This document shows, piece after piece, positions 1-64,000 of a DNA stretch of 64,000 nucleotides (position 1 is its first letter; each line of letters begins with the position of its first letter). The stretch is from Woeseiaceae bacterium. GTDB lineage: Bacteria > Pseudomonadota > Gammaproteobacteria > Steroidobacterales > Woeseiaceae. Where the stretch lies: positions 62,001 to 126,000 of the forward strand of contig JAJFKS010000028.1 in assembly GCA_021773115.1 (NCBI GenBank), given 5' to 3'. The position numbers and the translations under genes were made by a program. Below the pieces are notes generated by a model, which was not told where the DNA came from, did not search any database, and saw nothing but the letters and a program-made list of their open reading frames with translations.

Positions 1-1317
1 AATTACATCATCAGCCTGGGGCAACTCTGCCAGTGGCTGGGCGAACAGGCCGAGTCGATGGGCGTCAACGTGTTTCCTGGATTCGCGGCATCCGAGGTGC
101 TGTACGACGCCGACGCTAAAGTCATTGGTGTCGCAACCAGCGATATGGGCGTTGGCAAAAACGGCGAAAAGAAGGAGTCCTTCGTCGCGGGCTACGAGCT
201 ACTGGGCAAATACACGGTGTTTGCTGAAGGCGTGCGGGGCAATCTGGGCGAGCAGTTGATCAAGAAATTCGATCTGAGAAAGGATCGAGATCCGCAGCAC
301 TATGGCCTCGGTATCAAGGAAATCTGGGAGATCGACCCGGCTCTGCATGAGCCCGGACTGGTTGTACATACGGCGGGTTGGCCAATGGACCCGCATACCG
401 AGGGCGGTGGGTTTCTATACCATGCCGAAAACAACCAGGTATTCGCCGGATTTATCGTTGCACTCAATTATAGGAATCCACATCTGTCGCCGTTCAGCGA
501 GTTTCAACGCTGGAAGCTGCATCCGAAGATTCGCTGCTATCTTGAGGGCGGCAAACGAATCGCCTACGGTGCGCGCGCGGTGAACAAAGGCGGGCTGCAA
601 TCGCTGCCGAAGCTGACGGTACCAGGCGGACTGTTGATCGGTTGTGCGGCGGGATTTCTCAATGGTGCCAAGATCAAAGGTGCGCACACGGCGATCAAGA
701 CGGGCATGTTGGCCGCGGAAGGTATTCATGTAGCGCTGGCGTCGAACGAGGCGGGTGGCGAAGAATTGCGCGCTTTTGAAGAAGGGGTCAAGGCATCCTG
801 GGTCTACAAGGAACTCCATCAGTCCCGAAACTTTGGACCCGGGCTGCACAAATTCGGCAATTTCTGGGGCGCGGCGTTCGCCTTCATCGACCAGAATATT
901 TTCTTCGGCAAACTGCCGTTTACCTGGCACAACAGGGAGCCGGATCACGAGTCCCTCGACCGCGCATCGGACGCGAAGGTCATCGACTATCCGAAACCGG
1001 ATGGTCAATTCACCTTCGATCGATTGACGTCCGTGTTTTTGTCCAGCACGAACCACGAAGAGGACCAGCCTTCGCACCTGAAGCTGAAGGATGAATCCAT
1101 TCCAGTCGCCTACAACCTGCCGGAGTTCGATGAGCCGGCGCAACGCTACTGTCCTGCCGGTGTCTATGAAATCGTCGAAGAGGGCGGCGAGCCGAAGTTC
1201 CAGATCAACGCGCAGAACTGCGTTCATTGCAAGACCTGCGACATCAAGGACCCGAAACAGAATATCGTCTGGACGGTTCCCGAAGGCGGAGGTGGTCCCA
1301 ACTATTCCGGCATGTAA
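1..1317 (+). CDS. Electron transfer flavoprotein-ubiquinone oxidoreductase, C-terminal part (5' end outside window)
   Basis: The reading frame is open from the first base, so this is the C-terminal 438 codons of a longer gene. The family passes electrons from reduced ETF, generated by acyl-CoA and dimethylglycine dehydrogenases, to ubiquinone at the inner membrane. Visible support is the HTAGWPMD segment typical of ETF-QO and, near the end, the 4Fe-4S ligand pattern CPAGVYE followed by CVHCKTCDIKDP. The C-terminus (GGGGPNYSGM) is also family-like. The acyl-CoA oxidation genes that follow on the opposite strand fit the role. The ATG at 58 is internal, not the start. Confidence 0.95.
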   Translation, partial: NYIISLGQLCQWLGEQAESMGVNVFPGFAASEVLYDADAKVIGVATSDMGVGKNGEKKESFVAGYELLGKYTVFAEGVRGNLGEQLIKKFDLRKDRDPQHYGLGIKEIWEIDPALHEPGLVVHTAGWPMDPHTEGGGFLYHAENNQVFAGFIVALNYRNPHLSPFSEFQRWKLHPKIRCYLEGGKRIAYGARAVNKGGLQSLPKLTVPGGLLIGCAAGFLNGAKIKGAHTAIKTGMLAAEGIHVALASNEAGGEELRAFEEGVKASWVYKELHQSRNFGPGLHKFGNFWGAAFAFIDQNIFFGKLPFTWHNREPDHESLDRASDAKVIDYPKPDGQFTFDRLTSVFLSSTNHEEDQPSHLKLKDESIPVAYNLPEFDEPAQRYCPAGVYEIVEEGGEPKFQINAQNCVHCKTCDIKDPKQNIVWTVPEGGGGPNYSGM

Positions 1318-1334
1318 CAGCGCCGGCGGCTTGC

Positions 1335-2102
1335 TTACTTAGGCTGCATCCGTATCGCACCGTCGATGCGAATCGTTTCGCCATTGACGACTGGGTTGCC
1401 ATAGATAAATGCCGCCGTGTCGGCGTATTCCTCAGGACGGCCGAGTCTTGGAGGAAACGGAATCTGCTTGCCGAGCGAGTCGCGGACATCTTCCGGCATG
1501 CCCGCCATCATTGGTGTCATGAATATGCCGGGTGCGATGGTATTAACGCGAATGCCGAACTGTGCGAACTCGCGCGCCAATGGCAACATCATGCCAACGA
1601 CACCACCTTTGGACGCCGAATACGCGGCTTGACCAATCTGGCCTTCGAACGCTGCGACTGAGGCGGTACTGATGACGACACCGCGTTCACCCTCGGCATT
1701 CGGCTCGTTCAGCTGCATGACTGCTGCAGCCTCTTTGGTAACGATGTAGGTCCCAAGCAGATTGATCTGGATGACACGATTAAAATTTTCCGCGGGCCAT
1801 GGGCCGTCGCGGCCCAATGTGCGGCCGGCGGTCGCGATGCCGGCACAGTTGACCGCCAGCGTAATGCCGCCCATGAAGTCTTTTGCGGATGCTATTGCGG
1901 CTTTAACGGCTGCTTCATTAGCGACATCCGTGCGCACAAATAGCGATCGGTCTCCGAGTTTTTCGACACTGGCCGCGCCTTGCTCTTCGTTGATGTCCAG
2001 TAGAACAGCCTGGCCACCGGCCGCGATAACTCGCTCCGCTGTCGCGAACCCAAGTCCGGACGCCCCGCCAGTGATAACTGCTTTTGCTGCCTTGATATCC
2101 AT
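1335..2102 (-). CDS. Type II 3-hydroxyacyl-CoA dehydrogenase (HSD10-like short-chain dehydrogenase)
   Basis: A 255-residue classical short-chain dehydrogenase. The NAD-binding glycine motif TGGASGLG lies at residues 11-18, NCAG near 84-87, catalytic Ser about 147 and the YxxxK pair Tyr160/Lys164. The sequence resembles mammalian 17-beta-HSD10 and bacterial 3-hydroxy-2-methylbutyryl-CoA/3-hydroxyacyl-CoA dehydrogenases, which oxidise 3-hydroxyacyl-CoA to 3-ketoacyl-CoA in fatty-acid or isoleucine breakdown. It lies 15 bp downstream of a thiolase on the same strand, which would perform the next step, so the two are probably co-transcribed. Exact acyl-chain preference is inference. Confidence 0.88.
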   Translation of the reverse strand: MDIKAAKAVITGGASGLGFATAERVIAAGGQAVLLDINEEQGAASVEKLGDRSLFVRTDVANEAAVKAAIASAKDFMGGITLAVNCAGIATAGRTLGRDGPWPAENFNRVIQINLLGTYIVTKEAAAVMQLNEPNAEGERGVVISTASVAAFEGQIGQAAYSASKGGVVGMMLPLAREFAQFGIRVNTIAPGIFMTPMMAGMPEDVRDSLGKQIPFPPRLGRPEEYADTAAFIYGNPVVNGETIRIDGAIRMQPK

Positions 2103-2117
2103 TAACTGTCCTTGCGA

Positions 2118-3299
2118 TTAAAGTGTTTCAATTCCGATTGCGACGGCTTCGCCGCCGCCAATGCATAAAGAGGCGATGCCGCGCTTCAGTCCACGATTGC
2201 GGAGTGCGTGAAGCAAGGTAACGATTATTCGTGCACCCGACGCACCGATCGGGTGCCCCAGCGCGCAGGCGCCGCCGTTGACATTGACCCTGGCGTGATC
2301 GAGCCCTACGTCCACCATCGCCGCCATCGTGACACAGGCGAATGCCTCGTTTATTTCATACAAATCGACCGTATCCGGACTCCAGCCCAGTTTTTTGTGC
2401 AGCGCCTGAACCGCGAATACTGGCGCAGTTGTGAACCATTCGGGTTCATGCGCGAAACCGGAGTGACCAACGATCGTTGCCAGTGGATTGAGTCCGCGCT
2501 TTTTCGCTTCGCCGGCGCTCATCAGCAGCAACGCGGCCCCGCCGTCTGAAATGGAGGATGAACTGGCAGCCGTGACGGTGCCGTCTTTGGCAAACGCCGG
2601 CCCAAGCGTCGGAATTTTTTCGATTCGGGCGTTGCCGGGACCGTCGTCTTCAACGACTGTGACCTCGCCTTTGCGTCCGCTGATGCTTACCGGGGCAATT
2701 TCTGCATCGAATGCGCCATTGGCCATCGCCTCGCGTGCGCGTGTGACCGACGCAATCGCGAACGCGTCCTGGTCCTCGCGGCTAAAGCCATATTTTTGTG
2801 CTGTGATTTCGGCGAAGTGCCCCATCATGTTTCCGTCGTAGGGGTTTTGCAGTCCGTCAAAGAACATGTGATCCAGCACTTCCTGGTGACCCATGCGATA
2901 ACCGCCGCGAGCTTTGGGCATCAAATACGGCGCATTTGTCATCGACTCCATGCCGCCCGCCACGACGATATTGGCACTGCCGACGCGAATAAGGTCGTTG
3001 CCGAGCATGGTGGCTTTCATGCCGGAACCGCACACCTTGTTCAGCGTTGTACAGCCAGCACGTAACGGCAGACCGGCCTTGATCGCCGCCTGTCGCGCAG
3101 GGGCCTGCCCGAGACCGGCAGGGAGGACACAGCCCATCAGTACTTCATCAACATCCTCAGCATCGACACCCGATTCCTTGATACAGGCACGAATGGCGGC
3201 CGCTCCAATTTCGGGACTTTGTGCGCCTGAGAGTGATCCCTGGAATGCGCCCAGCGGGGACCGCTTCGCGGCAACGATGACAACTGTGTCGGAACTCAT
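2118..3299 (-). CDS. Acetyl-CoA C-acyltransferase (thiolase)
   Basis: A 393-residue thiolase. The acyl-accepting Cys90 sits in NKVCGSGMKA. The C-terminal half carries GGACALGHPIGASG with the active-site His, and LCIGGGEAVA with the second active-site Cys. It cleaves 3-ketoacyl-CoA to acetyl-CoA plus a shortened acyl-CoA, or condenses acetyl-CoA in the reverse direction. Its start codon overlaps the stop of the upstream plsC-like gene by 4 bp (ATGA), and the HSD10-like dehydrogenase follows, so the three form a lipid operon. Degradative versus biosynthetic direction cannot be decided from sequence. Confidence 0.93.
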   Translation of the reverse strand: MSSDTVVIVAAKRSPLGAFQGSLSGAQSPEIGAAAIRACIKESGVDAEDVDEVLMGCVLPAGLGQAPARQAAIKAGLPLRAGCTTLNKVCGSGMKATMLGNDLIRVGSANIVVAGGMESMTNAPYLMPKARGGYRMGHQEVLDHMFFDGLQNPYDGNMMGHFAEITAQKYGFSREDQDAFAIASVTRAREAMANGAFDAEIAPVSISGRKGEVTVVEDDGPGNARIEKIPTLGPAFAKDGTVTAASSSSISDGGAALLLMSAGEAKKRGLNPLATIVGHSGFAHEPEWFTTAPVFAVQALHKKLGWSPDTVDLYEINEAFACVTMAAMVDVGLDHARVNVNGGACALGHPIGASGARIIVTLLHALRNRGLKRGIASLCIGGGEAVAIGIETL

Positions 3300-4045
3300 A
3301 GTGATACGCCTTTATCTGATTCAGTCAGGTCGGGTTCGCCGAGTGCGGCAATTATCTGCTGTCTCGCGGCCTCTGCCAATTGCCGGTGGCTGGCGAAGTT
3401 CTCATCCCCAGGCGCAATTGCCGGCAAAACATCAACGACCAGCTCTGCCGGGCGTGGCAACCAGCGTCCGGACGACAACATTTTACGCGTACCGGAAATT
3501 GCGATCGGCACGACCGGCAGATCGCCTTTTATCGCAGCGACGAACGCGCCAGCGCGAAAACGGGCGACACCGGGCCCCAGTCGAAAGGTTCCTTCCGGAA
3601 AGAATCCCAGCGACTCACCACCCTGGGCAGCCTTGACCAGTTGTCTTGCGTCACGAGAGCTGCCGCTGGCTTCTTTTCGTTCGACAAACTTGGAACCGGA
3701 GCGACGCAATAGAAAGTGCACCACGGGTATGTCGCGCAATTCGCCTTTGATGACGAAGCCAAATCGTGCCGGCAAGTAGCCGTTCAGCAGGACGCCGTCG
3801 ATGAAACTGGCGTGATTGGCGACAACGATTGAACTGTCGGGAGGGAGATTGTCTATGCCTTTAACGGTCACCGTCACGCCGGCGAGGACGAAGATCAACC
3901 TTGCCGCCCCAGTAACCAGTCGCTGCCGTCGATGCAGGCCGGGTACCAGCAACGCGACAAGCAGTGAGAAAACGCAAGCAAGGGCGAAGCACATGAGCGC
4001 CCAGAGGCCCCAGGCGATGTCCAGTAATCGTGTGATCCAGTTCAC
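3296..4045 (-). CDS. 1-acyl-sn-glycerol-3-phosphate acyltransferase (PlsC family)
   Basis: A 249-residue inner-membrane acyltransferase with an N-terminal hydrophobic segment (about residues 8-35). The catalytic NHASFID box (His78, Asp83) and the substrate-binding FPEGTF box near 150 define the PlsC family, which adds the second acyl chain to lysophosphatidic acid. It heads an operon with the thiolase and the 3-hydroxyacyl-CoA dehydrogenase. A genome usually has several PlsC paralogues, and the coupling to beta-oxidation-type genes suggests a specialised one. A CRP-like palindrome lies 25 bp upstream of its start. Confidence 0.88.
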   Translation of the reverse strand: MNWITRLLDIAWGLWALMCFALACVFSLLVALLVPGLHRRQRLVTGAARLIFVLAGVTVTVKGIDNLPPDSSIVVANHASFIDGVLLNGYLPARFGFVIKGELRDIPVVHFLLRRSGSKFVERKEASGSSRDARQLVKAAQGGESLGFFPEGTFRLGPGVARFRAGAFVAAIKGDLPVVPIAISGTRKMLSSGRWLPRPAELVVDVLPAIAPGDENFASHRQLAEAARQQIIAALGEPDLTESDKGVSL

Positions 4046-4069
4046 TTTATGTTAACGCCTTGCGGTTTC

Positions 4070-4085
4070 TGTGACATCGGTCACG
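4070..4085 (-). promoter_or_regulatory. CRP/Vfr-like palindromic operator upstream of the plsC-thiolase-dehydrogenase operon
   Basis: The sequence TGTGA-N6-TCACG matches 9 of 10 half-site bases of the CRP consensus TGTGA-N6-TCACA. It lies in the divergent intergenic region between plsC (start 4045) and xerD (start 4274), close to the plsC side. Control of a lipid-oxidation operon by a CRP-family regulator is plausible, but the regulator itself is not in this window. Confidence 0.4.
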
Positions 4086-4273
4086 CCTGATCGCGGATAC
4101 GGTGCCCATACTGAATAACCTTGAAATATCCGTCGTTTGGCGGTGCATTGGCAGTATCAACGGGGTGTGCTGATACAGCGTTCCAAATTCGGAACGGCGT
4201 ATGCTACCAGCCTCAACGCCCCGTTGGCAGATGTATCGCGGCAAAGGATTGCGCGGCTAAAAAGTTGGACATT

Positions 4274-5209
4274 ATGGGAAGTAGCAAAAAAGAGAGCACT
4301 TCTGAGTCGTTGATCATCGCCCGTTCGGCAGAACTGGTGGATCAGTTTCTTGACGCTATCTGGATGGAACGGGGTTTGTCGAAAAATACCCTGGGTGCCT
4401 ACCGTGCCGACCTGATGACGCTGGCAAGAAGCCTCGCGGAGACCGGGAAAGCGATTGACGGAGCGGACAAGGCCGATCTACTGAGCTTCATCGCCAAGCG
4501 AGTGGAAAGTGGCGCCAAGCCACGGTCCACCGCGCGCCAGTTGTCGAGCTTCCGGCGCTTCTTCCGCTACATCATGCGCGAAGGCAATCGCAGCACGGAC
4601 CCAACTGCGGATATTGAAATGCCGCGAATCGGACGTTCGTTGCCGAAGTCCTTGTCTGAAGACCAGGTCGATTCCCTGCTCAATGCGCCGAACACCGACG
4701 AGCCACTGGGTCATCGTGACCGGGCCATGCTGGAGCTGCTTTACGCGACCGGCTTGCGAGTGTCAGAGCTGATCAATCTTAAACAGATGCAAATCAACTT
4801 TAATCAGGGCGTATTGCGCATTGTCGGCAAAGGCGATCGCGAACGACTGATCCCGCTCGGCGAAGAGTCGCAGCGCTGGCTGAAAGAATTTATCAATGGT
4901 CCGCGCATGGAGATTCTCCTCGAGCGCCAGACCGACTACCTGTTTCCTACACGACGCGGCGATCGCATGACCCGCCAGGCCTTCTGGCACATCATAAAAC
5001 GCTATGCCGAAAAGGCGGGTGTCCGCCAGAAGATGTCACCGCACAGCTTGCGGCATGCGTTTGCGACACACCTTCTGAATCGAGGCGCAGACCTTCGCGT
5101 CGTACAGATGTTGCTGGGACACAGTGATCTTTCAACAACCCAGATTTATACGCATGTCGCCAGGGAACGCCTGAAAGACCTGCACGGTGAGCACCACCCG
5201 CGCGGCTGA
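4274..5209 (+). CDS. xerD: Tyrosine site-specific recombinase XerD
   Basis: A 311-residue tyrosine recombinase. The N-terminal SAM-like core-binding domain covers about residues 18-105, and the catalytic domain carries Arg162 (ATGLRVSEL), Lys186 (GKGDRER), His257/Arg260 (HSLRHAF), His283 (LGHSD) and nucleophile Tyr292 (TTQIYTH). With XerC it resolves chromosome dimers at dif during division. The length and the lack of flanking phage genes argue for the chromosomal recombinase rather than an integrase. The ATG at 4274 was chosen because upstream in-frame codons are not Xer-like. Downstream dsbC is the usual xerD neighbour. Confidence 0.92.
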   Translation: MGSSKKESTSESLIIARSAELVDQFLDAIWMERGLSKNTLGAYRADLMTLARSLAETGKAIDGADKADLLSFIAKRVESGAKPRSTARQLSSFRRFFRYIMREGNRSTDPTADIEMPRIGRSLPKSLSEDQVDSLLNAPNTDEPLGHRDRAMLELLYATGLRVSELINLKQMQINFNQGVLRIVGKGDRERLIPLGEESQRWLKEFINGPRMEILLERQTDYLFPTRRGDRMTRQAFWHIIKRYAEKAGVRQKMSPHSLRHAFATHLLNRGADLRVVQMLLGHSDLSTTQIYTHVARERLKDLHGEHHPRG

Positions 5210-5331
5210 CTATTCGCCTAAAGCGGGTTCGGCTTCCCGAGTGGCTCTGGTAGACTTCGCAATATCGGGAACTGGTCGGCTTCGGTCCGGTCCTAACAAG
5301 CAAGCCACCCCCTTATTCAGGAACACGCACC

Positions 5332-6078
5332 ATGAGTCGTAAAACGAACGCCATTCTTTCTTGCCTGGCCCTCGGCCTGTTGGCGAGTGGACCGACATTG
5401 GCAGCCGATGATCCGGCAATTGAGGCGGTGCGCGCCAAAATGGGCACAATGTTCGAGGAAATTAAGCCCGAAAACGTCAACGCGAGCCCGATCGACGGTT
5501 GGTATACGGTGCAGAAAGGATCGATTGTCGCCTATGTGTCAAAAGACGGCCGTTACCTGTTGCAGGGCGACCTGATTGACCTGGACGAGCAAGTCAATTT
5601 AAGCGAACGCAGCCGCGTAGACGCGCGTCGCGTGCTGATTTCGTCGCTGGACGACGATCAGGGTATTCTGTTTTCGCCGCAAGAGGTGAAGTACCGGGTG
5701 ACGGTATTTACCGACGTCGAGTGCACCTACTGCCGCAAATTACACAGCCAGATCGATGATTACCTCGCACAGGGAATTGAGATTCGTTACATGCTGTATC
5801 CGCGCAACGGGCCGGCATCGCCGTCATGGAGTACGTCTGAAAATGTCTGGTGTGCTTCGGATCGGCAGGGGGCCCTGACCGCGGCAAAGCTCGACCACAC
5901 ATTTGCTTCGCACAAGTGCAACGCGTCATCGGTCACCGAAAGCTACATGCTTGGTCAGGATGTCGGACTAACAGGCACGCCCGCGATCGTGTTCGAAGAC
6001 GGCACGCTGATTAGCGGTTACCTGCCGCCCGAGGCACTGGCTGCCCGATTGCATAAAGCGACGAAAAGCCAGCCCTAG
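5332..6078 (+). CDS. dsbC: Thiol:disulfide interchange protein DsbC
   Basis: A 248-residue periplasmic disulfide isomerase. A signal peptide (residues 1 to about 25, ending TLAADD) precedes the dimerisation domain (KDGRYLLQGDLIDL at about 71-84) and the thioredoxin-like catalytic domain. The active site is C131-T-Y-C134 (E. coli DsbC has CGYC). The second conserved cysteine pair (VWCAS ... HKCNAS) and the cis-proline loop GTPAIV are present. It follows xerD as in many gammaproteobacteria and converges on the NUDIX gene with a 6-bp gap. Confidence 0.93.
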   Translation: MSRKTNAILSCLALGLLASGPTLAADDPAIEAVRAKMGTMFEEIKPENVNASPIDGWYTVQKGSIVAYVSKDGRYLLQGDLIDLDEQVNLSERSRVDARRVLISSLDDDQGILFSPQEVKYRVTVFTDVECTYCRKLHSQIDDYLAQGIEIRYMLYPRNGPASPSWSTSENVWCASDRQGALTAAKLDHTFASHKCNASSVTESYMLGQDVGLTGTPAIVFEDGTLISGYLPPEALAARLHKATKSQP

Positions 6079-6084
6079 CAGGCC

Positions 6085-6630
6085 CTAGTTTTTGAGTTTC
6101 AGGCGCTTACTGCGAATTTCTTGAAAGTGCACGCCATTGTCCTGGCCGTGATCTTCAAAGTACTTCTGCAGCGCGAAACGACCACTTGGAAACGCCAGCT
6201 CGTCCCAGGGGATTTCATCTTCGCTGAATAGGCGTGTGTCCAGGCTTTCTTCGCCAACACCGTAACCGCCGGTCAGAGTCCCCGTGAAGAATATGTGTAC
6301 TTGCCCGGCATCAACCATGTCGACCGATGCCAACTGATGCCCGATCGCAATCGGCGCCAGCGCTTCTTCCAGTGTTTCGCGAGCGGCACCGGCCGCCAGC
6401 GTCTCACCGAGTTCCATGAAACCGGCCGGAACGGTCCAGTAACCGTAACGCGGCTCAATGGAACGTTTGCACAGCAGAATCTTACCGTCGCTTTCGGCAA
6501 CACAGCCGACCACGAGTAGCGGATTCCGGTAATGCACAACTCCACAGTCGTCGCACACCGCGCGTTGACGATTGTCGCCAATGGGGATCAGGTAGCTTAT
6601 GTTGCCACCGCAATTGGAGCAGTACTTCAT
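6085..6630 (-). CDS. NUDIX hydrolase with N-terminal zinc ribbon
   Basis: A 181-residue protein. An N-terminal zinc ribbon has Cys4, Cys7, Cys26 and Cys29 (CSNCGG ... CDDCG). It is followed by a full Nudix box, GFMELGETLAAGAARETLEE, which binds the metal for pyrophosphate cleavage of nucleoside diphosphate derivatives. It resembles the NUDIX/zinc-ribbon hydrolases common in gammaproteobacteria; the substrate (NADH, ADP-ribose or other) cannot be told. A start four codons upstream at 6642 is possible. An open frame continues further upstream only because it runs through tRNA-Leu, so that extension is rejected. Confidence 0.85.
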   Translation of the reverse strand: MKYCSNCGGNISYLIPIGDNRQRAVCDDCGVVHYRNPLLVVGCVAESDGKILLCKRSIEPRYGYWTVPAGFMELGETLAAGAARETLEEALAPIAIGHQLASVDMVDAGQVHIFFTGTLTGGYGVGEESLDTRLFSEDEIPWDELAFPSGRFALQKYFEDHGQDNGVHFQEIRSKRLKLKN

Positions 6631-6650
6631 TGTGCAGGCCATATCCAGGA

Positions 6651-6735
6651 TGGTGCCGAGGGGGGGAATCGAACCCCCACTTCCGAAGAAACCGGATTTT
6701 GAATCCGGCGCGTCTACCAGTTCCGCCACCCCGGC
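6651..6735 (-). tRNA. tRNA-Leu (anticodon CAA)
   Basis: An 85-nt class II tRNA including an encoded CCA. The acceptor strand GCCGGGG pairs with CCTCGGC, with one G-T pair. The anticodon stem CCGGA/TCCGG encloses the loop TTCAAAA, giving anticodon CAA. There is a short variable arm and the T-loop GTTCGATTC. It sits 20 bp upstream of the NUDIX start on the same strand and so may be co-transcribed with it. Confidence 0.96.
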
Positions 6736-6785
6736 AAGGTGTGATGGGCTCTTGTGAGCGTTCGGGCCAGGCTCGAACGGCGCAC

Positions 6786-6814
6786 AGTATATTCGCCGCC
6801 GCGCGCTTCCGCAA
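6786..6814 (-). promoter_or_regulatory. Probable sigma-70 promoter of tRNA-Leu
   Basis: Read on the minus strand, TTGCGG and TATACT are separated by exactly 17 bp. The -10 box matches 5 of 6 consensus bases. The predicted transcript would start about 44 nt before the tRNA 5' end. It lies between tRNA-Leu and the divergent sigma factor gene. Confidence 0.5.
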
Positions 6815-6859
6815 AATAATGCGACCCTTTCCGACATGTAAGCATCTAAGATTCCAGAT

Positions 6860-7456
6860 ATGAGCAAGTTTGCGGACATCGAGATTGATCCGGGGATAGT
6901 AAGGCGAGCAGCCGAAGGTGATGCGCGCGCCCACGAGATCATCTATCGGGCATTTTCGACGCCCGTGTACTCAATTTGCCTCAGATTTACCAAAGCGCCA
7001 GCGCATGCGGAAGATCTGGTCCAGGAGACCTTCATCGAAATCATGCGCTCTATTGCGAAGTTTCGCGGTGAGGCGGCACTGGGAAGCTGGATCCGCCGCA
7101 TAGCGGTGACGAAGTCGCTGATGTTTCTGCGTTCGGCGTGGACCAAGCGCGGCCAGTCACTCGGCGATGACTGGGATGACATGACGGCGGGTGAGCCTGT
7201 CAGTCATGGCATCTCGAGCCATCCGAACGATGCGATGGATCTGGATGCGGCGCTGGCATGCTTGCCGGAGGTGAGTCGCGCAGTGGTCTGGCTACACGAT
7301 GTCGAAGGTTTCACACACAAGGAAATCGCCGGCTTGATGGGCAAGACCGAGAGTTTTTCGAAGTCGCAATTATCGAGGGCCTATCAACGATTGCGACCTT
7401 TACTGAGCGGAAATGAAGTCGCTCAACCGAATGGCGCAGCCATCGGAAGCTATTGA
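6860..7456 (+). CDS. ECF-type RNA polymerase sigma factor
   Basis: A 198-residue sigma-70 family factor of the extracytoplasmic-function type. Region 2 spans about residues 20-95, with the helical core EDLVQETFIEIMRSI and FRGEAALGSWIRRIA. Region 4 spans about 130-185 (LPEVSRAVVWLHDVEGFTHKEI), with the DNA-recognition helix after it. It redirects RNA polymerase to a small set of promoters in response to an envelope signal. Downstream lie a membrane-anchored protein after 15 bp and a PDZ protein, which look like its regulatory partners. It is transcribed divergently from tRNA-Leu. Confidence 0.88.
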   Translation: MSKFADIEIDPGIVRRAAEGDARAHEIIYRAFSTPVYSICLRFTKAPAHAEDLVQETFIEIMRSIAKFRGEAALGSWIRRIAVTKSLMFLRSAWTKRGQSLGDDWDDMTAGEPVSHGISSHPNDAMDLDAALACLPEVSRAVVWLHDVEGFTHKEIAGLMGKTESFSKSQLSRAYQRLRPLLSGNEVAQPNGAAIGSY

Positions 7457-7471
7457 CGGAGTTGCTGAATA

Positions 7472-8041
7472 GTGAGCAATGACAAGAAGGACGAGGAAAT
7501 GATTTGTGCATTAACGGCCGACGAGTTTGCCGCGTTGCGAAAGGGGCTCGACGAGCTTCCGGAAACCATGCCGCCGCGGCACGTCTGGCAAAAAATTCGC
7601 GAGCAAGCGGAGGCCGAGGGATTGTTCGTCAAGCCGTCAGCACGCGGGCATCGCAAGTGGTATGCAGGATTTGGTCTTGCCGCGGCAGCGTTGATGGCAG
7701 CGTTGTTGATGAGTGGAAACCAGGACCCAGGAATTGTTGTGCCGCCAGGACCGGCATCAAATTCAACCGATCTTTCGAGCCTGACAGTCCTGCAGGCACA
7801 GTCGCGACAATTGGAGCGAGAAATTCGTTCCTTGCCCGCTGAGCCCAAAGTCGCGCGAGCTAGCACAGTTGCGACAATGTCCGAGATCGAAGAGCGGATT
7901 GCCGCAATCGACTTTCAATTGAACGACACCGCGGCCGAGTGGGCCGAGGGCGACAAGGAAATTTTCTGGCGCGAACGCGTCAGGCTAATGAATTTGCTGC
8001 TGCAGTTGCGCTATGCGCAGGCGCAACGCACAGCGTATTGA
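7472..8041 (+). CDS. Single-pass membrane protein, probable anti-sigma factor
   Basis: A 189-residue protein starting with GTG 11 nt after an ACGGAG Shine-Dalgarno; an in-frame ATG at 7500 is an alternative. The N-terminal cytoplasmic part (about 65 residues) has no HxxxCxxC zinc anti-sigma motif. One membrane helix follows (about residues 66-86, rich in Ala/Leu), then a periplasmic part with predicted helical, charged segments (MSEIEERIAAIDFQLN). Position directly after an ECF sigma gene and this topology suggest it holds the sigma factor at the membrane. No recognised anti-sigma domain was seen, so the function is inferred from context. Confidence 0.6.
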   Translation: MSNDKKDEEMICALTADEFAALRKGLDELPETMPPRHVWQKIREQAEAEGLFVKPSARGHRKWYAGFGLAAAALMAALLMSGNQDPGIVVPPGPASNSTDLSSLTVLQAQSRQLEREIRSLPAEPKVARASTVATMSEIEERIAAIDFQLNDTAAEWAEGDKEIFWRERVRLMNLLLQLRYAQAQRTAY

Positions 8042-8057
8042 CCAGGAGTAGTACTTA

Positions 8058-9098
8058 ATGAAGAGATCAACACTACTAGTGCCAGTGGCAGCCGTGATGC
8101 TGTTTTCGGGCGCTGTGTCTGCGCAGACGGAAACAAGAGAGGCTGAACGCCAAAGCGAGGTTCAGCGCGAAATCGTCATTCGCGAAGGTGAAACCGCAGC
8201 ACGTTTACGTGAGGCTGAGGAGCGTATGGCAGTTGCGGCTCGTGAGATTGCTGAAATCACACGTGGGCGCTTGCCACAAATCGCGCAGATCGAGCGCCGT
8301 TTTGAATACTCCAGAAAACCTCGTATCGGTATAACGATCGATGGTGACGACCGCAAGAATCCTGTTTTGGGCATTGCGGTGATCGGCGTTACGCCGGAAA
8401 GCGCCGCCGATGATGCGGGCTTGCGTGCCGGAGATGTTATTACCGCCGTCAATGGCGAATCAATGAAAGCGGACAGTTCACAAGCCGCGAACCAATTATT
8501 GCTCGAGTTCATGGATGGCGTCGAGGAAGGCGATAATCTGAAGGTCGATTACTTGCGAAATGGCAACACAGGAACCGTCGAGCTGTCACCGCGGATCATG
8601 GATATGCACGTTTTTTCATGGGCGCCGGATGGGGGCCAGTTGCACATGCCGAACGCGCCTGGACTATCGTTCGCGCCCAAGTCGGTTGAGAAATTTACGA
8701 TGCAGTATGGTTTCCCGTTCGCAGGTAGCGCGTGGGGCAGCCTGGAACTGGTCCAGCTCAATGAGGGTTTGGGCAAGTACTTCGGAACGGACAGCGGTTT
8801 GCTTGTCGTAAGTGCACCGGACGCGGACGAAATCGATCTGCAGGATGGTGACGTCATCCAGTCAATCGACGGGCGGGAACCCAAAGATGTGCGTCATGCG
8901 ATGCGCATTTTGAGTTCTTATCAGAGTGGCGAAAAACTGAAGCTTGGAATCATGCGCGACAAGAAGAAGCGTACTGTCGAGGTAGCAGTGCCCGTGGATC
9001 AGCGCGGTTCACTATGGGCGCCTGAGCCGCCCGCGGCCAAGCCTGCCACAATTCCAGCGCCGCCGCCCAAGGCGCCGCCTGCCCAAGCGTCAACCTGA
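8058..9098 (+). CDS. Periplasmic protein with two PDZ domains
   Basis: A 346-residue exported protein. The signal peptide is residues 1-22 (VSA|Q) and a charged helical, probably coiled-coil region covers about 30-80. PDZ domain 1 lies around 95-180 (GIAVIGVTPESAADDAGLRAGDVI) and a second PDZ-like domain around 235-310 (LLVVSAPDADEIDLQDGDVI). The C-terminal tail is rich in proline and alanine. There is no protease domain. Being last in an operon with an ECF sigma factor and a membrane protein, it could sense misfolded peptides and modulate the anti-sigma factor, comparable in position to RseB. That role is inference. Confidence 0.7.
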   Translation: MKRSTLLVPVAAVMLFSGAVSAQTETREAERQSEVQREIVIREGETAARLREAEERMAVAAREIAEITRGRLPQIAQIERRFEYSRKPRIGITIDGDDRKNPVLGIAVIGVTPESAADDAGLRAGDVITAVNGESMKADSSQAANQLLLEFMDGVEEGDNLKVDYLRNGNTGTVELSPRIMDMHVFSWAPDGGQLHMPNAPGLSFAPKSVEKFTMQYGFPFAGSAWGSLELVQLNEGLGKYFGTDSGLLVVSAPDADEIDLQDGDVIQSIDGREPKDVRHAMRILSSYQSGEKLKLGIMRDKKKRTVEVAVPVDQRGSLWAPEPPAAKPATIPAPPPKAPPAQAST

Positions 9099-9137
9099 TA
9101 CGCGTATTGGCGTCCGGAATGCCGGGCTTTTGAAGAA

Positions 9138-9169
9138 GGGCGCGCATGGCTTTGCTACCATGCGCGCCC
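9138..9169 (+). promoter_or_regulatory. Perfect 12-bp stem-loop abutting the queA start codon
   Basis: GGGCGCGCATGG at 9138-9149 and CCATGCGCGCCC at 9158-9169 are perfect inverse complements with an 8-nt loop. The stem ends one base before the ATG at 9170. It contains a second in-frame ATG (9146) preceded by AGAAGGG. There is no T-tract, so it is not a classical terminator. In mRNA it would occlude ribosome binding at 9170 and include the alternative start. Confidence 0.6.
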
Positions 9170-11313
<2,144 letters not shown>

Positions 11314-11427
11314 AGGGTGCCAGACTTGCGATTCGCTAAGTCGCCCCCAATTCGTTCGCTTGTGCCATAATACCGCGCTGATTTTCCGGGCCTATGCCCG
11401 AATCCTCCAAACCAAAAAGTGACGACT

Positions 11428-11751
11428 ATGGACTTCTTTATTCAAAGCGCTTATGCGCAAGGTGCGCAGCAAGGCGATTCCACCAGCTTTATCATCATGA
11501 TGGTGTTGATGTTTGGTGCATTCTATTTCCTGCTGATTCGACCACAACAGAAAAAAGCAAAAGCACACACCGAACTCGTAGCCGGACTTAAAGCGGGTGA
11601 CGAGATCCTTACCGCCGGCGGAGTTCTCGGCAAGATTTCTGCTGTCAGCGAGCTCTATGCGGTCGTGCAGATCAGCGAAAACACCGAGATCAAGATTCAG
11701 AAAGCCAGCGTCTCGGTCGTCGTACCCAAAGGTACCTACGACGAAGCCTGA
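11428..11751 (+). CDS. yajC: Preprotein translocase subunit YajC
   Basis: A 107-residue protein with one membrane helix (FIIMMVLMFGAFYFLLI) followed by the RPQQKKAKAH motif and a small cytoplasmic domain with GDEILTAGGVLGKI. YajC associates with SecDF and YidC at the Sec translocon. The ATG at 11428 gives the conserved MDFFIQSAYAQ start; a GTG at 11419 would add only MTT. It stands directly before secD and secF, as in most gammaproteobacteria. Confidence 0.95.
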   Translation: MDFFIQSAYAQGAQQGDSTSFIIMMVLMFGAFYFLLIRPQQKKAKAHTELVAGLKAGDEILTAGGVLGKISAVSELYAVVQISENTEIKIQKASVSVVVPKGTYDEA

Positions 11752-11778
11752 TTCACGCTCCCGGACACTCGAGTAACA

Positions 11779-13590
11779 ATGAACAAATATCCTGCTTGGC
11801 TGAATATACTGACGCTCGTCATTCTGATTGGGGGCTGCTTGCTGGCACTACCAAATATCTACGGTAGCGTTCCTGCATTTCAAATCGCACAGAACGATGG
11901 TTCAGCTTATGACGAGACGCGCTTGCAAGAGTTTGTGCGCGTGGTTGAAAACCTGGGATACACACCAGAGGCGGCTTTTTTGAAGGACGGTCGTGCTGTG
12001 CTGCGCTTCGATGCCGGTACCAACCTGGCGCCGATCGATCAGGACCTCAAAGCCCGTTACGGCCGCGTTGCCAAGATTGCCCAGACTTTGGCGCCGAAAT
12101 TGCCGGTCTGGGTTCGCGAACTTGGCTTGAGTCCGATGAGCCTCGGTCTTGACCTTCGCGGTGGCGTTTACGTACTGCTCGAAGTCGATATGAATACAGC
12201 GATCAACACGCGCTTGACGCTATATGAGCAGGGTATCGATGACATGTTGCGCGACGCCAAGATCAGTCATCGGGTTAGCTTGGAAAATCGTACAATTGCA
12301 GTTCAGCTCCGCGACGAAAGCGACCTCGAAGAGGCTCGCGAGATGGTGCAGCGATCAGATACGGACCTGTTGATTGTTGATGGTAGCGACGACAAATCGT
12401 TCGTTGTTCGGATGAGCGAAACGCAAATCAAGGCGCGTCAGGATTTCGCGATTGAGCAAAACATAACGACACTGAGAAATCGTGTCGACCAGCTGGGGGT
12501 CGCCGAGCCGCTGGTGCAACGCCAGGGCGTTGACCGTATTGTTGTGCAGCTTCCAGGCGTGCAGGATCCGAACGAAATCAACAAGATCCTGACTGCCACG
12601 GCGACACTGGAATTCAGGATGGTCGACCCGTCAGGCACCGAGCCCGGTTCGCGCAGCTATCGTGGGCGCCCCGGCGTCGCGGATGCCGTCCTGAAACGCA
12701 AGGTGATCGCGTCGGGCGACCAGATTATCGATGCTGCGTCTGGCTTTGATCAGGGCGCACCAATTGTTTCCATCACGCTCGATTCGACGGGCGGCGAAAG
12801 CATGCTGCAAACGACGATGGAAAACCTCGGCAAGCCGATGTCGACGGTTTTTATTGAAACACGGCGTGAAGCGATTCAGCGCAATGGCGAAACTGAATAC
12901 CGCGAAATCAAGACCGAAGAGATTATCAATACGGCAACGATTCAGGGCATTTTCAAAAATCGCTTCCAGATCAGCGGACTCGGTCAGGGCGAAGCTCATG
13001 ATCTCGCGTTGCTGTTGCGCGCTGGTGCGCTCGCGGCGCCGGTATTCAAGATCGACGAACGGACCATTGGTCCGAGCCTCGGTCAGGATAATATCGATCG
13101 CGGCTTTAATGCGATCAAGATCGGCTTTTTTGCCGTGGTTCTGTTCATGATCATTTATTACAAGGCTTTTGGCTTGATTGCCAACGTGGCCTTGTTTTCG
13201 AACCTGGTTTTTATTGTTGCAATGTTGTCATTGCTGCAAGCATCCCTGACGTTGCCGGGCATCGCCGGCATCGTGCTGACCGTTGGCATGGCCGTGGACG
13301 CGAACGTTCTGATATTCGAACGGATACGCGAAGAAATTTCCGGTGGCTCGGCGCCGCAAGCCGCAATTAACGCCGGTTACGAAAAAGCCCTGTCGTCGAT
13401 TGCCGATGCAAATATCACGACGCTGATTGCGGCCGTGGTGTTATTTGGAGTCGGAACCGGTCCCATTAAAGGATTCGCGATTACCTTGATGCTCGGCATC
13501 ATTACCTCGATGTTCACCGCCATTGTCGGCACACGAGTCATCGTCAATCTGGTATTCGGCGGGCGCAAGCTGGCGTCGCTACCGATTTAG
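11779..13590 (+). CDS. secD: Protein translocase subunit SecD
   Basis: A 603-residue inner-membrane protein. The first helix is at the N-terminus, followed by the large periplasmic domain beginning with LGLDLRGGVYVLLEVDM. The C-terminal SD/RND-like block of five helices includes VLTVGMAVDANVLIFERI and ANITTLIAAVVLFGVGTG. With SecF it uses the proton gradient to help pull preproteins across the membrane. Length is normal for the family. secF begins 10 bp after its stop. Confidence 0.97.
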   Translation: MNKYPAWLNILTLVILIGGCLLALPNIYGSVPAFQIAQNDGSAYDETRLQEFVRVVENLGYTPEAAFLKDGRAVLRFDAGTNLAPIDQDLKARYGRVAKIAQTLAPKLPVWVRELGLSPMSLGLDLRGGVYVLLEVDMNTAINTRLTLYEQGIDDMLRDAKISHRVSLENRTIAVQLRDESDLEEAREMVQRSDTDLLIVDGSDDKSFVVRMSETQIKARQDFAIEQNITTLRNRVDQLGVAEPLVQRQGVDRIVVQLPGVQDPNEINKILTATATLEFRMVDPSGTEPGSRSYRGRPGVADAVLKRKVIASGDQIIDAASGFDQGAPIVSITLDSTGGESMLQTTMENLGKPMSTVFIETRREAIQRNGETEYREIKTEEIINTATIQGIFKNRFQISGLGQGEAHDLALLLRAGALAAPVFKIDERTIGPSLGQDNIDRGFNAIKIGFFAVVLFMIIYYKAFGLIANVALFSNLVFIVAMLSLLQASLTLPGIAGIVLTVGMAVDANVLIFERIREEISGGSAPQAAINAGYEKALSSIADANITTLIAAVVLFGVGTGPIKGFAITLMLGIITSMFTAIVGTRVIVNLVFGGRKLASLPI

Positions 13591-13600
13591 GAATCAGTCA

Positions 13601-14539
13601 ATGCGTTTAATTAAAGACAAGACCAGTATCGACTTTCTCAGCCCGACACGCCGCAAGGTGGCGCTTGCATTGTCCGCATTGATGGTCATTGCATCGCTGA
13701 CTTCGCTCGCGACTCGTGGCCTGGAGTTCGGTATCGATTTTACCGGCGGTATTCTGCTTGAAATAGGCTACCCGCAGGCGGCAGACCTCGAGTTGATTCG
13801 TAACGAACTCGCCGATGCCGGCTATGAGAACGCGCTGGTGCAGTTGTTTGGTGATGAGAGTGTCGTGATGGTGCGCTTGCCACCACAAGATGGCGACGTC
13901 GACGATATCCGAACCGAACTGCAACAGACTTTGCACGCTAACGATGAAGGTATCGAACTGAGGCGCGTGGAATTCGTAAGCCCACAAGTCGGTGGCGAGC
14001 TGGCGGAGCAGGGCGCGTTGGCTTTGATCTTTGCGTTGCTGATGATTTTTCTTTACGTGATGATTCGCTTCCAGTGGAAGTTTTCTGCCGGTGCGGTCGC
14101 CGCCCTGGCTCACGATGCGATTGTCACTGTGGGCTTCTTTTCATTATTTCGACTGCCGTTCGACCTGACCGTGGTCGCCGCAGTGCTTGCTGTAATTGGT
14201 TATTCGCTGAACGATACGGTCGTCGCCTTTGACAGAATTCGCGAAAACTTCTTCGCGCTACGTGGCCGATCCTCCGAAGAATCGATGAATATCTCGCTTA
14301 ACGAGATGCTTGCACGTACTTTGATTACCGGCCTTACGACATTGGTGGTATTGGTCGCATTGCTGGTATTCGGCGGTGAATCCATCGCGCCGTTTTCGAT
14401 TGCGTTGATCGTCGGAATCATCGTCGGTACTTATTCATCAATCTACACGGCCAGCGCCATCGCGCTGGTGCTCGATGTGAATGCACAAGATTTGATTGAG
14501 CCGGTTAAAGATAAGTCGCTGATTGACGATTTGCCGTAG
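13601..14539 (+). CDS. secF: Protein translocase subunit SecF
   Basis: A 312-residue partner of SecD with six predicted membrane helices. Motifs are GIDFTGGILLEIGYP near the N-terminus, the AALAHDAIVTVGFFSLF block and YSLNDTVVAFDRIRENF. The ATG at 13601 gives MRLIKDKTSIDFL, and upstream in-frame codons overlap secD and are not SecF-like. It converges on suhB with a 3-bp gap. Confidence 0.97.
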   Translation: MRLIKDKTSIDFLSPTRRKVALALSALMVIASLTSLATRGLEFGIDFTGGILLEIGYPQAADLELIRNELADAGYENALVQLFGDESVVMVRLPPQDGDVDDIRTELQQTLHANDEGIELRRVEFVSPQVGGELAEQGALALIFALLMIFLYVMIRFQWKFSAGAVAALAHDAIVTVGFFSLFRLPFDLTVVAAVLAVIGYSLNDTVVAFDRIRENFFALRGRSSEESMNISLNEMLARTLITGLTTLVVLVALLVFGGESIAPFSIALIVGIIVGTYSSIYTASAIALVLDVNAQDLIEPVKDKSLIDDLP

Positions 14540-14542
14540 CGC

Positions 14543-15349
14543 TTACGCTGTCGGAACCAGGATCGCCTTGATGTCGGCTGCGCAAAGTTGGGCCAGGCTT
14601 TTGTAGATTCGCGGTGTGCCCGCCAGTACATGTCCGGTATCCATGTGATTCTCGGCGCCGTCGAGAGCACTGACGATGCCGCCGGCTTCGCGAATGATGA
14701 GTGTTCCGGCCGCAAGATCCCACGGCTTTAGTGCGGTTTCCCAGAACGCATCCAGGCGTCCGCAGGCGACATAGCAAAGGTCCAGTGCGGCAGCGCCGGG
14801 ACGGCGCACGCCGGATGTGTTCTTGATGACCTTGCTCAACATCGAAAGATACGGCCCCGTTTCCTGGTCTGCCTGCCGGAACGGAAACCCTGTTCCGATC
14901 AATGAGCGATCAAGATCCTTGTTGCCACTGACGCGAATCTTGCGACCATCGAGTTGTGCGCCGTCACCACGTGACGCGGTAAACAGTTCCTCGCGCATCG
15001 GATCGTAGACAACAGCATGCTCAAGCCGGCCTTTGATCTGCAAGCCGATGGACACGGCGAAAACCGGGAAGCCATGCAGGTAGTTGGTGGTACCGTCCAG
15101 CGGATCGATGATCCAGACATGATCGGACTCACCCTGTGCACCTGACTCTTCGGCGAGGATGGCATGGTCCGGGTAGTGTTTGTGGATGACGTCGATGACC
15201 GCTCGCTCGGCCGCAAGGTCGGCCGATGTGACGAAATCGTTGTGGCCCTTTTTTTCAACTGTCAGCTTGTCGCGCTTGTTGAAATTTCTTCCGAGTACGG
15301 CGCCGGCGCGGCGCGCCGCCATTACCGCTACGTTGAGTAGTGCGTGCAT
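14543..15349 (-). CDS. suhB: Inositol-1-monophosphatase family protein SuhB
   Basis: A 268-residue magnesium-dependent phosphatase. Metal-binding and catalytic motifs are LAEESG (Glu), DPLDGTTNYLHGFP and, near the end, KPWDLAAGTLIIREAGG. In enterobacteria SuhB both hydrolyses inositol monophosphate and acts with the Nus factors in rRNA antitermination. It is transcribed divergently from trmJ, the conserved arrangement in gammaproteobacteria. Confidence 0.93.
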   Translation of the reverse strand: MHALLNVAVMAARRAGAVLGRNFNKRDKLTVEKKGHNDFVTSADLAAERAVIDVIHKHYPDHAILAEESGAQGESDHVWIIDPLDGTTNYLHGFPVFAVSIGLQIKGRLEHAVVYDPMREELFTASRGDGAQLDGRKIRVSGNKDLDRSLIGTGFPFRQADQETGPYLSMLSKVIKNTSGVRRPGAAALDLCYVACGRLDAFWETALKPWDLAAGTLIIREAGGIVSALDGAENHMDTGHVLAGTPRIYKSLAQLCAADIKAILVPTA

Positions 15350-15456
15350 GAGACGATTCCGTCAATGTCAAAGAACTGGGCATTTCGGTGACAAAGCTGT
15401 CAGCCCGAGCCGCCGGAGCGGTAGAATACCGGACTTTTAATGAGCTGTCCCGAACC

Positions 15457-16173
15457 ATGTCGATACGTATTGTGCTCGTCGGTACCACGCACCCCGGAAA
15501 TATCGGGGCCGTTGCGCGGGCAATGAAGAACATGGGAATCAGCGACCTGGCACTCGTGAAGCCGAGGTATTTCCCGCATGAGGACGCAACGGCGCGGGCG
15601 TCTGGCGCGACCGATATCCTCGACAGCGCGACAGTCTGTTCGACCCTGGCCGAGGCGCTGACCGACTGTGTTTATGTCGCCGGCGCGAGCGCACGTGCAC
15701 GCACCATCAACTGGCCGAGCATGGGCCCTCGGGATTGTGCCGAGCGAATATTGCTCGAATCGAAGCAGGGCAGGGCTGCTGCCGTTTTTGGGCCGGAGAA
15801 AACCGGACTGCACAACGACGATCTGGACCTTTGTCATACGTTGCTGACGATACCCACAGTTCCCGGCTTCAGCTCGCTGAACCTGGCGATGGCGGTGCAG
15901 GTGCTGACCTACGAGCTGCGAGTTGCCAGCACGCTTGACGCCGGTCCGAGCTTCGAAAGCGAGGAGCCGCCGGCGACCGGGGATGAGATGGAGCACTTCT
16001 ACATGCACCTCGAAAAGGTGCTGCAGGACATCCGTTTTCTCGACCCGGAAAACCCGCGCTTTCTGATGCGGCGTATGCGGCGCCTTTTTCTTCGCGCTCG
16101 GCCGGACAAAAACGAGATCAATATCTTGCGGGGAATTCTTTCGGCAATCGATCAAAGCCGGGGATCGGACTGA
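15457..16173 (+). CDS. trmJ: tRNA (cytidine/uridine-2'-O-)-methyltransferase TrmJ
   Basis: A 238-residue SPOUT-class enzyme that 2'-O-methylates position 32 of the tRNA anticodon loop. The N-terminal motif RIVLVGTTHPGNIGAVARAM and the SAM-binding knot segments AAVFGPEKTGL and GFSSLNLAMAVQVLTYEL are clear. The ATG at 15457 gives MSIRIVLV; the longer open frame is unlikely because the TrmJ fold starts here. Its TGA overlaps the ATG of the cysteine desulfurase by one base, linking tRNA modification with sulfur transfer. Confidence 0.94.
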   Translation: MSIRIVLVGTTHPGNIGAVARAMKNMGISDLALVKPRYFPHEDATARASGATDILDSATVCSTLAEALTDCVYVAGASARARTINWPSMGPRDCAERILLESKQGRAAAVFGPEKTGLHNDDLDLCHTLLTIPTVPGFSSLNLAMAVQVLTYELRVASTLDAGPSFESEEPPATGDEMEHFYMHLEKVLQDIRFLDPENPRFLMRRMRRLFLRARPDKNEINILRGILSAIDQSRGSD

Positions 16174-17330
16174 TGACGGTCGTGCCCGTTTACCTGGACT
16201 ATGCGGCGACGACCCCGCTTGACGCGCGCGTCGCAGCCCGCATGCGCGAGGTTCAAACGACAGCCTATTTCAATCCCGCGTCAAACCACGCCGCCGGGCG
16301 GCAAAGCGCCGCTGTGGTTCTGCATGCGGCGCGCCAGCTTGGCGCGCTGCTGAACGTCGAGCCTGCAACGCTCATTTGGACCTCCGGCGCAACTGAATCC
16401 AACAATCTTGCGATCCTCGGCGTTGCAAAACAGCGAGCGCATCGTGGCAAACACCTGATCACAATGCGGACCGAACACAAAGCCGTCGTGGATGTGTTTC
16501 GGGCGCTTGAAAAGCAGGGTTTCGATGTGACCTGGTTGCCGCCAGATCGCGAGGGTCGTGTATCGCTTGCCACAGTCGAGTCAGCACTGCGCGATGACAC
16601 GCAACTCGTTTCGATTATGCATATCAACAATGAAACCGGCGTTGTCCAGGACATTGAAGGTATCGGCAAGCTATGCCGTCCGCGCGGCATCATTTTTCAC
16701 GTCGATGGCGCGCAATCGGTCGGCAAAGTTCCGCTGGATCTGGGTAGCTTGCCCATCGACATGATGTCGATGACCGCACACAAGTTTTACGGCCCGAAAG
16801 GCATCGGCGCACTGTTCCTTGCGGACGGCACGCCGCTCGAGCCGCAAATGTTTGGTGGCGGGCAACAGCGGCGCCTGCGCCCCGGAACCCTGCCTGTCGA
16901 CCTTATCGCCGGGTTCGGCGAGGCGGCCGCTGCAGCGGCCCAAACCATGGATGACGATCTTGCCAAACTGGTGGCGCTCAAAAATCAATTGTGGGTCGGA
17001 ATTCGCGATATTGATGGCGTGCAACTGAACAGCCCGGAAACGGGCGGCTACCCGGGCATCCTGAATGTCGGTGTCGCTGACATCGAGGGCGAAAGCCTGC
17101 TGCTTGCACTCGAACCGCTGTGTGTGGCGACCGGGTCCGCCTGTAACTCGCAGAGCCAGGAACCGTCCTACGTGCTGCGCGCGCTCGGCCGTACCGACCC
17201 AGAAGCGCAAAGCGCAATTCGATTCAGCCTGGGGCGGCAAAGCCAGCAAGCTGAAATTGATTATGCAATATCAAGCTATCGGGCTGCGGTCGAGAAATTG
17301 CGTGCGCTGGCGCCGGGAGCCGCGGTGTGA
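16173..17330 (+). CDS. iscS: Cysteine desulfurase, IscS-like
   Basis: A 385-residue PLP enzyme of the NifS/IscS class that removes sulfur from cysteine for Fe-S clusters and tRNA thiolation. The N-terminus (PVYLDYAATTPLD), PLP-binding Lys204 in SMTAHKFYGPKG and the persulfide-carrying Cys at about 324 (ATGSACNSQSQEPS) are intact. It is somewhat shorter than E. coli IscS (404 residues). It lies between trmJ and a degenerate IscU-like gene, overlapping the latter by 4 bp (GTGA). No iscR precedes it. Confidence 0.92.
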   Translation: MTVVPVYLDYAATTPLDARVAARMREVQTTAYFNPASNHAAGRQSAAVVLHAARQLGALLNVEPATLIWTSGATESNNLAILGVAKQRAHRGKHLITMRTEHKAVVDVFRALEKQGFDVTWLPPDREGRVSLATVESALRDDTQLVSIMHINNETGVVQDIEGIGKLCRPRGIIFHVDGAQSVGKVPLDLGSLPIDMMSMTAHKFYGPKGIGALFLADGTPLEPQMFGGGQQRRLRPGTLPVDLIAGFGEAAAAAAQTMDDDLAKLVALKNQLWVGIRDIDGVQLNSPETGGYPGILNVGVADIEGESLLLALEPLCVATGSACNSQSQEPSYVLRALGRTDPEAQSAIRFSLGRQSQQAEIDYAISSYRAAVEKLRALAPGAAV

Positions 17331-17707
17331 TCGTTGATCCCTACCATGCGACCGTGCGCGCCTACTTCAAGAATCCCGAGCACGCCGGTGAGGTCAGGAA
17401 TGGCGCTATAGGCTATTTTGCGGACCAGGGGATGCGGATCCGGCTGTCAGCCGAGGTCGCCAGCGGGGATCTGAAGCGTCTCCGCTTCCTGGCCTGGGGC
17501 TGCCCGCATGTCATTGCCGCCTGCGAGGCATTTTGTCGCCAATTTGAAGGCCGTGCAGCCTCAGACCTTGAGGATTTCGAAACCGGCCCGATTATGCAGG
17601 ATCTGGCTGTACCTATTGAGAAAGCCGGACGTATACTAGTGCTTGAAGATACGGTCCGGTCGCTTGGGCAAGCCATCCGGGACCTCACAATGACCCCACA
17701 GGAATGA
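17327..17707 (+). CDS. Degenerate IscU/NifU-N-like scaffold protein
   Basis: A 126-residue protein of the IscU fold family, recognised by YHATVRAYFKNPEHAGEV at the start, FLAWGCPHVIAACEAF in the middle, and LEDTVRSLGQAIRDL at the end. Canonical IscU binds its cluster with three cysteines. Only the middle one (Cys59) is kept; the positions matching the GAPACGD and KIHCSILAED cysteines hold other residues. Two additional cysteines (66 and 70) lie in the next helix. It may be a sulfur-transfer or regulatory partner rather than a classical scaffold. The GTG start overlaps iscS and iscA follows after 1 bp. Confidence 0.75.
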   Translation: MIVDPYHATVRAYFKNPEHAGEVRNGAIGYFADQGMRIRLSAEVASGDLKRLRFLAWGCPHVIAACEAFCRQFEGRAASDLEDFETGPIMQDLAVPIEKAGRILVLEDTVRSLGQAIRDLTMTPQE

Positions 17708-17708
17708 T

Positions 17709-18032
17709 ATGGCGATTTCTTTAACGGATTCGGCCGCGGACCGGGTCCGCAACTACCTCAACAAACGCAGCGATGCGGTTGGCCTGCGCCTGGGCGTTAC
17801 CCAGACGGGCTGCTCTGGCTACTCGTACGTGATTAACTACGCCGATGAAATCGATGCGTCGGATATCGTTTTCGAAGACAAGGGTATCAAGGTCGTCGTT
17901 CCCGCTGACGCCTTGAAGCTCATTGATGGTACCGAGGTCGATTTCATCAAAAACGGCCTCAACGAAGCCTTCAGCTTCCGCAACCCAAATATATCCGGCG
18001 AATGCGGCTGTGGCGAAAGCTTCAACGTCTGA
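17709..18032 (+). CDS. iscA: A-type Fe-S carrier protein IscA
   Basis: A 107-residue A-type carrier. The three cluster or iron ligands are at Cys35 (TGCSGYSY), Cys99 and Cys101 (CGCGESF), the same positions as in E. coli IscA. It delivers Fe-S clusters to target enzymes. It closes a compact trmJ-iscS-IscU-like-iscA group; the chaperones HscBA, ferredoxin and IscR of the full Isc operon are absent here. ErpA is a close relative and cannot be fully excluded as the better name. Confidence 0.9.
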   Translation: MAISLTDSAADRVRNYLNKRSDAVGLRLGVTQTGCSGYSYVINYADEIDASDIVFEDKGIKVVVPADALKLIDGTEVDFIKNGLNEAFSFRNPNISGECGCGESFNV

Positions 18033-18068
18033 AACGACCGTAGTAGAATTAACGCTTAACATCCATTT

Positions 18069-18088
18069 GTCCGGCAATACCGCCGGAC
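18069..18088 (+). promoter_or_regulatory. Inverted repeat between iscA and ndk
   Basis: GTCCGGC and GCCGGAC form a perfect 7-bp stem with a 6-nt loop in the 91-bp gap between iscA and ndk. No T-tract follows. It could attenuate read-through from the isc genes or sit in the ndk leader; the role is unknown. Confidence 0.35.
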
Positions 18089-18123
18089 GCCAAAATCAAG
18101 CAGTGAAAATAAAGGACTAGCAC

Positions 18124-18555
18124 ATGGCCGTTGAGCAAACGCTCTCCATCATCAAACCTGATGGCGTACAAAAAAACCTGATCGGAGAAATCTACGGTCG
18201 CTTTGAAAAAGCCGGCCTGGAAATTGTCGCCGCAAGAATGATGCACCTGACAAAAGAGCAGGCGGGCGGCTTTTATGCCGTGCACAAGGAGCGTCCGTTT
18301 TACAACGACCTCGTAAGCTACATGACGTCGGGTCCTGTCATCGTGCAGGCATTGCAGGGCGAAGACGCGATTGCCAAGCACCGCGAAATTATGGGCGCGA
18401 CGAATCCGGCCGATGCTGATCCGGGGACCATTCGGGCAGACTTTGCTGCGAGCATTGAAGAAAACGTCGTTCACGGCTCCGACGGCGCAGATACGGCAGC
18501 GAATGAAATCGCCTACTTTTTCGGCGACGACGGCGTTTGCCCGAGAACTCGGTAG
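18124..18555 (+). CDS. ndk: Nucleoside diphosphate kinase
   Basis: A 143-residue enzyme that transfers the gamma phosphate of ATP to nucleoside diphosphates through phospho-His117 (ENVVHGSDG). The N-terminus ([13 protein letters not shown]) and the [20 protein letters not shown] and [15 protein letters not shown] blocks are standard. A ribosome site AAAGGACT precedes the ATG. ndk followed by rlmN and pilW is the usual gammaproteobacterial order. Confidence 0.97.
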
Positions 18556-18595
18556 TCGATGCGGGTCGACCTCTGTCGATCCCTTTGGAACGGTA

Positions 18596-19732
18596 GTGAC
18601 TGACGCTGTTAAAAAAACAAATCTGCTCGGATTGTCGCAAGGCGATCTCGAGCAGTTTTTGATTGCACGAAATGAAAGGCCGTTTCGGGCAAAGCAAATC
18701 ATGCAGTGGATATACCAGCGCGCGGTCGACGACTTCGATCTGATGACAGACCTGTCCAAATCCTTGCGGGCTGAGCTGCAAGCATCCGCCGAGTTCGTGC
18801 CGCCGAAAGTCTTGCAGCGCTTTGACTCCACGGATGGTTGCGTGAAGTGGTTGTTTTCAAGTGGTTCCGGGCAGGCAGTGGAAACCGTTTTTATCCCGGA
18901 AGCGGACCGCGGCACTTTGTGCATTTCATCACAAGTGGGTTGCGCGCTCGATTGCTCGTTTTGTGCAACCGGCGCTCAGGGATTTAATCGTAATCTGACG
19001 AGTGCAGAAATTATTGGCCAGGTTCGACATGCGATTGCCGACTTGCCCCGACGTGGCAATGGCGAGGCGGCGATCAGCAACGTTGTGTTCATGGGCATGG
19101 GCGAGCCATTGGCGAATTATCGCAATGTCGTGCCGGTGCTCGAGTTGCTGGTTTCTGACTGGGCCTACGGCATGTCACGTCGCCGTGTAACGGTCAGTAC
19201 ATCCGGTATTGTGCCGCACATCAACAAGCTCGCGGACGACTGCAATGTTGCGCTCGCGGTATCGCTGCATGCCCCCAGTGATGAACTGCGTGATCAGATC
19301 GTACCGATTAACAAATTGCACCCGATCAGCACTTTGCTGGATGCCTGCTGGAAATACGCGGAAAAACGTTCGAATCGCTTCATTACGTTCGAGTACGTGA
19401 TGTTGCGCGGCGTCAACGATTCTATTGCCCACGCCAATCAGCTGGCAGAGCTCCTGAAAGACAAGCCGGCCAAGGTGAATCTCATTCCCTTCAATCCTTT
19501 CCCTGGCACCGAGTTCAAACGCTCGTCTGCAGACACGATCCGGCATTTTCAGTCGCGGTTGCGAGAACGGGGTCTGGTTGCAACGACCCGGCGGACCCGC
19601 GGCGACGATATCGACGCGGCATGCGGGCAGCTTGCTGGTAAAGTAAGCGATCGTGTGAAAAAGCGACTTGGCGACAAGAGCATTGGCCAGAAAACCACTG
19701 GCGACGAGGACATAAGGATCTCATCAGCATGA
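18596..19732 (+). CDS. rlmN: Dual-specificity 23S rRNA/tRNA adenine-C2 methyltransferase RlmN
   Basis: A 378-residue radical-SAM enzyme that methylates A2503 of 23S rRNA and A37 of some tRNAs. The cluster-binding CxxxCxxC is C116-C120-C123 (VGCALDCSFCAT). The catalytic cysteine near the C-terminus lies in GDDIDAACGQLAG. The GTG at 18596 is chosen because it gives the family start (MTDAVKKTNLLGL); the frame stays open further upstream only as an overlap with ndk. Its stop overlaps the pilW start. Confidence 0.94.
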   Translation: MTDAVKKTNLLGLSQGDLEQFLIARNERPFRAKQIMQWIYQRAVDDFDLMTDLSKSLRAELQASAEFVPPKVLQRFDSTDGCVKWLFSSGSGQAVETVFIPEADRGTLCISSQVGCALDCSFCATGAQGFNRNLTSAEIIGQVRHAIADLPRRGNGEAAISNVVFMGMGEPLANYRNVVPVLELLVSDWAYGMSRRRVTVSTSGIVPHINKLADDCNVALAVSLHAPSDELRDQIVPINKLHPISTLLDACWKYAEKRSNRFITFEYVMLRGVNDSIAHANQLAELLKDKPAKVNLIPFNPFPGTEFKRSSADTIRHFQSRLRERGLVATTRRTRGDDIDAACGQLAGKVSDRVKKRLGDKSIGQKTTGDEDIRISSA

Positions 19733-20493
19733 ACAGAAGCAAACTGATCATTTCGGCCGCGCTTAGCCTGTTCCTGATCGGGGCTTGCGTGACAACGACG
19801 ACCGGGTCCATCACGGAGCCGGTACGCAACGACGAAGATGCAGCGGAGCTTAATTATCAACTGGGCGCGCGTTATTACAATGCTGGCAACTATCAGCTCG
19901 CGCGCGACCGACTTTTGCTTGCAATTGACATCGACCCGCGCATGGCGGTCGCCTATACGACGCTAGCGTTGACGTACGAGGCACTCGACAACGAGCGACT
20001 GGCGAGAGAGGCCTACGAGTCAGCGGTTAAGGTCGCACCGAAGGACTTTCAGGTGCAAAACTCTTACGCGGTTTTCCTGTGCCGACAACGCGATTACGAA
20101 CAGTCACAGAAATTTTTCGCACGGGCTGCAAGTCACCCGCACAACGATGACTCTGAACAGACGCTGACCAACGCCGGGATTTGCATGATGCAGAAGCCGG
20201 ACGAAGCGGCCGCCGAGGCATTCTTTCGTTCGGCACTTGAGCGCAAGTCATCCTACGGCGAAGCGCTGCTGCAACTATGCCTGTTGAAATTCAGGAATGA
20301 AGATTACCTTAGTGCGCGAGCGTTTCTACAACGTTATATGGCGACGAATCAGATCACGGCAGGTGTGTTGCTGCTGGCCTCAAGAATCGAAGACAATCTC
20401 GACAATGATCGGGGTCGTAGGGAATTCGAAGATCGCCTGATACGGGACTTTCCAACCTCGGATGAGGCTCGCAAGGTATTGGGCGCGGATTAG
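19729..20493 (+). CDS. pilW: Type IV pilus biogenesis/stability lipoprotein PilW (PilF)
   Basis: A 254-residue outer-membrane pilotin. The lipobox is LIGAC with Cys20, followed by a short linker and about six TPR-like helical repeats (for example ELNYQLGARYYNAGNYQLARDR cut by the mature start, and AYTTLALTYEALDNERLA). It assists assembly of the PilQ secretin in type IV pilus systems. Its position after rlmN and before rodZ is conserved. It overlaps rlmN by 4 bp and rodZ by 1 bp. Confidence 0.88.
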   Translation: MNRSKLIISAALSLFLIGACVTTTTGSITEPVRNDEDAAELNYQLGARYYNAGNYQLARDRLLLAIDIDPRMAVAYTTLALTYEALDNERLAREAYESAVKVAPKDFQVQNSYAVFLCRQRDYEQSQKFFARAASHPHNDDSEQTLTNAGICMMQKPDEAAAEAFFRSALERKSSYGEALLQLCLLKFRNEDYLSARAFLQRYMATNQITAGVLLLASRIEDNLDNDRGRREFEDRLIRDFPTSDEARKVLGAD

Positions 20494-21326
20494 TGGTCGA
20501 CGAAAACAACAGTCTCGACCAGGAAGCACCGGACGAGGAAGCGAGCGGGCCGCTGTGCGGCGAACGACTGGCCGCGGCGCGACGTGAGTTGCAAATCCCG
20601 GTAATCGAGATTGCCAAGGAGCTGCATCTGGACGAATACAAGGTGCGTGCGCTGGAAAGTAATGACTTTGCTGCCATAGGCGCCCCGGTATTCGCCAAAG
20701 GTCATTTGCGAAAATTCGCGCAAATTGTTCGCGTTAGCGAAGCCGACATCATGGATGATTACTACCTGTTGACGCGCTCGCAGGATTCGCAGCCGGCCCT
20801 GGCGTTGCGGCCGAGGCAACGCCAGGACTTGTCGCCCGGCCCATGGATCGCTGCTATCGCCGTCATTGTCCTGGCCGCCACTGCTTATTGGTGGACCGTA
20901 GTACGTGTGCCAGCCGAAGAGGCGCCAGCGACCGGTCAAGTGACACCGATGCAGCCACAGGACCAAAGCAGTGATGGCGACGATTTCGTCGAGGCCCCGG
21001 ATGACGAACTGCCTGTTGAAGAGCCGATCGAAAACGAGGCACCGACCGCAACCGAGGTTGAACCGGCGCCGGTCGATACAGGCACGATGACACTGCAGAT
21101 TAACTACTCGGGCGATTGCTGGACCGAAATCAGCGACGCTCGCGGGCAACGCCTGTTTTTCGATCTGGGCAAGGCAGGCCGCACCGTAAATCTCTCGGGC
21201 GAAGCGCCTTTCAATGTCCTGTTTGGGGATGCGGCTAATGTCAGGCTGCGCGTGAATGGCGAGGCATTCGAACTGCCTGCAGTCGATCGGCGTGGCACGG
21301 CCAGGCTAACGATTACCGGCACATGA
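20493..21326 (+). CDS. rodZ: Cytoskeletal/transcription-type protein RodZ
   Basis: A 277-residue bitopic protein. A Cro-like helix-turn-helix covers about residues 22-90 ([22 protein letters not shown]) and a membrane helix about 125-145. An acidic, proline-rich periplasmic stretch leads to a C-terminal beta domain ([20 protein letters not shown]). RodZ links MreB to the elongasome and sets rod shape. The start is a GTG overlapping the pilW stop. The gene that usually follows, ispG, is missing; hisS begins at once with a 4-bp overlap. Confidence 0.88.
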
Positions 21327-22594
21327 GCAACAAACTCAGAGCGATTCGCGGGATGAACGATATCCTGCCCGAGGTTTCGGGTACCTGGCGGTACCTGGAA
21401 TCGACGGTGCAGGCGATTGTCGAGTCTTACGGCTATCGCGAGATTCGGTTGCCACTGCTGGAGCAGACCGAGCTGTTCAAGCGCTCCATTGGCGAAGTTA
21501 CAGACATTGTCGAAAAAGAGATGTACACGTTCCCTGATCGCAACGGTGAAAGCCTGACCTTGCGGCCGGAAGCAACCGCGGGCGTGGTCCGAGCGGGCAT
21601 GACTAATGGCCTGTTCCACAACCAGAAGCAGAAGCTCTGGACCACCGGACCGATGTTTCGCTACGAAAAACCTCAGCAAGGTCGTTATCGCCAGTTCTAC
21701 CAGTTCGATGTCGAGGCGGTCGGCTTTGACGGGCCGGATGTTGACGCTGAGCTGATTATCATGAGTGCGCGGATGTGGCAGCGACTGGGAATCGACAAGA
21801 TCCGGCTGGAAATCAATTCGCTGGGTACGCCGGCGGCCCGGGCGGGCTATCGGGAAGCACTGGTTGAGTACTTTTCCAGCGTGAAAAATCAGCTCGATGA
21901 GGATAGTATTCGCCGGCTTGAGCAGAATCCGCTCAGAATTCTCGATAGCAAGAATCCGGATATGAAGGCGCTGGTTGAAGCAGCACCAATCATGCTGGAC
22001 TTTCTGGACGAGGCTTCCGCGGAGCATTTCGCAGCACTGAAGGCACTGCTGGACGCTGCCGGAGTGCCCTACAGCGTGAATCCGCGCCTGGTTCGCGGTC
22101 TCGATTATTACTCGCGAACCGTGTTCGAGTGGGTAACCGATGCGCTGGGGTCACAAGGCGCTGTGTGTTCCGGAGGGCGCTACGACGGCCTGGTTGAAAA
22201 GCTGGGCGGCCGCCCAACACCTGCGGTCGGCTGGGCGATGGGAATTGAGCGCCTGGTCGCGCTGTTTGAGGCCTGTGGTGGAAAAGCACCGGTAGCGGAT
22301 GCCGATGTTTATATTGCGGCGCTGGGTGAAGGAACGCTCGAAAGGGCCTTTGCGCTGGCCGAAGAATTGCGGGACCAGGTGACCGGAATTCGAATTGAAA
22401 TGAACCTGGGCGGTGGCAGTTTTAAATCGCAGATGAAGCGCGCGGACAAGAGCGGCGCCGAGTATGCGTTGATCCTGGGTGAGCAAGAGCTCGCCGAGGG
22501 GCAGGTAGGCATCAAACCATTGCGCAGCACTGACGATCAGGAAAGTGTCGCGCTGGACGAGCTGGCGGCAACGTTGGCAAAAATTTTGAGGTAA
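21323..22594 (+). CDS. hisS: Histidyl-tRNA synthetase
   Basis: A 423-residue class II aminoacyl-tRNA synthetase. Visible are the N-terminal [11 protein letters not shown], motif 2 ([16 protein letters not shown]), the histidine-specific block [15 protein letters not shown], motif 3 ([14 protein letters not shown]) and the C-terminal anticodon-binding domain from about residue 330. The length matches the E. coli enzyme (424). It overlaps rodZ and is followed by the yfgM-like gene after 10 bp. Confidence 0.97.
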
Positions 22595-22604
22595 AGGCTT
22601 TATC

Positions 22605-23321
22605 GTGGACGAACTACTTTCAGAAAAAGAACAACTTGAGCAATTCCGTGCCTGGTGGTCAGAGTACGGCATGTACGTCATTGGCGGCATCGTAATTGGC
22701 GCGGGTTTGCTGTTCGGCATCGGTCAGTACAAAGACCGTAAGTTGCAGGCACAACTCGAAGCGTCCGTTGCGTTTGAGAGTCTCATCGAGCAGGTTGCCG
22801 ATGGCGATCTTGTTGATGCAGAAGCGACGGCGGCAGAGATTCACACGTCGTATGCCAAGACAACCTACGCCGGACAAGCTGGACTTGCGATGGCGCGGCT
22901 TTACATGGATAAGAATCGCGATCAGGACGCAGTTGAGGCCCTGTTGTCGGTCATCAATAGTGGCGCTGACAAGGAGCTCAAGCATGTTGCTCGCTTGCGG
23001 CTCGCGCGTATCTACCTGTACCAGGACAAGGCGCAGGAAGTTGTCGATTTGCTGAGCAAGCAGGACAGTCATCCCTTTGCTGCCGCATACGGTGAAGTCC
23101 TGGGTGATGCCTATACCGCACTTGGGCGTATTGCCGAGGCACAGGATGCCTATCAAAAAGTGTTGCTCGACCCATTGTCTCAGGGCACGGTTGATCAACA
23201 GCTGGTGCAATGGAAGGCGCTTGATTTGCCTGAGATTGAGCCCACGGCGAGCGACAAGGCTGAACCGGTATCAACCGAGGCTGTCGAATCCGAAGAGCCC
23301 GAAACTGGCAGATCTGAGTGA
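22605..23321 (+). CDS. YfgM-like periplasmic TPR protein, SecYEG-associated
   Basis: A 238-residue bitopic protein starting with GTG. The N-terminus SEKEQLEQFRAWWSEYGMYV is typical of the YfgM family. One membrane helix covers about residues 24-44, followed by a periplasmic TPR-like domain (QAGLAMARLYMDKNRDQDAV and similar). YfgM works with PpiD at the Sec translocon to hand over secreted proteins. The C-terminal 30 residues are acidic and low in complexity. The location between hisS and bamB is conserved. It overlaps bamB by 4 bp. Confidence 0.87.
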   Translation: MDELLSEKEQLEQFRAWWSEYGMYVIGGIVIGAGLLFGIGQYKDRKLQAQLEASVAFESLIEQVADGDLVDAEATAAEIHTSYAKTTYAGQAGLAMARLYMDKNRDQDAVEALLSVINSGADKELKHVARLRLARIYLYQDKAQEVVDLLSKQDSHPFAAAYGEVLGDAYTALGRIAEAQDAYQKVLLDPLSQGTVDQQLVQWKALDLPEIEPTASDKAEPVSTEAVESEEPETGRSE

Positions 23322-24523
23322 ACAATATTTGGCGATTAAGCGGTCTGGTCGCGGCAACAATGTTGCTGGTGTCCTGTGGTTTGTTCAGCGACAAGGACAA
23401 AGAACTCGAGCCGAAAGAGCTCTCCAAACTGCATAACTCACTGAACGTCAAACGCATTTGGCATACCAAGCTCGGCGGCGCTGCCGAATACCTGATGGTT
23501 GGTCTGCGCCCGGCAACAGATGGCAACAATATTTTTGCTGCGAGCTACGACGGTAAAGTTACCGCACTGACTCCCGCCAACGGCAAGTCGGTCTGGAAGG
23601 TCAACCTTGACGTCGAGTTGTCAGCAGGACCGGGCGTCGGCGAAGGTGTTGTCGTACTGGCGACTAAAGACGGCCACATCATTACATTGGATGCCAGGAC
23701 CGGTGCCGAGCGATGGCGCCGGTATGTCGGCGGCGAAACGCTTGCGCAACCACTGGTTAAAGGTGAGAACGTCATCGTGCAGTCAATCGACAATCGGCTG
23801 CAAGCGCTGTCGCTGTTTGATGGCAAGCGACGTTGGGAACTTGAGCAGTCAATGCCTGCGCTGACAATGCGCGGCGCGTCATCGCCGTTGCTGGTCGGCC
23901 CAAGGGTTATCGCCGGGTTTGATAACGGTCGCTTGCTCGGTGTCAATGCCGAGACCGGCGATATCGAGTGGGACTCGATGTTGTCGCTGCCGTCCGGCCG
24001 TTCGGATCTTGATCGTCTTGCCGACGTTGACGGCGCAATCGCTGTAGTGGGACAGGATGTCTACGCCGCTGGCTACCAGGGACGCATTGCGTCGGTCGCC
24101 GCAGAATCCGGCCAGATCCTGTGGTCTCGCGACATCTCAACCCATGTTGGCGTAGCGGCCGACTGGAATAGCGTTTACACGACGCAAAGCGGCGGTGAAA
24201 TTATCGCTATGGGTCGTAACAACGGTGAGGAAATCTGGCGCAACGACGATCTACTGCGTCGCGACCCAACATTGCCAGTCCCGTTTCATACCACCGTCGC
24301 GGTGGGTGATTTTGAAGGCTATTTACACTTCTTCAGCAGTATCGACGGCGCGGCTGTGGCGCGACTGAGTCAGGGTGGCAAGGCAATTTCGAGCCGGCCA
24401 CTGGCTGTTGCCAATTCGCTGTATGTGCAAAGTGACGATGGCACGCTGGCGGCTTACACCGTGGTGCAGGATCGCAGCAAGCGCAAAGCCCCCGATATTT
24501 CCAAAACCGCTGACGGGTCCTGA
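23318..24523 (+). CDS. bamB: Outer membrane protein assembly factor BamB
   Basis: A 401-residue lipoprotein with lipobox LLVSC (Cys20) and an eight-bladed beta-propeller made of PQQ-like repeats (ALTPANGKSVWKVNLD, TLDARTGAERWRRYVGG, VNAETGDIEWDSML and others). It is a subunit of the BAM complex that inserts beta-barrel proteins in the outer membrane. The GTG start overlaps the stop of the upstream gene; der follows after 25 bp. Confidence 0.95.
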   Translation: MNNIWRLSGLVAATMLLVSCGLFSDKDKELEPKELSKLHNSLNVKRIWHTKLGGAAEYLMVGLRPATDGNNIFAASYDGKVTALTPANGKSVWKVNLDVELSAGPGVGEGVVVLATKDGHIITLDARTGAERWRRYVGGETLAQPLVKGENVIVQSIDNRLQALSLFDGKRRWELEQSMPALTMRGASSPLLVGPRVIAGFDNGRLLGVNAETGDIEWDSMLSLPSGRSDLDRLADVDGAIAVVGQDVYAAGYQGRIASVAAESGQILWSRDISTHVGVAADWNSVYTTQSGGEIIAMGRNNGEEIWRNDDLLRRDPTLPVPFHTTVAVGDFEGYLHFFSSIDGAAVARLSQGGKAISSRPLAVANSLYVQSDDGTLAAYTVVQDRSKRKAPDISKTADGS

Positions 24524-24548
24524 TCAGCCTCGGTGAAGGTGCTTAATC

Positions 24549-25952
24549 ATGCTTCCTGTCATCGCTCTGATCGGCCGGCCAAATGTCGGCAAGTCCACCT
24601 TATTTAATCGACTGACGCGTTCACGCGACGCGCTCGTTGCCGACTACCCGGGGCTGACCCGGGATCGCAATTACGGTTTTGGCAAGCTTGGTCCGATTCC
24701 CTATCTGGTCATCGATACGGGCGGCGTGGCCGGTGGTGAGGAGGGCATCGCAGAGATCATGGTTGATCAATCTGTTCGTGCACTGCAGGAAGCGGATGTC
24801 GCCATCATCATGGTTGATGGTCGCAGCGGCCTGACCGCCGCCGATCTGCACGTTGCTGAACTGGCACGCAAGCACGCAAAGCGAACCTGGCTGGCAGTCA
24901 ACAAAACCGAAGGCCTCGAATCCGCCATTGCAAACAGCGAGTTTCATGCACTGGGACTCGGTGAACCGATTGCGGTTTCTGCCGCGCATGGCGATCGCGT
25001 CAGCGCGTTGATGGACGATGTGCTCGCATCGTTTGAGTTGCCTGATGCACAAATGGACGAAGACGACGATGTTGCCGACGATGATCGAGAGCTTCGTATT
25101 GCGATCGTCGGGCGTCCCAATGTTGGTAAGTCCACACTGGCGAATCGCATCCTGGGCGAGGAACGCCTGGTTGTTTTCGACCAGCCTGGAACGACGCGGG
25201 ATAGCGTCTCGGTTCCGTTCGAACGCAATGATCGCAAGTACGTGCTCATCGACACGGCCGGTATTCGCCGCAAGGCACGTGTCCATGAGGCGATCGAAAA
25301 ATTCAGTATTGTTAAAGCACTGCAGGCGATTGAGCAGGCGGAAGTGGTTATTGCAGTGCTTGATGCGCAGGAAGGTGTGACGGAACAGGACGTCAGCTTG
25401 CTGGGCCTTGTCATGGAACGGGGCAGGGCCCTGGTCGTGGTCACCAATAAGTGGGACGGACTGGCGGCGGACCAGCGCAAGAAAGTGCGCGATGATCTTG
25501 ACCGGCGCTTGCCGTTTCTGGATTTCGCAGAACGCATTACGATTTCGGCTTTACACGGCACGGCGGTTGGCGATCTGTTACCGGCTGTCGAGCGGGCCTT
25601 TGGCGCGGCGATGCGCGACATGTCCACCGCCGAACTGACGCGCGAGCTTGAGTCAGCGCTTATCGCGCATGCGCCGCCAATGATCCGCGGCCGTCGTATC
25701 AAGCTGCGTTATGCACATCAGGGTGGACGTAATCCGCCGGTCATCGTCATTCATGGCAACCAGACTGAAAAGTTACCGGAAGCCTATCGTCGTTATCTGA
25801 TCAATCGATTCAGAAAAGCGTTTAAACTTAAGGGTACGCCTGTTCGACTCGCGTTCAAGAAGGGCAAGAATCCTTTTGAAGGACGTCGCAATGTGCTGAC
25901 GCCGAGGCAGGAGCGAAAGCGCAAGCGCTTGATGAAAAAGGTCAAGAAATGA
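24549..25952 (+). CDS. der: Ribosome-assembly GTPase Der (EngA)
   Basis: A 467-residue protein with two consecutive GTPase domains. Each has a P-loop GRPNVGKST (near residues 8-16 and again after about 185) and a G3 DTAG/DTGG motif. The first G4 is NKTE, the second NKWD. A KH-like C-terminal domain with a basic tail follows. Der acts in maturation of the 50S subunit. The stop overlaps metX by 4 bp. Confidence 0.97.
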
Positions 25953-27052
25953 GCTCAGCCAGAAAACTCTACAAGTACGACGGAAAGTTTCGTATGTACC
26001 GTGCGGGACATTTGACGTCGCCAACGCTGGCGTATGAGACCTGGGGCGAATTGAACACGGCAAGAGACAATGCGGTCCTGATTTTCAGCGGCCTGTCGCC
26101 TTCAGCACACGCGGCGTCGTCTGAAAAAGATCCGTCGCCTGGCTGGTGGGAAGACATGATCGGATCCGGTCGACCGATCGATAGCGACAATTATTTCATC
26201 ATCAGCGTCAATTCGCTTGGCAGTTGTTTCGGCTCGACTGGCCCGGCAAGCCTTAACCCGGACACCGACGAGCGCTATCGTCTGTCATTCCCGATGTTGA
26301 CGCTTGAGGATATTGCTGAATCGGCTCACCTCGTCGTCAGGCACCTTGGCATCGAATGTTTGCATACGGTCGTCGGCTGTTCGATGGGTGGCATGAGCGG
26401 TCTTGCGTATTGTGTACGTCATGCCGGTAAAGCGAAGCGTTTTATTTCAGTTTCGTCGGCCACGCGTGCGCTGCCGTTTTCGATTGCCGTGCGCTCATTG
26501 CAACGCGAAATGATTCGCTCGGATCCGCTTTGGAAAAAAGGCAATTACGATCCGGGTTCACCGCCGGTTTCCGGGCAACGTCTGGCGCGTAAGCTTGGCA
26601 TGATCACGTACCGTTCGGCCGACGAGTGGAAGCAACGATTCGGTCGTGAGCGTGCGACGGACCCGGTGCGAGTTGACGATCAATTTGCTGCGGAATTTGC
26701 GGTGGAATCTTACCTGGAGAATCACGCGAACAAATTCAGTGGAGCATTTGATGCCAACTGCTATCTGTATTTGTCGCATGCCTCGGACCTGTTCGATCTC
26801 GCCGACCACGGTGGTTCGCTGGCGGCAGGCTTCAAGAAACTCAAGCTCGATCGGGCACTGGTCATCGGCGTAGAAACCGACATCCTTTTTCCGATCGAAC
26901 AGCAGCGTGAATTGGCAAAGGGCATTGCGTCGGTCTGTGCCGATACGCAATTGATCGAACTGGACTGCATTCGCGGGCATGACTCCTTTCTCGTTGAAAT
27001 GGACGCATTTCGGCCGGTTGTCTGTGATTTCTTTGAAAGTTGTGGTGCCTGA
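25949..27052 (+). CDS. MetX-family acyltransferase, probably serine O-succinyltransferase
   Basis: A 367-residue alpha/beta hydrolase-fold acyltransferase. The catalytic triad is Ser145 (GCSMGGMSG), Asp in GVETDILFP and His in [10 protein letters not shown]. Members acetylate or succinylate homoserine or serine. The substrate loop here reads [17 protein letters not shown], like the subgroup reported as serine O-succinyltransferases, rather than the GGCxGTTGPSS seen in homoserine acyltransferases. That would put it in cysteine rather than methionine synthesis. The assignment of substrate is from motif memory only. It is translationally coupled to der. Confidence 0.8.
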
Positions 27053-27148
27053 GTGTGGGGGGAAGCGCCGTAGATCCGGCTGAATGACGGTAAATTTGCT
27101 GCATTTACTGTACGCTTCGCTGACTATAAATATAAAAAGGGGAGCATC

Positions 27149-27520
27149 ATGGGTTTTCTCAAGTCACTTGCACCACATGTTCACTGGGGGCTTCGCCTGT
27201 CACTCGCGGCGACCTTTATCTACCACGGCTGGGGCAAATTCCCGATCGACGCATTCTCGCAGGCAATGGGCATGCCGGTACCGATGGTATGGGCAGTTGC
27301 GATCGCCGAACTTGTGGGCGGCGCGGCACTGATCGCCGGTGCTTTCGGTAAAGAAATTCTCACGCGGCTCGGAGGCCTGATCGTGATCGTCATCATGATT
27401 GGTGCCATTGCGATGGTGCACGCAAAAAATGGCTTCAATGTCATGAACGGTGGCATGGAGTTTCAGCTGCTGATGCTGGTGACCGGTCTGTATTTTGCCG
27501 CGAAGGGCAACGACGCTTAA
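27149..27520 (+). CDS. DoxX family membrane protein
   Basis: A 123-residue protein with four predicted membrane helices. It shows the DoxX pattern HWGLRLSLAATFIYHGWGKF at the start and AIAELVGGAALIAGAFG in the middle. The family is widespread, and proposed roles range from quinol oxidase partners to thiol stress proteins; the exact function here is unknown. A GGGGAG ribosome site precedes the ATG. Confidence 0.85.
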   Translation: MGFLKSLAPHVHWGLRLSLAATFIYHGWGKFPIDAFSQAMGMPVPMVWAVAIAELVGGAALIAGAFGKEILTRLGGLIVIVIMIGAIAMVHAKNGFNVMNGGMEFQLLMLVTGLYFAAKGNDA

Positions 27521-27521
27521 G

Positions 27522-27545
27522 CAAGCAATTCGACAAGCAATTCGA
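27522..27545. repeat. 12-bp perfect tandem duplication after the DoxX gene
   Basis: CAAGCAATTCGA occurs twice in direct succession just after the doxX stop codon. It is followed by a shorter near-repeat (CGTCAGTCGTCAG). It looks like local slippage and no function is suggested. The rest of the 94-bp gap to the convergent peptidase gene shows no clear terminator. Confidence 0.7.
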
Positions 27546-27614
27546 TAATCGTCAGTCGTCAGCTTCGATTTTCACTGATCGCGATAAACGGGGATCCTAA
27601 ACCTGAATGCTGGC

Positions 27615-28427
27615 TTAGTCGGAAGTGTCTGTTGGCAGGAAAATCGCCGGGTCAACCGCAGTGCCGTTGAGATACGTGCCGAAATGCAGATGCGGCCCGG
27701 TGACTCTGCCCGTTGCGCCGACGGCGCCAAGCACTTCGCCTGTCCGGACAGGCTGACCCTTTTCAACCGCAATTTTACTGAGGTGACAGTACATGGTCAC
27801 GAAACCCTGACCATGATCCAGTAGCACTGTGTTGCCGTTGAAGAAGAAGTTGCCAGTCGCCGCGACGACACCGTCGCGGGGCGCGGATATGGGTTCGCCG
27901 TCGCGGCCTGCGATATCCATGCCTTTGTGCGGCGAGCGCGGCTGGTCATTGAAAAATCGTCGGTAGCCGAAACTTGGACTGCGGCTACCATTGACAGGGG
28001 CGGCCAGGGCAACACTGTCGACAGGCACATCGCGGAAGCTGTTGAGTGCGCTGTCAATAATCTTGCGTTCGCTGAAAATCCGATCGAGCTGCTCCTGGCT
28101 TTGCGTTACGAAGCTCTGATTCTCCACGGTGATGCGTTGTTCGCGATACGCATACGCTGACACTTCAAGCACCAATTCCGTACCGTCGACTGTAATGCGC
28201 AAATCGCCAGGCTCTGTGTCCAGAGGTATGCCGGCAACCGCGACCCATTGGCCATCACGCGCCATGACCAGCAACGGTCTGTCATGAAGCGTGGCTTTCG
28301 GTGCCGGTATAGCCGTACTGCCCAATTCGATCTCGGCGATGCCGCCCGGTCGAGGCGAGGTTTCGGTAGCAGCGACGAGCGCACTCGCTAAGAACAGCAC
28401 CGCAGTAACAGAAAACCTGCTAATCAT
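27615..28427 (-). CDS. Exported M23 (LytM-type) peptidase
   Basis: A 270-residue protein with a signal peptide (residues 1 to about 20). The N-terminal beta-rich domain (about 25-130) resembles those in periplasmic LytM proteins. The M23 domain has zinc ligands in HKGMDIAG and HLHFGTYLN plus the LDHGQGFVTMYCHLS segment. All ligand residues are present, so it should be an active peptidoglycan endopeptidase. Its start overlaps the 3' end of xseA by 8 bp, so the two are co-transcribed. Confidence 0.9.
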   Translation of the reverse strand: MISRFSVTAVLFLASALVAATETSPRPGGIAEIELGSTAIPAPKATLHDRPLLVMARDGQWVAVAGIPLDTEPGDLRITVDGTELVLEVSAYAYREQRITVENQSFVTQSQEQLDRIFSERKIIDSALNSFRDVPVDSVALAAPVNGSRSPSFGYRRFFNDQPRSPHKGMDIAGRDGEPISAPRDGVVAATGNFFFNGNTVLLDHGQGFVTMYCHLSKIAVEKGQPVRTGEVLGAVGATGRVTGPHLHFGTYLNGTAVDPAIFLPTDTSD

Positions 28428-29775
28428 TTGTGATGACCTTTGTTACCGTCGCAATTAATTCACCTTCGGCGAGTCGTGCCCGAACGTCATCGCCCGCTGA
28501 GACATCGCGAGAACGTGTCAATACTCTACCGCTTGCCGCGTCCTGCACAATCGCATAGCCGCGATCCAGTGTCGCCAGTGGACTAACCGAATGCAGCGCG
28601 CGGCCGAGCAACGCGATCCGGTTGCCAGTATCGGCCAGCACCCTGCGTGCCGAGGTACCGAGACTCTGCTGTAATGCCGTGAGGCGAGCGATGGAGCGTT
28701 GCACTGCCAATGCAGGGGACCGCTGCAGGAGTTTGCCAGCCACTGCCTGCACAGCGTTCTCCTGCTGCATTAATTGCTGCCGCATCGCGGCAACGAGCCG
28801 TCCGCTGTCTTCTCTGAGCTTGTCATTTTGCCGACGGACGGTTGCCGCCGGGCTGTTGGCCATAAGGCGGCGACCCAGCCAGTCCAGCGCCTGCGCCCGG
28901 TCCTCAAGTGCGCGCTGACCGACACGGGCGATACGGGCGGCGAGCACGTCGATGCGATGCAACCACTCGCTCTGATCCGGTACGACGATCTCGGCAGCAC
29001 CGGATGGCGTCGGGGCGCGTACGTCAGCGACGAAGTCGGCAATCGTGAAATCGACTTCATGACCCACAGCGCTGATGATCGGCAGCGGGCAGTCAGCGAT
29101 AGCGCGGGCCAGCCGCTCATCGTTAAACGCCCACAAGTCCTCCAGAGAACCTCCACCGCGGCTCATGATGAGCACATCGCACTCGGCGCGGCTGATGGCT
29201 GTAGTCAAAGCCTGTATCAGCTCACCGGGTGCCGCATCGCCCTGAACGGCCGCCGGATAGATCACGACCGGGATCGCCGGAAAGCGGCGACCCAGAACAC
29301 TCAGGATGTCGCGGATGGCCGCGCCGCTTGGCGATGTAATGACGCCAATTCGTTGCGGTAGGCCCGGCAGCGGCTGTTTTCGGTCCTGGTCGAACAGACC
29401 TTCGTTCGCAAGTTTCAGTTTCAGTGCGTCAAAACGGCGTTTGAGGACGCCTTCGCCGGCTGGCTCCATTTGCTCGATAATGAGCTGGTAATTGCCGCGC
29501 GCCTCGTAAATGCTGACGCGGCCATAGGCCAGGACCCGGTCACCATCCTTGAAGCCAATCGCAGGCCCGCGTTGCCGCTGCCGAAACCAGGCGGCGCTGA
29601 CCTGGGCGCCATCGTCCTTGAGGCTCAGGTAGATATGGCCGGACGCGGGACGTGACAGGTTGGAAATCTCGCCCTCCACCCACAATCGGCCTATGCCCTG
29701 TTCGAGCAGGTTTTTGACGCGGCGATTGAGCTGGCTGACACTTATTGCCGCCGTGGCGGGGTCATTTGTTTGCAT
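28420..29775 (-). CDS. xseA: Exodeoxyribonuclease VII large subunit
   Basis: A 451-residue nuclease subunit. An N-terminal OB-fold (about residues 12-105, SQLNRRVKNLLEQGIGRLWVEGEI) is followed by the catalytic domain with GVITSPSGAAIRDIL, RGGGSLEDLWAFNDE and SAVGHEVDFTIADFVAD, then a long coiled-coil C-terminal part. It degrades single-stranded DNA together with XseB. It is divergent from guaB, the same arrangement as in E. coli. Confidence 0.96.
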   Translation of the reverse strand: MQTNDPATAAISVSQLNRRVKNLLEQGIGRLWVEGEISNLSRPASGHIYLSLKDDGAQVSAAWFRQRQRGPAIGFKDGDRVLAYGRVSIYEARGNYQLIIEQMEPAGEGVLKRRFDALKLKLANEGLFDQDRKQPLPGLPQRIGVITSPSGAAIRDILSVLGRRFPAIPVVIYPAAVQGDAAPGELIQALTTAISRAECDVLIMSRGGGSLEDLWAFNDERLARAIADCPLPIISAVGHEVDFTIADFVADVRAPTPSGAAEIVVPDQSEWLHRIDVLAARIARVGQRALEDRAQALDWLGRRLMANSPAATVRRQNDKLREDSGRLVAAMRQQLMQQENAVQAVAGKLLQRSPALAVQRSIARLTALQQSLGTSARRVLADTGNRIALLGRALHSVSPLATLDRGYAIVQDAASGRVLTRSRDVSAGDDVRARLAEGELIATVTKVITND

Positions 29776-29802
29776 CTTTGCAGTATATCGAAGCGCCTGC
29801 CG

Positions 29803-29831
29803 TTTACCCGCAAAACTGAGCCGCGTACAAT
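29803..29831 (+). promoter_or_regulatory. Probable sigma-70 promoter of guaB-guaA
   Basis: TTTACC (4 of 6) and TACAAT (5 of 6) are separated by exactly 17 bp. Transcription would begin near 29838, giving a 30-nt leader before the guaB ATG at 29868. No operator for a purine repressor was recognised. Confidence 0.5.
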
Positions 29832-29867
29832 TGACCGTTTAACCTCCCTCAGACAGAAGACCCATCC

Positions 29868-31337
29868 ATGCGTATCGCCAAGGAAGCTCTGACATTCGAC
29901 GACGTGCTGTTGCAGCCCGGTTACTCCGAGATTTTGCCCCGCGAAGTCGACCTGAGCACATCACTCACCCGTGAAATCCGGCTGAATATTCCATTGTTGT
30001 CCGCCGCCATGGACACTGTGACTGAAGCACGACTGGCGATCGCGCTGGCGCAGGAAGGTGGTATGGGTATCGTCCACAAGAACATGGCGATTGAGGCGCA
30101 GGCGAAACAGGTTCTCACCGTCAAGAAATTCGAATCGGGCATGGTGCGCAACCCGATTACGGTATCCCCTGGTATGAGCATTCGTGAGGTCATCGATCTC
30201 ACGCATTCAATGGGCATTTCCGGTGTGCCGGTCGTCGACGGCAAAAACACCGTCGGTATCGTGACGCATCGTGACCTGCGCTTTGAAACGAAAATGGACG
30301 CACCGGTATCGACCGTCATGACGCCGAAAGATCGGCTGGTCACTGTGAAAGAAGGTGCAGGCGAAGAAGAAGTACTGTCGTTGTTGCACAAATACCGCAT
30401 CGAAAAAGTACTCGTTGTCGACGACAATTTTGAACTCCGCGGCATGATTACGGCAAAAGACTTTCAGAAGGCGATGGACTTTCCGAACGCCTGCAAAGAC
30501 AACAGCGGTGCCCTGCGCGTTGGTGCTGCCGTCGGGACCGGACAGGATACTGACGAGCGGGTTGATGCGCTGGTTGAAGCGGGTGTGGACCTGCTGGTCG
30601 TCGATACGTCACACGGATTTTCAAAAGGCGTTTTGGAGCGCGTGTCGCGTGTTAAGCAAGCGCATCCGGACGTCCAGGTCATCGGCGGCAATATCGTAAC
30701 CGGCGATGCGGCACTGGCGCTTGTCAAAGCGGGTGCCGACGGTGTCAAAGTCGGTATCGGCCCAGGCTCCATTTGCACGACGCGCGTCGTCGCAGGTGTC
30801 GGCGTGCCGCAGATATCCGCGGTCGCAGAGGTTGCGGCAGTACTGAAAAAGTCCGGTATCCCGTTGATCGCCGACGGCGGCATTCGCTACTCCGGTGATA
30901 TTTCGAAAGCACTGGTCGCCGGGGCGTACTCGGTCATGATCGGCGGCCTGTTTGCCGGTACCGAAGAGTCGCCCGGCGAAGTCGAGCTTTTCCAGGGTCG
31001 ATCGTACAAAGCCTATCGGGGCATGGGTTCGCTTGGCGCGATGGGTGCATCGCACGGTTCCTCCGATCGTTATTTCCAGGATGCGACGGAAGAACTCGAG
31101 AAACTGGTTCCGGAAGGAATCGAGGGCCGTGTCGCGTACAAAGGCAGCATGATTTCAATCGTTCATCAACTGGTCGGCGGCATTCGTGCCGCGATGGGCT
31201 ACACTGGCAGCGCAAGCATCGACGAGATGCGCACCAAACCGCAATTCGTTCGCATCACGGGCGCGGGCATGGTCGAAAGTCATGTGCATGATGTGACGAT
31301 TACGAAAGAAGCCCCCAACTACCGACTCAAGACCTAG
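29868..31337 (+). CDS. guaB: Inosine-5'-monophosphate dehydrogenase
   Basis: A 489-residue enzyme converting IMP to XMP with NAD, the committed step of guanine nucleotide synthesis. The TIM barrel starts [15 protein letters not shown] pair of CBS domains is inserted at about residues 90-205. The catalytic cysteine lies in [14 protein letters not shown], and the flap has GSLGAMG and the RVAYKGS segment. guaA follows 5 bp downstream. Confidence 0.98.
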
Positions 31338-31342
31338 CCTTC

Positions 31343-32908
31343 ATGCCTGCGGACATTCACGCGCAGCGGCTGCTGGTCCTCGATTTCGGCAGCCAGTACA
31401 CGCAGCTTATTGCGCGTCGTGTGCGCGAGTGGGGTGTCTACTGCGAAATCCACCCGTGGGACATATCCGACGCCGACATTGCGGCATTCGCACCGCAGGG
31501 TGTTATTTTGTCAGGGAGTCCGGAGTCCGTGCACTTTGACGACGGCCCGCGGGTGTCGCACACGGTGTTTGAGCTTGGCGTGCCGGTACTGGGTATTTGC
31601 TACGGCATGCAGACGATGGCGTCGGAGCTCGGTGGCAAAGTCGAGTCTTCATCGCATCGTGAATTTGGCTACGCCGAAATCACACCGCAGGACTCCAGCT
31701 TGTTCGCTGGCTTGAGCGACTCGGAAACGGAGCCGATGCTGAAAGTCTGGATGAGTCACGGCGATCGCGTCGCGACGATTCCGCCGGGCTTCAAAGCGAC
31801 CGCGAGCAGCCCCAACTCCCCGCTGGCGGCGATGGAAGATGCATCACGGCATTTCTATGGCGTCCAGTTTCATCCTGAGGTGACGCATACCCAACAGGGC
31901 AGCGAAATTCTGCGGCGCTTCGTTCGTGATATCTGTGCCTGTTCCGGCGACTGGACGGCTGGAAACATTGTCGCTGATGCGATCGAAAGCGTGCGCGCGC
32001 AGGTCGGTGATGACAAAGTTCTATTGGGACTGTCCGGCGGCGTCGATTCATCGGTCGTCGCCGCACTGTTGCACGAGGCAATTGGTGATCAACTAATCTG
32101 CGTGTTCGTCGATCACGGTCTGTTGCGTCACAACGAGGGCGATCAGGTTATGGCATTGTTCGCCGAGAATCTTGGTGTCAACGTGATTCGTGTCAATGCG
32201 TCCGATCGTTTCTTTACTGCGTTGAAGGGCGTATCCGACCCTGAGGAAAAAAGAAAGCTTATCGGTGGCCAGTTCATCGAAGTCTTCGAAGAAGAGGCCA
32301 CCAAGCTGAAAGATGTGCACTGGCTCGCGCAAGGCACGATCTATCCCGACGTTATTGAATCGGCAGGCGCGAAGACGGGCAAGGCGCAGGTTATCAAGTC
32401 GCACCACAATGTCGGTGGGCTGCCGGAGCACATGCGTATGTCGCTCGTTGAGCCACTGCGCGAATTATTCAAAGACGAAGTGCGACGTATCGGCCTCGAG
32501 CTCGGTTTACCGAAAAAAATGGTCATGCGCCATCCGTTTCCCGGTCCGGGTCTCGGTGTTCGCGTGCTCGGGGAGGTGAAGCCAGAGTACGTTGCGATCC
32601 TGCAGCTGGCTGACGACATTTTCATCGATGAACTTCACAAACAAGACCTGTACGGCAAGACCAGTCAGGCTTTTGCAGTGTTTCTACCAGTGAAATCGGT
32701 CGGAGTCATGGGCGACGGTCGCAAATACGATTATGTGATCGCCTTACGCGCGGTTGAGACTGTCGATTTCATGACTGCGCGCTGGGCGCGACTGCCTTAC
32801 GATTTTCTGGAGCAGGTCTCGCTTCGAATCATCAATGAAGTGGATGGCATTTCGCGCGTGACCTACGACATCAGTGGCAAGCCGCCGGCGACGATTGAAT
32901 GGGAATAG
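31343..32908 (+). CDS. guaA: GMP synthase (glutamine-hydrolysing)
   Basis: A 521-residue enzyme. The N-terminal class I glutaminase has Cys86 in LGICYGMQ and the His/Glu pair in FHPEVTH. The ATP pyrophosphatase domain carries the P-loop [10 protein letters not shown], and the C-terminal dimerisation domain ends PPATIEWE. It amidates XMP to GMP. The gene forms an operon with guaB and is followed at once by tadA. Confidence 0.98.
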
Positions 32909-32910
32909 CG

Positions 32911-33369
32911 ATGAACTGGTCACAACAGGACATCGACTGTATGCGCGAAGCACTTGCCGAAGCTGAAGCTGCCGCAAATGATGGAGAGATTCCGGTTGGT
33001 GCGGTGATCGTCGACAACGGCCAAATTATCGCTCGCGCGCACAACTGTTCGATTCGTGACAAGGACCCAAGCGGGCACGCTGAAGTGGCGGCGCTACGAG
33101 CAGCCGGGAAAGTGCGCAACAACCACCGTTTGCCGGGCACCGTCATGTACGTCACGCTTGAGCCTTGTGTCATGTGTACCGGCGCGTTAGTCCAGGCGAG
33201 GGTAGGGCGAGTGGTATTCGGCGCCTACGACAAAAAAGCCGGCGCGTTGGGCAGTGTCGAAGACTTGTCCGACTCTGGCGCATTCAATCATCACTTTGAG
33301 GTTAACGGTGGAGTCCTGGCCGACGAGTCATCGGCGCTGCTGCAGACATTCTTCAAACGTCGCCGTTAG
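32911..33369 (+). CDS. tadA: tRNA-specific adenosine deaminase TadA
   Basis: A 152-residue zinc deaminase that converts A34 of tRNA-Arg(ACG) to inosine. Zinc ligands are His56 with catalytic Glu58 (GHAEVAAL), and Cys86/Cys89 (EPCVMCTGA). An ATG at 32899 overlapping guaA would add MGIA; the ATG at 32911 fits the family better. It converges on mltF with a 4-bp overlap at the ends. Confidence 0.95.
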   Translation: MNWSQQDIDCMREALAEAEAAANDGEIPVGAVIVDNGQIIARAHNCSIRDKDPSGHAEVAALRAAGKVRNNHRLPGTVMYVTLEPCVMCTGALVQARVGRVVFGAYDKKAGALGSVEDLSDSGAFNHHFEVNGGVLADESSALLQTFFKRRR

Positions 33370-34748
33370 GTATCGGTGACGGCTTGCTCAATATCTTCGG
33401 CGGTGGCTTCTTCATTCACTGTCAGCCATTTCAGAATATTGTAGTAGGCCCGAATATTGTTGACGTACAGCACCGGTTCCCAGCCGCGCGCGTAGCCGTA
33501 GGGAACTCGTGAATACCATTTGCGTTGCGACAACAAGGGTAGTGCTTCACTAATGTCGATCCACTTGTCTGGATCACCACCCCGCCATTCCACGATTGTG
33601 CGTGCATCCTTGATGTGATTAAAGCCAACGTTATAGGCTGCCAGCGCCATCCAGGTGCGGTCCGGCTCGGCAACGGTATCGGCAATGCGTTCAGTTTGCC
33701 GCGCAAAATATTCGGCGCCACCGGTTATACTGGTCAGCGGGTCGCGGCGGTCATCCAGCCCGAGGTATTCGGCGGTGTCGCGCGTCAACATCATGATGCC
33801 GCGCACGCCGGTTGGTGAAACGGCTTGAGAACGCCAGTGAGATTCCTGGTAACCGATCGCTGCGAGCAAGCGCCAGTCGACACCCCACGATGCGCCTGCG
33901 TTTTCAAACATCTCGCGATATCGCGGCAAGCGATTCTCAAAGTGACGAATAAAGTTTCGCGTACCGACGTAGTCAAACTTTTTTGTGTAACCGTAGTATC
34001 GATCGTGAACCTGTGCGAGTAGTCCCGCACGGTCAGCGTGAATCAGAAAATCGTCAGCGCGTGCGAGCAGCGTGTCTGCGTTGCCTTTCGGAAAGCCCCA
34101 GGCGATCGGATCGCCAATATCGAGGTCCATGGCAACGCGTAGATCAGGATAGAAGTGCCGCTGAATGTCGAAATCCGGGCTGTCGGCGACGGTCAATTCA
34201 ACCTCGCCGACGGCGACTTTGGTCAGCAACTGCGCGACTTCGATGTCGGCATTCTCCGTCCAGGTCAGCTCGGGGTAGGACTCTTGCAATGACGCCAGCA
34301 TATCGACATGACTGCTGCCGGCCATAACTTCGATCGAGCGACCGACAATATCCTCAACGGACCTCGGTTTGCCGGTGCCGAGCTTGTAAATCAGGTGGAC
34401 GTCGACAGAATCGTAGGGATGGCCGAAATTAAGATACTCGCGCCGCGTGTCGGTAATGGATAGTCCGGCAGCTGCCATGTGGGCCTCACCGGACAGCAAT
34501 TTCGGCAAGATTTCCGAAATGCTGGCGACCGGCTCGATCACCAGCGCAACACCGAGGTCATCGGCGAAAGCCTGCACCAAATCGAACTCCGGTCCGGATG
34601 GCCCGTTCGGACCAACCCGGTAAGCCGTAGGGCTGTCGCGTGTGACAACACGAAGCTCACCCGTTTCAAGCACCTGGTCCAAAAGCGAAGGCGGGCTTGA
34701 ACAGGTGCCGATCAGCGCGGCAACAGTGGCAATGGTAATCAGGCGCAA
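33366..34748 (-). CDS. mltF: Membrane-bound lytic murein transglycosylase F
   Basis: A 460-residue exported enzyme. After a hydrophobic N-terminus with a possible but atypical lipobox (IGTC, Cys16), a solute-binding-protein type 3 domain covers about residues 30-265. A lytic transglycosylase SLT domain follows (about 285-410), with the catalytic Glu in IGYQESHWRSQAVSP and GVRGIMMLTRDTA. It cleaves peptidoglycan glycan strands. Domain order and length match MltF. Confidence 0.93.
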   Translation of the reverse strand: MRLITIATVAALIGTCSSPPSLLDQVLETGELRVVTRDSPTAYRVGPNGPSGPEFDLVQAFADDLGVALVIEPVASISEILPKLLSGEAHMAAAGLSITDTRREYLNFGHPYDSVDVHLIYKLGTGKPRSVEDIVGRSIEVMAGSSHVDMLASLQESYPELTWTENADIEVAQLLTKVAVGEVELTVADSPDFDIQRHFYPDLRVAMDLDIGDPIAWGFPKGNADTLLARADDFLIHADRAGLLAQVHDRYYGYTKKFDYVGTRNFIRHFENRLPRYREMFENAGASWGVDWRLLAAIGYQESHWRSQAVSPTGVRGIMMLTRDTAEYLGLDDRRDPLTSITGGAEYFARQTERIADTVAEPDRTWMALAAYNVGFNHIKDARTIVEWRGGDPDKWIDISEALPLLSQRKWYSRVPYGYARGWEPVLYVNNIRAYYNILKWLTVNEEATAEDIEQAVTDT

Positions 34749-34804
34749 ACGTGAATCTCCGATCCGTCAGTCAATTATGACACCCGAATGAGCAATTTGG
34801 GCCC

Positions 34805-34833
34805 TTGACAAGTATTACTTTGCTTTCCACTAT
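34805..34833 (+). promoter_or_regulatory. Probable promoter of the tRNA-Ser locus
   Basis: A perfect TTGACA at 34805-34810 lies 17 bp before CACTAT (3 of 6, keeping A2, A5 and T6 of the -10 box). Transcription would start about 34840, 12 bp before the interrupted tRNA-Ser copy. It would therefore include that copy as a leader of the intact tRNA-Ser. No better promoter was seen between the two copies. Confidence 0.45.
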
Positions 34834-34873
34834 CCCTAGCCCAAGACCAATGGAGAGGTGCCAGAGTGGTCGA

Positions 34874-34939
34874 CAAAATCGCTGGGAGCGATTTTGAACC
34901 GCGAAGCGGCCCGAAGGGCGGCGGGCAGGAAGCCCGCCG
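34874..34939 (+). repeat. Hairpin array, insert 1 (D-loop)
   Basis: Four successive perfect hairpins: a 10-bp stem CAAAATCGCT/AGCGATTTTG with loop GGG (34874-34896); CCGC-GAA-GCGG (34899-34909); CCC-GAA-GGG (34910-34918); and an 8-bp stem CGGCGGGC/GCCCGCCG with a 5-nt loop (34919-34939). Confidence 0.85.
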
Positions 34940-34957
34940 TTAATGGGCCTGATTCGA

Positions 34958-35032
34958 CAAAACGGCTTTGCCGTTTTGGACGCACGCAGTGCGCACCCGC
35001 AGGGCATAAACCCGAAGGGTGAGGAGCGAAGC
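34958..35032 (+). repeat. Hairpin array, insert 2 (anticodon loop)
   Basis: Successive perfect hairpins: a 9-bp stem CAAAACGGC/GCCGTTTTG with loop TTT (34958-34978); CGCAC-GCA-GTGCG (34981-34993); CCC-GCA-GGG (34996-35004); CCC-GAA-GGG (35011-35019); and GCGAAGC (35026-35032). It opens with CAAAA like insert 1. Confidence 0.85.
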
Positions 35033-35054
35033 GACGAATCAAATCAGGTGTACT

Positions 35055-35088
35055 GGCGTCTGCAAGACGCCTTTGCGAACGAAGCAAA
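35055..35088 (+). repeat. Hairpin array, insert 3 (variable arm)
   Basis: A 7-bp stem GGCGTCT/AGACGCC with loop GCA (35055-35071) is followed by a 5-bp stem TTTGC/GCAAA with a 7-nt loop (35072-35088). It lies immediately before the intact tRNA-Ser. Confidence 0.8.
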
Positions 35089-35091
35089 TAT

Positions 35092-35181
<90 letters not shown>

Positions 35182-35268
35182 CTCGTGACCAAAAACATAA
35201 TATTTTAAGAAAGTAAGTTCTTAATCATGATTCCTTCATTCAGCAAGCGACGAAAGAGGAAGCTATCC

Positions 35269-36744
35269 ATGCGAATATTGAACCCAAGACTGCTAGCCGT
35301 AATTTCCGCGCTGCTTTGCGTCAGTTCGGCATTGGCGGCCGAAAACGATGTTGACCTCCTGATCGCCGCCATGCTCGGCGATACACCATTAACAGATGAC
35401 CTGCACGAACTGACCGACACAATCGGTGGGCGCGTTACCGGAACAGTCGCCAACAAGCAGGCGGTGGCCTGGGCTGAGGCGAAATTTCGCGCTGCTGAGG
35501 TCGCTGTTTCGACAGAAGAATTCGAGATGCCGTATGAGTGGCAGGAACGTCTGGTTCAGGCACACATATCAGGCGATGTTGGCTTTGATGTCGGGGTTGT
35601 TGCCAAACCCTTTTCGACACCTGCGAGCGCACTTGAGGCACCGCTGATCGACGCAGGTACTGGAAGTGCAGAAGACTTCGCTCGTCTTGGTGATACGGCA
35701 AGGGGAGCGTGGGCGCTCATTGGTACTCCCGTGCTCAATGACGAGATTGGACTGGGTGGTCTGTTCGCAGAGTACAGCGATGCGGCTCACATTGAACCCC
35801 GAGCATTCGCTGCCGGAGTTGCAGGCCTCGTGTTCTTGTCATCCCGGCCAAACAACCTGGTGTATCGCCACAATGCGGCGCTGGGCGGGAAGAACGAGTA
35901 TCCGCTCCTGATTATAGAAAGAGAACATGGCGAGCGCGCACAGCGCTTGTTGCGCGATGGCAAGGCGTTGTCACTGACCGCGACAATTGAAATCGACGCT
36001 GGCAATGCATTCACCGCTACAAACGTGATCGGTGAGATTCGCGGCAGCGTGCGCCCAGAAGAAATCGTGCTATTTGGCGCGCACCTCGATTCGTTCGCGC
36101 TCGGTACCGGAGCGTTGGACAACGGTGTCAATGTCGCGATGATGATCAACATCGCCCGGCAAATAGCACGACTCGGTCTGCGGCCTGAGCGCACCATTCG
36201 CTTCGCACTTTGGAATGGCGAGGAGCAGGGTCTGGTCGGATCGTGGAAGTATACCGAGCAACACGAAGATGAGCTTGATCAGCACATCGTCGCTGCATCC
36301 TTTGACATCGGAAGCGGGCGCACTACTGGTTACTTTACGGGCGGACGACCGGATCTCGTCAAGCTCGTGGAAAAGTATCTGCAGCCCGTTGCAGGCCTCG
36401 GCCCGTTCCAGCAAGCAGACGTACCAATTGTTGGCACCGACAACTTTGACTTCATGATGCAGGGAGTGCCGAATTTAGTCGCCAATCAGGCCGATGCGAA
36501 TTACGCATCAAATTACCATGCCGAGTCGGACACCTTCGACAAGGTTGACCAGCAACAAGTACGACTCAACTCGGCGATCGCGGCGGCGGTGCTTTGGGGA
36601 TTTGCAAACTCTACCGATCGACTGCCACGTTTGTCACACGACGAGATTGAAGCGTTGATCAACGACACCGACCTCGAGAAGCAGATGCGCGACTTCGCGG
36701 TCTGGGACGGATGGGCTTCCGGCCAGCGGGGGCGCCACGACTGA
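35269..36744 (+). CDS. Secreted M28 family zinc aminopeptidase
   Basis: A 491-residue exported metallopeptidase. A signal peptide (MRILNPRLLAVISALL to SALAA) is followed by a PA-like insert and the M28 domain. Zinc-site residues are His and Asp in FGAHLDS and ALDNGVN, the Glu pair in WNGEEQGLVGSW, Asp in SFDIGSG and His in NYHAESDTFDKVD. The ATG at 35269 is preceded by AGAGGAAG, whereas the upstream ATG at 35227 lacks a ribosome site. It probably releases amino acids or dipeptides outside the inner membrane. A TonB-dependent receptor follows, which may import a product. Confidence 0.88.
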   Translation: MRILNPRLLAVISALLCVSSALAAENDVDLLIAAMLGDTPLTDDLHELTDTIGGRVTGTVANKQAVAWAEAKFRAAEVAVSTEEFEMPYEWQERLVQAHISGDVGFDVGVVAKPFSTPASALEAPLIDAGTGSAEDFARLGDTARGAWALIGTPVLNDEIGLGGLFAEYSDAAHIEPRAFAAGVAGLVFLSSRPNNLVYRHNAALGGKNEYPLLIIEREHGERAQRLLRDGKALSLTATIEIDAGNAFTATNVIGEIRGSVRPEEIVLFGAHLDSFALGTGALDNGVNVAMMINIARQIARLGLRPERTIRFALWNGEEQGLVGSWKYTEQHEDELDQHIVAASFDIGSGRTTGYFTGGRPDLVKLVEKYLQPVAGLGPFQQADVPIVGTDNFDFMMQGVPNLVANQADANYASNYHAESDTFDKVDQQQVRLNSAIAAAVLWGFANSTDRLPRLSHDEIEALINDTDLEKQMRDFAVWDGWASGQRGRHD

Positions 36745-36851
36745 CAGCAGGTGTGCCGCTCTGTCGTCGCGGCAAACATCGGCCCAATTGCATCGATTTC
36801 GCGCAATGGCGCCGGGCAGAATTGTGGGACAATCTTATATGTTGTTATTTA

Positions 36852-36866
36852 GCAACAGTTAGTTGC
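36852..36866. promoter_or_regulatory. Inverted repeat in the leader of the TonB-dependent receptor gene
   Basis: GCAAC-N5-GTTGC lies in an AT-rich stretch of the 277-bp gap between the M28 peptidase and receptor genes. It could be an operator half-site pair. No convincing Fur box or sigma-70 promoter was found in this gap. Confidence 0.3.
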
Positions 36867-37021
36867 AATAGTAAGATATTGTTTATTAACGGGTTAACGC
36901 CATATCTTTCGAAGAAATTCAGCCGATGGAGGCAAAAGAACTACACTTTCCGTACTGCTTGGGGACATAATGATTGCCGATTATTACAGAATAATCTTCG
37001 TTCTTTTTCCAGGGGGAAATC

Positions 37022-40000
37022 ATGAATACAAAAAATCAACCATGGCGTTCCTTTATCGCCTGGCCGCTTTTGTCTGTGTGCGCGCTTACTATGACGCCTG
37101 CACTGGCTCAAGACGACGAGACTGTAGAGGAAATTACTGTAACCGGATCTCGTATTGCGAGAGACGAGTACTCGTCTGCTGCGCCATTGCAGACATTTGA
37201 TATCCAGTCGGCAAGGCAGATCGGTGTCACATCGATATCCGAACTTCTTCAGCGATCAACGATTGCGAACGGCCAGCAGCTCAACGGTGAACTCAACACC
37301 AACGCTGGCAACTCCAACGCCAGCGAGGCGCCTGCGATCGGCGGCGTTGGTTCGGCGAACATCTCGTTGCGTGGCCTCGGTCCGGAACGCACGCTGGTGC
37401 TGATCAACGGCCGACGGCTTGGTTCATCGGGCGTACGCGGAGCGCCCGCGCAACCCGATATCAATCTTCTGCCACTGAATCTGGTAGAGAGAGTCGAGAT
37501 AATCACCGAAGGCGCGTCTTCGGTGTACGGTGCCGATGCCGTTGCAGGCGTCGTTAACGTCATTCTCCGCGACAAGTTCGAAGGGCTCGAGGTTTCACTG
37601 AACGGTGAAATGCCGAGTGACGATGGCGGCGAGATCACGCAATTCTCGTTTATCGCCGGTACCTCAACTGACCGCGCCAATTTCGTCGTCTCGGGCGAGT
37701 ACTTTGACCGTCGGCGCGTGACGGCAGGAAGCCGTTACGATTGTCCACGCGACACCGAGGTGGACCAGGCCGGTAACGTCACAAGCCAGTGCTTTAACGG
37801 CTTTTTCGACAATGCGGTCTTCGATACCGGGGGATCGGGATTCAATGGCAGTCCGTGGGTATGGTTTACGCCTGGTTCTTCCGACACCGGCATTCCCAAT
37901 TTCAGCAGCTCGCCTGGCGCGGCCCCGCTCCCGGCACCACCGGGCGCCTCAGAGCGTGCCGATGACCGGAACAGGGTTTTCTTCCTGCCTGAATACAGCG
38001 ACTGGGATGAACGTCTCAGATCTGATCTCGTGGCGCCGATCGAGCGATTCTCGGTTGTAGGTCTCGGTTCATATGACATTAGCGATAACAGCGAATTCTA
38101 CTTCGAAAACTCGTACATGAATCGTCAACTGGTCAACAATGCCACCAGCGAGCAGGTATTCGCGACGGCTCGCGGTCAGATTCCGCAGGAAGACGCCAAT
38201 GGCAACATTATCGTCGACGCAACTGGCGCGCCTGTGCTGGTCGACAATCCGCTAAACCCGTTTGCTGGTGATGCGATTCCGATCATCACCGTGGATGACG
38301 TTGCGCAGCGTAAAACCGTGGAATTGCAGCATTTCCGTTTTGTCGGCGGTTTGCGTGGTGACATCGTGGCGAATGACTGGTTCCGGGATCACAATTTTGA
38401 CTATGACATCTCCGTCGCCTATGACCGCGGGACCGGATTCGAATCCCGGCCGATTCTGAATGAGTTAAACCTGATTCTGTCTCTTGACACTCTGCGCCTG
38501 AATGCAGCTGGCGATCCGATATGCGGAATTAATTCTGCAGACGCGTTTGGCTTTATTAATCCTAATCCTTGCGTCCCGGTCAACCTGTTCGCTCCCTCGC
38601 TCTACGAGACGGGGGCCGCTGGCGACGGCAGATTTTCGTCGGATGCGGAGCGAACGTTCCTCACGGGCACGCGGACCAATCGTACCGTCGTAGAACAGAC
38701 GCTGTATTCCGGGTATGTCACAGGTAATCTCGCTGAGCTGCCTGCCGGCCCGCTCGGATTCGCGTTTGGTCTTGAACACCGCATCGACGAAATAGATTCG
38801 GCGGCAGACTTCCTGGGAGCGAATGGCAATGTCGCGGCAGAAAATCCGCTGCAGGAGGGCGAGACAAGAGGAAAGCGAACTTCATTTGATGCTTATACCG
38901 AAGTCAATGTGCCGATAACCGAAATGTTCGGTGTTGAAGGAGCTGTCCGTTTTACTGACGAATCAAACTTTGGCAGTGAATCCACGTACCGACTTCGTGC
39001 GTCCTTCCGACCGAATGATATGTTCGCTGCGAGCGTGTCATTCGGCACATCATTCCGGGCACCAAACCTGCGTGAACAGTTCCTGGCGGACCAGTTCGAC
39101 GGGGTTGGAGGTGATTCGGATCCGTGTGCGATACCGGATGCAGCGAATGTCGGTGGCGTTTACGACGCATCATTGGATACCCGCAGTCAGACAGTCCTGG
39201 ATAATTGTGTTGCTCAGGGCGCTGATCCGACTGTCCTCGGACTCGTCGCGTCGACCACTATACCGGTGACGATCGGCGGTAATCCGTCGGAGCTCATTGC
39301 GGAAACATCTGAATCGTTGACCGCAACGCTGCAGTTCAAGCCACAAATTAGCGACAACTTCGACCTCGATATTGCAATCAGCTACTTCGATATCGAGATC
39401 GAGGACACGGTACGCTCGATTGCGGCAACGACGATAATGACGCGCTGCTTCGAGGACGCACCAGGACTGGCCAGTCCATTCTGTTCGCGTCTTCAGCGGG
39501 GCGGGACTGCTACTGATCCGCAGTTTAACTTCATCACTTCAGTTGATGCCTCGTTCGTCAATATCGGACTGGAAACTTCACAAGGAATAGACCTCAATAC
39601 CCGTCTTGGCTTTGAGATCGGAGGCTGGGATACGACCTGGTCGAACGCAATAACCTTCCAGACCGAAAGAGACGAGCAGATCTTTTCCACCGATCCTGTC
39701 GATGATCTTGTTGATGACTTCGGCGTGCCTGATATCCGCGGGAACTCGGTTGTTTCCGTGGCGCGGAACAACTGGGAATTCGTCTGGGCGCTTCGGTATA
39801 TTTCAGACACGCATGCAAGTACGGTTGCATCAATTGATGCTGAATGCGATTCGTTCGATGATTCGACAGAGATCGCCGGCACTACGCCGACGGCACCGGT
39901 CTGCACCGCAGCTGAAGGTTGGTTCAACGATATCGCGGCAACCTATTCCGCCGACAGGTGGTCGGTATCCGCCGGTATCAATAACCTGGCCGACGAGGAG

Positions 40001-40111
40001 CCACCGATTGTAGACATGTCAGCAGGCTCAAATCGCTTGGGTCGTGTCACGTCATCGGGCTACGACCAATTCGGTCGCACGTTCTTCGTGACCGCTACGA
40101 TGGGCTTCTAA
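37022..40111 (+). CDS. TonB-dependent outer membrane receptor
   Basis: A 1029-residue receptor. The signal peptide is residues 1 to about 29 (ALAQ|DD). A TonB-box-like EEITVTGSRI is followed by a plug domain (about 45-190, with SISELLQRS, LRGLGPERTLVLINGRR and EGASSVYGADAVAGVVNV). The C-terminal 22-strand barrel ends FGRTFFVTATMGF with terminal Phe. It should import a ligand too large for porins, using energy from TonB. The ligand is unknown; the neighbouring secreted M28 peptidase suggests peptides. A Shine-Dalgarno AGGGGGAAA precedes the start. Confidence 0.93.
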   Translation: MNTKNQPWRSFIAWPLLSVCALTMTPALAQDDETVEEITVTGSRIARDEYSSAAPLQTFDIQSARQIGVTSISELLQRSTIANGQQLNGELNTNAGNSNASEAPAIGGVGSANISLRGLGPERTLVLINGRRLGSSGVRGAPAQPDINLLPLNLVERVEIITEGASSVYGADAVAGVVNVILRDKFEGLEVSLNGEMPSDDGGEITQFSFIAGTSTDRANFVVSGEYFDRRRVTAGSRYDCPRDTEVDQAGNVTSQCFNGFFDNAVFDTGGSGFNGSPWVWFTPGSSDTGIPNFSSSPGAAPLPAPPGASERADDRNRVFFLPEYSDWDERLRSDLVAPIERFSVVGLGSYDISDNSEFYFENSYMNRQLVNNATSEQVFATARGQIPQEDANGNIIVDATGAPVLVDNPLNPFAGDAIPIITVDDVAQRKTVELQHFRFVGGLRGDIVANDWFRDHNFDYDISVAYDRGTGFESRPILNELNLILSLDTLRLNAAGDPICGINSADAFGFINPNPCVPVNLFAPSLYETGAAGDGRFSSDAERTFLTGTRTNRTVVEQTLYSGYVTGNLAELPAGPLGFAFGLEHRIDEIDSAADFLGANGNVAAENPLQEGETRGKRTSFDAYTEVNVPITEMFGVEGAVRFTDESNFGSESTYRLRASFRPNDMFAASVSFGTSFRAPNLREQFLADQFDGVGGDSDPCAIPDAANVGGVYDASLDTRSQTVLDNCVAQGADPTVLGLVASTTIPVTIGGNPSELIAETSESLTATLQFKPQISDNFDLDIAISYFDIEIEDTVRSIAATTIMTRCFEDAPGLASPFCSRLQRGGTATDPQFNFITSVDASFVNIGLETSQGIDLNTRLGFEIGGWDTTWSNAITFQTERDEQIFSTDPVDDLVDDFGVPDIRGNSVVSVARNNWEFVWALRYISDTHASTVASIDAECDSFDDSTEIAGTTPTAPVCTAAEGWFNDIAATYSADRWSVSAGINNLADEEPPIVDMSAGSNRLGRVTSSGYDQFGRTFFVTATMGF

Positions 40112-40168
40112 ATGAGATCGTAAAATGCCAGCCTGAGCAAATTTTCGGGGGCATTTACGTGTAAAATC

Positions 40169-40207
40169 AACGGCCGGGGCGGTAGAAATACTGTTCCGGC
40201 CGTTTTT
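40169..40207 (+). terminator. Rho-independent terminator after the TonB-dependent receptor gene
   Basis: AACGGCCGG and CCGGCCGTT form a 9-bp GC-rich stem, followed by a T-tract ending at 40207. It lies 58 bp after the receptor stop codon and could also serve the convergent gene on the minus strand. Confidence 0.85.
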
Positions 40208-40219
40208 ATGCGGAGGCCG

Positions 40220-40801
40220 CTACTTGTCTCTCCGGACCCTGACCGACACGCTGCTTGAGTCGGGTTTCAAGAAGAAGCTGCCTAATGACCCAGGGCGTAT
40301 TTCGGCCGCAAATGGAGCGTCCTCATATCGCGCCGTACGCTGATCTGTTTGTTGCCAAACGTGACCGTCTTTGGTTTCAAAAATCAGTTTGTTACGAAGG
40401 CTCCTTCGGACAGATGTAACGATCACGCGCATCGCTGTTGTCTCTTCGACAGGTCGCTTTTCCTTAAGACCGAAATTTTCATTGACCTGAGGGGCTATAT
40501 CGCTGGCTCTGGGTTCAGTCTCGGCGGAGGGCGACACAATGTCGTTGTCGACATTGGCAACAGCCGAAGCTTCTTCAGCAGGCGGCTGCTGTACCTGGGG
40601 CTCTGGCGTCGGAGCTGAAATTCCCGGCGATGACCGCCGTAGTGCGTTCTCAAGACACAATATTCTATCGCCGACGGTCGCGATTCTGGCGCACATAGCT
40701 ATAACATCTTCATTGTCAGCCTGCGCCGTCGAGCTGAACATTGGAACGAGAAGCGCCACGTAGATCGTCTTCGAGCAGGTCGATACAAGTCGGCTTTTCA
40801 T
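40220..40801 (-). CDS. Exported hypothetical protein with SH3-like C-terminus
   Basis: A 193-residue protein of unknown function. A signal peptide (ending STAQA|DN) is followed by a short cysteine-containing helix (MCARIATVGDRILCLENAL), a proline/glutamate-rich linker (about 70-120) and a C-terminal beta domain (KDGHVWQQTDQRTARY ... GSLGSFFLKPD). That last pattern recurs in uncharacterised gammaproteobacterial exported proteins. The start at 40801 follows AGGGGGA; an upstream ATG at 40819 has no ribosome site. Confidence 0.7.
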   Translation of the reverse strand: MKSRLVSTCSKTIYVALLVPMFSSTAQADNEDVIAMCARIATVGDRILCLENALRRSSPGISAPTPEPQVQQPPAEEASAVANVDNDIVSPSAETEPRASDIAPQVNENFGLKEKRPVEETTAMRVIVTSVRRSLRNKLIFETKDGHVWQQTDQRTARYEDAPFAAEIRPGSLGSFFLKPDSSSVSVRVRRDK

Positions 40802-41006
40802 ACAGTCCCCCTTTGCCAAAACAATAGCATTTAATGGGCTGGTCTGAAATGCACTCTGTCACCGATCCTCGCAGACAACTCCCTGGCAAGATGCGACAAT
40901 TCTACGCGCGATTCGAACGCAAAAATTCAGCTTGCCAAACGGTACGGAAAGCCTATATTCGCGACCATAGCGAGACGAGATTCGCTGCTGCCTGGGAGTG
41001 CAGGAA

Positions 41007-41915
41007 ATGGGCTACTTGAAACTGGTCGTGGTTGCGTTAGTTGTGCTGTTGCTGACGAGTTGTTCGTCGCTATGGAATATTGGCGATGAAACCCGCAGCG
41101 GCGTCTCGAGCAGCCTGGTGGATTATCTTTATCCGTCGGGTGAAGTGCCGCCAAACCTGCAAGAGTCGATTCCATTCCTTGAATTGCCCTTACGCGTCGG
41201 CATCGCCTTCGTGCCCAGCCAAAACGCTCGTAGTGCCATCTCCGAAGCGACCAAAACCGAGTTGCTGGAAAAGGTCAAAGCCGAATTCGTCAATCGCGCA
41301 TTCATCGAACACATCGAAGTTATTCCCGACACTTATCTGCGATCAAGCAAGGGCATCAACGGCATGCAGCAAGTCGCACGCTTGTACGGCGTCGATGTTA
41401 TGGCGTTGGTCTCTTACGATCAGGTTGCCGTCAGTGAGGACAATCCGACGTCGTTTCTTTATTGGACGATTGTTGGCTCCTACGTGATCAAAGCGACCTC
41501 CAACGAAGTGCAGACCTTTGTCGATACCGCTGTTTTTGATGTCCAGACAGCGCGATTGCTGTTTCGGGCTCCAGGGCTGGATAAGATGTCGGACCGATCG
41601 ACGCTGATCGAAAGCGGTGAGGTCATTCGCAAGACTCGGGATGCAAGTTTCACAGCGGCGATGAGCTCCATGACCCAGAATCTGGCAGCGGAGCTCGATC
41701 AATTCCGCGAGCGTGTGAAACAGGATCCGAGTGTTGCCGACGTCAAATGGAAGTCAGGGTCCGGCGGCGGTGGTGCGTTTGGGTGGTTGTTGTGTCTCGG
41801 TTTGCTGGTAATTGCGACAACGCGAATTCCTTTTCGCGTTGTGCCAACGAACGCGCGGCCACCTTCCACAAGTGCCGGGCGCCATGGTTCGAACTCGGCG
41901 GAGTTTTCGAAATAG
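41007..41915 (+). CDS. Rhombotarget-type lipoprotein with GlyGly-CTERM-like segment
   Basis: A 302-residue lipoprotein. The lipobox is LLTSC (Cys19) and the globular part covers about 20-245. Next come SGSGGGGAFG, a hydrophobic helix WLLCLGLLVIA and a basic residue, the layout of a GlyGly-CTERM sorting signal processed by rhombosortase. I recall this as the rhombotarget lipoprotein family. Unusually, about 33 residues follow the hydrophobic segment, where the signal normally ends. No rhombosortase is in the window. The ATG at 41007 has GGGAG upstream; a GTG at 40998 is an alternative. Confidence 0.7.
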   Translation: MGYLKLVVVALVVLLLTSCSSLWNIGDETRSGVSSSLVDYLYPSGEVPPNLQESIPFLELPLRVGIAFVPSQNARSAISEATKTELLEKVKAEFVNRAFIEHIEVIPDTYLRSSKGINGMQQVARLYGVDVMALVSYDQVAVSEDNPTSFLYWTIVGSYVIKATSNEVQTFVDTAVFDVQTARLLFRAPGLDKMSDRSTLIESGEVIRKTRDASFTAAMSSMTQNLAAELDQFRERVKQDPSVADVKWKSGSGGGGAFGWLLCLGLLVIATTRIPFRVVPTNARPPSTSAGRHGSNSAEFSK

Positions 41916-41922
41916 AAAGCGG

Positions 41923-43104
41923 TCAGTTTTCAACAGCGCTTCGGAAGGACAATGCAAGGCAACCTTCGACCGGTTGTCGGAGGTTGCTGCCAAACAATTT
42001 GTACCGAATGTTCATTTGCTTGCCGTCCAGTTCCCGCCCAACGCAGATCCGCAGTGGCAATTCGAACACGTCAACCGGACCACCGACCGGAATCTCGCCC
42101 AGCGTACTCGAAACCTGAACTTCATTGCCCCTGACTGACACCGTCGGGTAATCGGTCAGATCCACAGTAGCTCCGTCGGCCTGTTGAGCGCCGCCCGGTC
42201 GTGCTGGTACACAGGTCGCAACATGCAGTGCATCATGGTTCGGCATCCGCAGGGTAAGCGATGCGTTCTGCAATGGCTCGTCCCCCGAATTGAAAACAAC
42301 CAATTGCAGTCTTTCTGCGTTTTCTTCAAACAAAAAGTATTGGTCATCCGATTCATAATTCTCGTTTACGTGTTCAATTTCCTCGTTCAGAGCGGTGGGG
42401 CTGCGATCTTCATACGGAGAGTCTGAGCCAAACAGGCGCATATGTATCATTCGCACCATCCTGGTTGTGGCGCCGGTGTTCCTGGATTTCTTCCGCGCGT
42501 CGACTAGCTCGCCAAGTTTGCTGCGCTCCACGGTCGACGGTAGGCGGCAGAGGTCAACGGTCGGCAAACAGAGTTTCTTATGAATGATGTCGCCCGCGAA
42601 GCCGATTTCGATCATGTCTTCCTGCACCGGGCTGCCCGACCTTTCATTGAACATGCGCAGGAGCATACGGCGCCCGATCTTGATTGAGGCGTCATCGACC
42701 CGAACGTAAGCGTCGCCACGCCGAAGCTGTTCTGAATAGTCGATGCGCATCATGTAGGGCTTGTCCTGGCAATCGCCAATCTCATAAATGCCAATGCGTT
42801 GGTGCTGCACCGAGAGCGGCCGGTATTTGATGTGAATCGGCGGCTCGATGAATTCCGCAACGAGCGCCTGGTAGGGCGGTTTGCCGGAGAAATCTTCACG
42901 GTCCACAGAAACGAATCGCTGTTGACCCGCCGCGTCCAGACCGACACCCGTGATGATGTAGCGATTGCCCTCGACCGGCGTGTTTGCCATGGAAAGAACG
43001 TCCTGCAAAAAGGAACGAATTCCATGACTCCCGTATGCCTTCTCACGCAACTGTACACCCGTCCCGGGCGTCGCCGTCTGAGCTATCTTGAACAAGCGCT
43101 TCAT
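41923..43104 (-). CDS. Putative Schlafen/AlbA_2-like domain protein
   Basis: A 393-residue cytoplasmic protein without signal or membrane segments. The N-terminal half (about 20-180) contains IRSFLQDVLSMANTPVEG followed by RYIITGVG, which resembles the AlbA_2 (Schlafen AAA_4-like) nucleic-acid-binding domain (usually LLKDVLALANTxGGYIIIGV). The C-terminal part (about 260-393) looks like a beta sandwich of unknown kind. The two genes around it are also poorly characterised. Family assignment is from motif similarity only; the role is unknown. Confidence 0.55.
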   Translation of the reverse strand: MKRLFKIAQTATPGTGVQLREKAYGSHGIRSFLQDVLSMANTPVEGNRYIITGVGLDAAGQQRFVSVDREDFSGKPPYQALVAEFIEPPIHIKYRPLSVQHQRIGIYEIGDCQDKPYMMRIDYSEQLRRGDAYVRVDDASIKIGRRMLLRMFNERSGSPVQEDMIEIGFAGDIIHKKLCLPTVDLCRLPSTVERSKLGELVDARKKSRNTGATTRMVRMIHMRLFGSDSPYEDRSPTALNEEIEHVNENYESDDQYFLFEENAERLQLVVFNSGDEPLQNASLTLRMPNHDALHVATCVPARPGGAQQADGATVDLTDYPTVSVRGNEVQVSSTLGEIPVGGPVDVFELPLRICVGRELDGKQMNIRYKLFGSNLRQPVEGCLALSFRSAVEN

Positions 43105-43329
43105 AATCTCTGGATTTTGACCGATTATGTTCTTTAAGATTGGGCGTAATCGTCACTTTTTACACCTGACGGGCCACGTCATATGCCGTACTTGTCGTGC
43201 AAGATCGAGTCCTGTGAACTGGCGCACTCTACTGAGGTCGGCGCGTTGTTAAGATTCCATCGTTATTGCGCATAATGCGCGAACTCGATTACGCGTTATA
43301 AACATCAATATGCCGAACGGAGGGCATGC

Positions 43330-43908
43330 ATGTCCAAAGTCAGCCAATGGCAAAAAATACTGGGCCGTACCGCCAAGCCGAAATCGCCGGTGCTGGTTGG
43401 GGGCAAGTCGGCTGAAATGACCGACACCCAAGCCTATCGATTCTCCGAACTGAAGACGAGCAATGGTCAGGTGTCGCAAGCTGCAAATGCCGATCCGTTC
43501 GGACAATCAAAATGTTCGCTTGAAGAAGCTGCCTTCCGTCTGATGATCAGTGAAGACGACGTTTTGCAACGAGCGGCGGCCGGTTCGATCAATCTCTATA
43601 CCAGCGCTACGGGTTTAGCGGGCCGCTGGCGTCGAGTTGATGAAAACGGCCAGGTGATAGAGTCTTCGTCGCGCATACTTCGCTCGGGCTATCTGGCATT
43701 GACGGTCCATTCGTGCAGGGAATTGACCCTAAGTAAGGGTGTCAATGTTCTGGTTTTCGAAATGCCAATCCATGCGGACACATCCCCCTTGAATTTCGAC
43801 GCCGAGACACTGCAAGAGTTGTCGGCCTGGGGTAGCGAGAAAAAATGCTTCTGTGTGCGTGAGCCGCACTGGGTGGACCACGACTCGATTGTACTGCTGC
43901 CGTCGTAG
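43330..43908 (+). CDS. Hypothetical protein with HTH-like segment
   Basis: A 192-residue soluble protein of unknown function. A central stretch (about 61-90, CSLEEAAFRLMISEDDVLQR) looks like a MerR/excisionase-type helix-turn-helix. A beta-rich C-terminal half follows. No catalytic motif is visible. The ATG at 43330 is preceded by CGGAGGG. It is divergent from the AlbA_2-like gene; the 225-bp gap between them shows no convincing promoter apart from a TATAAA at about 43295. Confidence 0.6.
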   Translation: MSKVSQWQKILGRTAKPKSPVLVGGKSAEMTDTQAYRFSELKTSNGQVSQAANADPFGQSKCSLEEAAFRLMISEDDVLQRAAAGSINLYTSATGLAGRWRRVDENGQVIESSSRILRSGYLALTVHSCRELTLSKGVNVLVFEMPIHADTSPLNFDAETLQELSAWGSEKKCFCVREPHWVDHDSIVLLPS

Positions 43909-44092
43909 CGAAGCAGTCCGGCTTACCAGGCACCGCTACATCGCCAGCGTACCTCGCGCAAAATACATGCTCGGCGAGTCGTCAGTTATGCGCTGCACTC
44001 GGCGAATCAGTGTCGCTTGATCCGCGTATTGATCTGAATTCCAGGCCGCCAAAATTGTCTTACTGTCGAATCTGGTCATAAATGGCTGCCGC

Positions 44093-45724
44093 ATGTCCCA
44101 TAAGAAACCCGGAATTGCTCGGCGGGAGTTTCTAGCCGGCATTGGCCAGGCCGTTGGCGGTTCCGCCATGTTGCGGGCGATGGCCGCGATGGGAGTCGGC
44201 ATGACCGCAGCCAGTTGCGGTTCTTCCTCGGCGGCATCAACCCAGGCCCCACAGCCGTCGCCACCGCCACCGACGGGCATGTTATCGCCGCGACCCCAGG
44301 ACTGGCCGCCGAACGTTGGCGTTGGGAAAACCGTTGCGATCCTCGGTGCCGGCATCGCGGGTATGGTGGCGGCGCTGGAAATGACACGGCTCGGCTATTC
44401 CTGCACGGTCCTCGAAGCACAAGCGTCAGCGGGCGGCAGAGTGCGAACAATTCGGTCAGGCGACGTTGTCACTGAAGTCGATTCCATCCAGACCTGCCAA
44501 TTCGACATCAGCGATTCCTTGTATTTTAACGTCGGACCGTCGCGTATCGCACAGCATCACGAACTGCTGCTCGGCTATTGTCGCGACTTTGCCGTCGCGC
44601 TTGAGACTTTTACCAATGACAATCGCGGCGCCTGGTTGCATTCGCCGAATGCATTTGGCGGTCAGCCGCAAGTCGCAAGGAGGGTGCACGCCGATACACG
44701 TGGCGGGATTGCAGCACTGTTGTCGACTGCAATCAATCAGAACGCACTGGATCAGGAGCTCACGGTGGCGGACAAAGCCAACATCCTGACGATGCTCCGA
44801 CAATACGGTGATCTCGATTTCAGCAACAACTATGTCGCAACGCCTCGAGCAGGCTTTCCCGGGCAGGAAAATATCGGCAGTCGCCAACGTGGCGAAATCT
44901 TGTCAGCACGACAACTGCAGCAGCTTGCGTCGGACATCTTCTGGGAGCTCAGGACGTCGTTTTCGCAAGGCTTTGATCAGCAACCGGCGATGCTACAGCC
45001 AGTGGGTGGCATGGACAGGATCGCCCGCGCGTTTGAAGCACGGGTCACCACTGACATTATTTACAAGGCCGTGGTAAGTGAAATCCGCAAGACCGCCAAC
45101 GGAACGCGGATCATCTACACAGACCCATTCGGATCCTTCAATACTCTGGATGCAGACTACGGCATCGTCACGATACCGGCACCGGTACTCGCGGGAATTC
45201 CCAACGACTTTTCGGACTCCCACCAGGCGGAGGTCGCCAGTTTTCAGTACTCGTCGGCGGTGCGCATTGGCTTTCAGGCGAGGCGTTTCTGGGAGCAGGA
45301 CCACAATATCTACGGTGGCATCACCTGGACCGATCAGGACATTACGCAAATCTGGTACCCGAACCACGGCTTTCAGGGCTCGAGCGGGATGATCCTTGGT
45401 GCCTACATTTTCGATGGTCCTGCAGGCGCTGGATTTACGGGTCTGTCGCCGCAACAACGTATCGACACAACCGTGCAGCAAGCATCGAATGTACATCCAC
45501 AATTTGCGACCGAAGCGCTGCACGGCATCGGCGTTGCCTGGAAAAAGATACCGTTTCAGCTTGGTGGCTGGGGAACATCGAATCCATCCACATTATTGAC
45601 CGCAGACGGAAATATCTTTTTCGCGGGCGAACACCTAAGCATCCTGCAGGGGTGGCAAGAGGGTGCGATCCTGTCCGCGTATTGGGCGATTGACGGGATT
45701 GTGGCGCGCGATCGCGCTATTTGA
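44093..45724 (+). CDS. Tat-exported flavin amine oxidase family protein
   Basis: A 543-residue FAD enzyme. The N-terminus has a twin-arginine signal (RREFLAG at about 10-16) ending in AASCGSS, so it may be a Tat lipoprotein, then a Pro/Ser linker. The FAD dinucleotide motif VAILGAGIAGMVAALEM and the GGRVRTIRSG motif follow; the C-terminal FAD block is IFFAGEHLSILQGWQEGAI. It probably oxidises an amine or amino acid in the periplasm; the substrate is unknown. Its 3' end overlaps the convergent PepSY gene by 8 bp. Confidence 0.85.
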   Translation: MSHKKPGIARREFLAGIGQAVGGSAMLRAMAAMGVGMTAASCGSSSAASTQAPQPSPPPPTGMLSPRPQDWPPNVGVGKTVAILGAGIAGMVAALEMTRLGYSCTVLEAQASAGGRVRTIRSGDVVTEVDSIQTCQFDISDSLYFNVGPSRIAQHHELLLGYCRDFAVALETFTNDNRGAWLHSPNAFGGQPQVARRVHADTRGGIAALLSTAINQNALDQELTVADKANILTMLRQYGDLDFSNNYVATPRAGFPGQENIGSRQRGEILSARQLQQLASDIFWELRTSFSQGFDQQPAMLQPVGGMDRIARAFEARVTTDIIYKAVVSEIRKTANGTRIIYTDPFGSFNTLDADYGIVTIPAPVLAGIPNDFSDSHQAEVASFQYSSAVRIGFQARRFWEQDHNIYGGITWTDQDITQIWYPNHGFQGSSGMILGAYIFDGPAGAGFTGLSPQQRIDTTVQQASNVHPQFATEALHGIGVAWKKIPFQLGGWGTSNPSTLLTADGNIFFAGEHLSILQGWQEGAILSAYWAIDGIVARDRAI

Positions 45725-46478
45725 CTCGGCGCGTCCAAAGTACGAGCCCGGTAATGCACATATACAGAAGGCATAGCGCTGTGATGTCAGCGAGATATCG
45801 CCCGACAGCCGGCAGGATGCGGCCGCTGTGGAAATCCAGCAGCACCCGCTCCCAACTAATGGCCTGGCCGAGTGCAGCCGCACCAATTGCTTGGGCCTGT
45901 TGCGCGCTTGGAGTCGCGGCTAGCGACCAGGCAACATCGTCGACCGGGTGACTCGCAGACGAAGACAAATGCATTTGCTGCGGATCAAATTCGGCAAGTC
46001 CGTCCGGAGTCTCGACAATAATTCGTTCACCGAAAGTTCCAAGTTTGCTCATCGGCGCCATGGTGTCCGGAGCGAAACGTTCAATTAATGCGGCGTCGCG
46101 ATTAGTGACGAAAAACTCGTTTTGGGTTGCAATGATAATACCGTCTTGGACCGCAACGGCACCGATCAGTCGATCGGCCTGTTTCGCAATTTCCTCACCG
46201 TTGGCATACAAGGTATTCGAGGAAGTCGCGAACAGCACCTCTGCCGCGATGAACGCCGAGTCCACCGGCGGCAGCTCCATGCCATACAGACCAATCAGCA
46301 ACTCAGGCGCAGCGCGACGCGACATTCCGAGCGTGTCGGCGTGATTCAGAATCAACCCGCTGAGAGAAATAAGCAGCACGAACAACAGCGAACTCACGCC
46401 GAGTACGCGATGTGTCTTGCGAACCCAGCGGCTACGGCGCGGCGCTGGCAGTTTGTTTTGCACGTCTTGTGTATTCAT
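45717..46478 (-). CDS. PepSY-associated membrane protein
   Basis: A 253-residue inner-membrane protein. The first helix (about 28-48, LFVLLISLSGLILNHADTLG) has the PepSY_TM pattern with its conserved His. A periplasmic domain containing a DFHSGRILPAVGRYL motif leads to a C-terminal helix (about 230-248). Such proteins pair with FMN-binding flavoproteins in extracytoplasmic electron transfer or ferric reduction. It overlaps the FMN-binding gene and is third in a Fur-box operon. The ATG at 46478 is preferred over 46493. Confidence 0.8.
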   Translation of the reverse strand: MNTQDVQNKLPAPRRSRWVRKTHRVLGVSSLLFVLLISLSGLILNHADTLGMSRRAAPELLIGLYGMELPPVDSAFIAAEVLFATSSNTLYANGEEIAKQADRLIGAVAVQDGIIIATQNEFFVTNRDAALIERFAPDTMAPMSKLGTFGERIIVETPDGLAEFDPQQMHLSSSASHPVDDVAWSLAATPSAQQAQAIGAAALGQAISWERVLLDFHSGRILPAVGRYLADITALCLLYMCITGLVLWTRRVK

Positions 46479-46995
46479 CCAGCACCAGCGCAAAATTGGC
46501 GCTCCGGGTAGCCGCTTTCACCGAAAGCGTTGCGCCGCTGATGCCGTCGATGCCGTGGCTGAGTGAACCGGTCTTGGTTAAACGCAGCGACGCAAACTGC
46601 TTTGTAAAAAATGGATAGCGAATCTCCCAACCGCGAGTTTCGCGAAACTGCATGATATTCAGAGCTTGCAGTTCGCCATTTTCCACGATAACGCCGAATG
46701 TTATGGGCTGCTCCTTGCCGATTTCGTCGATAATCCATGCCGTCCTTGTGCCCTTGTACCAATACCGCATGCGTAGCATAGCAGGCGCATGGCCGAGCAC
46801 ACGGGTTGCTACCGTGCGCAGCTCGTCATCGATCCAGACGACGGCACTCGCCGGTTTATCCGAACCAAACGCCTCGGTCAGGAAATCGGCGCGCGACTGA
46901 TAGCGGCCGATTTCGCTGGCGGCAAGTGCGGCAAATGATGCCAGCAGCACTGCAAAGGCTGCTGGCAAAACAAAATATCGAGCGCGTCCGGACAC
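46432..46995 (-). CDS. Exported FMN-binding domain protein
   Basis: A 187-residue protein with an N-terminal signal or anchor (residues 1-25). The C-terminal FMN-binding domain contains DGISGATLSVKA. In this family the last Thr or Ser of the SGATxT motif is covalently flavinylated; here it is Ser. It likely carries electrons in the periplasm, working with the downstream PepSY membrane protein. Its start codon touches the stop of the porin gene (1-bp overlap), so the three genes form an operon. Confidence 0.82.
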   Translation of the reverse strand: MSGRARYFVLPAAFAVLLASFAALAASEIGRYQSRADFLTEAFGSDKPASAVVWIDDELRTVATRVLGHAPAMLRMRYWYKGTRTAWIIDEIGKEQPITFGVIVENGELQALNIMQFRETRGWEIRYPFFTKQFASLRLTKTGSLSHGIDGISGATLSVKAATRSANFALVLDEYTRRAKQTASAAP

Positions 46996-48221
46996 TAGAA
47001 CTGGTAACCCAAACCGAGATCGAAGCCGTCGAAGTCTCGACCGTCAGCGCTTGCCAGGTCGTGATCTCGTTGCCGGAAATCAAATTTTAGGACGACGTTG
47101 TCGGTCGGCCAGAAGTTCACGCCCACTTCATTTTGCGTGAACTGATCCTGCACTCGTGCAGCATCAACGTCCTGGTAACGACCGTAAAAGCCCCAATCGC
47201 CTCCTATACCCGTAAAGCGATAGCTGGGTTCAAGATACCAGCCAGTCTGGCTGTCAGCGCCGGCCGCTTCGACGGCTGCGCCCGAGAAATTCCAGTTTGC
47301 ATAGACACCTTTGAGCGTAAATGCGCCAACGCTGTAGTTGGCATTGACGGCAATCAGCTGGCCCTCGTCCAGACCATCGCCTGCGATCTGACTTGCGTCC
47401 GACTGGTATTGATAGCTCATTCCCAGGCCCAGGCCCGGTATTCCGCTGTAGCTCACGCGAGCCGTATACGCAAGGTCGTTCGCTTTTGCCTCTGCGACCT
47501 TTTGCCGTCCGCTGCGTACGCGGAATGCATTGTCGCCAGTGGTTGGCATCGCCAGTCCTGAGTGCAGTGCCAGGTCCCAACTCACTCCACTGCCGTAGTG
47601 GCCGCTCATGGCGGCACCCGCCTCCCACCAGGTCGCCGGGATAATGTCACTCTCGACCGAGTTTCTTTCGACGCCATAAAATGTTGGCGGCTCATGGGTT
47701 TCATTTAAGGAGCCGACGGGAAGCATAAACAGGCCGGCTTTGGCCGATAGTGTGTCAGTCAGTGTGAAATTCACGTACGCCTGTTCCAGTTCTACCTCGC
47801 CCGGTTGCCCCTCACCCGCTACCGAGTGCTCCAATTCGAGTTCGGAGAAAAAACGAATGCGGTCCGTGAACTCGTGCCCGAAGAATAGTACGAAGCGATG
47901 AAAATCCACCTCGTCCAGGTCGCGCGAGCTGTCATCGGCATTGAGGTTGTTGTAATGCATTTCGCCGTAGCCGCCGATCTGCGTTTTTGACAAGGCCGCC
48001 GGGGTCGCGACGCTGTCCAGATACTCGCCAGTGGCTTCGATTTTTTGATCGGCTGCAGCGAGTTGTGCGTCGGCGTCTGCAAGCTGTTTCTTGAGCTCAT
48101 CGATCTCCAGCTGCTGCTGCTGAATAATCGTCCAGATTTGGTCAATGTTCGGGGTTTCCGACCAGGCCGGGCTGGTAAACAGCAGCACGATCATGCCGAT
48201 CCAGGGCAGGTATATCTTCAT
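46995..48221 (-). CDS. Outer membrane porin with N-terminal coiled coil
   Basis: A 408-residue protein. The signal peptide (ending PAWSE) is followed by a coiled-coil stretch at about 25-62 (QQQLEIDELKKQLADADAQ) and then a beta barrel with alternating strands (IGGYGEMHYNNLNAD to FDGFDLGLGYQF, terminal Phe). It resembles OprP/OprO-type and related trimeric porins. It is first in the operon with the FMN-binding and PepSY genes and has a Fur box 56 bp upstream, so its substrate may be a metal complex. That is inference. Confidence 0.85.
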   Translation of the reverse strand: MKIYLPWIGMIVLLFTSPAWSETPNIDQIWTIIQQQQLEIDELKKQLADADAQLAAADQKIEATGEYLDSVATPAALSKTQIGGYGEMHYNNLNADDSSRDLDEVDFHRFVLFFGHEFTDRIRFFSELELEHSVAGEGQPGEVELEQAYVNFTLTDTLSAKAGLFMLPVGSLNETHEPPTFYGVERNSVESDIIPATWWEAGAAMSGHYGSGVSWDLALHSGLAMPTTGDNAFRVRSGRQKVAEAKANDLAYTARVSYSGIPGLGLGMSYQYQSDASQIAGDGLDEGQLIAVNANYSVGAFTLKGVYANWNFSGAAVEAAGADSQTGWYLEPSYRFTGIGGDWGFYGRYQDVDAARVQDQFTQNEVGVNFWPTDNVVLKFDFRQRDHDLASADGRDFDGFDLGLGYQF

Positions 48222-48276
48222 TCTTGTTGTCCGTCAGTTGTGGATTCCGGAATTCTAATGCGATGAATTCTCAAAT

Positions 48277-48295
48277 GCAAATGATTCTCATTAAG
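48277..48295 (-). promoter_or_regulatory. Fur box upstream of the porin operon
   Basis: GCAAATGATTCTCATTAAG agrees with the 19-bp Fur consensus (GATAATGATAATCATTATC) at 13-14 positions, depending on the centre base and strand. It includes the perfect palindrome AATGA-TTC-TCATT. It lies 56 bp upstream of the porin start codon and 134 bp from the divergent permease start, so the porin operon is the likely target. Confidence 0.7.
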
Positions 48296-48428
48296 ACTGA
48301 GTTATGCGCCACACGATCGACGTATCGGGAATCAGGCCGCCATCCTCCTGTCGGTGTATTCGGCAGTTGATGGCATAGTGGAGCGCGAGCTCAATAAGCC
48401 AGGAAGAATACTCAGGAGCGCCAGCCGC

Positions 48429-49757
48429 ATGTCCAGCGACAAGTTTCGCTTCCCAACGATTACCGCGATCGTCATTGCCAACATGGTCGGTACCGGGGTA
48501 TTCACGAGCCTTGGCTTTCAGCTCCTCGATATCCAGTCCGGCTTCGTCATTCTGTTGTTGTGGGCTGTAGGCGGATTGGTTGCTGTTTCCGGCGCGATGA
48601 CCTATGCCGAGCTGGGTGCGGCGTTTCCGCGTTCCGGCGGCGAGTACAATTTCCTTTCGAAAATCTATCATCCGGCTGTGGGATTCGTTGCAGGCTGGAC
48701 CTCTGTGACGATTGGATTCGCAGGACCGTCCGCGCTTGCCGCAATGACATTTGCAGCCTATGCCACATCGATATTCGACGTAGCTGAATCGACGTGGTCG
48801 GAACGCGCACTGGCCACCGGGCTGGTGGCTGTCCTGACCATTGTGCACGCCGGCAAACGGCGCAACAGCGGTGGAATGCAGGTTATTTTCACGACGCTTA
48901 AAGTTGCCGTTATTGTTGGCTTTTGCCTGGCGGCCTTGTTGTTTATCGACAAACCTCAACCGGTTCGATTCCTGCCGTCCGCCAGTGACGCAACACTCAT
49001 TACCAGCAGCGCTTTTGCCGTCTCGTTGATCTATGTCAGTTACGCGTACGCCGGCTGGAATGCCGCGACCTATCTTTCCAGCGAACTCGAAAATCCGCAG
49101 CGCACGCTACCGGGTATCTTGTTGACCGGAACACTGGTGGTCACGCTCATGTATGTCGCATTGAATTTCATCTTCCTGTATTCCGCGCCCGTTGCGGATT
49201 TGCAGGGCCAGATCGAGGTGGGACTGATCGCCGCGATCGCAACCTTCGGCGAGACGGGCGGGCGATTTACGGGTCTGGTGTTGGCGATGTTGCTGATCTC
49301 GACCGTCAGCGCAATGATGATGGCGGGCCCTCGCGTCCTGCAGGTCATGGGGCAGGATTTTCATGCACTGCGAATCTCGGCGCGACTCAATGCGGACGGC
49401 ATCCCGAGTACCGCAATTTACATTCAATCGGCCCTCGCAATTTTGTTCATTCTGACGTCGAGCTTCGAGTCCGTACTCTTGTTCGCGGGATTTACGTTGG
49501 CGTTGAACAGTTTCGTCACCGTACTCGGTGTGTTTGTGTTGCGCTGGCGCCAGCCTGAGTTACAGCGACCGTATCGCACGTTCCTGTATCCGCTGCCACC
49601 GCTGATCTATCTCGTATTGATGGGGTGGACGCTGTGGTTTGTCCTGGTGAATCGCCCTGTGGAAGCATTGTTCGGGCTCGGCGTTATTGCTTCGGGGCTG
49701 CTGGTCTACGCGCTATTGCGCTGGAGAGCCAGAGGGGCGCCCGTCTCGCGTTCATAG
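48429..49757 (+). CDS. APC family amino acid permease
   Basis: A 442-residue transporter with about 12 membrane helices. The first has the APC signature IANMVGTGVFTSLGF, followed by GAMTYAELGAAFPRSGGEY. The unwound helix 6 region is FAVSLIYVSYAYAGWNAATY. It probably exchanges or imports amino acids; the substrate is unknown. The ATG at 48429 has AGGAG upstream, while an earlier ATG at 48354 would add 25 residues that do not look like the family. A terminator follows. Confidence 0.9.
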   Translation: MSSDKFRFPTITAIVIANMVGTGVFTSLGFQLLDIQSGFVILLLWAVGGLVAVSGAMTYAELGAAFPRSGGEYNFLSKIYHPAVGFVAGWTSVTIGFAGPSALAAMTFAAYATSIFDVAESTWSERALATGLVAVLTIVHAGKRRNSGGMQVIFTTLKVAVIVGFCLAALLFIDKPQPVRFLPSASDATLITSSAFAVSLIYVSYAYAGWNAATYLSSELENPQRTLPGILLTGTLVVTLMYVALNFIFLYSAPVADLQGQIEVGLIAAIATFGETGGRFTGLVLAMLLISTVSAMMMAGPRVLQVMGQDFHALRISARLNADGIPSTAIYIQSALAILFILTSSFESVLLFAGFTLALNSFVTVLGVFVLRWRQPELQRPYRTFLYPLPPLIYLVLMGWTLWFVLVNRPVEALFGLGVIASGLLVYALLRWRARGAPVSRS

Positions 49758-49780
49758 ACGCGCGTCGCACTTCTCGAATA

Positions 49781-49805
49781 AAAGCCCTCGGATAATGAGG
49801 GCTTT
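49781..49805 (+). terminator. Rho-independent terminator after the APC permease gene
   Basis: AAAGCCCTC and GAGGGCTTT form a perfect 9-bp stem with a 7-nt loop. It lies 23 bp after the permease stop. The T-tract is short (TTT then AAATT). Confidence 0.75.
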
Positions 49806-49894
49806 AAATTACGGCAGGTCATTTCTACCGCGCTGCAACTGGCGATCGTTTAAATTAATCGTCGTCGCTTTCCGCCCTGCGCCGGTTCGTGGCT

Positions 49895-50289
49895 CCGAGA
49901 TTGGCGTTTACGACGACGATCCGTTCGGCGACCTGGGTCGCCTGCAGGCCGAACTGCATCGCGCGGTTCGTCTCGTTACCGATACCGGGATGCACGCGAA
50001 GAAATGGAGTCGTGAGCAGGCCATCAATTACATGGTGACCACTGAAGGACTCAACGAGGCGACTGCGACGTCGGAAATCGAGCGCTATGTCGTCTGGCCG
50101 GCTCAGGCACTGGGCTACAAACTCGGGCAACTGAAGATCCTTGCCTTGCGTGAAGAAGCGAAGCAAACGCTGGGTGACGCCTTCGACATTCGTGATTTCA
50201 ATCAGCAGGTTCTGGATGTGGCGTCGGCGCCGCTACCGTTTATTGAGTTGACGGTCCGGAACTGGATTGCGGAGACTGCTGAACCCTGA
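49895..50289 (+). pseudogene. C-terminal remnant of a DUF885 family protein
   Basis: About 130 codons match the C-terminal end of DUF885 proteins: IGVYDDDPFGDLGRLQAEL, TGMHAKKWSREQAINYMV, EIERYVVWPAQALGYKLGQ and PLPFIELTVRNWIA. Family members are usually more than 550 residues, with an HExxH-like catalytic half that is absent here. Upstream bases in the same frame run back into the terminator and permease 3' end and show no family similarity. It is therefore a 5'-truncated relic. It overlaps the tail of the lipocalin remnant on the other strand. Confidence 0.8.
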
Positions 50290-50407
50290 TGAGTTCGACC
50301 GTCGCAAATCCAGGCTCGTTGGCGATACCAATGAGTCGGTCCAGTGTGGCCGGATCCATATCCGGCGACCGGCTGAGCACCCACAGGTAATATCGGATCG
50401 GGCCCGG
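50240..50407 (-). pseudogene. C-terminal remnant of a Blc-type lipocalin
   Basis: A short frame reads PIRYYLWVLSRSPDMDPATL followed by IANEPGFATVELIRVQQ, which matches the last strand and helix of bacterial outer-membrane lipocalins (usually KYLWILSRxP...). A stop codon lies just upstream at 50408-50410 and no lipocalin N-terminus is present in this frame. The neighbouring frame continues a few residues without clear similarity. It is a truncated, probably frameshifted relic on the minus strand. Confidence 0.6.
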
Positions 50408-50471
50408 CTACCAGGCTGGGCTGCACGCAGGGCCCATCCCGCAATTGTGTGTGCCGTCTTTTTCCAGGTTG

Positions 50472-51407
50472 TCATTCCCTGGGTCCGTTCATTCTCAGGT
50501 AGGCAAGGCTATCGGTGTCGAAACGGGTGAGAGATCGTCGGGCCAGTTGTTCGAGTGCTTCGGGATCCGCAATGTTTTTTTCGGCGAGCATCGTGAGCTG
50601 GTCACGCGTGACGGGGAAGGACGGCAGCCAGCCGAACAGAGTTGCGGCCAGTTTCATCAGGCCAATTGGCATTGGAACGATCCACTTTCGACGGCCAACT
50701 GCCGCGGCAATGCGCCTGATCATTTCTGACCAGGACAGAATTTCCGGGCCGCCGATCAGGTAGGTCTGACCGATCGTGGCGGGGCTTTCGATCGCCGTGC
50801 AAACTGCCTCGGCAACATCGCCCACGAAAGCCGGCGACATCAGGACCTGACCACGTCCTGGTTTGAAGCCAGAGAAGAACCCGACAGCAGGTAACGGGCT
50901 GACCACCATGTCGCGATGCAGTTGCGTTGCGAACTCAATCTTCCCTTTTGGATCGCCGAATAGTACCGATGGCCTGAATATCGTTACATCCAGGCCGCTT
51001 TCGCGAACGCAGCGTTCGGCGCGAAGTTTTGTTTCCTGGTATTTCGTGCCGGGTATCTTGACGCCATTGGCGCTGATCAGGACCAGTCGCTTTACGTCGT
51101 GACGAATTGCGGCGCTAACGACTCGCACAACGCCCTGGTATTGGGTGTTCTCATAAGTGATGTTCTGCTTCGGAAACTCCCGCAGCAATCCGACGCTAAA
51201 AATCACTGCATCGCATCCCTGAACAACAGCGTCTAAAGCGGCGGTGTCATCAAGATCGCCAGCTACCTTGCGCCATATCGCTACGTCTGGAGTCTTGTGC
51301 TCACTTCCTTTACGCACGAGCAATGACACCTCGTGGCCGGCAGCGACAAGCGATTCGACGACATAGCTGCCGACGAATCCCGTTCCACCGATTATCGCAA
51401 CCTTCAT
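50472..51407 (-). CDS. NAD(P)-binding oxidoreductase, complex I NDUFA9-like family
   Basis: A 311-residue atypical short-chain/epimerase-fold protein. The nucleotide motif is KVAIIGGTGFVGSYVVESL at residues 2-20, and later blocks are SANGVKIPGTKYQETKLRAE and FRPSVLFGDPKG. Bacterial members are annotated as complex I NDUFA9 family or NAD(P)H-binding proteins; the reaction is unknown. The ATG at 51407 is preceded by GGAGC and starts the Rossmann strand, so the 30-codon upstream extension is rejected. It is divergent from ppa. Confidence 0.82.
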   Translation of the reverse strand: MKVAIIGGTGFVGSYVVESLVAAGHEVSLLVRKGSEHKTPDVAIWRKVAGDLDDTAALDAVVQGCDAVIFSVGLLREFPKQNITYENTQYQGVVRVVSAAIRHDVKRLVLISANGVKIPGTKYQETKLRAERCVRESGLDVTIFRPSVLFGDPKGKIEFATQLHRDMVVSPLPAVGFFSGFKPGRGQVLMSPAFVGDVAEAVCTAIESPATIGQTYLIGGPEILSWSEMIRRIAAAVGRRKWIVPMPIGLMKLAATLFGWLPSFPVTRDQLTMLAEKNIADPEALEQLARRSLTRFDTDSLAYLRMNGPRE

Positions 51408-51527
51408 GAAGTAAGCTCCGAAAACTGAGCCGATTAGCTTAACAGTTGAACGATCGCAACGGAAAAGCCAATACAGTCTTGTTACAATTGCTTTCATCTG
51501 ATGCTAAACCCACCCGAGGACCTTTGA

Positions 51528-52085
51528 ATGAGAGTTGACGCCATTTCGATCGGCAATAATCCACCTGAAGACATCAATGTCATCATCGAGGTCCCGTTGG
51601 GCGGACAGCCGATCAAGTACGAGTTGGATAAAGAGGCGGGCACGCTGGTCGTCGACCGCTTTCTGTATACGCCCATGTCCTATCCGGGCAATTACGGTTT
51701 TGTACCGCATACGCTGTCTGAAGATGGCGACCCGATTGACGTGCTGGTGGTTAATACGCGCGAACTCGTTCCGGGCTGCGTGATCAACGTTCGTCCGGTC
51801 GGCGTTCTGATCATGGAAGACAACTCGGGCCAGGATGAAAAAGTCATCGCGGTTCCCGCGCACCAGCTGACGAAACGTTACGATCATGTGCTTGAACACA
51901 CCGATCTGCCGGACATTACAATGCAGCAGGTCGAGCATTTTTTTGAACACTACAAAGACCTGGAGCCCGGCAAATGGGTCCGAATTGGCGACTGGTATGG
52001 TGCCGAGAAGGCGCGCGAACTGATCGTTGAAGCCATCAATCGTGCGCGCCGCGCGGATCACCGAGACGCGAAGAACGCTTCCTGA
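51528..52085 (+). CDS. ppa: Inorganic pyrophosphatase, family I
   Basis: A 185-residue soluble enzyme hydrolysing pyrophosphate. It shows the family signature [12 protein letters not shown] with its three metal-binding aspartates, plus [19 protein letters not shown] near the N-terminus and [11 protein letters not shown]. Length is slightly above the E. coli enzyme (176). The C-terminal end is basic. No partner gene is evident. Confidence 0.96.
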
Positions 52086-52159
52086 CGTTCATCGTCGCCC
52101 TGTATTGATGTGTTGGACGCTGGCACAATGTCAGACTCAGCGGAAACTCAGAGGACGGC

Positions 52160-52612
52160 ATGCCAGGACTGTATTTCGAGGAATTCACCGTCGGTCAGAC
52201 CTTTGACCATCCCATTCGGCGGACGATCACCGAAACCGACAATGTGCTCATGACAACCATGACGCACAATCCGGCCGCCCTGCACCTCGATGCCGAGTAC
52301 ATGAAAAATACCGAGTATGGACGGCCACTGGTCAATAGCTGCCTGACTTTGAGTTTCATGGTGGGAATATCGGTCAACGACACGACGCATGGCACGACCG
52401 TGGCGAACCTTGGCTGGGATGAGGTGCGTTTTCCGAAACCCTTATTCTGCGGCGACACTATCAACATTCAAACCGAAGTCCTGGAGTTACGCGGCAGTAA
52501 ATCGCGGCCGGAAAATGGAATCGTCATATTCCTGCATCGTGCTTTCAATCAAAAAGGTGAATTGGTCGGCGAGTGCAAGCGTTCAGCCTTAATGTTGCGT
52601 AAGCCAAAATGA
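52160..52612 (+). CDS. MaoC family dehydratase (enoyl-CoA/mesaconyl-CoA hydratase-like)
   Basis: A 150-residue hot-dog fold protein. The catalytic Asp/His region is HNPAALHLDAEYMKNTEYGRP cut here as HNPAALHLD. The N-terminus GLYFEEFTVGQTFDHPIRR and the later GWDEVRFPKPLFCGDTI are typical of MaoC-like hydratases. Its end overlaps the CitE-like lyase by 4 bp. Such pairs hydrate an unsaturated dicarboxylyl-CoA and then split the product, for example in itaconate or methylaspartate-type pathways. The substrate is inferred. Confidence 0.85.
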   Translation: MPGLYFEEFTVGQTFDHPIRRTITETDNVLMTTMTHNPAALHLDAEYMKNTEYGRPLVNSCLTLSFMVGISVNDTTHGTTVANLGWDEVRFPKPLFCGDTINIQTEVLELRGSKSRPENGIVIFLHRAFNQKGELVGECKRSALMLRKPK

Positions 52613-53481
52613 TTCGCAGTTTTCTATTCGTACCGGCCGACAGCGAGCGAAAGCTGCAAAAAGCCGGCGAGAGCGGCGCAGACGCACTAATCCTTGACCT
52701 GGAAGACTCCGTCAACGTCGACGCGCGCCCGGATGCGCGTAAGCTCGCTCGCGAATACCTTGCCGGCAAAGAAAACGTCTGGGTTCGAATTAACCCGATC
52801 GACAGCGAGGACGCGCTGGCCGATCTTGAGAGCGTTATGCCGGCGTCGCCCGCTGGCATTGTTTTGCCGAAGCCACGCAGTGCAGCAGCGGCTGTCGAGC
52901 TTGCCGTACGACTGACTGCGCTGGAAGCCGAGCATCGGATAGAACCCGGCAGCACCCGAATTATTTCGCTTTGCACCGAACACCCAGAGGCGTTGTTGAC
53001 ACTGGGTTCGTATGTCGCGGCGACCGAACGACTCGCAGGGCTGTCCTGGGGTGCCGAAGACCTGAGCGCGGCGCTCGGTGCATCGACCAATCGCGACGAC
53101 GAGGGCAACTGGCTGCCGACTTACGAAATGGCGCGTTCGATGTGCCTGATCGCAGCGGCAGCAGCCGAAGTCGCAGCGATCGAAACCGTATTTACAGACT
53201 TCAAGAATGCCGAGGGCCTGCAGGGCACGGCAGCGAAGGCACGGCGAGATGGCTTTTCGGGAATGCTGGCAATCCATCCAGCACAGATCGAAACCATCAA
53301 TGCGGCGTTTGTGCCGACATCGGCCGAACTTGACAATGCCGAGAGAATCGTCGAATTATTTGCCGCCAATCCCGGCGCGGGCACGATCGGGATGGACGGC
53401 AAGATGATTGACCGACCACATCTCGTACAGGCCAGGCGCCTGCTCGAGGTTGCACAACAAATAGAATCAAAAGGGCAGTAG
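52609..53481 (+). CDS. CitE-like CoA ester lyase (malyl-/citramalyl-CoA lyase family)
   Basis: A 290-residue HpcH/HpaI-CitE TIM barrel. Recognised by [18 protein letters not shown], the metal-binding [15 protein letters not shown], and a C-terminal [17 protein letters not shown]. Members cleave malyl-CoA or citramalyl-CoA to acetyl-CoA plus glyoxylate or pyruvate. It lies between a MaoC hydratase and an acetyl-CoA synthetase, so the operon may process C5 dicarboxylates to acetyl-CoA. Confidence 0.87.
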
Positions 53482-53485
53482 ACAT

Positions 53486-55438
53486 ATGGAATCGCACATC
53501 TATCCGGTACCCGCAGCGACCGAAAAGCGCGCGCTCATCAAGGCCGCCGACTATGTAGAAATGTATGCAAGATCAGTGGACGATAATGAAGGCTTTTGGG
53601 CTGAACAGGCAAAACGCATCGACTGGATCAAGCCATTCAGTATTGTGAAAGATGTGAGTTTTGCGAAAGATGACTTGCATATTCGCTGGTACGAAGATGG
53701 CACATTAAACGCCTGTTACAACTGCGTTGATCGGCACCTCGAGACCAAAGGCGATGAGGTTGCGATCATCTGGGAGGGTGATGATCCCGCTCGCGATCTG
53801 AAAATCACGTATTCGGATTTACATCAACGCGTTTGCAAATTTGCCAATTCGCTGAAAGCGCTGGGTGCAAAAAAGGGCGACCGCATCACGATTTATATGC
53901 CAATGATTCCAGAGGCGGCCGTTGCAATGCTCGCCTGCGCGCGGATCGGTGCCATTCATTCGGTTGTTTTCGGCGGTTTTTCGCCAGATGCGCTGGCAGG
54001 CCGCATACATGACTGTGAATCAAATATTGTCATTACGGCTGACGAAGGCGTTCGCGGTGGCAAGGCGATTCCGATGAAAGCCAATGTCGATGCCGCAGCC
54101 GCTCAGAAGAAAGTGACAACGCTCGAAAAGGTATTGGTCGTCCGCAATACCGGAAACGAAATCGATTGGGTGGATGGGCGCGATGTTTGGTTGCACGAGA
54201 TCGAAGCCGAATTTGATGCCGATTGCCCCTGTGAAGAGATGAGCGCTGAAGATCCGTTGTTCATCCTTTACACGTCAGGTTCAACAGGCAAGCCAAAGGG
54301 CGTGCTGCACACGACCGGCGGTTACCTTGTCTATGTGTCAATGACGCATGAATACGTATTTGACTACCAGGCTGGCGACGTTTACTGGTGCACGGCGGAT
54401 GTTGGCTGGGTAACCGGCCACAGCTACATCGTCTACGGCCCGCTTGCCAATGGTGCGATCACGTTGATGTTCGAAGGTGTGCCCAATTACCCAACGTCGT
54501 CGCGCTTCTGGGAGGTTTGCGACAAGCACCAGGTGAATATTTGCTACACCGCGCCTACGGCTATCCGTGCCTTGATGCGCGACGGCGATGGGCCAGTCAG
54601 GAAAACGTCGCGCAAAAGTTTGCGGCTGCTCGGGTCCGTTGGTGAACCGATCAACCCGGAGGCCTGGGAATGGTACTACCGGGTTGTTGGTGACGAGCGT
54701 TGTCCCATCGTCGACACCTGGTGGCAAACGGAGACCGGCGGCATCCTGATCAGTCCCTTGCCGGGTGCGACTGCGATGAAGCCCGGTTCCGCGACCAAGC
54801 CGCTGTTCGGCATCATGCCGGCGATTGTCGACGGTGAGGGCAAGGAACTGGATGGTGCGACAGAGGGTAATCTCATCATCCGCGACAGCTGGCCCGGGCA
54901 GATGCGAACAGTTTATGGTGATCACGATCGATTCGTCCAAACCTATTTTTCCACCTTTGAAGGCAACTACTTCACTGGCGACGGGGTGCGCCGTGACGCG
55001 GACGGTGATTACTGGATTACAGGGCGCGTCGATGACGTCATCAATGTGTCCGGTCATCGTATGGGTACGGCGGAAGTCGAAAGCGCACTGGTCTCCCATC
55101 ACGATGTGGCCGAAGCTGCCGTCGTCGGTTATCCACACGACATCAAGGGGCAGGGTATCTACGCCTACGTGACGCTGATGAAAGATGTGCCGGCGAGTGA
55201 CGAGTTAATGGCAGAGTTGTTGCAGTGGGTGCGCAAGGAAATCGGCCCGATCGCCAAACCGGATCTTATCCAATGGGCGCCCGGTCTACCGAAAACGCGG
55301 TCCGGAAAAATCATGCGGCGAATCTTGCGCAAGGTTGCTGCGGATGACTTTGGGAATCTTGGCGATACATCGACGCTTGCCGATCCGGCGGTCGTTGATG
55401 ACTTGATTGAGAATCGCCAGAACCGGGCTGGCTGTTAA
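53486..55438 (+). CDS. acs: Acetyl-CoA synthetase (AMP-forming)
   Basis: A 650-residue adenylate-forming enzyme that activates acetate. Motifs are [48 protein letters not shown] and the C-terminal [15 protein letters not shown] with the Lys normally controlled by acetylation. Length is standard (E. coli 652). It follows the CoA lyase by 4 bp. It converges on the FHA gene with a 12-bp gap. Confidence 0.96.
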
Positions 55439-55450
55439 CAGGCCCTGGGG

Positions 55451-56860
55451 TCAGGCTTTCAACTTGTCCGGTGATATTTCACGAGACATCGAATCTTCCA
55501 GTTCGCTGATAAAACTGTGATCGATCTCGTTGGCGTCGGTAATGGACAGGGGATCAACGACGTCGTCATTCTCGAACGCAGATTGCTGAGGAAGTTGCGA
55601 CGCATCGAGCTTTTGCGTCGTCATCAGGCCCGGCTCATCCAGGTCGTCTGAGGCGTCGTCCGAATTGGCCGCGGGCTCGGCCTCTAGCCGGTCGTGGCGC
55701 TGATATTCGGCCACCTGCCGTTCGTAGGCTTTGACAAATTCTTCACCGAACATTTGTGGGAAGCGACCGCCGCCTTTTTCGGTGATGATCGGGTACAGGT
55801 CCTTGTAAAGATCCCAGTATTTGGATTTATTGGTAAAACGTAACAGTCCGCCTCCCAGCGTGCGGTCGAAGCCTTCCTGCAACTCGTCTGGCTCAAAACG
55901 ATCGGCGAATTCAAGAAACGCGCTGTTCATCGCATCAAGAAATGCATTCTGATGGTTCAACAGGTCGCGGCAAACCTCACGGATAGAATCCTTGGCGCCG
56001 AGATAGTCACCTTCACCACCGACCAGCAATTGCTTGATCAGATCATTAGTGTTTTCAGAAAACTTCATCGGATTGTTGTGACGCGGCAAAACGGTCGTCT
56101 GATCCAGGCGAAACGCATTTTTTAAGTTGGCGCGATTGGCCAGTAGGTCGGTCGCGCCTTTGACAAATTCACGCAGTACTTGCCCCGCAGTCAGCATCAT
56201 ATCCGGGCGATTCACGGTTGGGTGTAACTCGACGCGACTGACGCCGAGGCCATCCAGGAACGAGTCGAACAAGTCTTCGGCGGTAACCTCCATGGACGAC
56301 GGATCGATTGTCGCCTTCTTCTCTTGTTCGACAGGCACCTTGATGACCGGTGCAGCTTGCGGCACCGATTTCCTGGGACCACTGCCGAATAACGTGGATT
56401 GAAACTCTTCGTCGCCGGTAATTTCTTCTTCATCGAGGAGCTTGATGCCGGTGCGCAATGAAACCTCATCGACCATCTGCTGGCTGTGATTCGGCGCACT
56501 GTGTGGATCGTTTTCCAGTGGGATGACCAGGCTTTCGCCAGAATCGACCGACACCCGAAACTTGAAATCGCCCATACGCAGTGTGTCACCATCGAACAGG
56601 CGGCGTGGATTGCCCTTGCCGATCGGCTCCATCTCATTATTCACATAGACGCCGTTGCTGCTGGTGTCGATCAAATAGTAGATACCACCCTTAAAATCAA
56701 TAGCGGCATGGCGTCCGGAGATATAGCGATCCGGGTCCGGGAGAATCCAGTCGTTCTGCAGTGAGCGGCCAATCGTGCCACCATTGTCGAAAAATTCACG
56801 GACGGCATCGTCGCCGACGAGATCGGCATTATCGCTGACAATTTTAAGCTCTAACGGCAT
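55451..56860 (-). CDS. Type VI secretion-associated FHA domain protein (TagH-like)
   Basis: A 469-residue cytoplasmic protein. The N-terminal FHA domain (about 20-105) has IGRSLQNDWILPDPDRYISG, the phospho-threonine-binding region SGRHAAI, and SSNGVYVNN. A linker follows, and the C-terminal domain (about 200-390, DLFDSFLDGLGVSRVEL ... SYW-like KSKYWDLYKDLYP) is that of T6SS FHA proteins. In T6SS these act in threonine-phosphorylation control of firing. No other T6SS gene is in the window, so it is an orphan here. A distinct role is possible. Confidence 0.8.
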   Translation of the reverse strand: MPLELKIVSDNADLVGDDAVREFFDNGGTIGRSLQNDWILPDPDRYISGRHAAIDFKGGIYYLIDTSSNGVYVNNEMEPIGKGNPRRLFDGDTLRMGDFKFRVSVDSGESLVIPLENDPHSAPNHSQQMVDEVSLRTGIKLLDEEEITGDEEFQSTLFGSGPRKSVPQAAPVIKVPVEQEKKATIDPSSMEVTAEDLFDSFLDGLGVSRVELHPTVNRPDMMLTAGQVLREFVKGATDLLANRANLKNAFRLDQTTVLPRHNNPMKFSENTNDLIKQLLVGGEGDYLGAKDSIREVCRDLLNHQNAFLDAMNSAFLEFADRFEPDELQEGFDRTLGGGLLRFTNKSKYWDLYKDLYPIITEKGGGRFPQMFGEEFVKAYERQVAEYQRHDRLEAEPAANSDDASDDLDEPGLMTTQKLDASQLPQQSAFENDDVVDPLSITDANEIDHSFISELEDSMSREISPDKLKA

Positions 56861-57064
56861 GGAGTTTTCCGGTCTGATTAGAGGTCAAATTTTGCAATGA
56901 AACAAGGAGATAGGATGCCGAGTAGTTCACATAATGGCGTGCAGGCCCGGTTCAATGATGTGAAATAAATACCATATATGGATTGATGGGTGCTGAGCGG
57001 CAAATTCGCGCCCTTTCGAGCCGATTTCTTTATACTACGCGACCTCAAAAAGGCAGCCAGCAAA

Positions 57065-57394
57065 ATGAGCCAAAAACAACTCTTCAAAGTCATCTTCATG
57101 AGCCGCGGACAGATCTATGAGATCTATGCGCGGGGTGTCGGCCATGGCGACATGTTCGGATTCGTCGAGGTCGAGGAACTCGTCTTCGGTGAGCGAACAA
57201 CGCTTGTGGTTGATCCGTCAGAGGAAAAAATCAAAAGCGAATTTGAAAACGTGAAGCGCACCTATTTGCCAATGCACGCGATCATCCGCATCGACGAGGT
57301 CGACAAGCAGGGGATCAGCAAAATCAGCAAGCTTGACGGCGGCAACGTGACCCAGTTTCCTGTACCGGTGTATACGCCGGGCGACAAGGGCTAG
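57065..57394 (+). CDS. DUF1820 family protein
   Basis: A 109-residue small soluble protein with the DUF1820 pattern: [40 protein letters not shown] and [17 protein letters not shown]. Function is unknown; it is conserved in gammaproteobacteria. The ATG at 57065 is chosen because the family starts MSxKxLFKV; the frame is open further upstream but without similarity. TATACT at about 57031 could be its -10 box. purL follows after 35 bp. Confidence 0.85.
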
Positions 57395-57429
57395 TATCAT
57401 CCCGATTTCGTCCCGACCACCCTCACACT

Positions 57430-60400
57430 ATGCTTGAACTGCCCGGTCAGCCGGCTCTCTCAAATTTTCGTATCGCCAAACTGACGCGGGCCCTGAAGTG
57501 CCTTGACGATCGAGTCGATTCGCTGCAAGCGGTTTTCATTTATTTCGTCTCTTGCAATAGCAATCTGTCCCGCGAACAACGCTCGCGGCTCGAGGCCCTG
57601 CTGTTGTCCGGCGAAAAGTCCCCGCAATCCAAACGAGGCGCACACAATCTCTTTGTTGTGCCGCGACCCGGTACGATTTCGCCGTGGTCGTCGAAAGCAA
57701 CGGATATTGCCAAAGCGTGTGACATTGATGCCGTTGATCGCATTGAGCGTGGCATCTGCTATTCGCTGAAGTTTGTAAAGAAGGTGTCCAATGACGAGCT
57801 CATCGCGCTGGCACCGAACCTGTTTGATCGCATGACTGAAGCTGTTTTCACCGACAGCAGTGACGCGGAACGATTGTTTGAAGTTCATGGGCCGTCGCCG
57901 CTGGTCACCATTCCGTTGAAGGCGGAAGGTCGCGATGCGTTAGCCACTGCAAATACCTCCTTGGGCCTCGCATTGAGTGACGGCGAGATTGATTACCTGG
58001 TCAGCAGTTACACCGATCTGGACCGCGACCCGACCGATGCCGAGCTGATGATGTTTGCGCAGGCGAACTCGGAGCATTGCCGACACAAAATTTTCAATGC
58101 GAGCTGGATCATCGATGGCAAACCGCAGGACAAGCGCTTGTTCGGCATGATTAAGTCGACGACCGAGAAAACGCCGGCGGGTGTCATCTCGGCCTACACG
58201 GACAACGCCGCCGTCATCGAAGGCTGGGATGGTGCACGACTGATGCCAGCGCCGGGCAGCCGTGAATTCACCTACGTTGATGAGCCGATCCACATACTGA
58301 TGAAAGTGGAAACTCATAATCATCCGACAGCCATCTCGCCGTTTCCGGGTGCCGCGACCGGGTCCGGCGGCGAAATTCGTGATGAAGGCGCGACCGGGCT
58401 GGGCGCGAAACCGAAAGCGGGTCTGTCCGGTTACAGCGTTTCGCATTTGAGAATTCCCGGTTTTGCGCAGCCCTGGGAAGACGACTTCCCACATCCGGAT
58501 CGAATGGCAACACCGCTGGACATCATGATTGAAGGACCGATCGGCGGCGCGGCGTTCAACAACGAATTTGGCCGGCCGAACCTCGTCGGGTACTTCCGCA
58601 CCTTTGAGGCGCATTTGCCGGGGCTTCCGGATAACGAGATTCGCGGTTATCACAAGCCCATCATGATTGCCGGCGGTGTCGGCAATGTACGTGCCGAACA
58701 CGCCAACAAGATTGATGTACCGGTGGGCGCCAAAGTGGTCGTAATTGGCGGGCCGGCCATGCTAATCGGCCTTGGCGGAGGTGCGGCTTCGTCGCTGGCC
58801 AGCGGTACATCGAGTGAAGACCTCGATTTTGCCTCCGTACAACGGGGCAATCCCGAAATTGAGCGTCGTGCACAGGAAGTTATTGATCGCTGCTGGGCGA
58901 TGGGCACGAACAATCCGATTTTGCTGATTCACGATGTCGGGGCAGGTGGTCTATCGAATGCGGTACCGGAAGCCGTGGACCACAGCAAGCACGGTGCTGT
59001 CATCGAGCTTCGCGATATCGCGAATGCCGAGCCCGGCATGTCGCCGATGGGCATCTGGTGCAACGAGGCGCAGGAGCGCTACATCCTGCTCGTCGGTGAT
59101 GACCGCATTGACGAGTTCAGAGCGCTGTGCGAACGCGAACGTTGCCCCGCCTCAATCATTGGCACGCTTACAGACGACGGCAACCTGCTTGTCAACGACA
59201 GGACGTTGGGCAAGCGTGTTGTGGACATGCCAATGCAAATGTTGCTCGGCAATCCGCCAAAGATGGAGCGCGATGTCGCGCACCAGCACTTGCCTGACGA
59301 CGAGCTGATTCTCGACGGAATTGATCTTGAGGAAGCGGCAATGCGGGTGCTGCGGTTCCCGGCGGTCGCCGACAAATCATTCCTGATTCACATCGGTGAT
59401 CGAACGGTCGGCGGCTTGACTGTACGCGACCAGATGATCGGTCCCTGGCAGGTTCCGGTAAGCGACCTTGCCATTACCGCCTCGAGCTTTAACAGCCGCA
59501 CGGGCGAAGCCATGGCGATGGGTGAGCGCACACCGCTCGCCGCAAGCAATGCGCCGGCGTCCGGTCGCATGGCAGTGGCAGAGTCAATAACCAATATTGC
59601 TGCGGCACCGATTGCACACTTAAGCAAAGTTCGTCTTTCCGCCAACTGGATGGCGGCTGCCGGGCACCCGGGTGAAGACGCGAACCTGTTCGATACCGTG
59701 AAAGCGGTCGGCGATGAATTGTGCCGGGAAATCGGTGTGGCGATTCCAGTCGGCAAGGATTCGATGTCGATGCGAACACGTTGGGAAGATGAAACAGGTG
59801 AACACCAGGTGGTCGCACCGGTGTCATTGATCGTGTCGGCTTTTGCGCCGGTTACGGACGTTGTGAAACACCTGACGCCGCAATTGCGCAAGACGGAAGT
59901 GTCGAGTTATTTGTTGCTGTTCGATCTTGGCAGGGGCGCTAATCGCATGGGTGGCTCGTGCCTGATGCAGGCCTATCGTCGCACCGGTGGCCGCACACCC
60001 GATCTCGACGAGGCATCGCTACTAACGGGCTTTTTCGCGGCAATTCAGGAAATGAACAGTCGCGGTATGCTGCTGGCCTATCACGATCGCAGCGACGGCG
60101 GCTTGTTCGTGACCGTCGCCGAGATGATGTTCGCCAGCCGGCTGGGCGTGAATCTATCGCTCAGTGGTTCTCGTATCGACATTCTGCGACAGCTGTTCAG
60201 CGAGGAGCTGGGCGCAGTTGTGCAGGTCGAGAAAAACCAGCTAACTCAGGTGCAAATGGTGCTGGATCGATTCGACGTTACGGCCTCGGCGATTGGGCGA
60301 GTTGATAATTCGGACCAGCTTATCGTGCAAAACGATGACGATGTGATGCTGGAATTTGACCGGACTGCAATGCAACGTGAGTGGTCCGCAATGAGTTATC

Positions 60401-61308
60401 GCATTCAGGCCTTACGTGACAACCCGACGACTGCGAAGCAGGAATTCGACCGCATTCTGGATCGCAAGGATCCTGGTTTGAGTGCAAGGCTAACATTCGA
60501 TCCGACCGATAATTTTGGTCGAGCGCCGATTGCCGGCGTGTTGCCACGCGTCGCCATACTTCGCGAGCAGGGAGTCAACAGCCAGTACGAAATGGCGGCT
60601 GCCTTCATGCGTGCTGGCTTTGCCGCAGTCGATGTACACATGAGCGACCTGTTGAGTGGTCGCGATACGCTGGATGACTACCAGGGTGTGGTTGCCTGTG
60701 GTGGATTTTCCTTCGGCGACGTGCTGGGTGCGGGCGGGGGTTGGGCCAAGTCCATTCTGTACCACAACCGAACACGCGACCAGTTCGCTGCCTTTTTTGA
60801 GAGACGGGATAGCTTCGCGCTTGGCGTTTGCAATGGCTGCCAAATGCTGTCGCACTTGCGAGAACTAATCCCCGGTGCCGCGCACTGGCCGCGATTCCTG
60901 CGCAATACTTCAGAACAATTCGAAGCGCGACTGAGCCTCGTCGAGGTGCTCGAAAGCCCATCGTTATTCCTCGCGGGCATGGCCGGCTCAAAAATGCCGA
61001 TCGCGACATCGCACGGTGAAGGCAGGGCTGAATTTGCAGACGATACGGCGCGATATACCTCGTCGTACACGGTCGCGATGCGCTACGTTGACAACTATGG
61101 GCGAGTCGCCGACAGCTACCCGGCGAACCCGAATGGCTCGACGGATGGAATCTGCGGGCTAAGTAATGAAGATGGTCGTGTGACCATCATGATGCCGCAT
61201 CCTGAGCGCGTCGCTATGACCAGCCAAAACGCCTGGCACCCGGAAAACTGGGGTGCTGAGGGACCGTGGATGAGAATCTTTCGGAATGCCCGCTACGCGC
61301 TGTCGTAG
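57430..61308 (+). CDS. purL: Phosphoribosylformylglycinamidine synthase
   Basis: A 1292-residue large-type FGAM synthase for the fourth step of purine synthesis. An N-terminal PurS-like domain and linker precede two AIRS-like halves, with [20 protein letters not shown] and the second-half [13 protein letters not shown]. The C-terminal glutaminase has its Cys in GVCNGCQML and His/Glu in HGEGRAEF, and ends MPHPERVAM. Length is normal (E. coli 1295). It converges on the DUF4145 gene with a 15-bp gap. Confidence 0.97.
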
Positions 61309-61323
61309 TGCGGCAGCAATCGC

Positions 61324-62016
61324 TCAGGCAGACTGGAGACTGCTGTTGTTCTCTTCAGTTACGAAAAAACGCCGTACCTTAATTGCGCGCGTCAGTTTTC
61401 CGTGACGAACAAAACACTGATAGAACATGTCTTTCATGATTTCGAGCAGGATACCGGCCTGTGAACGATTCAGTAGCGGTAAATCCTCTTCCTGCCCGGA
61501 GCCGAACAAGACGGCCTTTATTGGTGCGAATGTCTCGTCGTCAATGCCGGCAATATCCTGCGCGGCCATCACTTCCTCAAACGCTCGCAGTTTTCCGCCT
61601 TCGCCGAGTGCACTAAAGGAACTCTTGGCGGCACGGCGGCACATTGATGCAAAGGCATTGAAATTATTCTGCGAGTAGCACGACAGCGCTTCACGGAACA
61701 TCACTTCCGTGTGCTTGGGTAAGTAGGAAAACGCGAATTTCTCTTTTGGCCGTTCGAGCTCGATAAAATTGCGCAGCAATTCGACGCGATTGTCGCTGTA
61801 TTCACGCACGGTAAATCTCAAAAATACGGGCGCGTGGCAGGCATCACATTGGTACACGAGGCCGACGTGTTTCGGTTTGTCGCGGAGTAGTGCGGCGGCA
61901 TCCGGAACGGACTGCGGACTCATATGCGCGTAGACGCCACAGTAAGGGCACTCGAGCCCTAAACGTTCCACGAGTTCGCTCTCAACCCCTTGATCCTTAT
62001 TTAAAACGATTGACAT
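61324..62016 (-). CDS. DUF4145 domain protein with zinc-finger-like cysteines
   Basis: A 230-residue soluble protein. An N-terminal Cys pair (LECPYCGVYAHM) and a second pair (YQCDACHAPVF) look like a zinc ribbon. The rest is helical, with the DUF4145 pattern RRAAKSSFSALGEGGKL and IKAVLFGSGQEEDLP. DUF4145 occurs alone and fused to restriction or other defence enzymes; here it stands alone. Function is unknown. Confidence 0.75.
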   Translation of the reverse strand: MSIVLNKDQGVESELVERLGLECPYCGVYAHMSPQSVPDAAALLRDKPKHVGLVYQCDACHAPVFLRFTVREYSDNRVELLRNFIELERPKEKFAFSYLPKHTEVMFREALSCYSQNNFNAFASMCRRAAKSSFSALGEGGKLRAFEEVMAAQDIAGIDDETFAPIKAVLFGSGQEEDLPLLNRSQAGILLEIMKDMFYQCFVRHGKLTRAIKVRRFFVTEENNSSLQSA

Positions 62017-62110
62017 TGTCGTTGATCATTTCGTTTACGTGTTGTTATGTAAACGAGTATGCACGAACGAAATTCGCCCGCTACGTGTCCTTAACATAAT
62101 AAGAAAATCC

Positions 62111-62767
62111 TCACTGCCTCCAGGCTCCGACCGCAATTCTCGCTTGTTCGTTCAACGGTCTTGCTACAAGCGATGTGCGACTCAAAGTGACTTCGAATTG
62201 AGCGCCATCGGCCATCGGCAAATAGGTTGCCGAACCGTAGTACGCATCGACGCCGGGCATCAAAACCGGAAACTTCCGCGCAACGCGCCAGACATCCAGT
62301 GGCAGTTCGTCAGACAGCGCGTGCACTGTGCGCACCTGGGTCCGTTCATCATCGATATTGGAGTAGCGGCCGCTGAGTCGATCCAGCTGGTAGATTGGAT
62401 CGAGTCCCAGCAGCGTCGCGGGCGGTTTCCAGTTGATGACGCGCGCGTCCATTTGCCATTCGTCGCCGCGCAAGGTCAGCAGCCGATCGGTCTTGCCATC
62501 AATCATGACGCGTGCGGTGTACTCGCCGGGTGCTATCAATGAAAACTCGATGCGACTCACCAGCGTTTCATCGACGAGGCGACCGTAGCCGTAATAACTG
62601 AACGCGAGCAGGATACTGGCGCTGCCGACTGCACCGGATACGACGCCACCTGCGAGCGAGCGTGTGGCACGGACGGGTCGTCGCCGACGTGCGTGGCGCA
62701 GCATCGAAAACAGGAAGTACAGCGCGATGATCGTGAAGACAGCGCTGGCCGCCAGCAGCAGGTTCAT
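62111..62767 (-). CDS. Conserved membrane protein of unknown function
   Basis: A 218-residue protein with two N-terminal membrane helices (about 2-22 and 43-63) separated by an arginine-rich loop (RHARRRRPVRATR). A periplasmic, beta-rich domain follows (MIDGKTDRLLTLRGDEWQMD). Similar proteins in gammaproteobacteria are sometimes labelled efflux pump proteins without evidence. It lies 20 bp after ettA on the same strand and may be its operon partner. Confidence 0.7.
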   Translation of the reverse strand: MNLLLAASAVFTIIALYFLFSMLRHARRRRPVRATRSLAGGVVSGAVGSASILLAFSYYGYGRLVDETLVSRIEFSLIAPGEYTARVMIDGKTDRLLTLRGDEWQMDARVINWKPPATLLGLDPIYQLDRLSGRYSNIDDERTQVRTVHALSDELPLDVWRVARKFPVLMPGVDAYYGSATYLPMADGAQFEVTLSRTSLVARPLNEQARIAVGAWRQ

Positions 62768-62787
62768 CGTATGTTCTCCGGTTAGGC

Positions 62788-64000
62788 TTAAGCGTCCAGT
62801 CTCTTATACTTGATTCGATGCGGGTTTGCCGCATCGGCGCCAAGGCGACGTTTGCGGTCCGCTTCATAGTCCGCGTAGTTGCCTGCAAACCATACGACTT
62901 CGCTGTTGCCCTCAAACGCCAGGATGTGGGTCGCAATGCGATCGAGGAACCATCGATCATGCGAGATAACGATGGCCGAGCCGGGGAATTCCAGCAGCGC
63001 CTCTTCCAGTGCACGCAAGGTTTCGACATCGAGGTCATTGGTTGGCTCATCAAGCAGCAACAGGTTGCCGCCGGCGCGCAGCATCTTGGCCAGGTGCACG
63101 CGATTGCGTTCACCACCCGATAGCAGGCCGATTTTCTTTTGCTGGTCCTGCCCGCGAAAGTTAAACCGCCCGACGTAGGCACGCGACGAGGTTTCATAAT
63201 TACCGACCTGGATCAGATCCAGTCCATCGGAGATTTCCTCCCAGACCGTCTTGTCATCGTTCAGGCTGTCGCGTGATTGATCAACGCTGGCGAGTTGTAC
63301 CGTATCGCCGAGGCGCAGTTTTCCAGCATCCGGCTTTTCTTCGCCCGTAATCATGCGGAACATCGTCGTTTTACCGGCACCGTTCGGCCCAATGACGCCG
63401 ACAATGCCGCCCGGCGGTAGCTGAAAGCTCAATCCATCGATCAACAGCTTTTCACCAAAGCCCTTTTTGAGGTCATTAACTTCGAGAACAACATCGCCCA
63501 ATCGCGGTCCGGGCGGAATGTAAATCTCGTTGGTTTCGTTGCGTTTTTGATATTGGGCGGAGGAAATCTCGTCGAACTGGCGTAGTCGGGCTTTCGATTT
63601 TGCCTGGCGGCCCTTCGGATTGCTGCGTACCCATTCAAGCTCGGAGGCCATCGCTTTCTGGCGCGCCTTTTCCGACGCATCTTCGTTTTTCAGGCGATCC
63701 TCTTTTTGTTCAAGCCAGGAAGAATAATTACCTTCCCAGGGAATGCCGTGGCCACGGTCCAGCTCCAGGATCCAGCCAGCGACGTTGTCGAGGAAGTAGC
63801 GATCATGCGTAACCGCAATGACGGTGCTCGGGTACTCGTCCAGGAAGCGCTCGAGCCAGGCCACGGACTCTGCATCCAGATGGTTGGTGGGTTCGTCCAG
63901 CAACAGCATGTCTGGCTGCGATAGCAGTAAGCGACACAGGGCCACTCGCCGTCGTTCGCCTCCCGAAAGCCTGGTGACATCGGCATCCCAAGGCGGTAAA
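62788..64000 (-). CDS. ettA: Energy-dependent translational throttle protein EttA, C-terminal part (5' end outside window)
   Basis: An ABC-F protein whose start lies beyond the right edge. The visible part begins in the first ABC signature (LSGGERRRV) and its Walker B ([11 protein letters not shown]). The P-site tRNA interaction linker follows with a basic stretch and [19 protein letters not shown]. The second nucleotide-binding domain has [24 protein letters not shown] and [11 protein letters not shown]. EttA binds the ribosomal E site and gates the first elongation step according to ADP/ATP. The linker and C-terminal end fit EttA rather than Uup or YheS. Confidence 0.93.

Follow-up and report, generated by a model that had tools for sequence, protein, structure and literature searches.

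A tandem duplicate of the tRNA-Ser(CGA) gene, lying on the 5′ side of the intact gene in the genome of a Woeseiaceae bacterium (4.4 Mb in 39 contigs), is broken in its D-loop and its anticodon loop by chains of short hairpins that, judged by homology, come from the same stock as the tRNA-linked repeats (TLRs) of Escherichia coli. We are highly confident of this identity and of the insertion into a duplicate, taken together. To the complete explanation, in which the copy carries hairpins of TLR stock, is transcribed as a leader and probably binds CsrA, we assign a probability of about 0.6. The copy occupies positions 34852-35091 of the 64,000-nt stretch of DNA that was analysed (hereafter, the window; Table 1).

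Architecture of the locus

The copy retains three pieces of the tRNA in gene order, each of which matches the intact gene at 100% identity by repeat search (24 nt at 34850 and 35090, 16 nt at 34942 and 35113, and 13 nt at 35041 and 35128), as an initial annotation of the locus had described. That annotation also placed inserts in the D-loop and directly after the anticodon, and we located these at GTCGA^A and, directly 3′ of the anticodon CGA, at TTCGA^A (the caret marks the insertion point). Each shares one A with its target, so that 0 or 1 bp is duplicated. The T-arm and the acceptor 3′ strand are missing from the window copy, as stated there, and two further statements hold in part: the third insert is correctly positioned in the variable arm but replaces everything 3′ of the variable-arm 5′ strand rather than being inserted, and hairpin loops of 3 nt, given as the rule throughout, are found in some hairpins but not in others (AGGAA has 5 nt and the loop of the last hairpin 7 nt).

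The copy begins 18 nt after a promoter-like block. A TTGACA block with equal spacing is found just 5′ of tRNA-Ser(CGA) in relatives that have no copy (for example, L022, L023 and L029-L032, read by eye). A scan for consensus promoters did not report the block at 34805..34833, and we therefore infer the putative promoter from conservation. The minus strand of the window also contains a 120-aa open frame (34836-35198) antisense to the copy and the tRNA, which we take to resemble the spurious antisense-tRNA proteins of annotations.

Table 1 Features of the tRNA-Ser(CGA) locus, in window coordinates
Feature	Position	Strand	Basis and remarks
Putative tRNA promoter	34805..34833	+	TTGACA 34805-34810, 17 nt, CACTAT 34828-34833; read from the sequence
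Copy piece 1: tRNA-Ser 5′ acceptor strand and 5′ part of D-arm to GGTCGA	34852..34873	+	100% identical to 35092-35113
D-loop insert, 69 nt (type A element): four hairpins, last loop CAGGA	34874..34942	+	Fold, repeat search
Copy piece 2: 3′ part of D-arm and anticodon arm through anticodon CGA	34943..34957	+	Repeat search
Anticodon-loop insert, 84 nt (type B element), 3′ end GAGGAGCGAAGCGACGAATCA	34958..35041	+	Sequence, repeat search
Copy piece 3: anticodon stem 3′ strand to GTGTAC	35042..35053	+	Repeat search
38 nt: hairpin GGCGTCT-GCA-AGACGCC, second small hairpin, spacer up to the intact gene	35054..35091	+	Sequence, fold
Intact tRNA-Ser(CGA)	35092..35181	+	ARAGORN; Rfam tRNA 59.5 bits

Relation to the tRNA-linked repeats of E. 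coli

Between the anticodon-loop insert and the tyrT-tyrV repeat of E. coli K-12, 29/29 nt are identical (E = 1.5e-12), and between the D-loop insert and the rrnB-type T1-T2 spacer, which encodes the RrB sRNA, 30/32 nt are identical (E = 1.1e-9); on the opposite strand, neither insert has a match in E. coli. When the whole 240-nt region was compared with E. coli genomes, 3,918 of 5,426 matched at a lax threshold of E 10, with E-values of 2e-8 to 8e-7 for the best 20 places. At E. coli tyrT, AAGGTTCGA precedes the chain and ATCCTTCCCCCACCACCA follows it, which places it in the T-loop of a partial tRNA copy. In the rrn operon its place is inside a copy of the 5S 3′ end, and in the three matches inspected the element starts 73-82 bp after the 5S gene. 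These known sequences (TLRs, RtT RNA and RrA/RrB/RrF; PMC8144298), which we regard as relatives on the strength of the matches, were missed by the initial annotation.

According to the passages of PMC8144298 that deal with them, E. coli has 22 TLRs at ten loci, defined by 18-19 bp that repeat the 3′ end of the preceding gene. The same passages date them to 1978 and give no known function for them before the 2021 paper on RrA/RrB/RrF itself, and the search described there found homologs of these RNAs in at least 31 species, all Enterobacteriales (PMC8144298). The 18-19 bp identity can be attributed to a break of the T-loop at TTCGA^A, since such a break leaves a 3′ piece of this kind. Like a TLR, the window element sits in the setting of a stable-RNA operon, between the conserved promoter-like block and tRNA-Ser(CGA), and has a body homologous to E. 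coli TLR bodies. The window copy has no 18-19 bp identity to the 3′ end of an upstream RNA gene and is therefore not a TLR in the strict sense; that repeat is present or nearly so at other loci of the genus (for example, L039, L040 and L053, by eye).

Rfam searching, proposed in the initial annotation, recovered the intact tRNA gene, but the other scores stayed below cut-off: rsmX reached 25.5 bits in the window (cut-off, 56) and RtT (RF00391) 15.9 bits in the window and 21.4 bits elsewhere in the genome (cut-off, 45). Of 15 loci tried, only E. coli tyrT itself attained the RtT cut-off.

The E. coli TLRs, including those of tyrT/tyrV with the RtT/RttR RNA (RF00391), share with the window a hairpin-chain body that is broken at a tRNA loop. 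They lie downstream and carry the 3′ end of an RNA gene, whereas the window copy is found upstream, comprises 5′ parts and has its breaks in the D- and anticodon loops. RrA/RrB/RrF, located between T1 and T2 of E. coli rrn operons, resemble the D-loop insert in the order of hairpins and in their GGA loops, and in both cases the element interrupts a stable-RNA fragment. Their host is 5S rRNA, downstream and between two terminators, in contrast to an upstream tRNA-Ser copy; binding to CsrA and Hfq was tested for RrA/RrB/RrF in experiments described in PMC8144298. We consider the window locus a variant of the TLR kind, 5′-sided and loop-inserted, whose arrangement differs from that of the E. coli family. 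Searches of the open-access PMC literature yielded no description of an upstream copy whose D- and anticodon loops are interrupted. REP/BIME, BOX, Rickettsia palindromic elements and the small dispersed repeats of cyanobacteria are likewise short, hairpin-forming and multi-copy and have no gene of their own; we liken them to the window family by description, and strand-biased placement at tRNA loops is not known for any of them.

Partial direct tRNA repeats that flank a short unit could also be the att sites of a remnant attachment site of the tyrosine-integrase type. We consider this very improbable, as no integrase-sized DNA lies between the repeats (only the 69- and 84-nt inserts and the 38 nt) and the inserts are homologous across different tRNAs and to E. 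coli TLRs.

Recurrence in the genome, genus and order

A second copy of the same design precedes tRNA-Ser(GGA) on another contig of the genome (L006 241-650; G000:C9:314540-314950). It closely matches its own gene and carries D-loop and anticodon-loop inserts homologous to those of the window, with a third insert in the T-loop. In addition, a type B chain lies 3′ of tRNA-Gln in the same genome, beside an inverted piece of a tRNA end (by eye). Because these two loci repeat the theme, the copies do not represent one accident, and assembly error, raised in the initial annotation as a possible source, is unlikely because the architecture is repeated at another tRNA-Ser on a second contig and in other genomes.

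Classification by eye of 30 tRNA-Ser(CGA) loci from the genus revealed an upstream copy with an anticodon-loop insert at 9, remnants, a chimera or a D-loop insert alone at 5, and no copy at 16. Together with two from a second retrieval, 11 distinct anticodon-loop inserts were obtained from 11 genomes of the genus, that of the window included. D-loop inserts were also found in copies of tRNA-Ser(GGA) (L039-L042) and tRNA-Ser(GCT) (L043 and L045, and L050 in another family of the order), and an anticodon-loop copy was found in another family of the order (L264). The last came from a search of 396 genomes of the order with the pattern TGAYTCGACAAAWCGGC at 2 mismatches, which proved too loose: the reversed control matched often, and only this one of 20 inspected loci was genuine. 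Non-recurrence with random differences between strains, which the initial annotation had named as evidence against its reading, was not the outcome, as the inserts recur in the same genome, in the genus and in another family.

Copies are patchily distributed. The sister of the window's genome in a tree of a neighbouring gene (L023) has no copy, and its promoter-like block lies directly 5′ of the gene. This tree is based on a gene that appears mltF-like by eye and had matches in 27 of 31 loci, with the 23 rows of at least 120 aa used. On it, copy presence requires at least 6 changes for 7 carriers, compared with a mean of 6.2 for shuffled labels, indicating no extra clustering. Such patchiness argues against an essential function. 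It also bears on the idea of a structured leader that aids tRNA processing or acts as a decoy of tRNA enzymes, without CsrA, which we judge improbable. Such a leader would suit a copy that is located between the promoter-like block and the gene, that has gene-identical tRNA pieces and that closes, in relatives, with a hairpin and an A/T-rich spacer at its 3′ end (by eye), but few tRNA enzymes should bind a copy with interrupted D- and anticodon loops and no T-arm or acceptor 3′ strand, and more than half of the inspected congeneric loci (16/30, by eye) do without one.

Several further arrangements were observed at these loci. Downstream of an intact tRNA-Ser, L039, L040, L041 and L053 have 3′ tRNA fragments that bear hairpin chains in or close to the T-loop (by eye). 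A terminator-like hairpin usually separates the tRNA from the fragment, and in some cases a second fragment follows; this is the TLR arrangement outside E. coli. Two of these regions (L040 584-672 and L053 205-296) scored 27.9 and 26.4 bits against Aggregatibacter sRNA 22 (RF02902), below its cut-off of 39.8; RF02902 is possibly another relative of TLRs. The csrA gene lies just 5′ of tRNA-Ser(GCT) or of its copy at L043, L045, L050 and G000:C35 (L283), as seen by eye and, for L283, by Pfam. At the first three it adjoins a D-loop-interrupted copy, L043 being at a contig end with the intact gene out of view.

Folding and covariation of the stems

The region folds far more stably than shuffled sequences, both as RNA (34840-35190; z = -5.9, with 0/100 shuffles as low) and as DNA (34852-35091; z = -7.0, 0/200). 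For the hairpin that follows GTGTAC, 13 homologous sequences gave 95.5% standard cells, both sides had changed in 4 of 7 pairs, and the covariation score was matched by 0/500 shuffles and by no slid version. Across the 11 anticodon-loop inserts, 94 of the 95 pairs of the first hairpin were standard (hand registration). Pairing is also seen between the insert end, CGARTCA, and the anticodon stem, TGAYTCG, and the two change together (5 C-G, 4 T-A and 1 T-G among 10 hand-registered rows, a gapped row excluded; Fisher P = 0.024). These tests are inflated by related rows, and the controls correct for relatedness only in part. The alignments demonstrate that paired changes maintain the stems of the hairpin elements. 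Such behaviour would be expected of a structured RNA and equally of single-stranded DNA, and it supports the structured RNA suggested in the initial annotation.

Random decay of a pseudogene or an assembly artefact would account for an incomplete copy, but not for covarying stems or for an architecture shared by 11 genomes of the genus and by a second tRNA of the same genome, and we give these explanations next to no weight. A more serious competitor is a selfish, non-autonomous palindromic element without function that targets GA^A, in many cases TTCGA^A, within spare tRNA copies, and whose stems would stay paired if the mobile unit must fold as single-stranded DNA or if the arms template each other in replication. 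Several loops are GNA triloops, which are very stable in DNA, and these and the strong DNA fold, as well as the patchy presence of the copy, speak for such an element. We nevertheless consider it unlikely on the evidence of placement and loop sequence given below.

Distribution and placement of the type A element

Scanning named genomes with an exact pattern revealed the type A element in Microbulbifer, Rheinheimera, Dyella, Klebsiella, Arenicella, Kangiella, Ectothiorhodospira and others among the matches listed. The scan loci, at least 120 in number, held 134 pattern matches, of which 94 distinct copies were kept and 40 were set aside because they continued differently, were cut off or were duplicates. 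We also used a covariance model (R1) of 30 type A sequences, including that of the window and one from E. coli; its short calibration makes the E-values rough. At E ≤ 0.01 the model detected the element in 60 of the 73 genus genomes; at E ≤ 0.001, it did so in 165 of 369 genomes sampled from the class, spread over 127 of 271 sampled genera. The D-loop insert of the window, itself one of the building sequences, scored 76.8 bits (E = 6.3e-18).

Placement is strongly biased by strand. Among the matches listed, an intact tRNA on the same strand lies within 350 nt of 46/94 copies, compared with 415/9720 random positions, whereas one on the opposite strand lies within that distance of only 1/94, a difference that simple selfishness leaves unexplained. 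The other 48/94 have no same-strand tRNA within that distance, and 22/94 are near the edge of their locus. In the same set, a T-loop-type motif (TTCGA, GTTCA or TTTGA) forms the left flank of 46/94 copies, compared with 42/9720 random positions, and the element is preceded by A in 90/94 and by GA in 63/94. A subset of 66 copies from 80 of the 120 scan loci gave similar figures (same-strand tRNA, 33/66; opposite strand, 0/66; motif, 32/66). Automatic detection of the T-arm, at 14/66, was too strict as a measure of placement because the left T-stem has often decayed, and it was replaced by tRNA distance and the left-flank motif.

The site (T)TCGA^A is present in the D-, anticodon and T-loops of tRNA-Ser(CGA), with inserts at A^A, and the inserts of the window copy are found in loops because these loops contain the site preferred elsewhere. 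The initial annotation was right about the loop placement, for which this is a simpler cause than the loop recognition it proposed. General loop targeting is not claimed. Outside tRNAs, junction-spanning pairs in a 56-nt fold gave P = 0.93 for 47 other sites, a measure without discrimination, as 23 T-loop sites fail it too (P = 0.99). With a stricter measure at 30 hand-chosen non-tRNA sites, an apical stem of at least 6 bp was found at 6/30 compared with 3.5% of random sites, for an overall P of 0.26; of these six sites, L262 pairs with the element's own end and L123 and L149 share a similar flanking repeat. Both tests drew on 80 of the 120 scan loci. What stands of the palindromic mobile element suggested in the initial annotation is a dispersed family that prefers the neighbourhood of tRNAs and T-loop motifs, without its general targeting of loops.

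As is characteristic of mobile elements, the same sequence occurs at unrelated sites, and its breadth across genera and its presence at non-tRNA sites, including larger multi-copy repeats in two genomes (G231 and G355), favour the selfish element. No mobilising enzyme was found among Y1 transposases, which, as counted from tables, occur in 42/60 genus genomes with the element and in 6/13 without and so show no clear association. Few plasmid (14/72,556) and phage (3/50,697) records match, with several of the 12 plasmid records listed being of chromosome or small-vector size and the phages being named as Salmonella.

The scan brought up other settings as well. One of the multi-copy repeats (L250-L261; G355:C2) is ~190 bp long with TTAAC...GTTAA ends and was observed in 12 near-identical copies, with type A in mid-repeat. 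Type A also lies inside IS91-like transposase genes at L049, L051 and L080 (by eye), seemingly placed after GGA, TCGA or CTCA. In Bradyrhizobium (L096, L097, L099, L100, L106, L115, L118, L122, L124 and L154), a short hairpin, CAAAATTGC..GCAATTTTG, within a palindromic repeat (GTCATTGCGAGGAG...) matches the search pattern without the rest of the element.

GGA loops and CsrA

As in CsrA-binding sRNAs, GGA is found in hairpin loops of the type A element. The last loop of the window element is CAGGA, and its first hairpin has a GGA that is partly paired in the predicted fold. Among the matches listed, 68/94 copies (50/66 in the earlier subset) bear GGA in the loop of the hairpin that a script selected as the last, a count that is rough either way because the script picks an inner or flanking hairpin in some negative rows; simple selfishness leaves this feature, too, unexplained. 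The first loop was left out as evidence because the scan pattern fixed GA in it, and a last-loop GGA was among the grounds for selecting the 30 sequences of model R1. The last-loop GGA often occurs as CA(N)GGA, a form similar to the CsrA consensus. GGA loops are not a consistent feature of the type B insert. A csrA gene is encoded in the window's genome (92.8 bits; cut-off, 27).

In the binding experiments reported in PMC8144298, RrB bound CsrA in vitro (apparent KD near 100 nM), and no shift with CsrA was seen for a mutant in which three GGA motifs had been changed. Given the GGA hairpin loops of the D-loop element and its homology to RrB, the leader probably binds CsrA as well. Deletion and overexpression of RrB in E. 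coli had modest effects in the experiments described there (PMC8144298), so CsrA binding may not matter. Among possible functions, we tentatively favour a CsrA-binding leader that would report stable-RNA transcription to the CsrA network, while giving it somewhat less than an even chance.

A model for the locus and its implications

In the explanation we prefer, tRNA-Ser(CGA) has been duplicated in tandem and its promoter-proximal copy now carries hairpin chains of the E. coli TLR stock, as the sequence shows, with the elements seated at A^A of (T)TCGA^A sites in the tRNA loops. Lying between the promoter-like block and the intact gene, the copy should be transcribed as a structured leader, which RNase P would release by its cut at the 5′ end of the intact tRNA. 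The tRNA pieces are probably kept identical to the gene by conversion between the direct repeats. A clean loss of the copy would follow from recombination between these repeats, in keeping with the patchy distribution of the copy. The released leader, by probably binding CsrA, would tie stable-RNA transcription to the CsrA network.

These observations place TLR bodies beyond Enterobacteriales, at a defined point in tRNA loops and also in front of a tRNA gene. They make movement into single-stranded or transcribed tRNA loops directly testable, together with a link of growth-rate-dependent promoters to CsrA. More broadly, although we regard it as doubtful, a strand-specific, loop-inserting hairpin family may have colonised the stable-RNA genes of Gammaproteobacteria, its CsrA-binding loops coupling tRNA and rRNA promoters to CsrA titration. 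If true, the colonising family would count among its fixed members the TLRs of E. coli as well as the rrnB T1-T2 spacer present in many vectors, and the window would show its 5′-leader form, released by RNase P.
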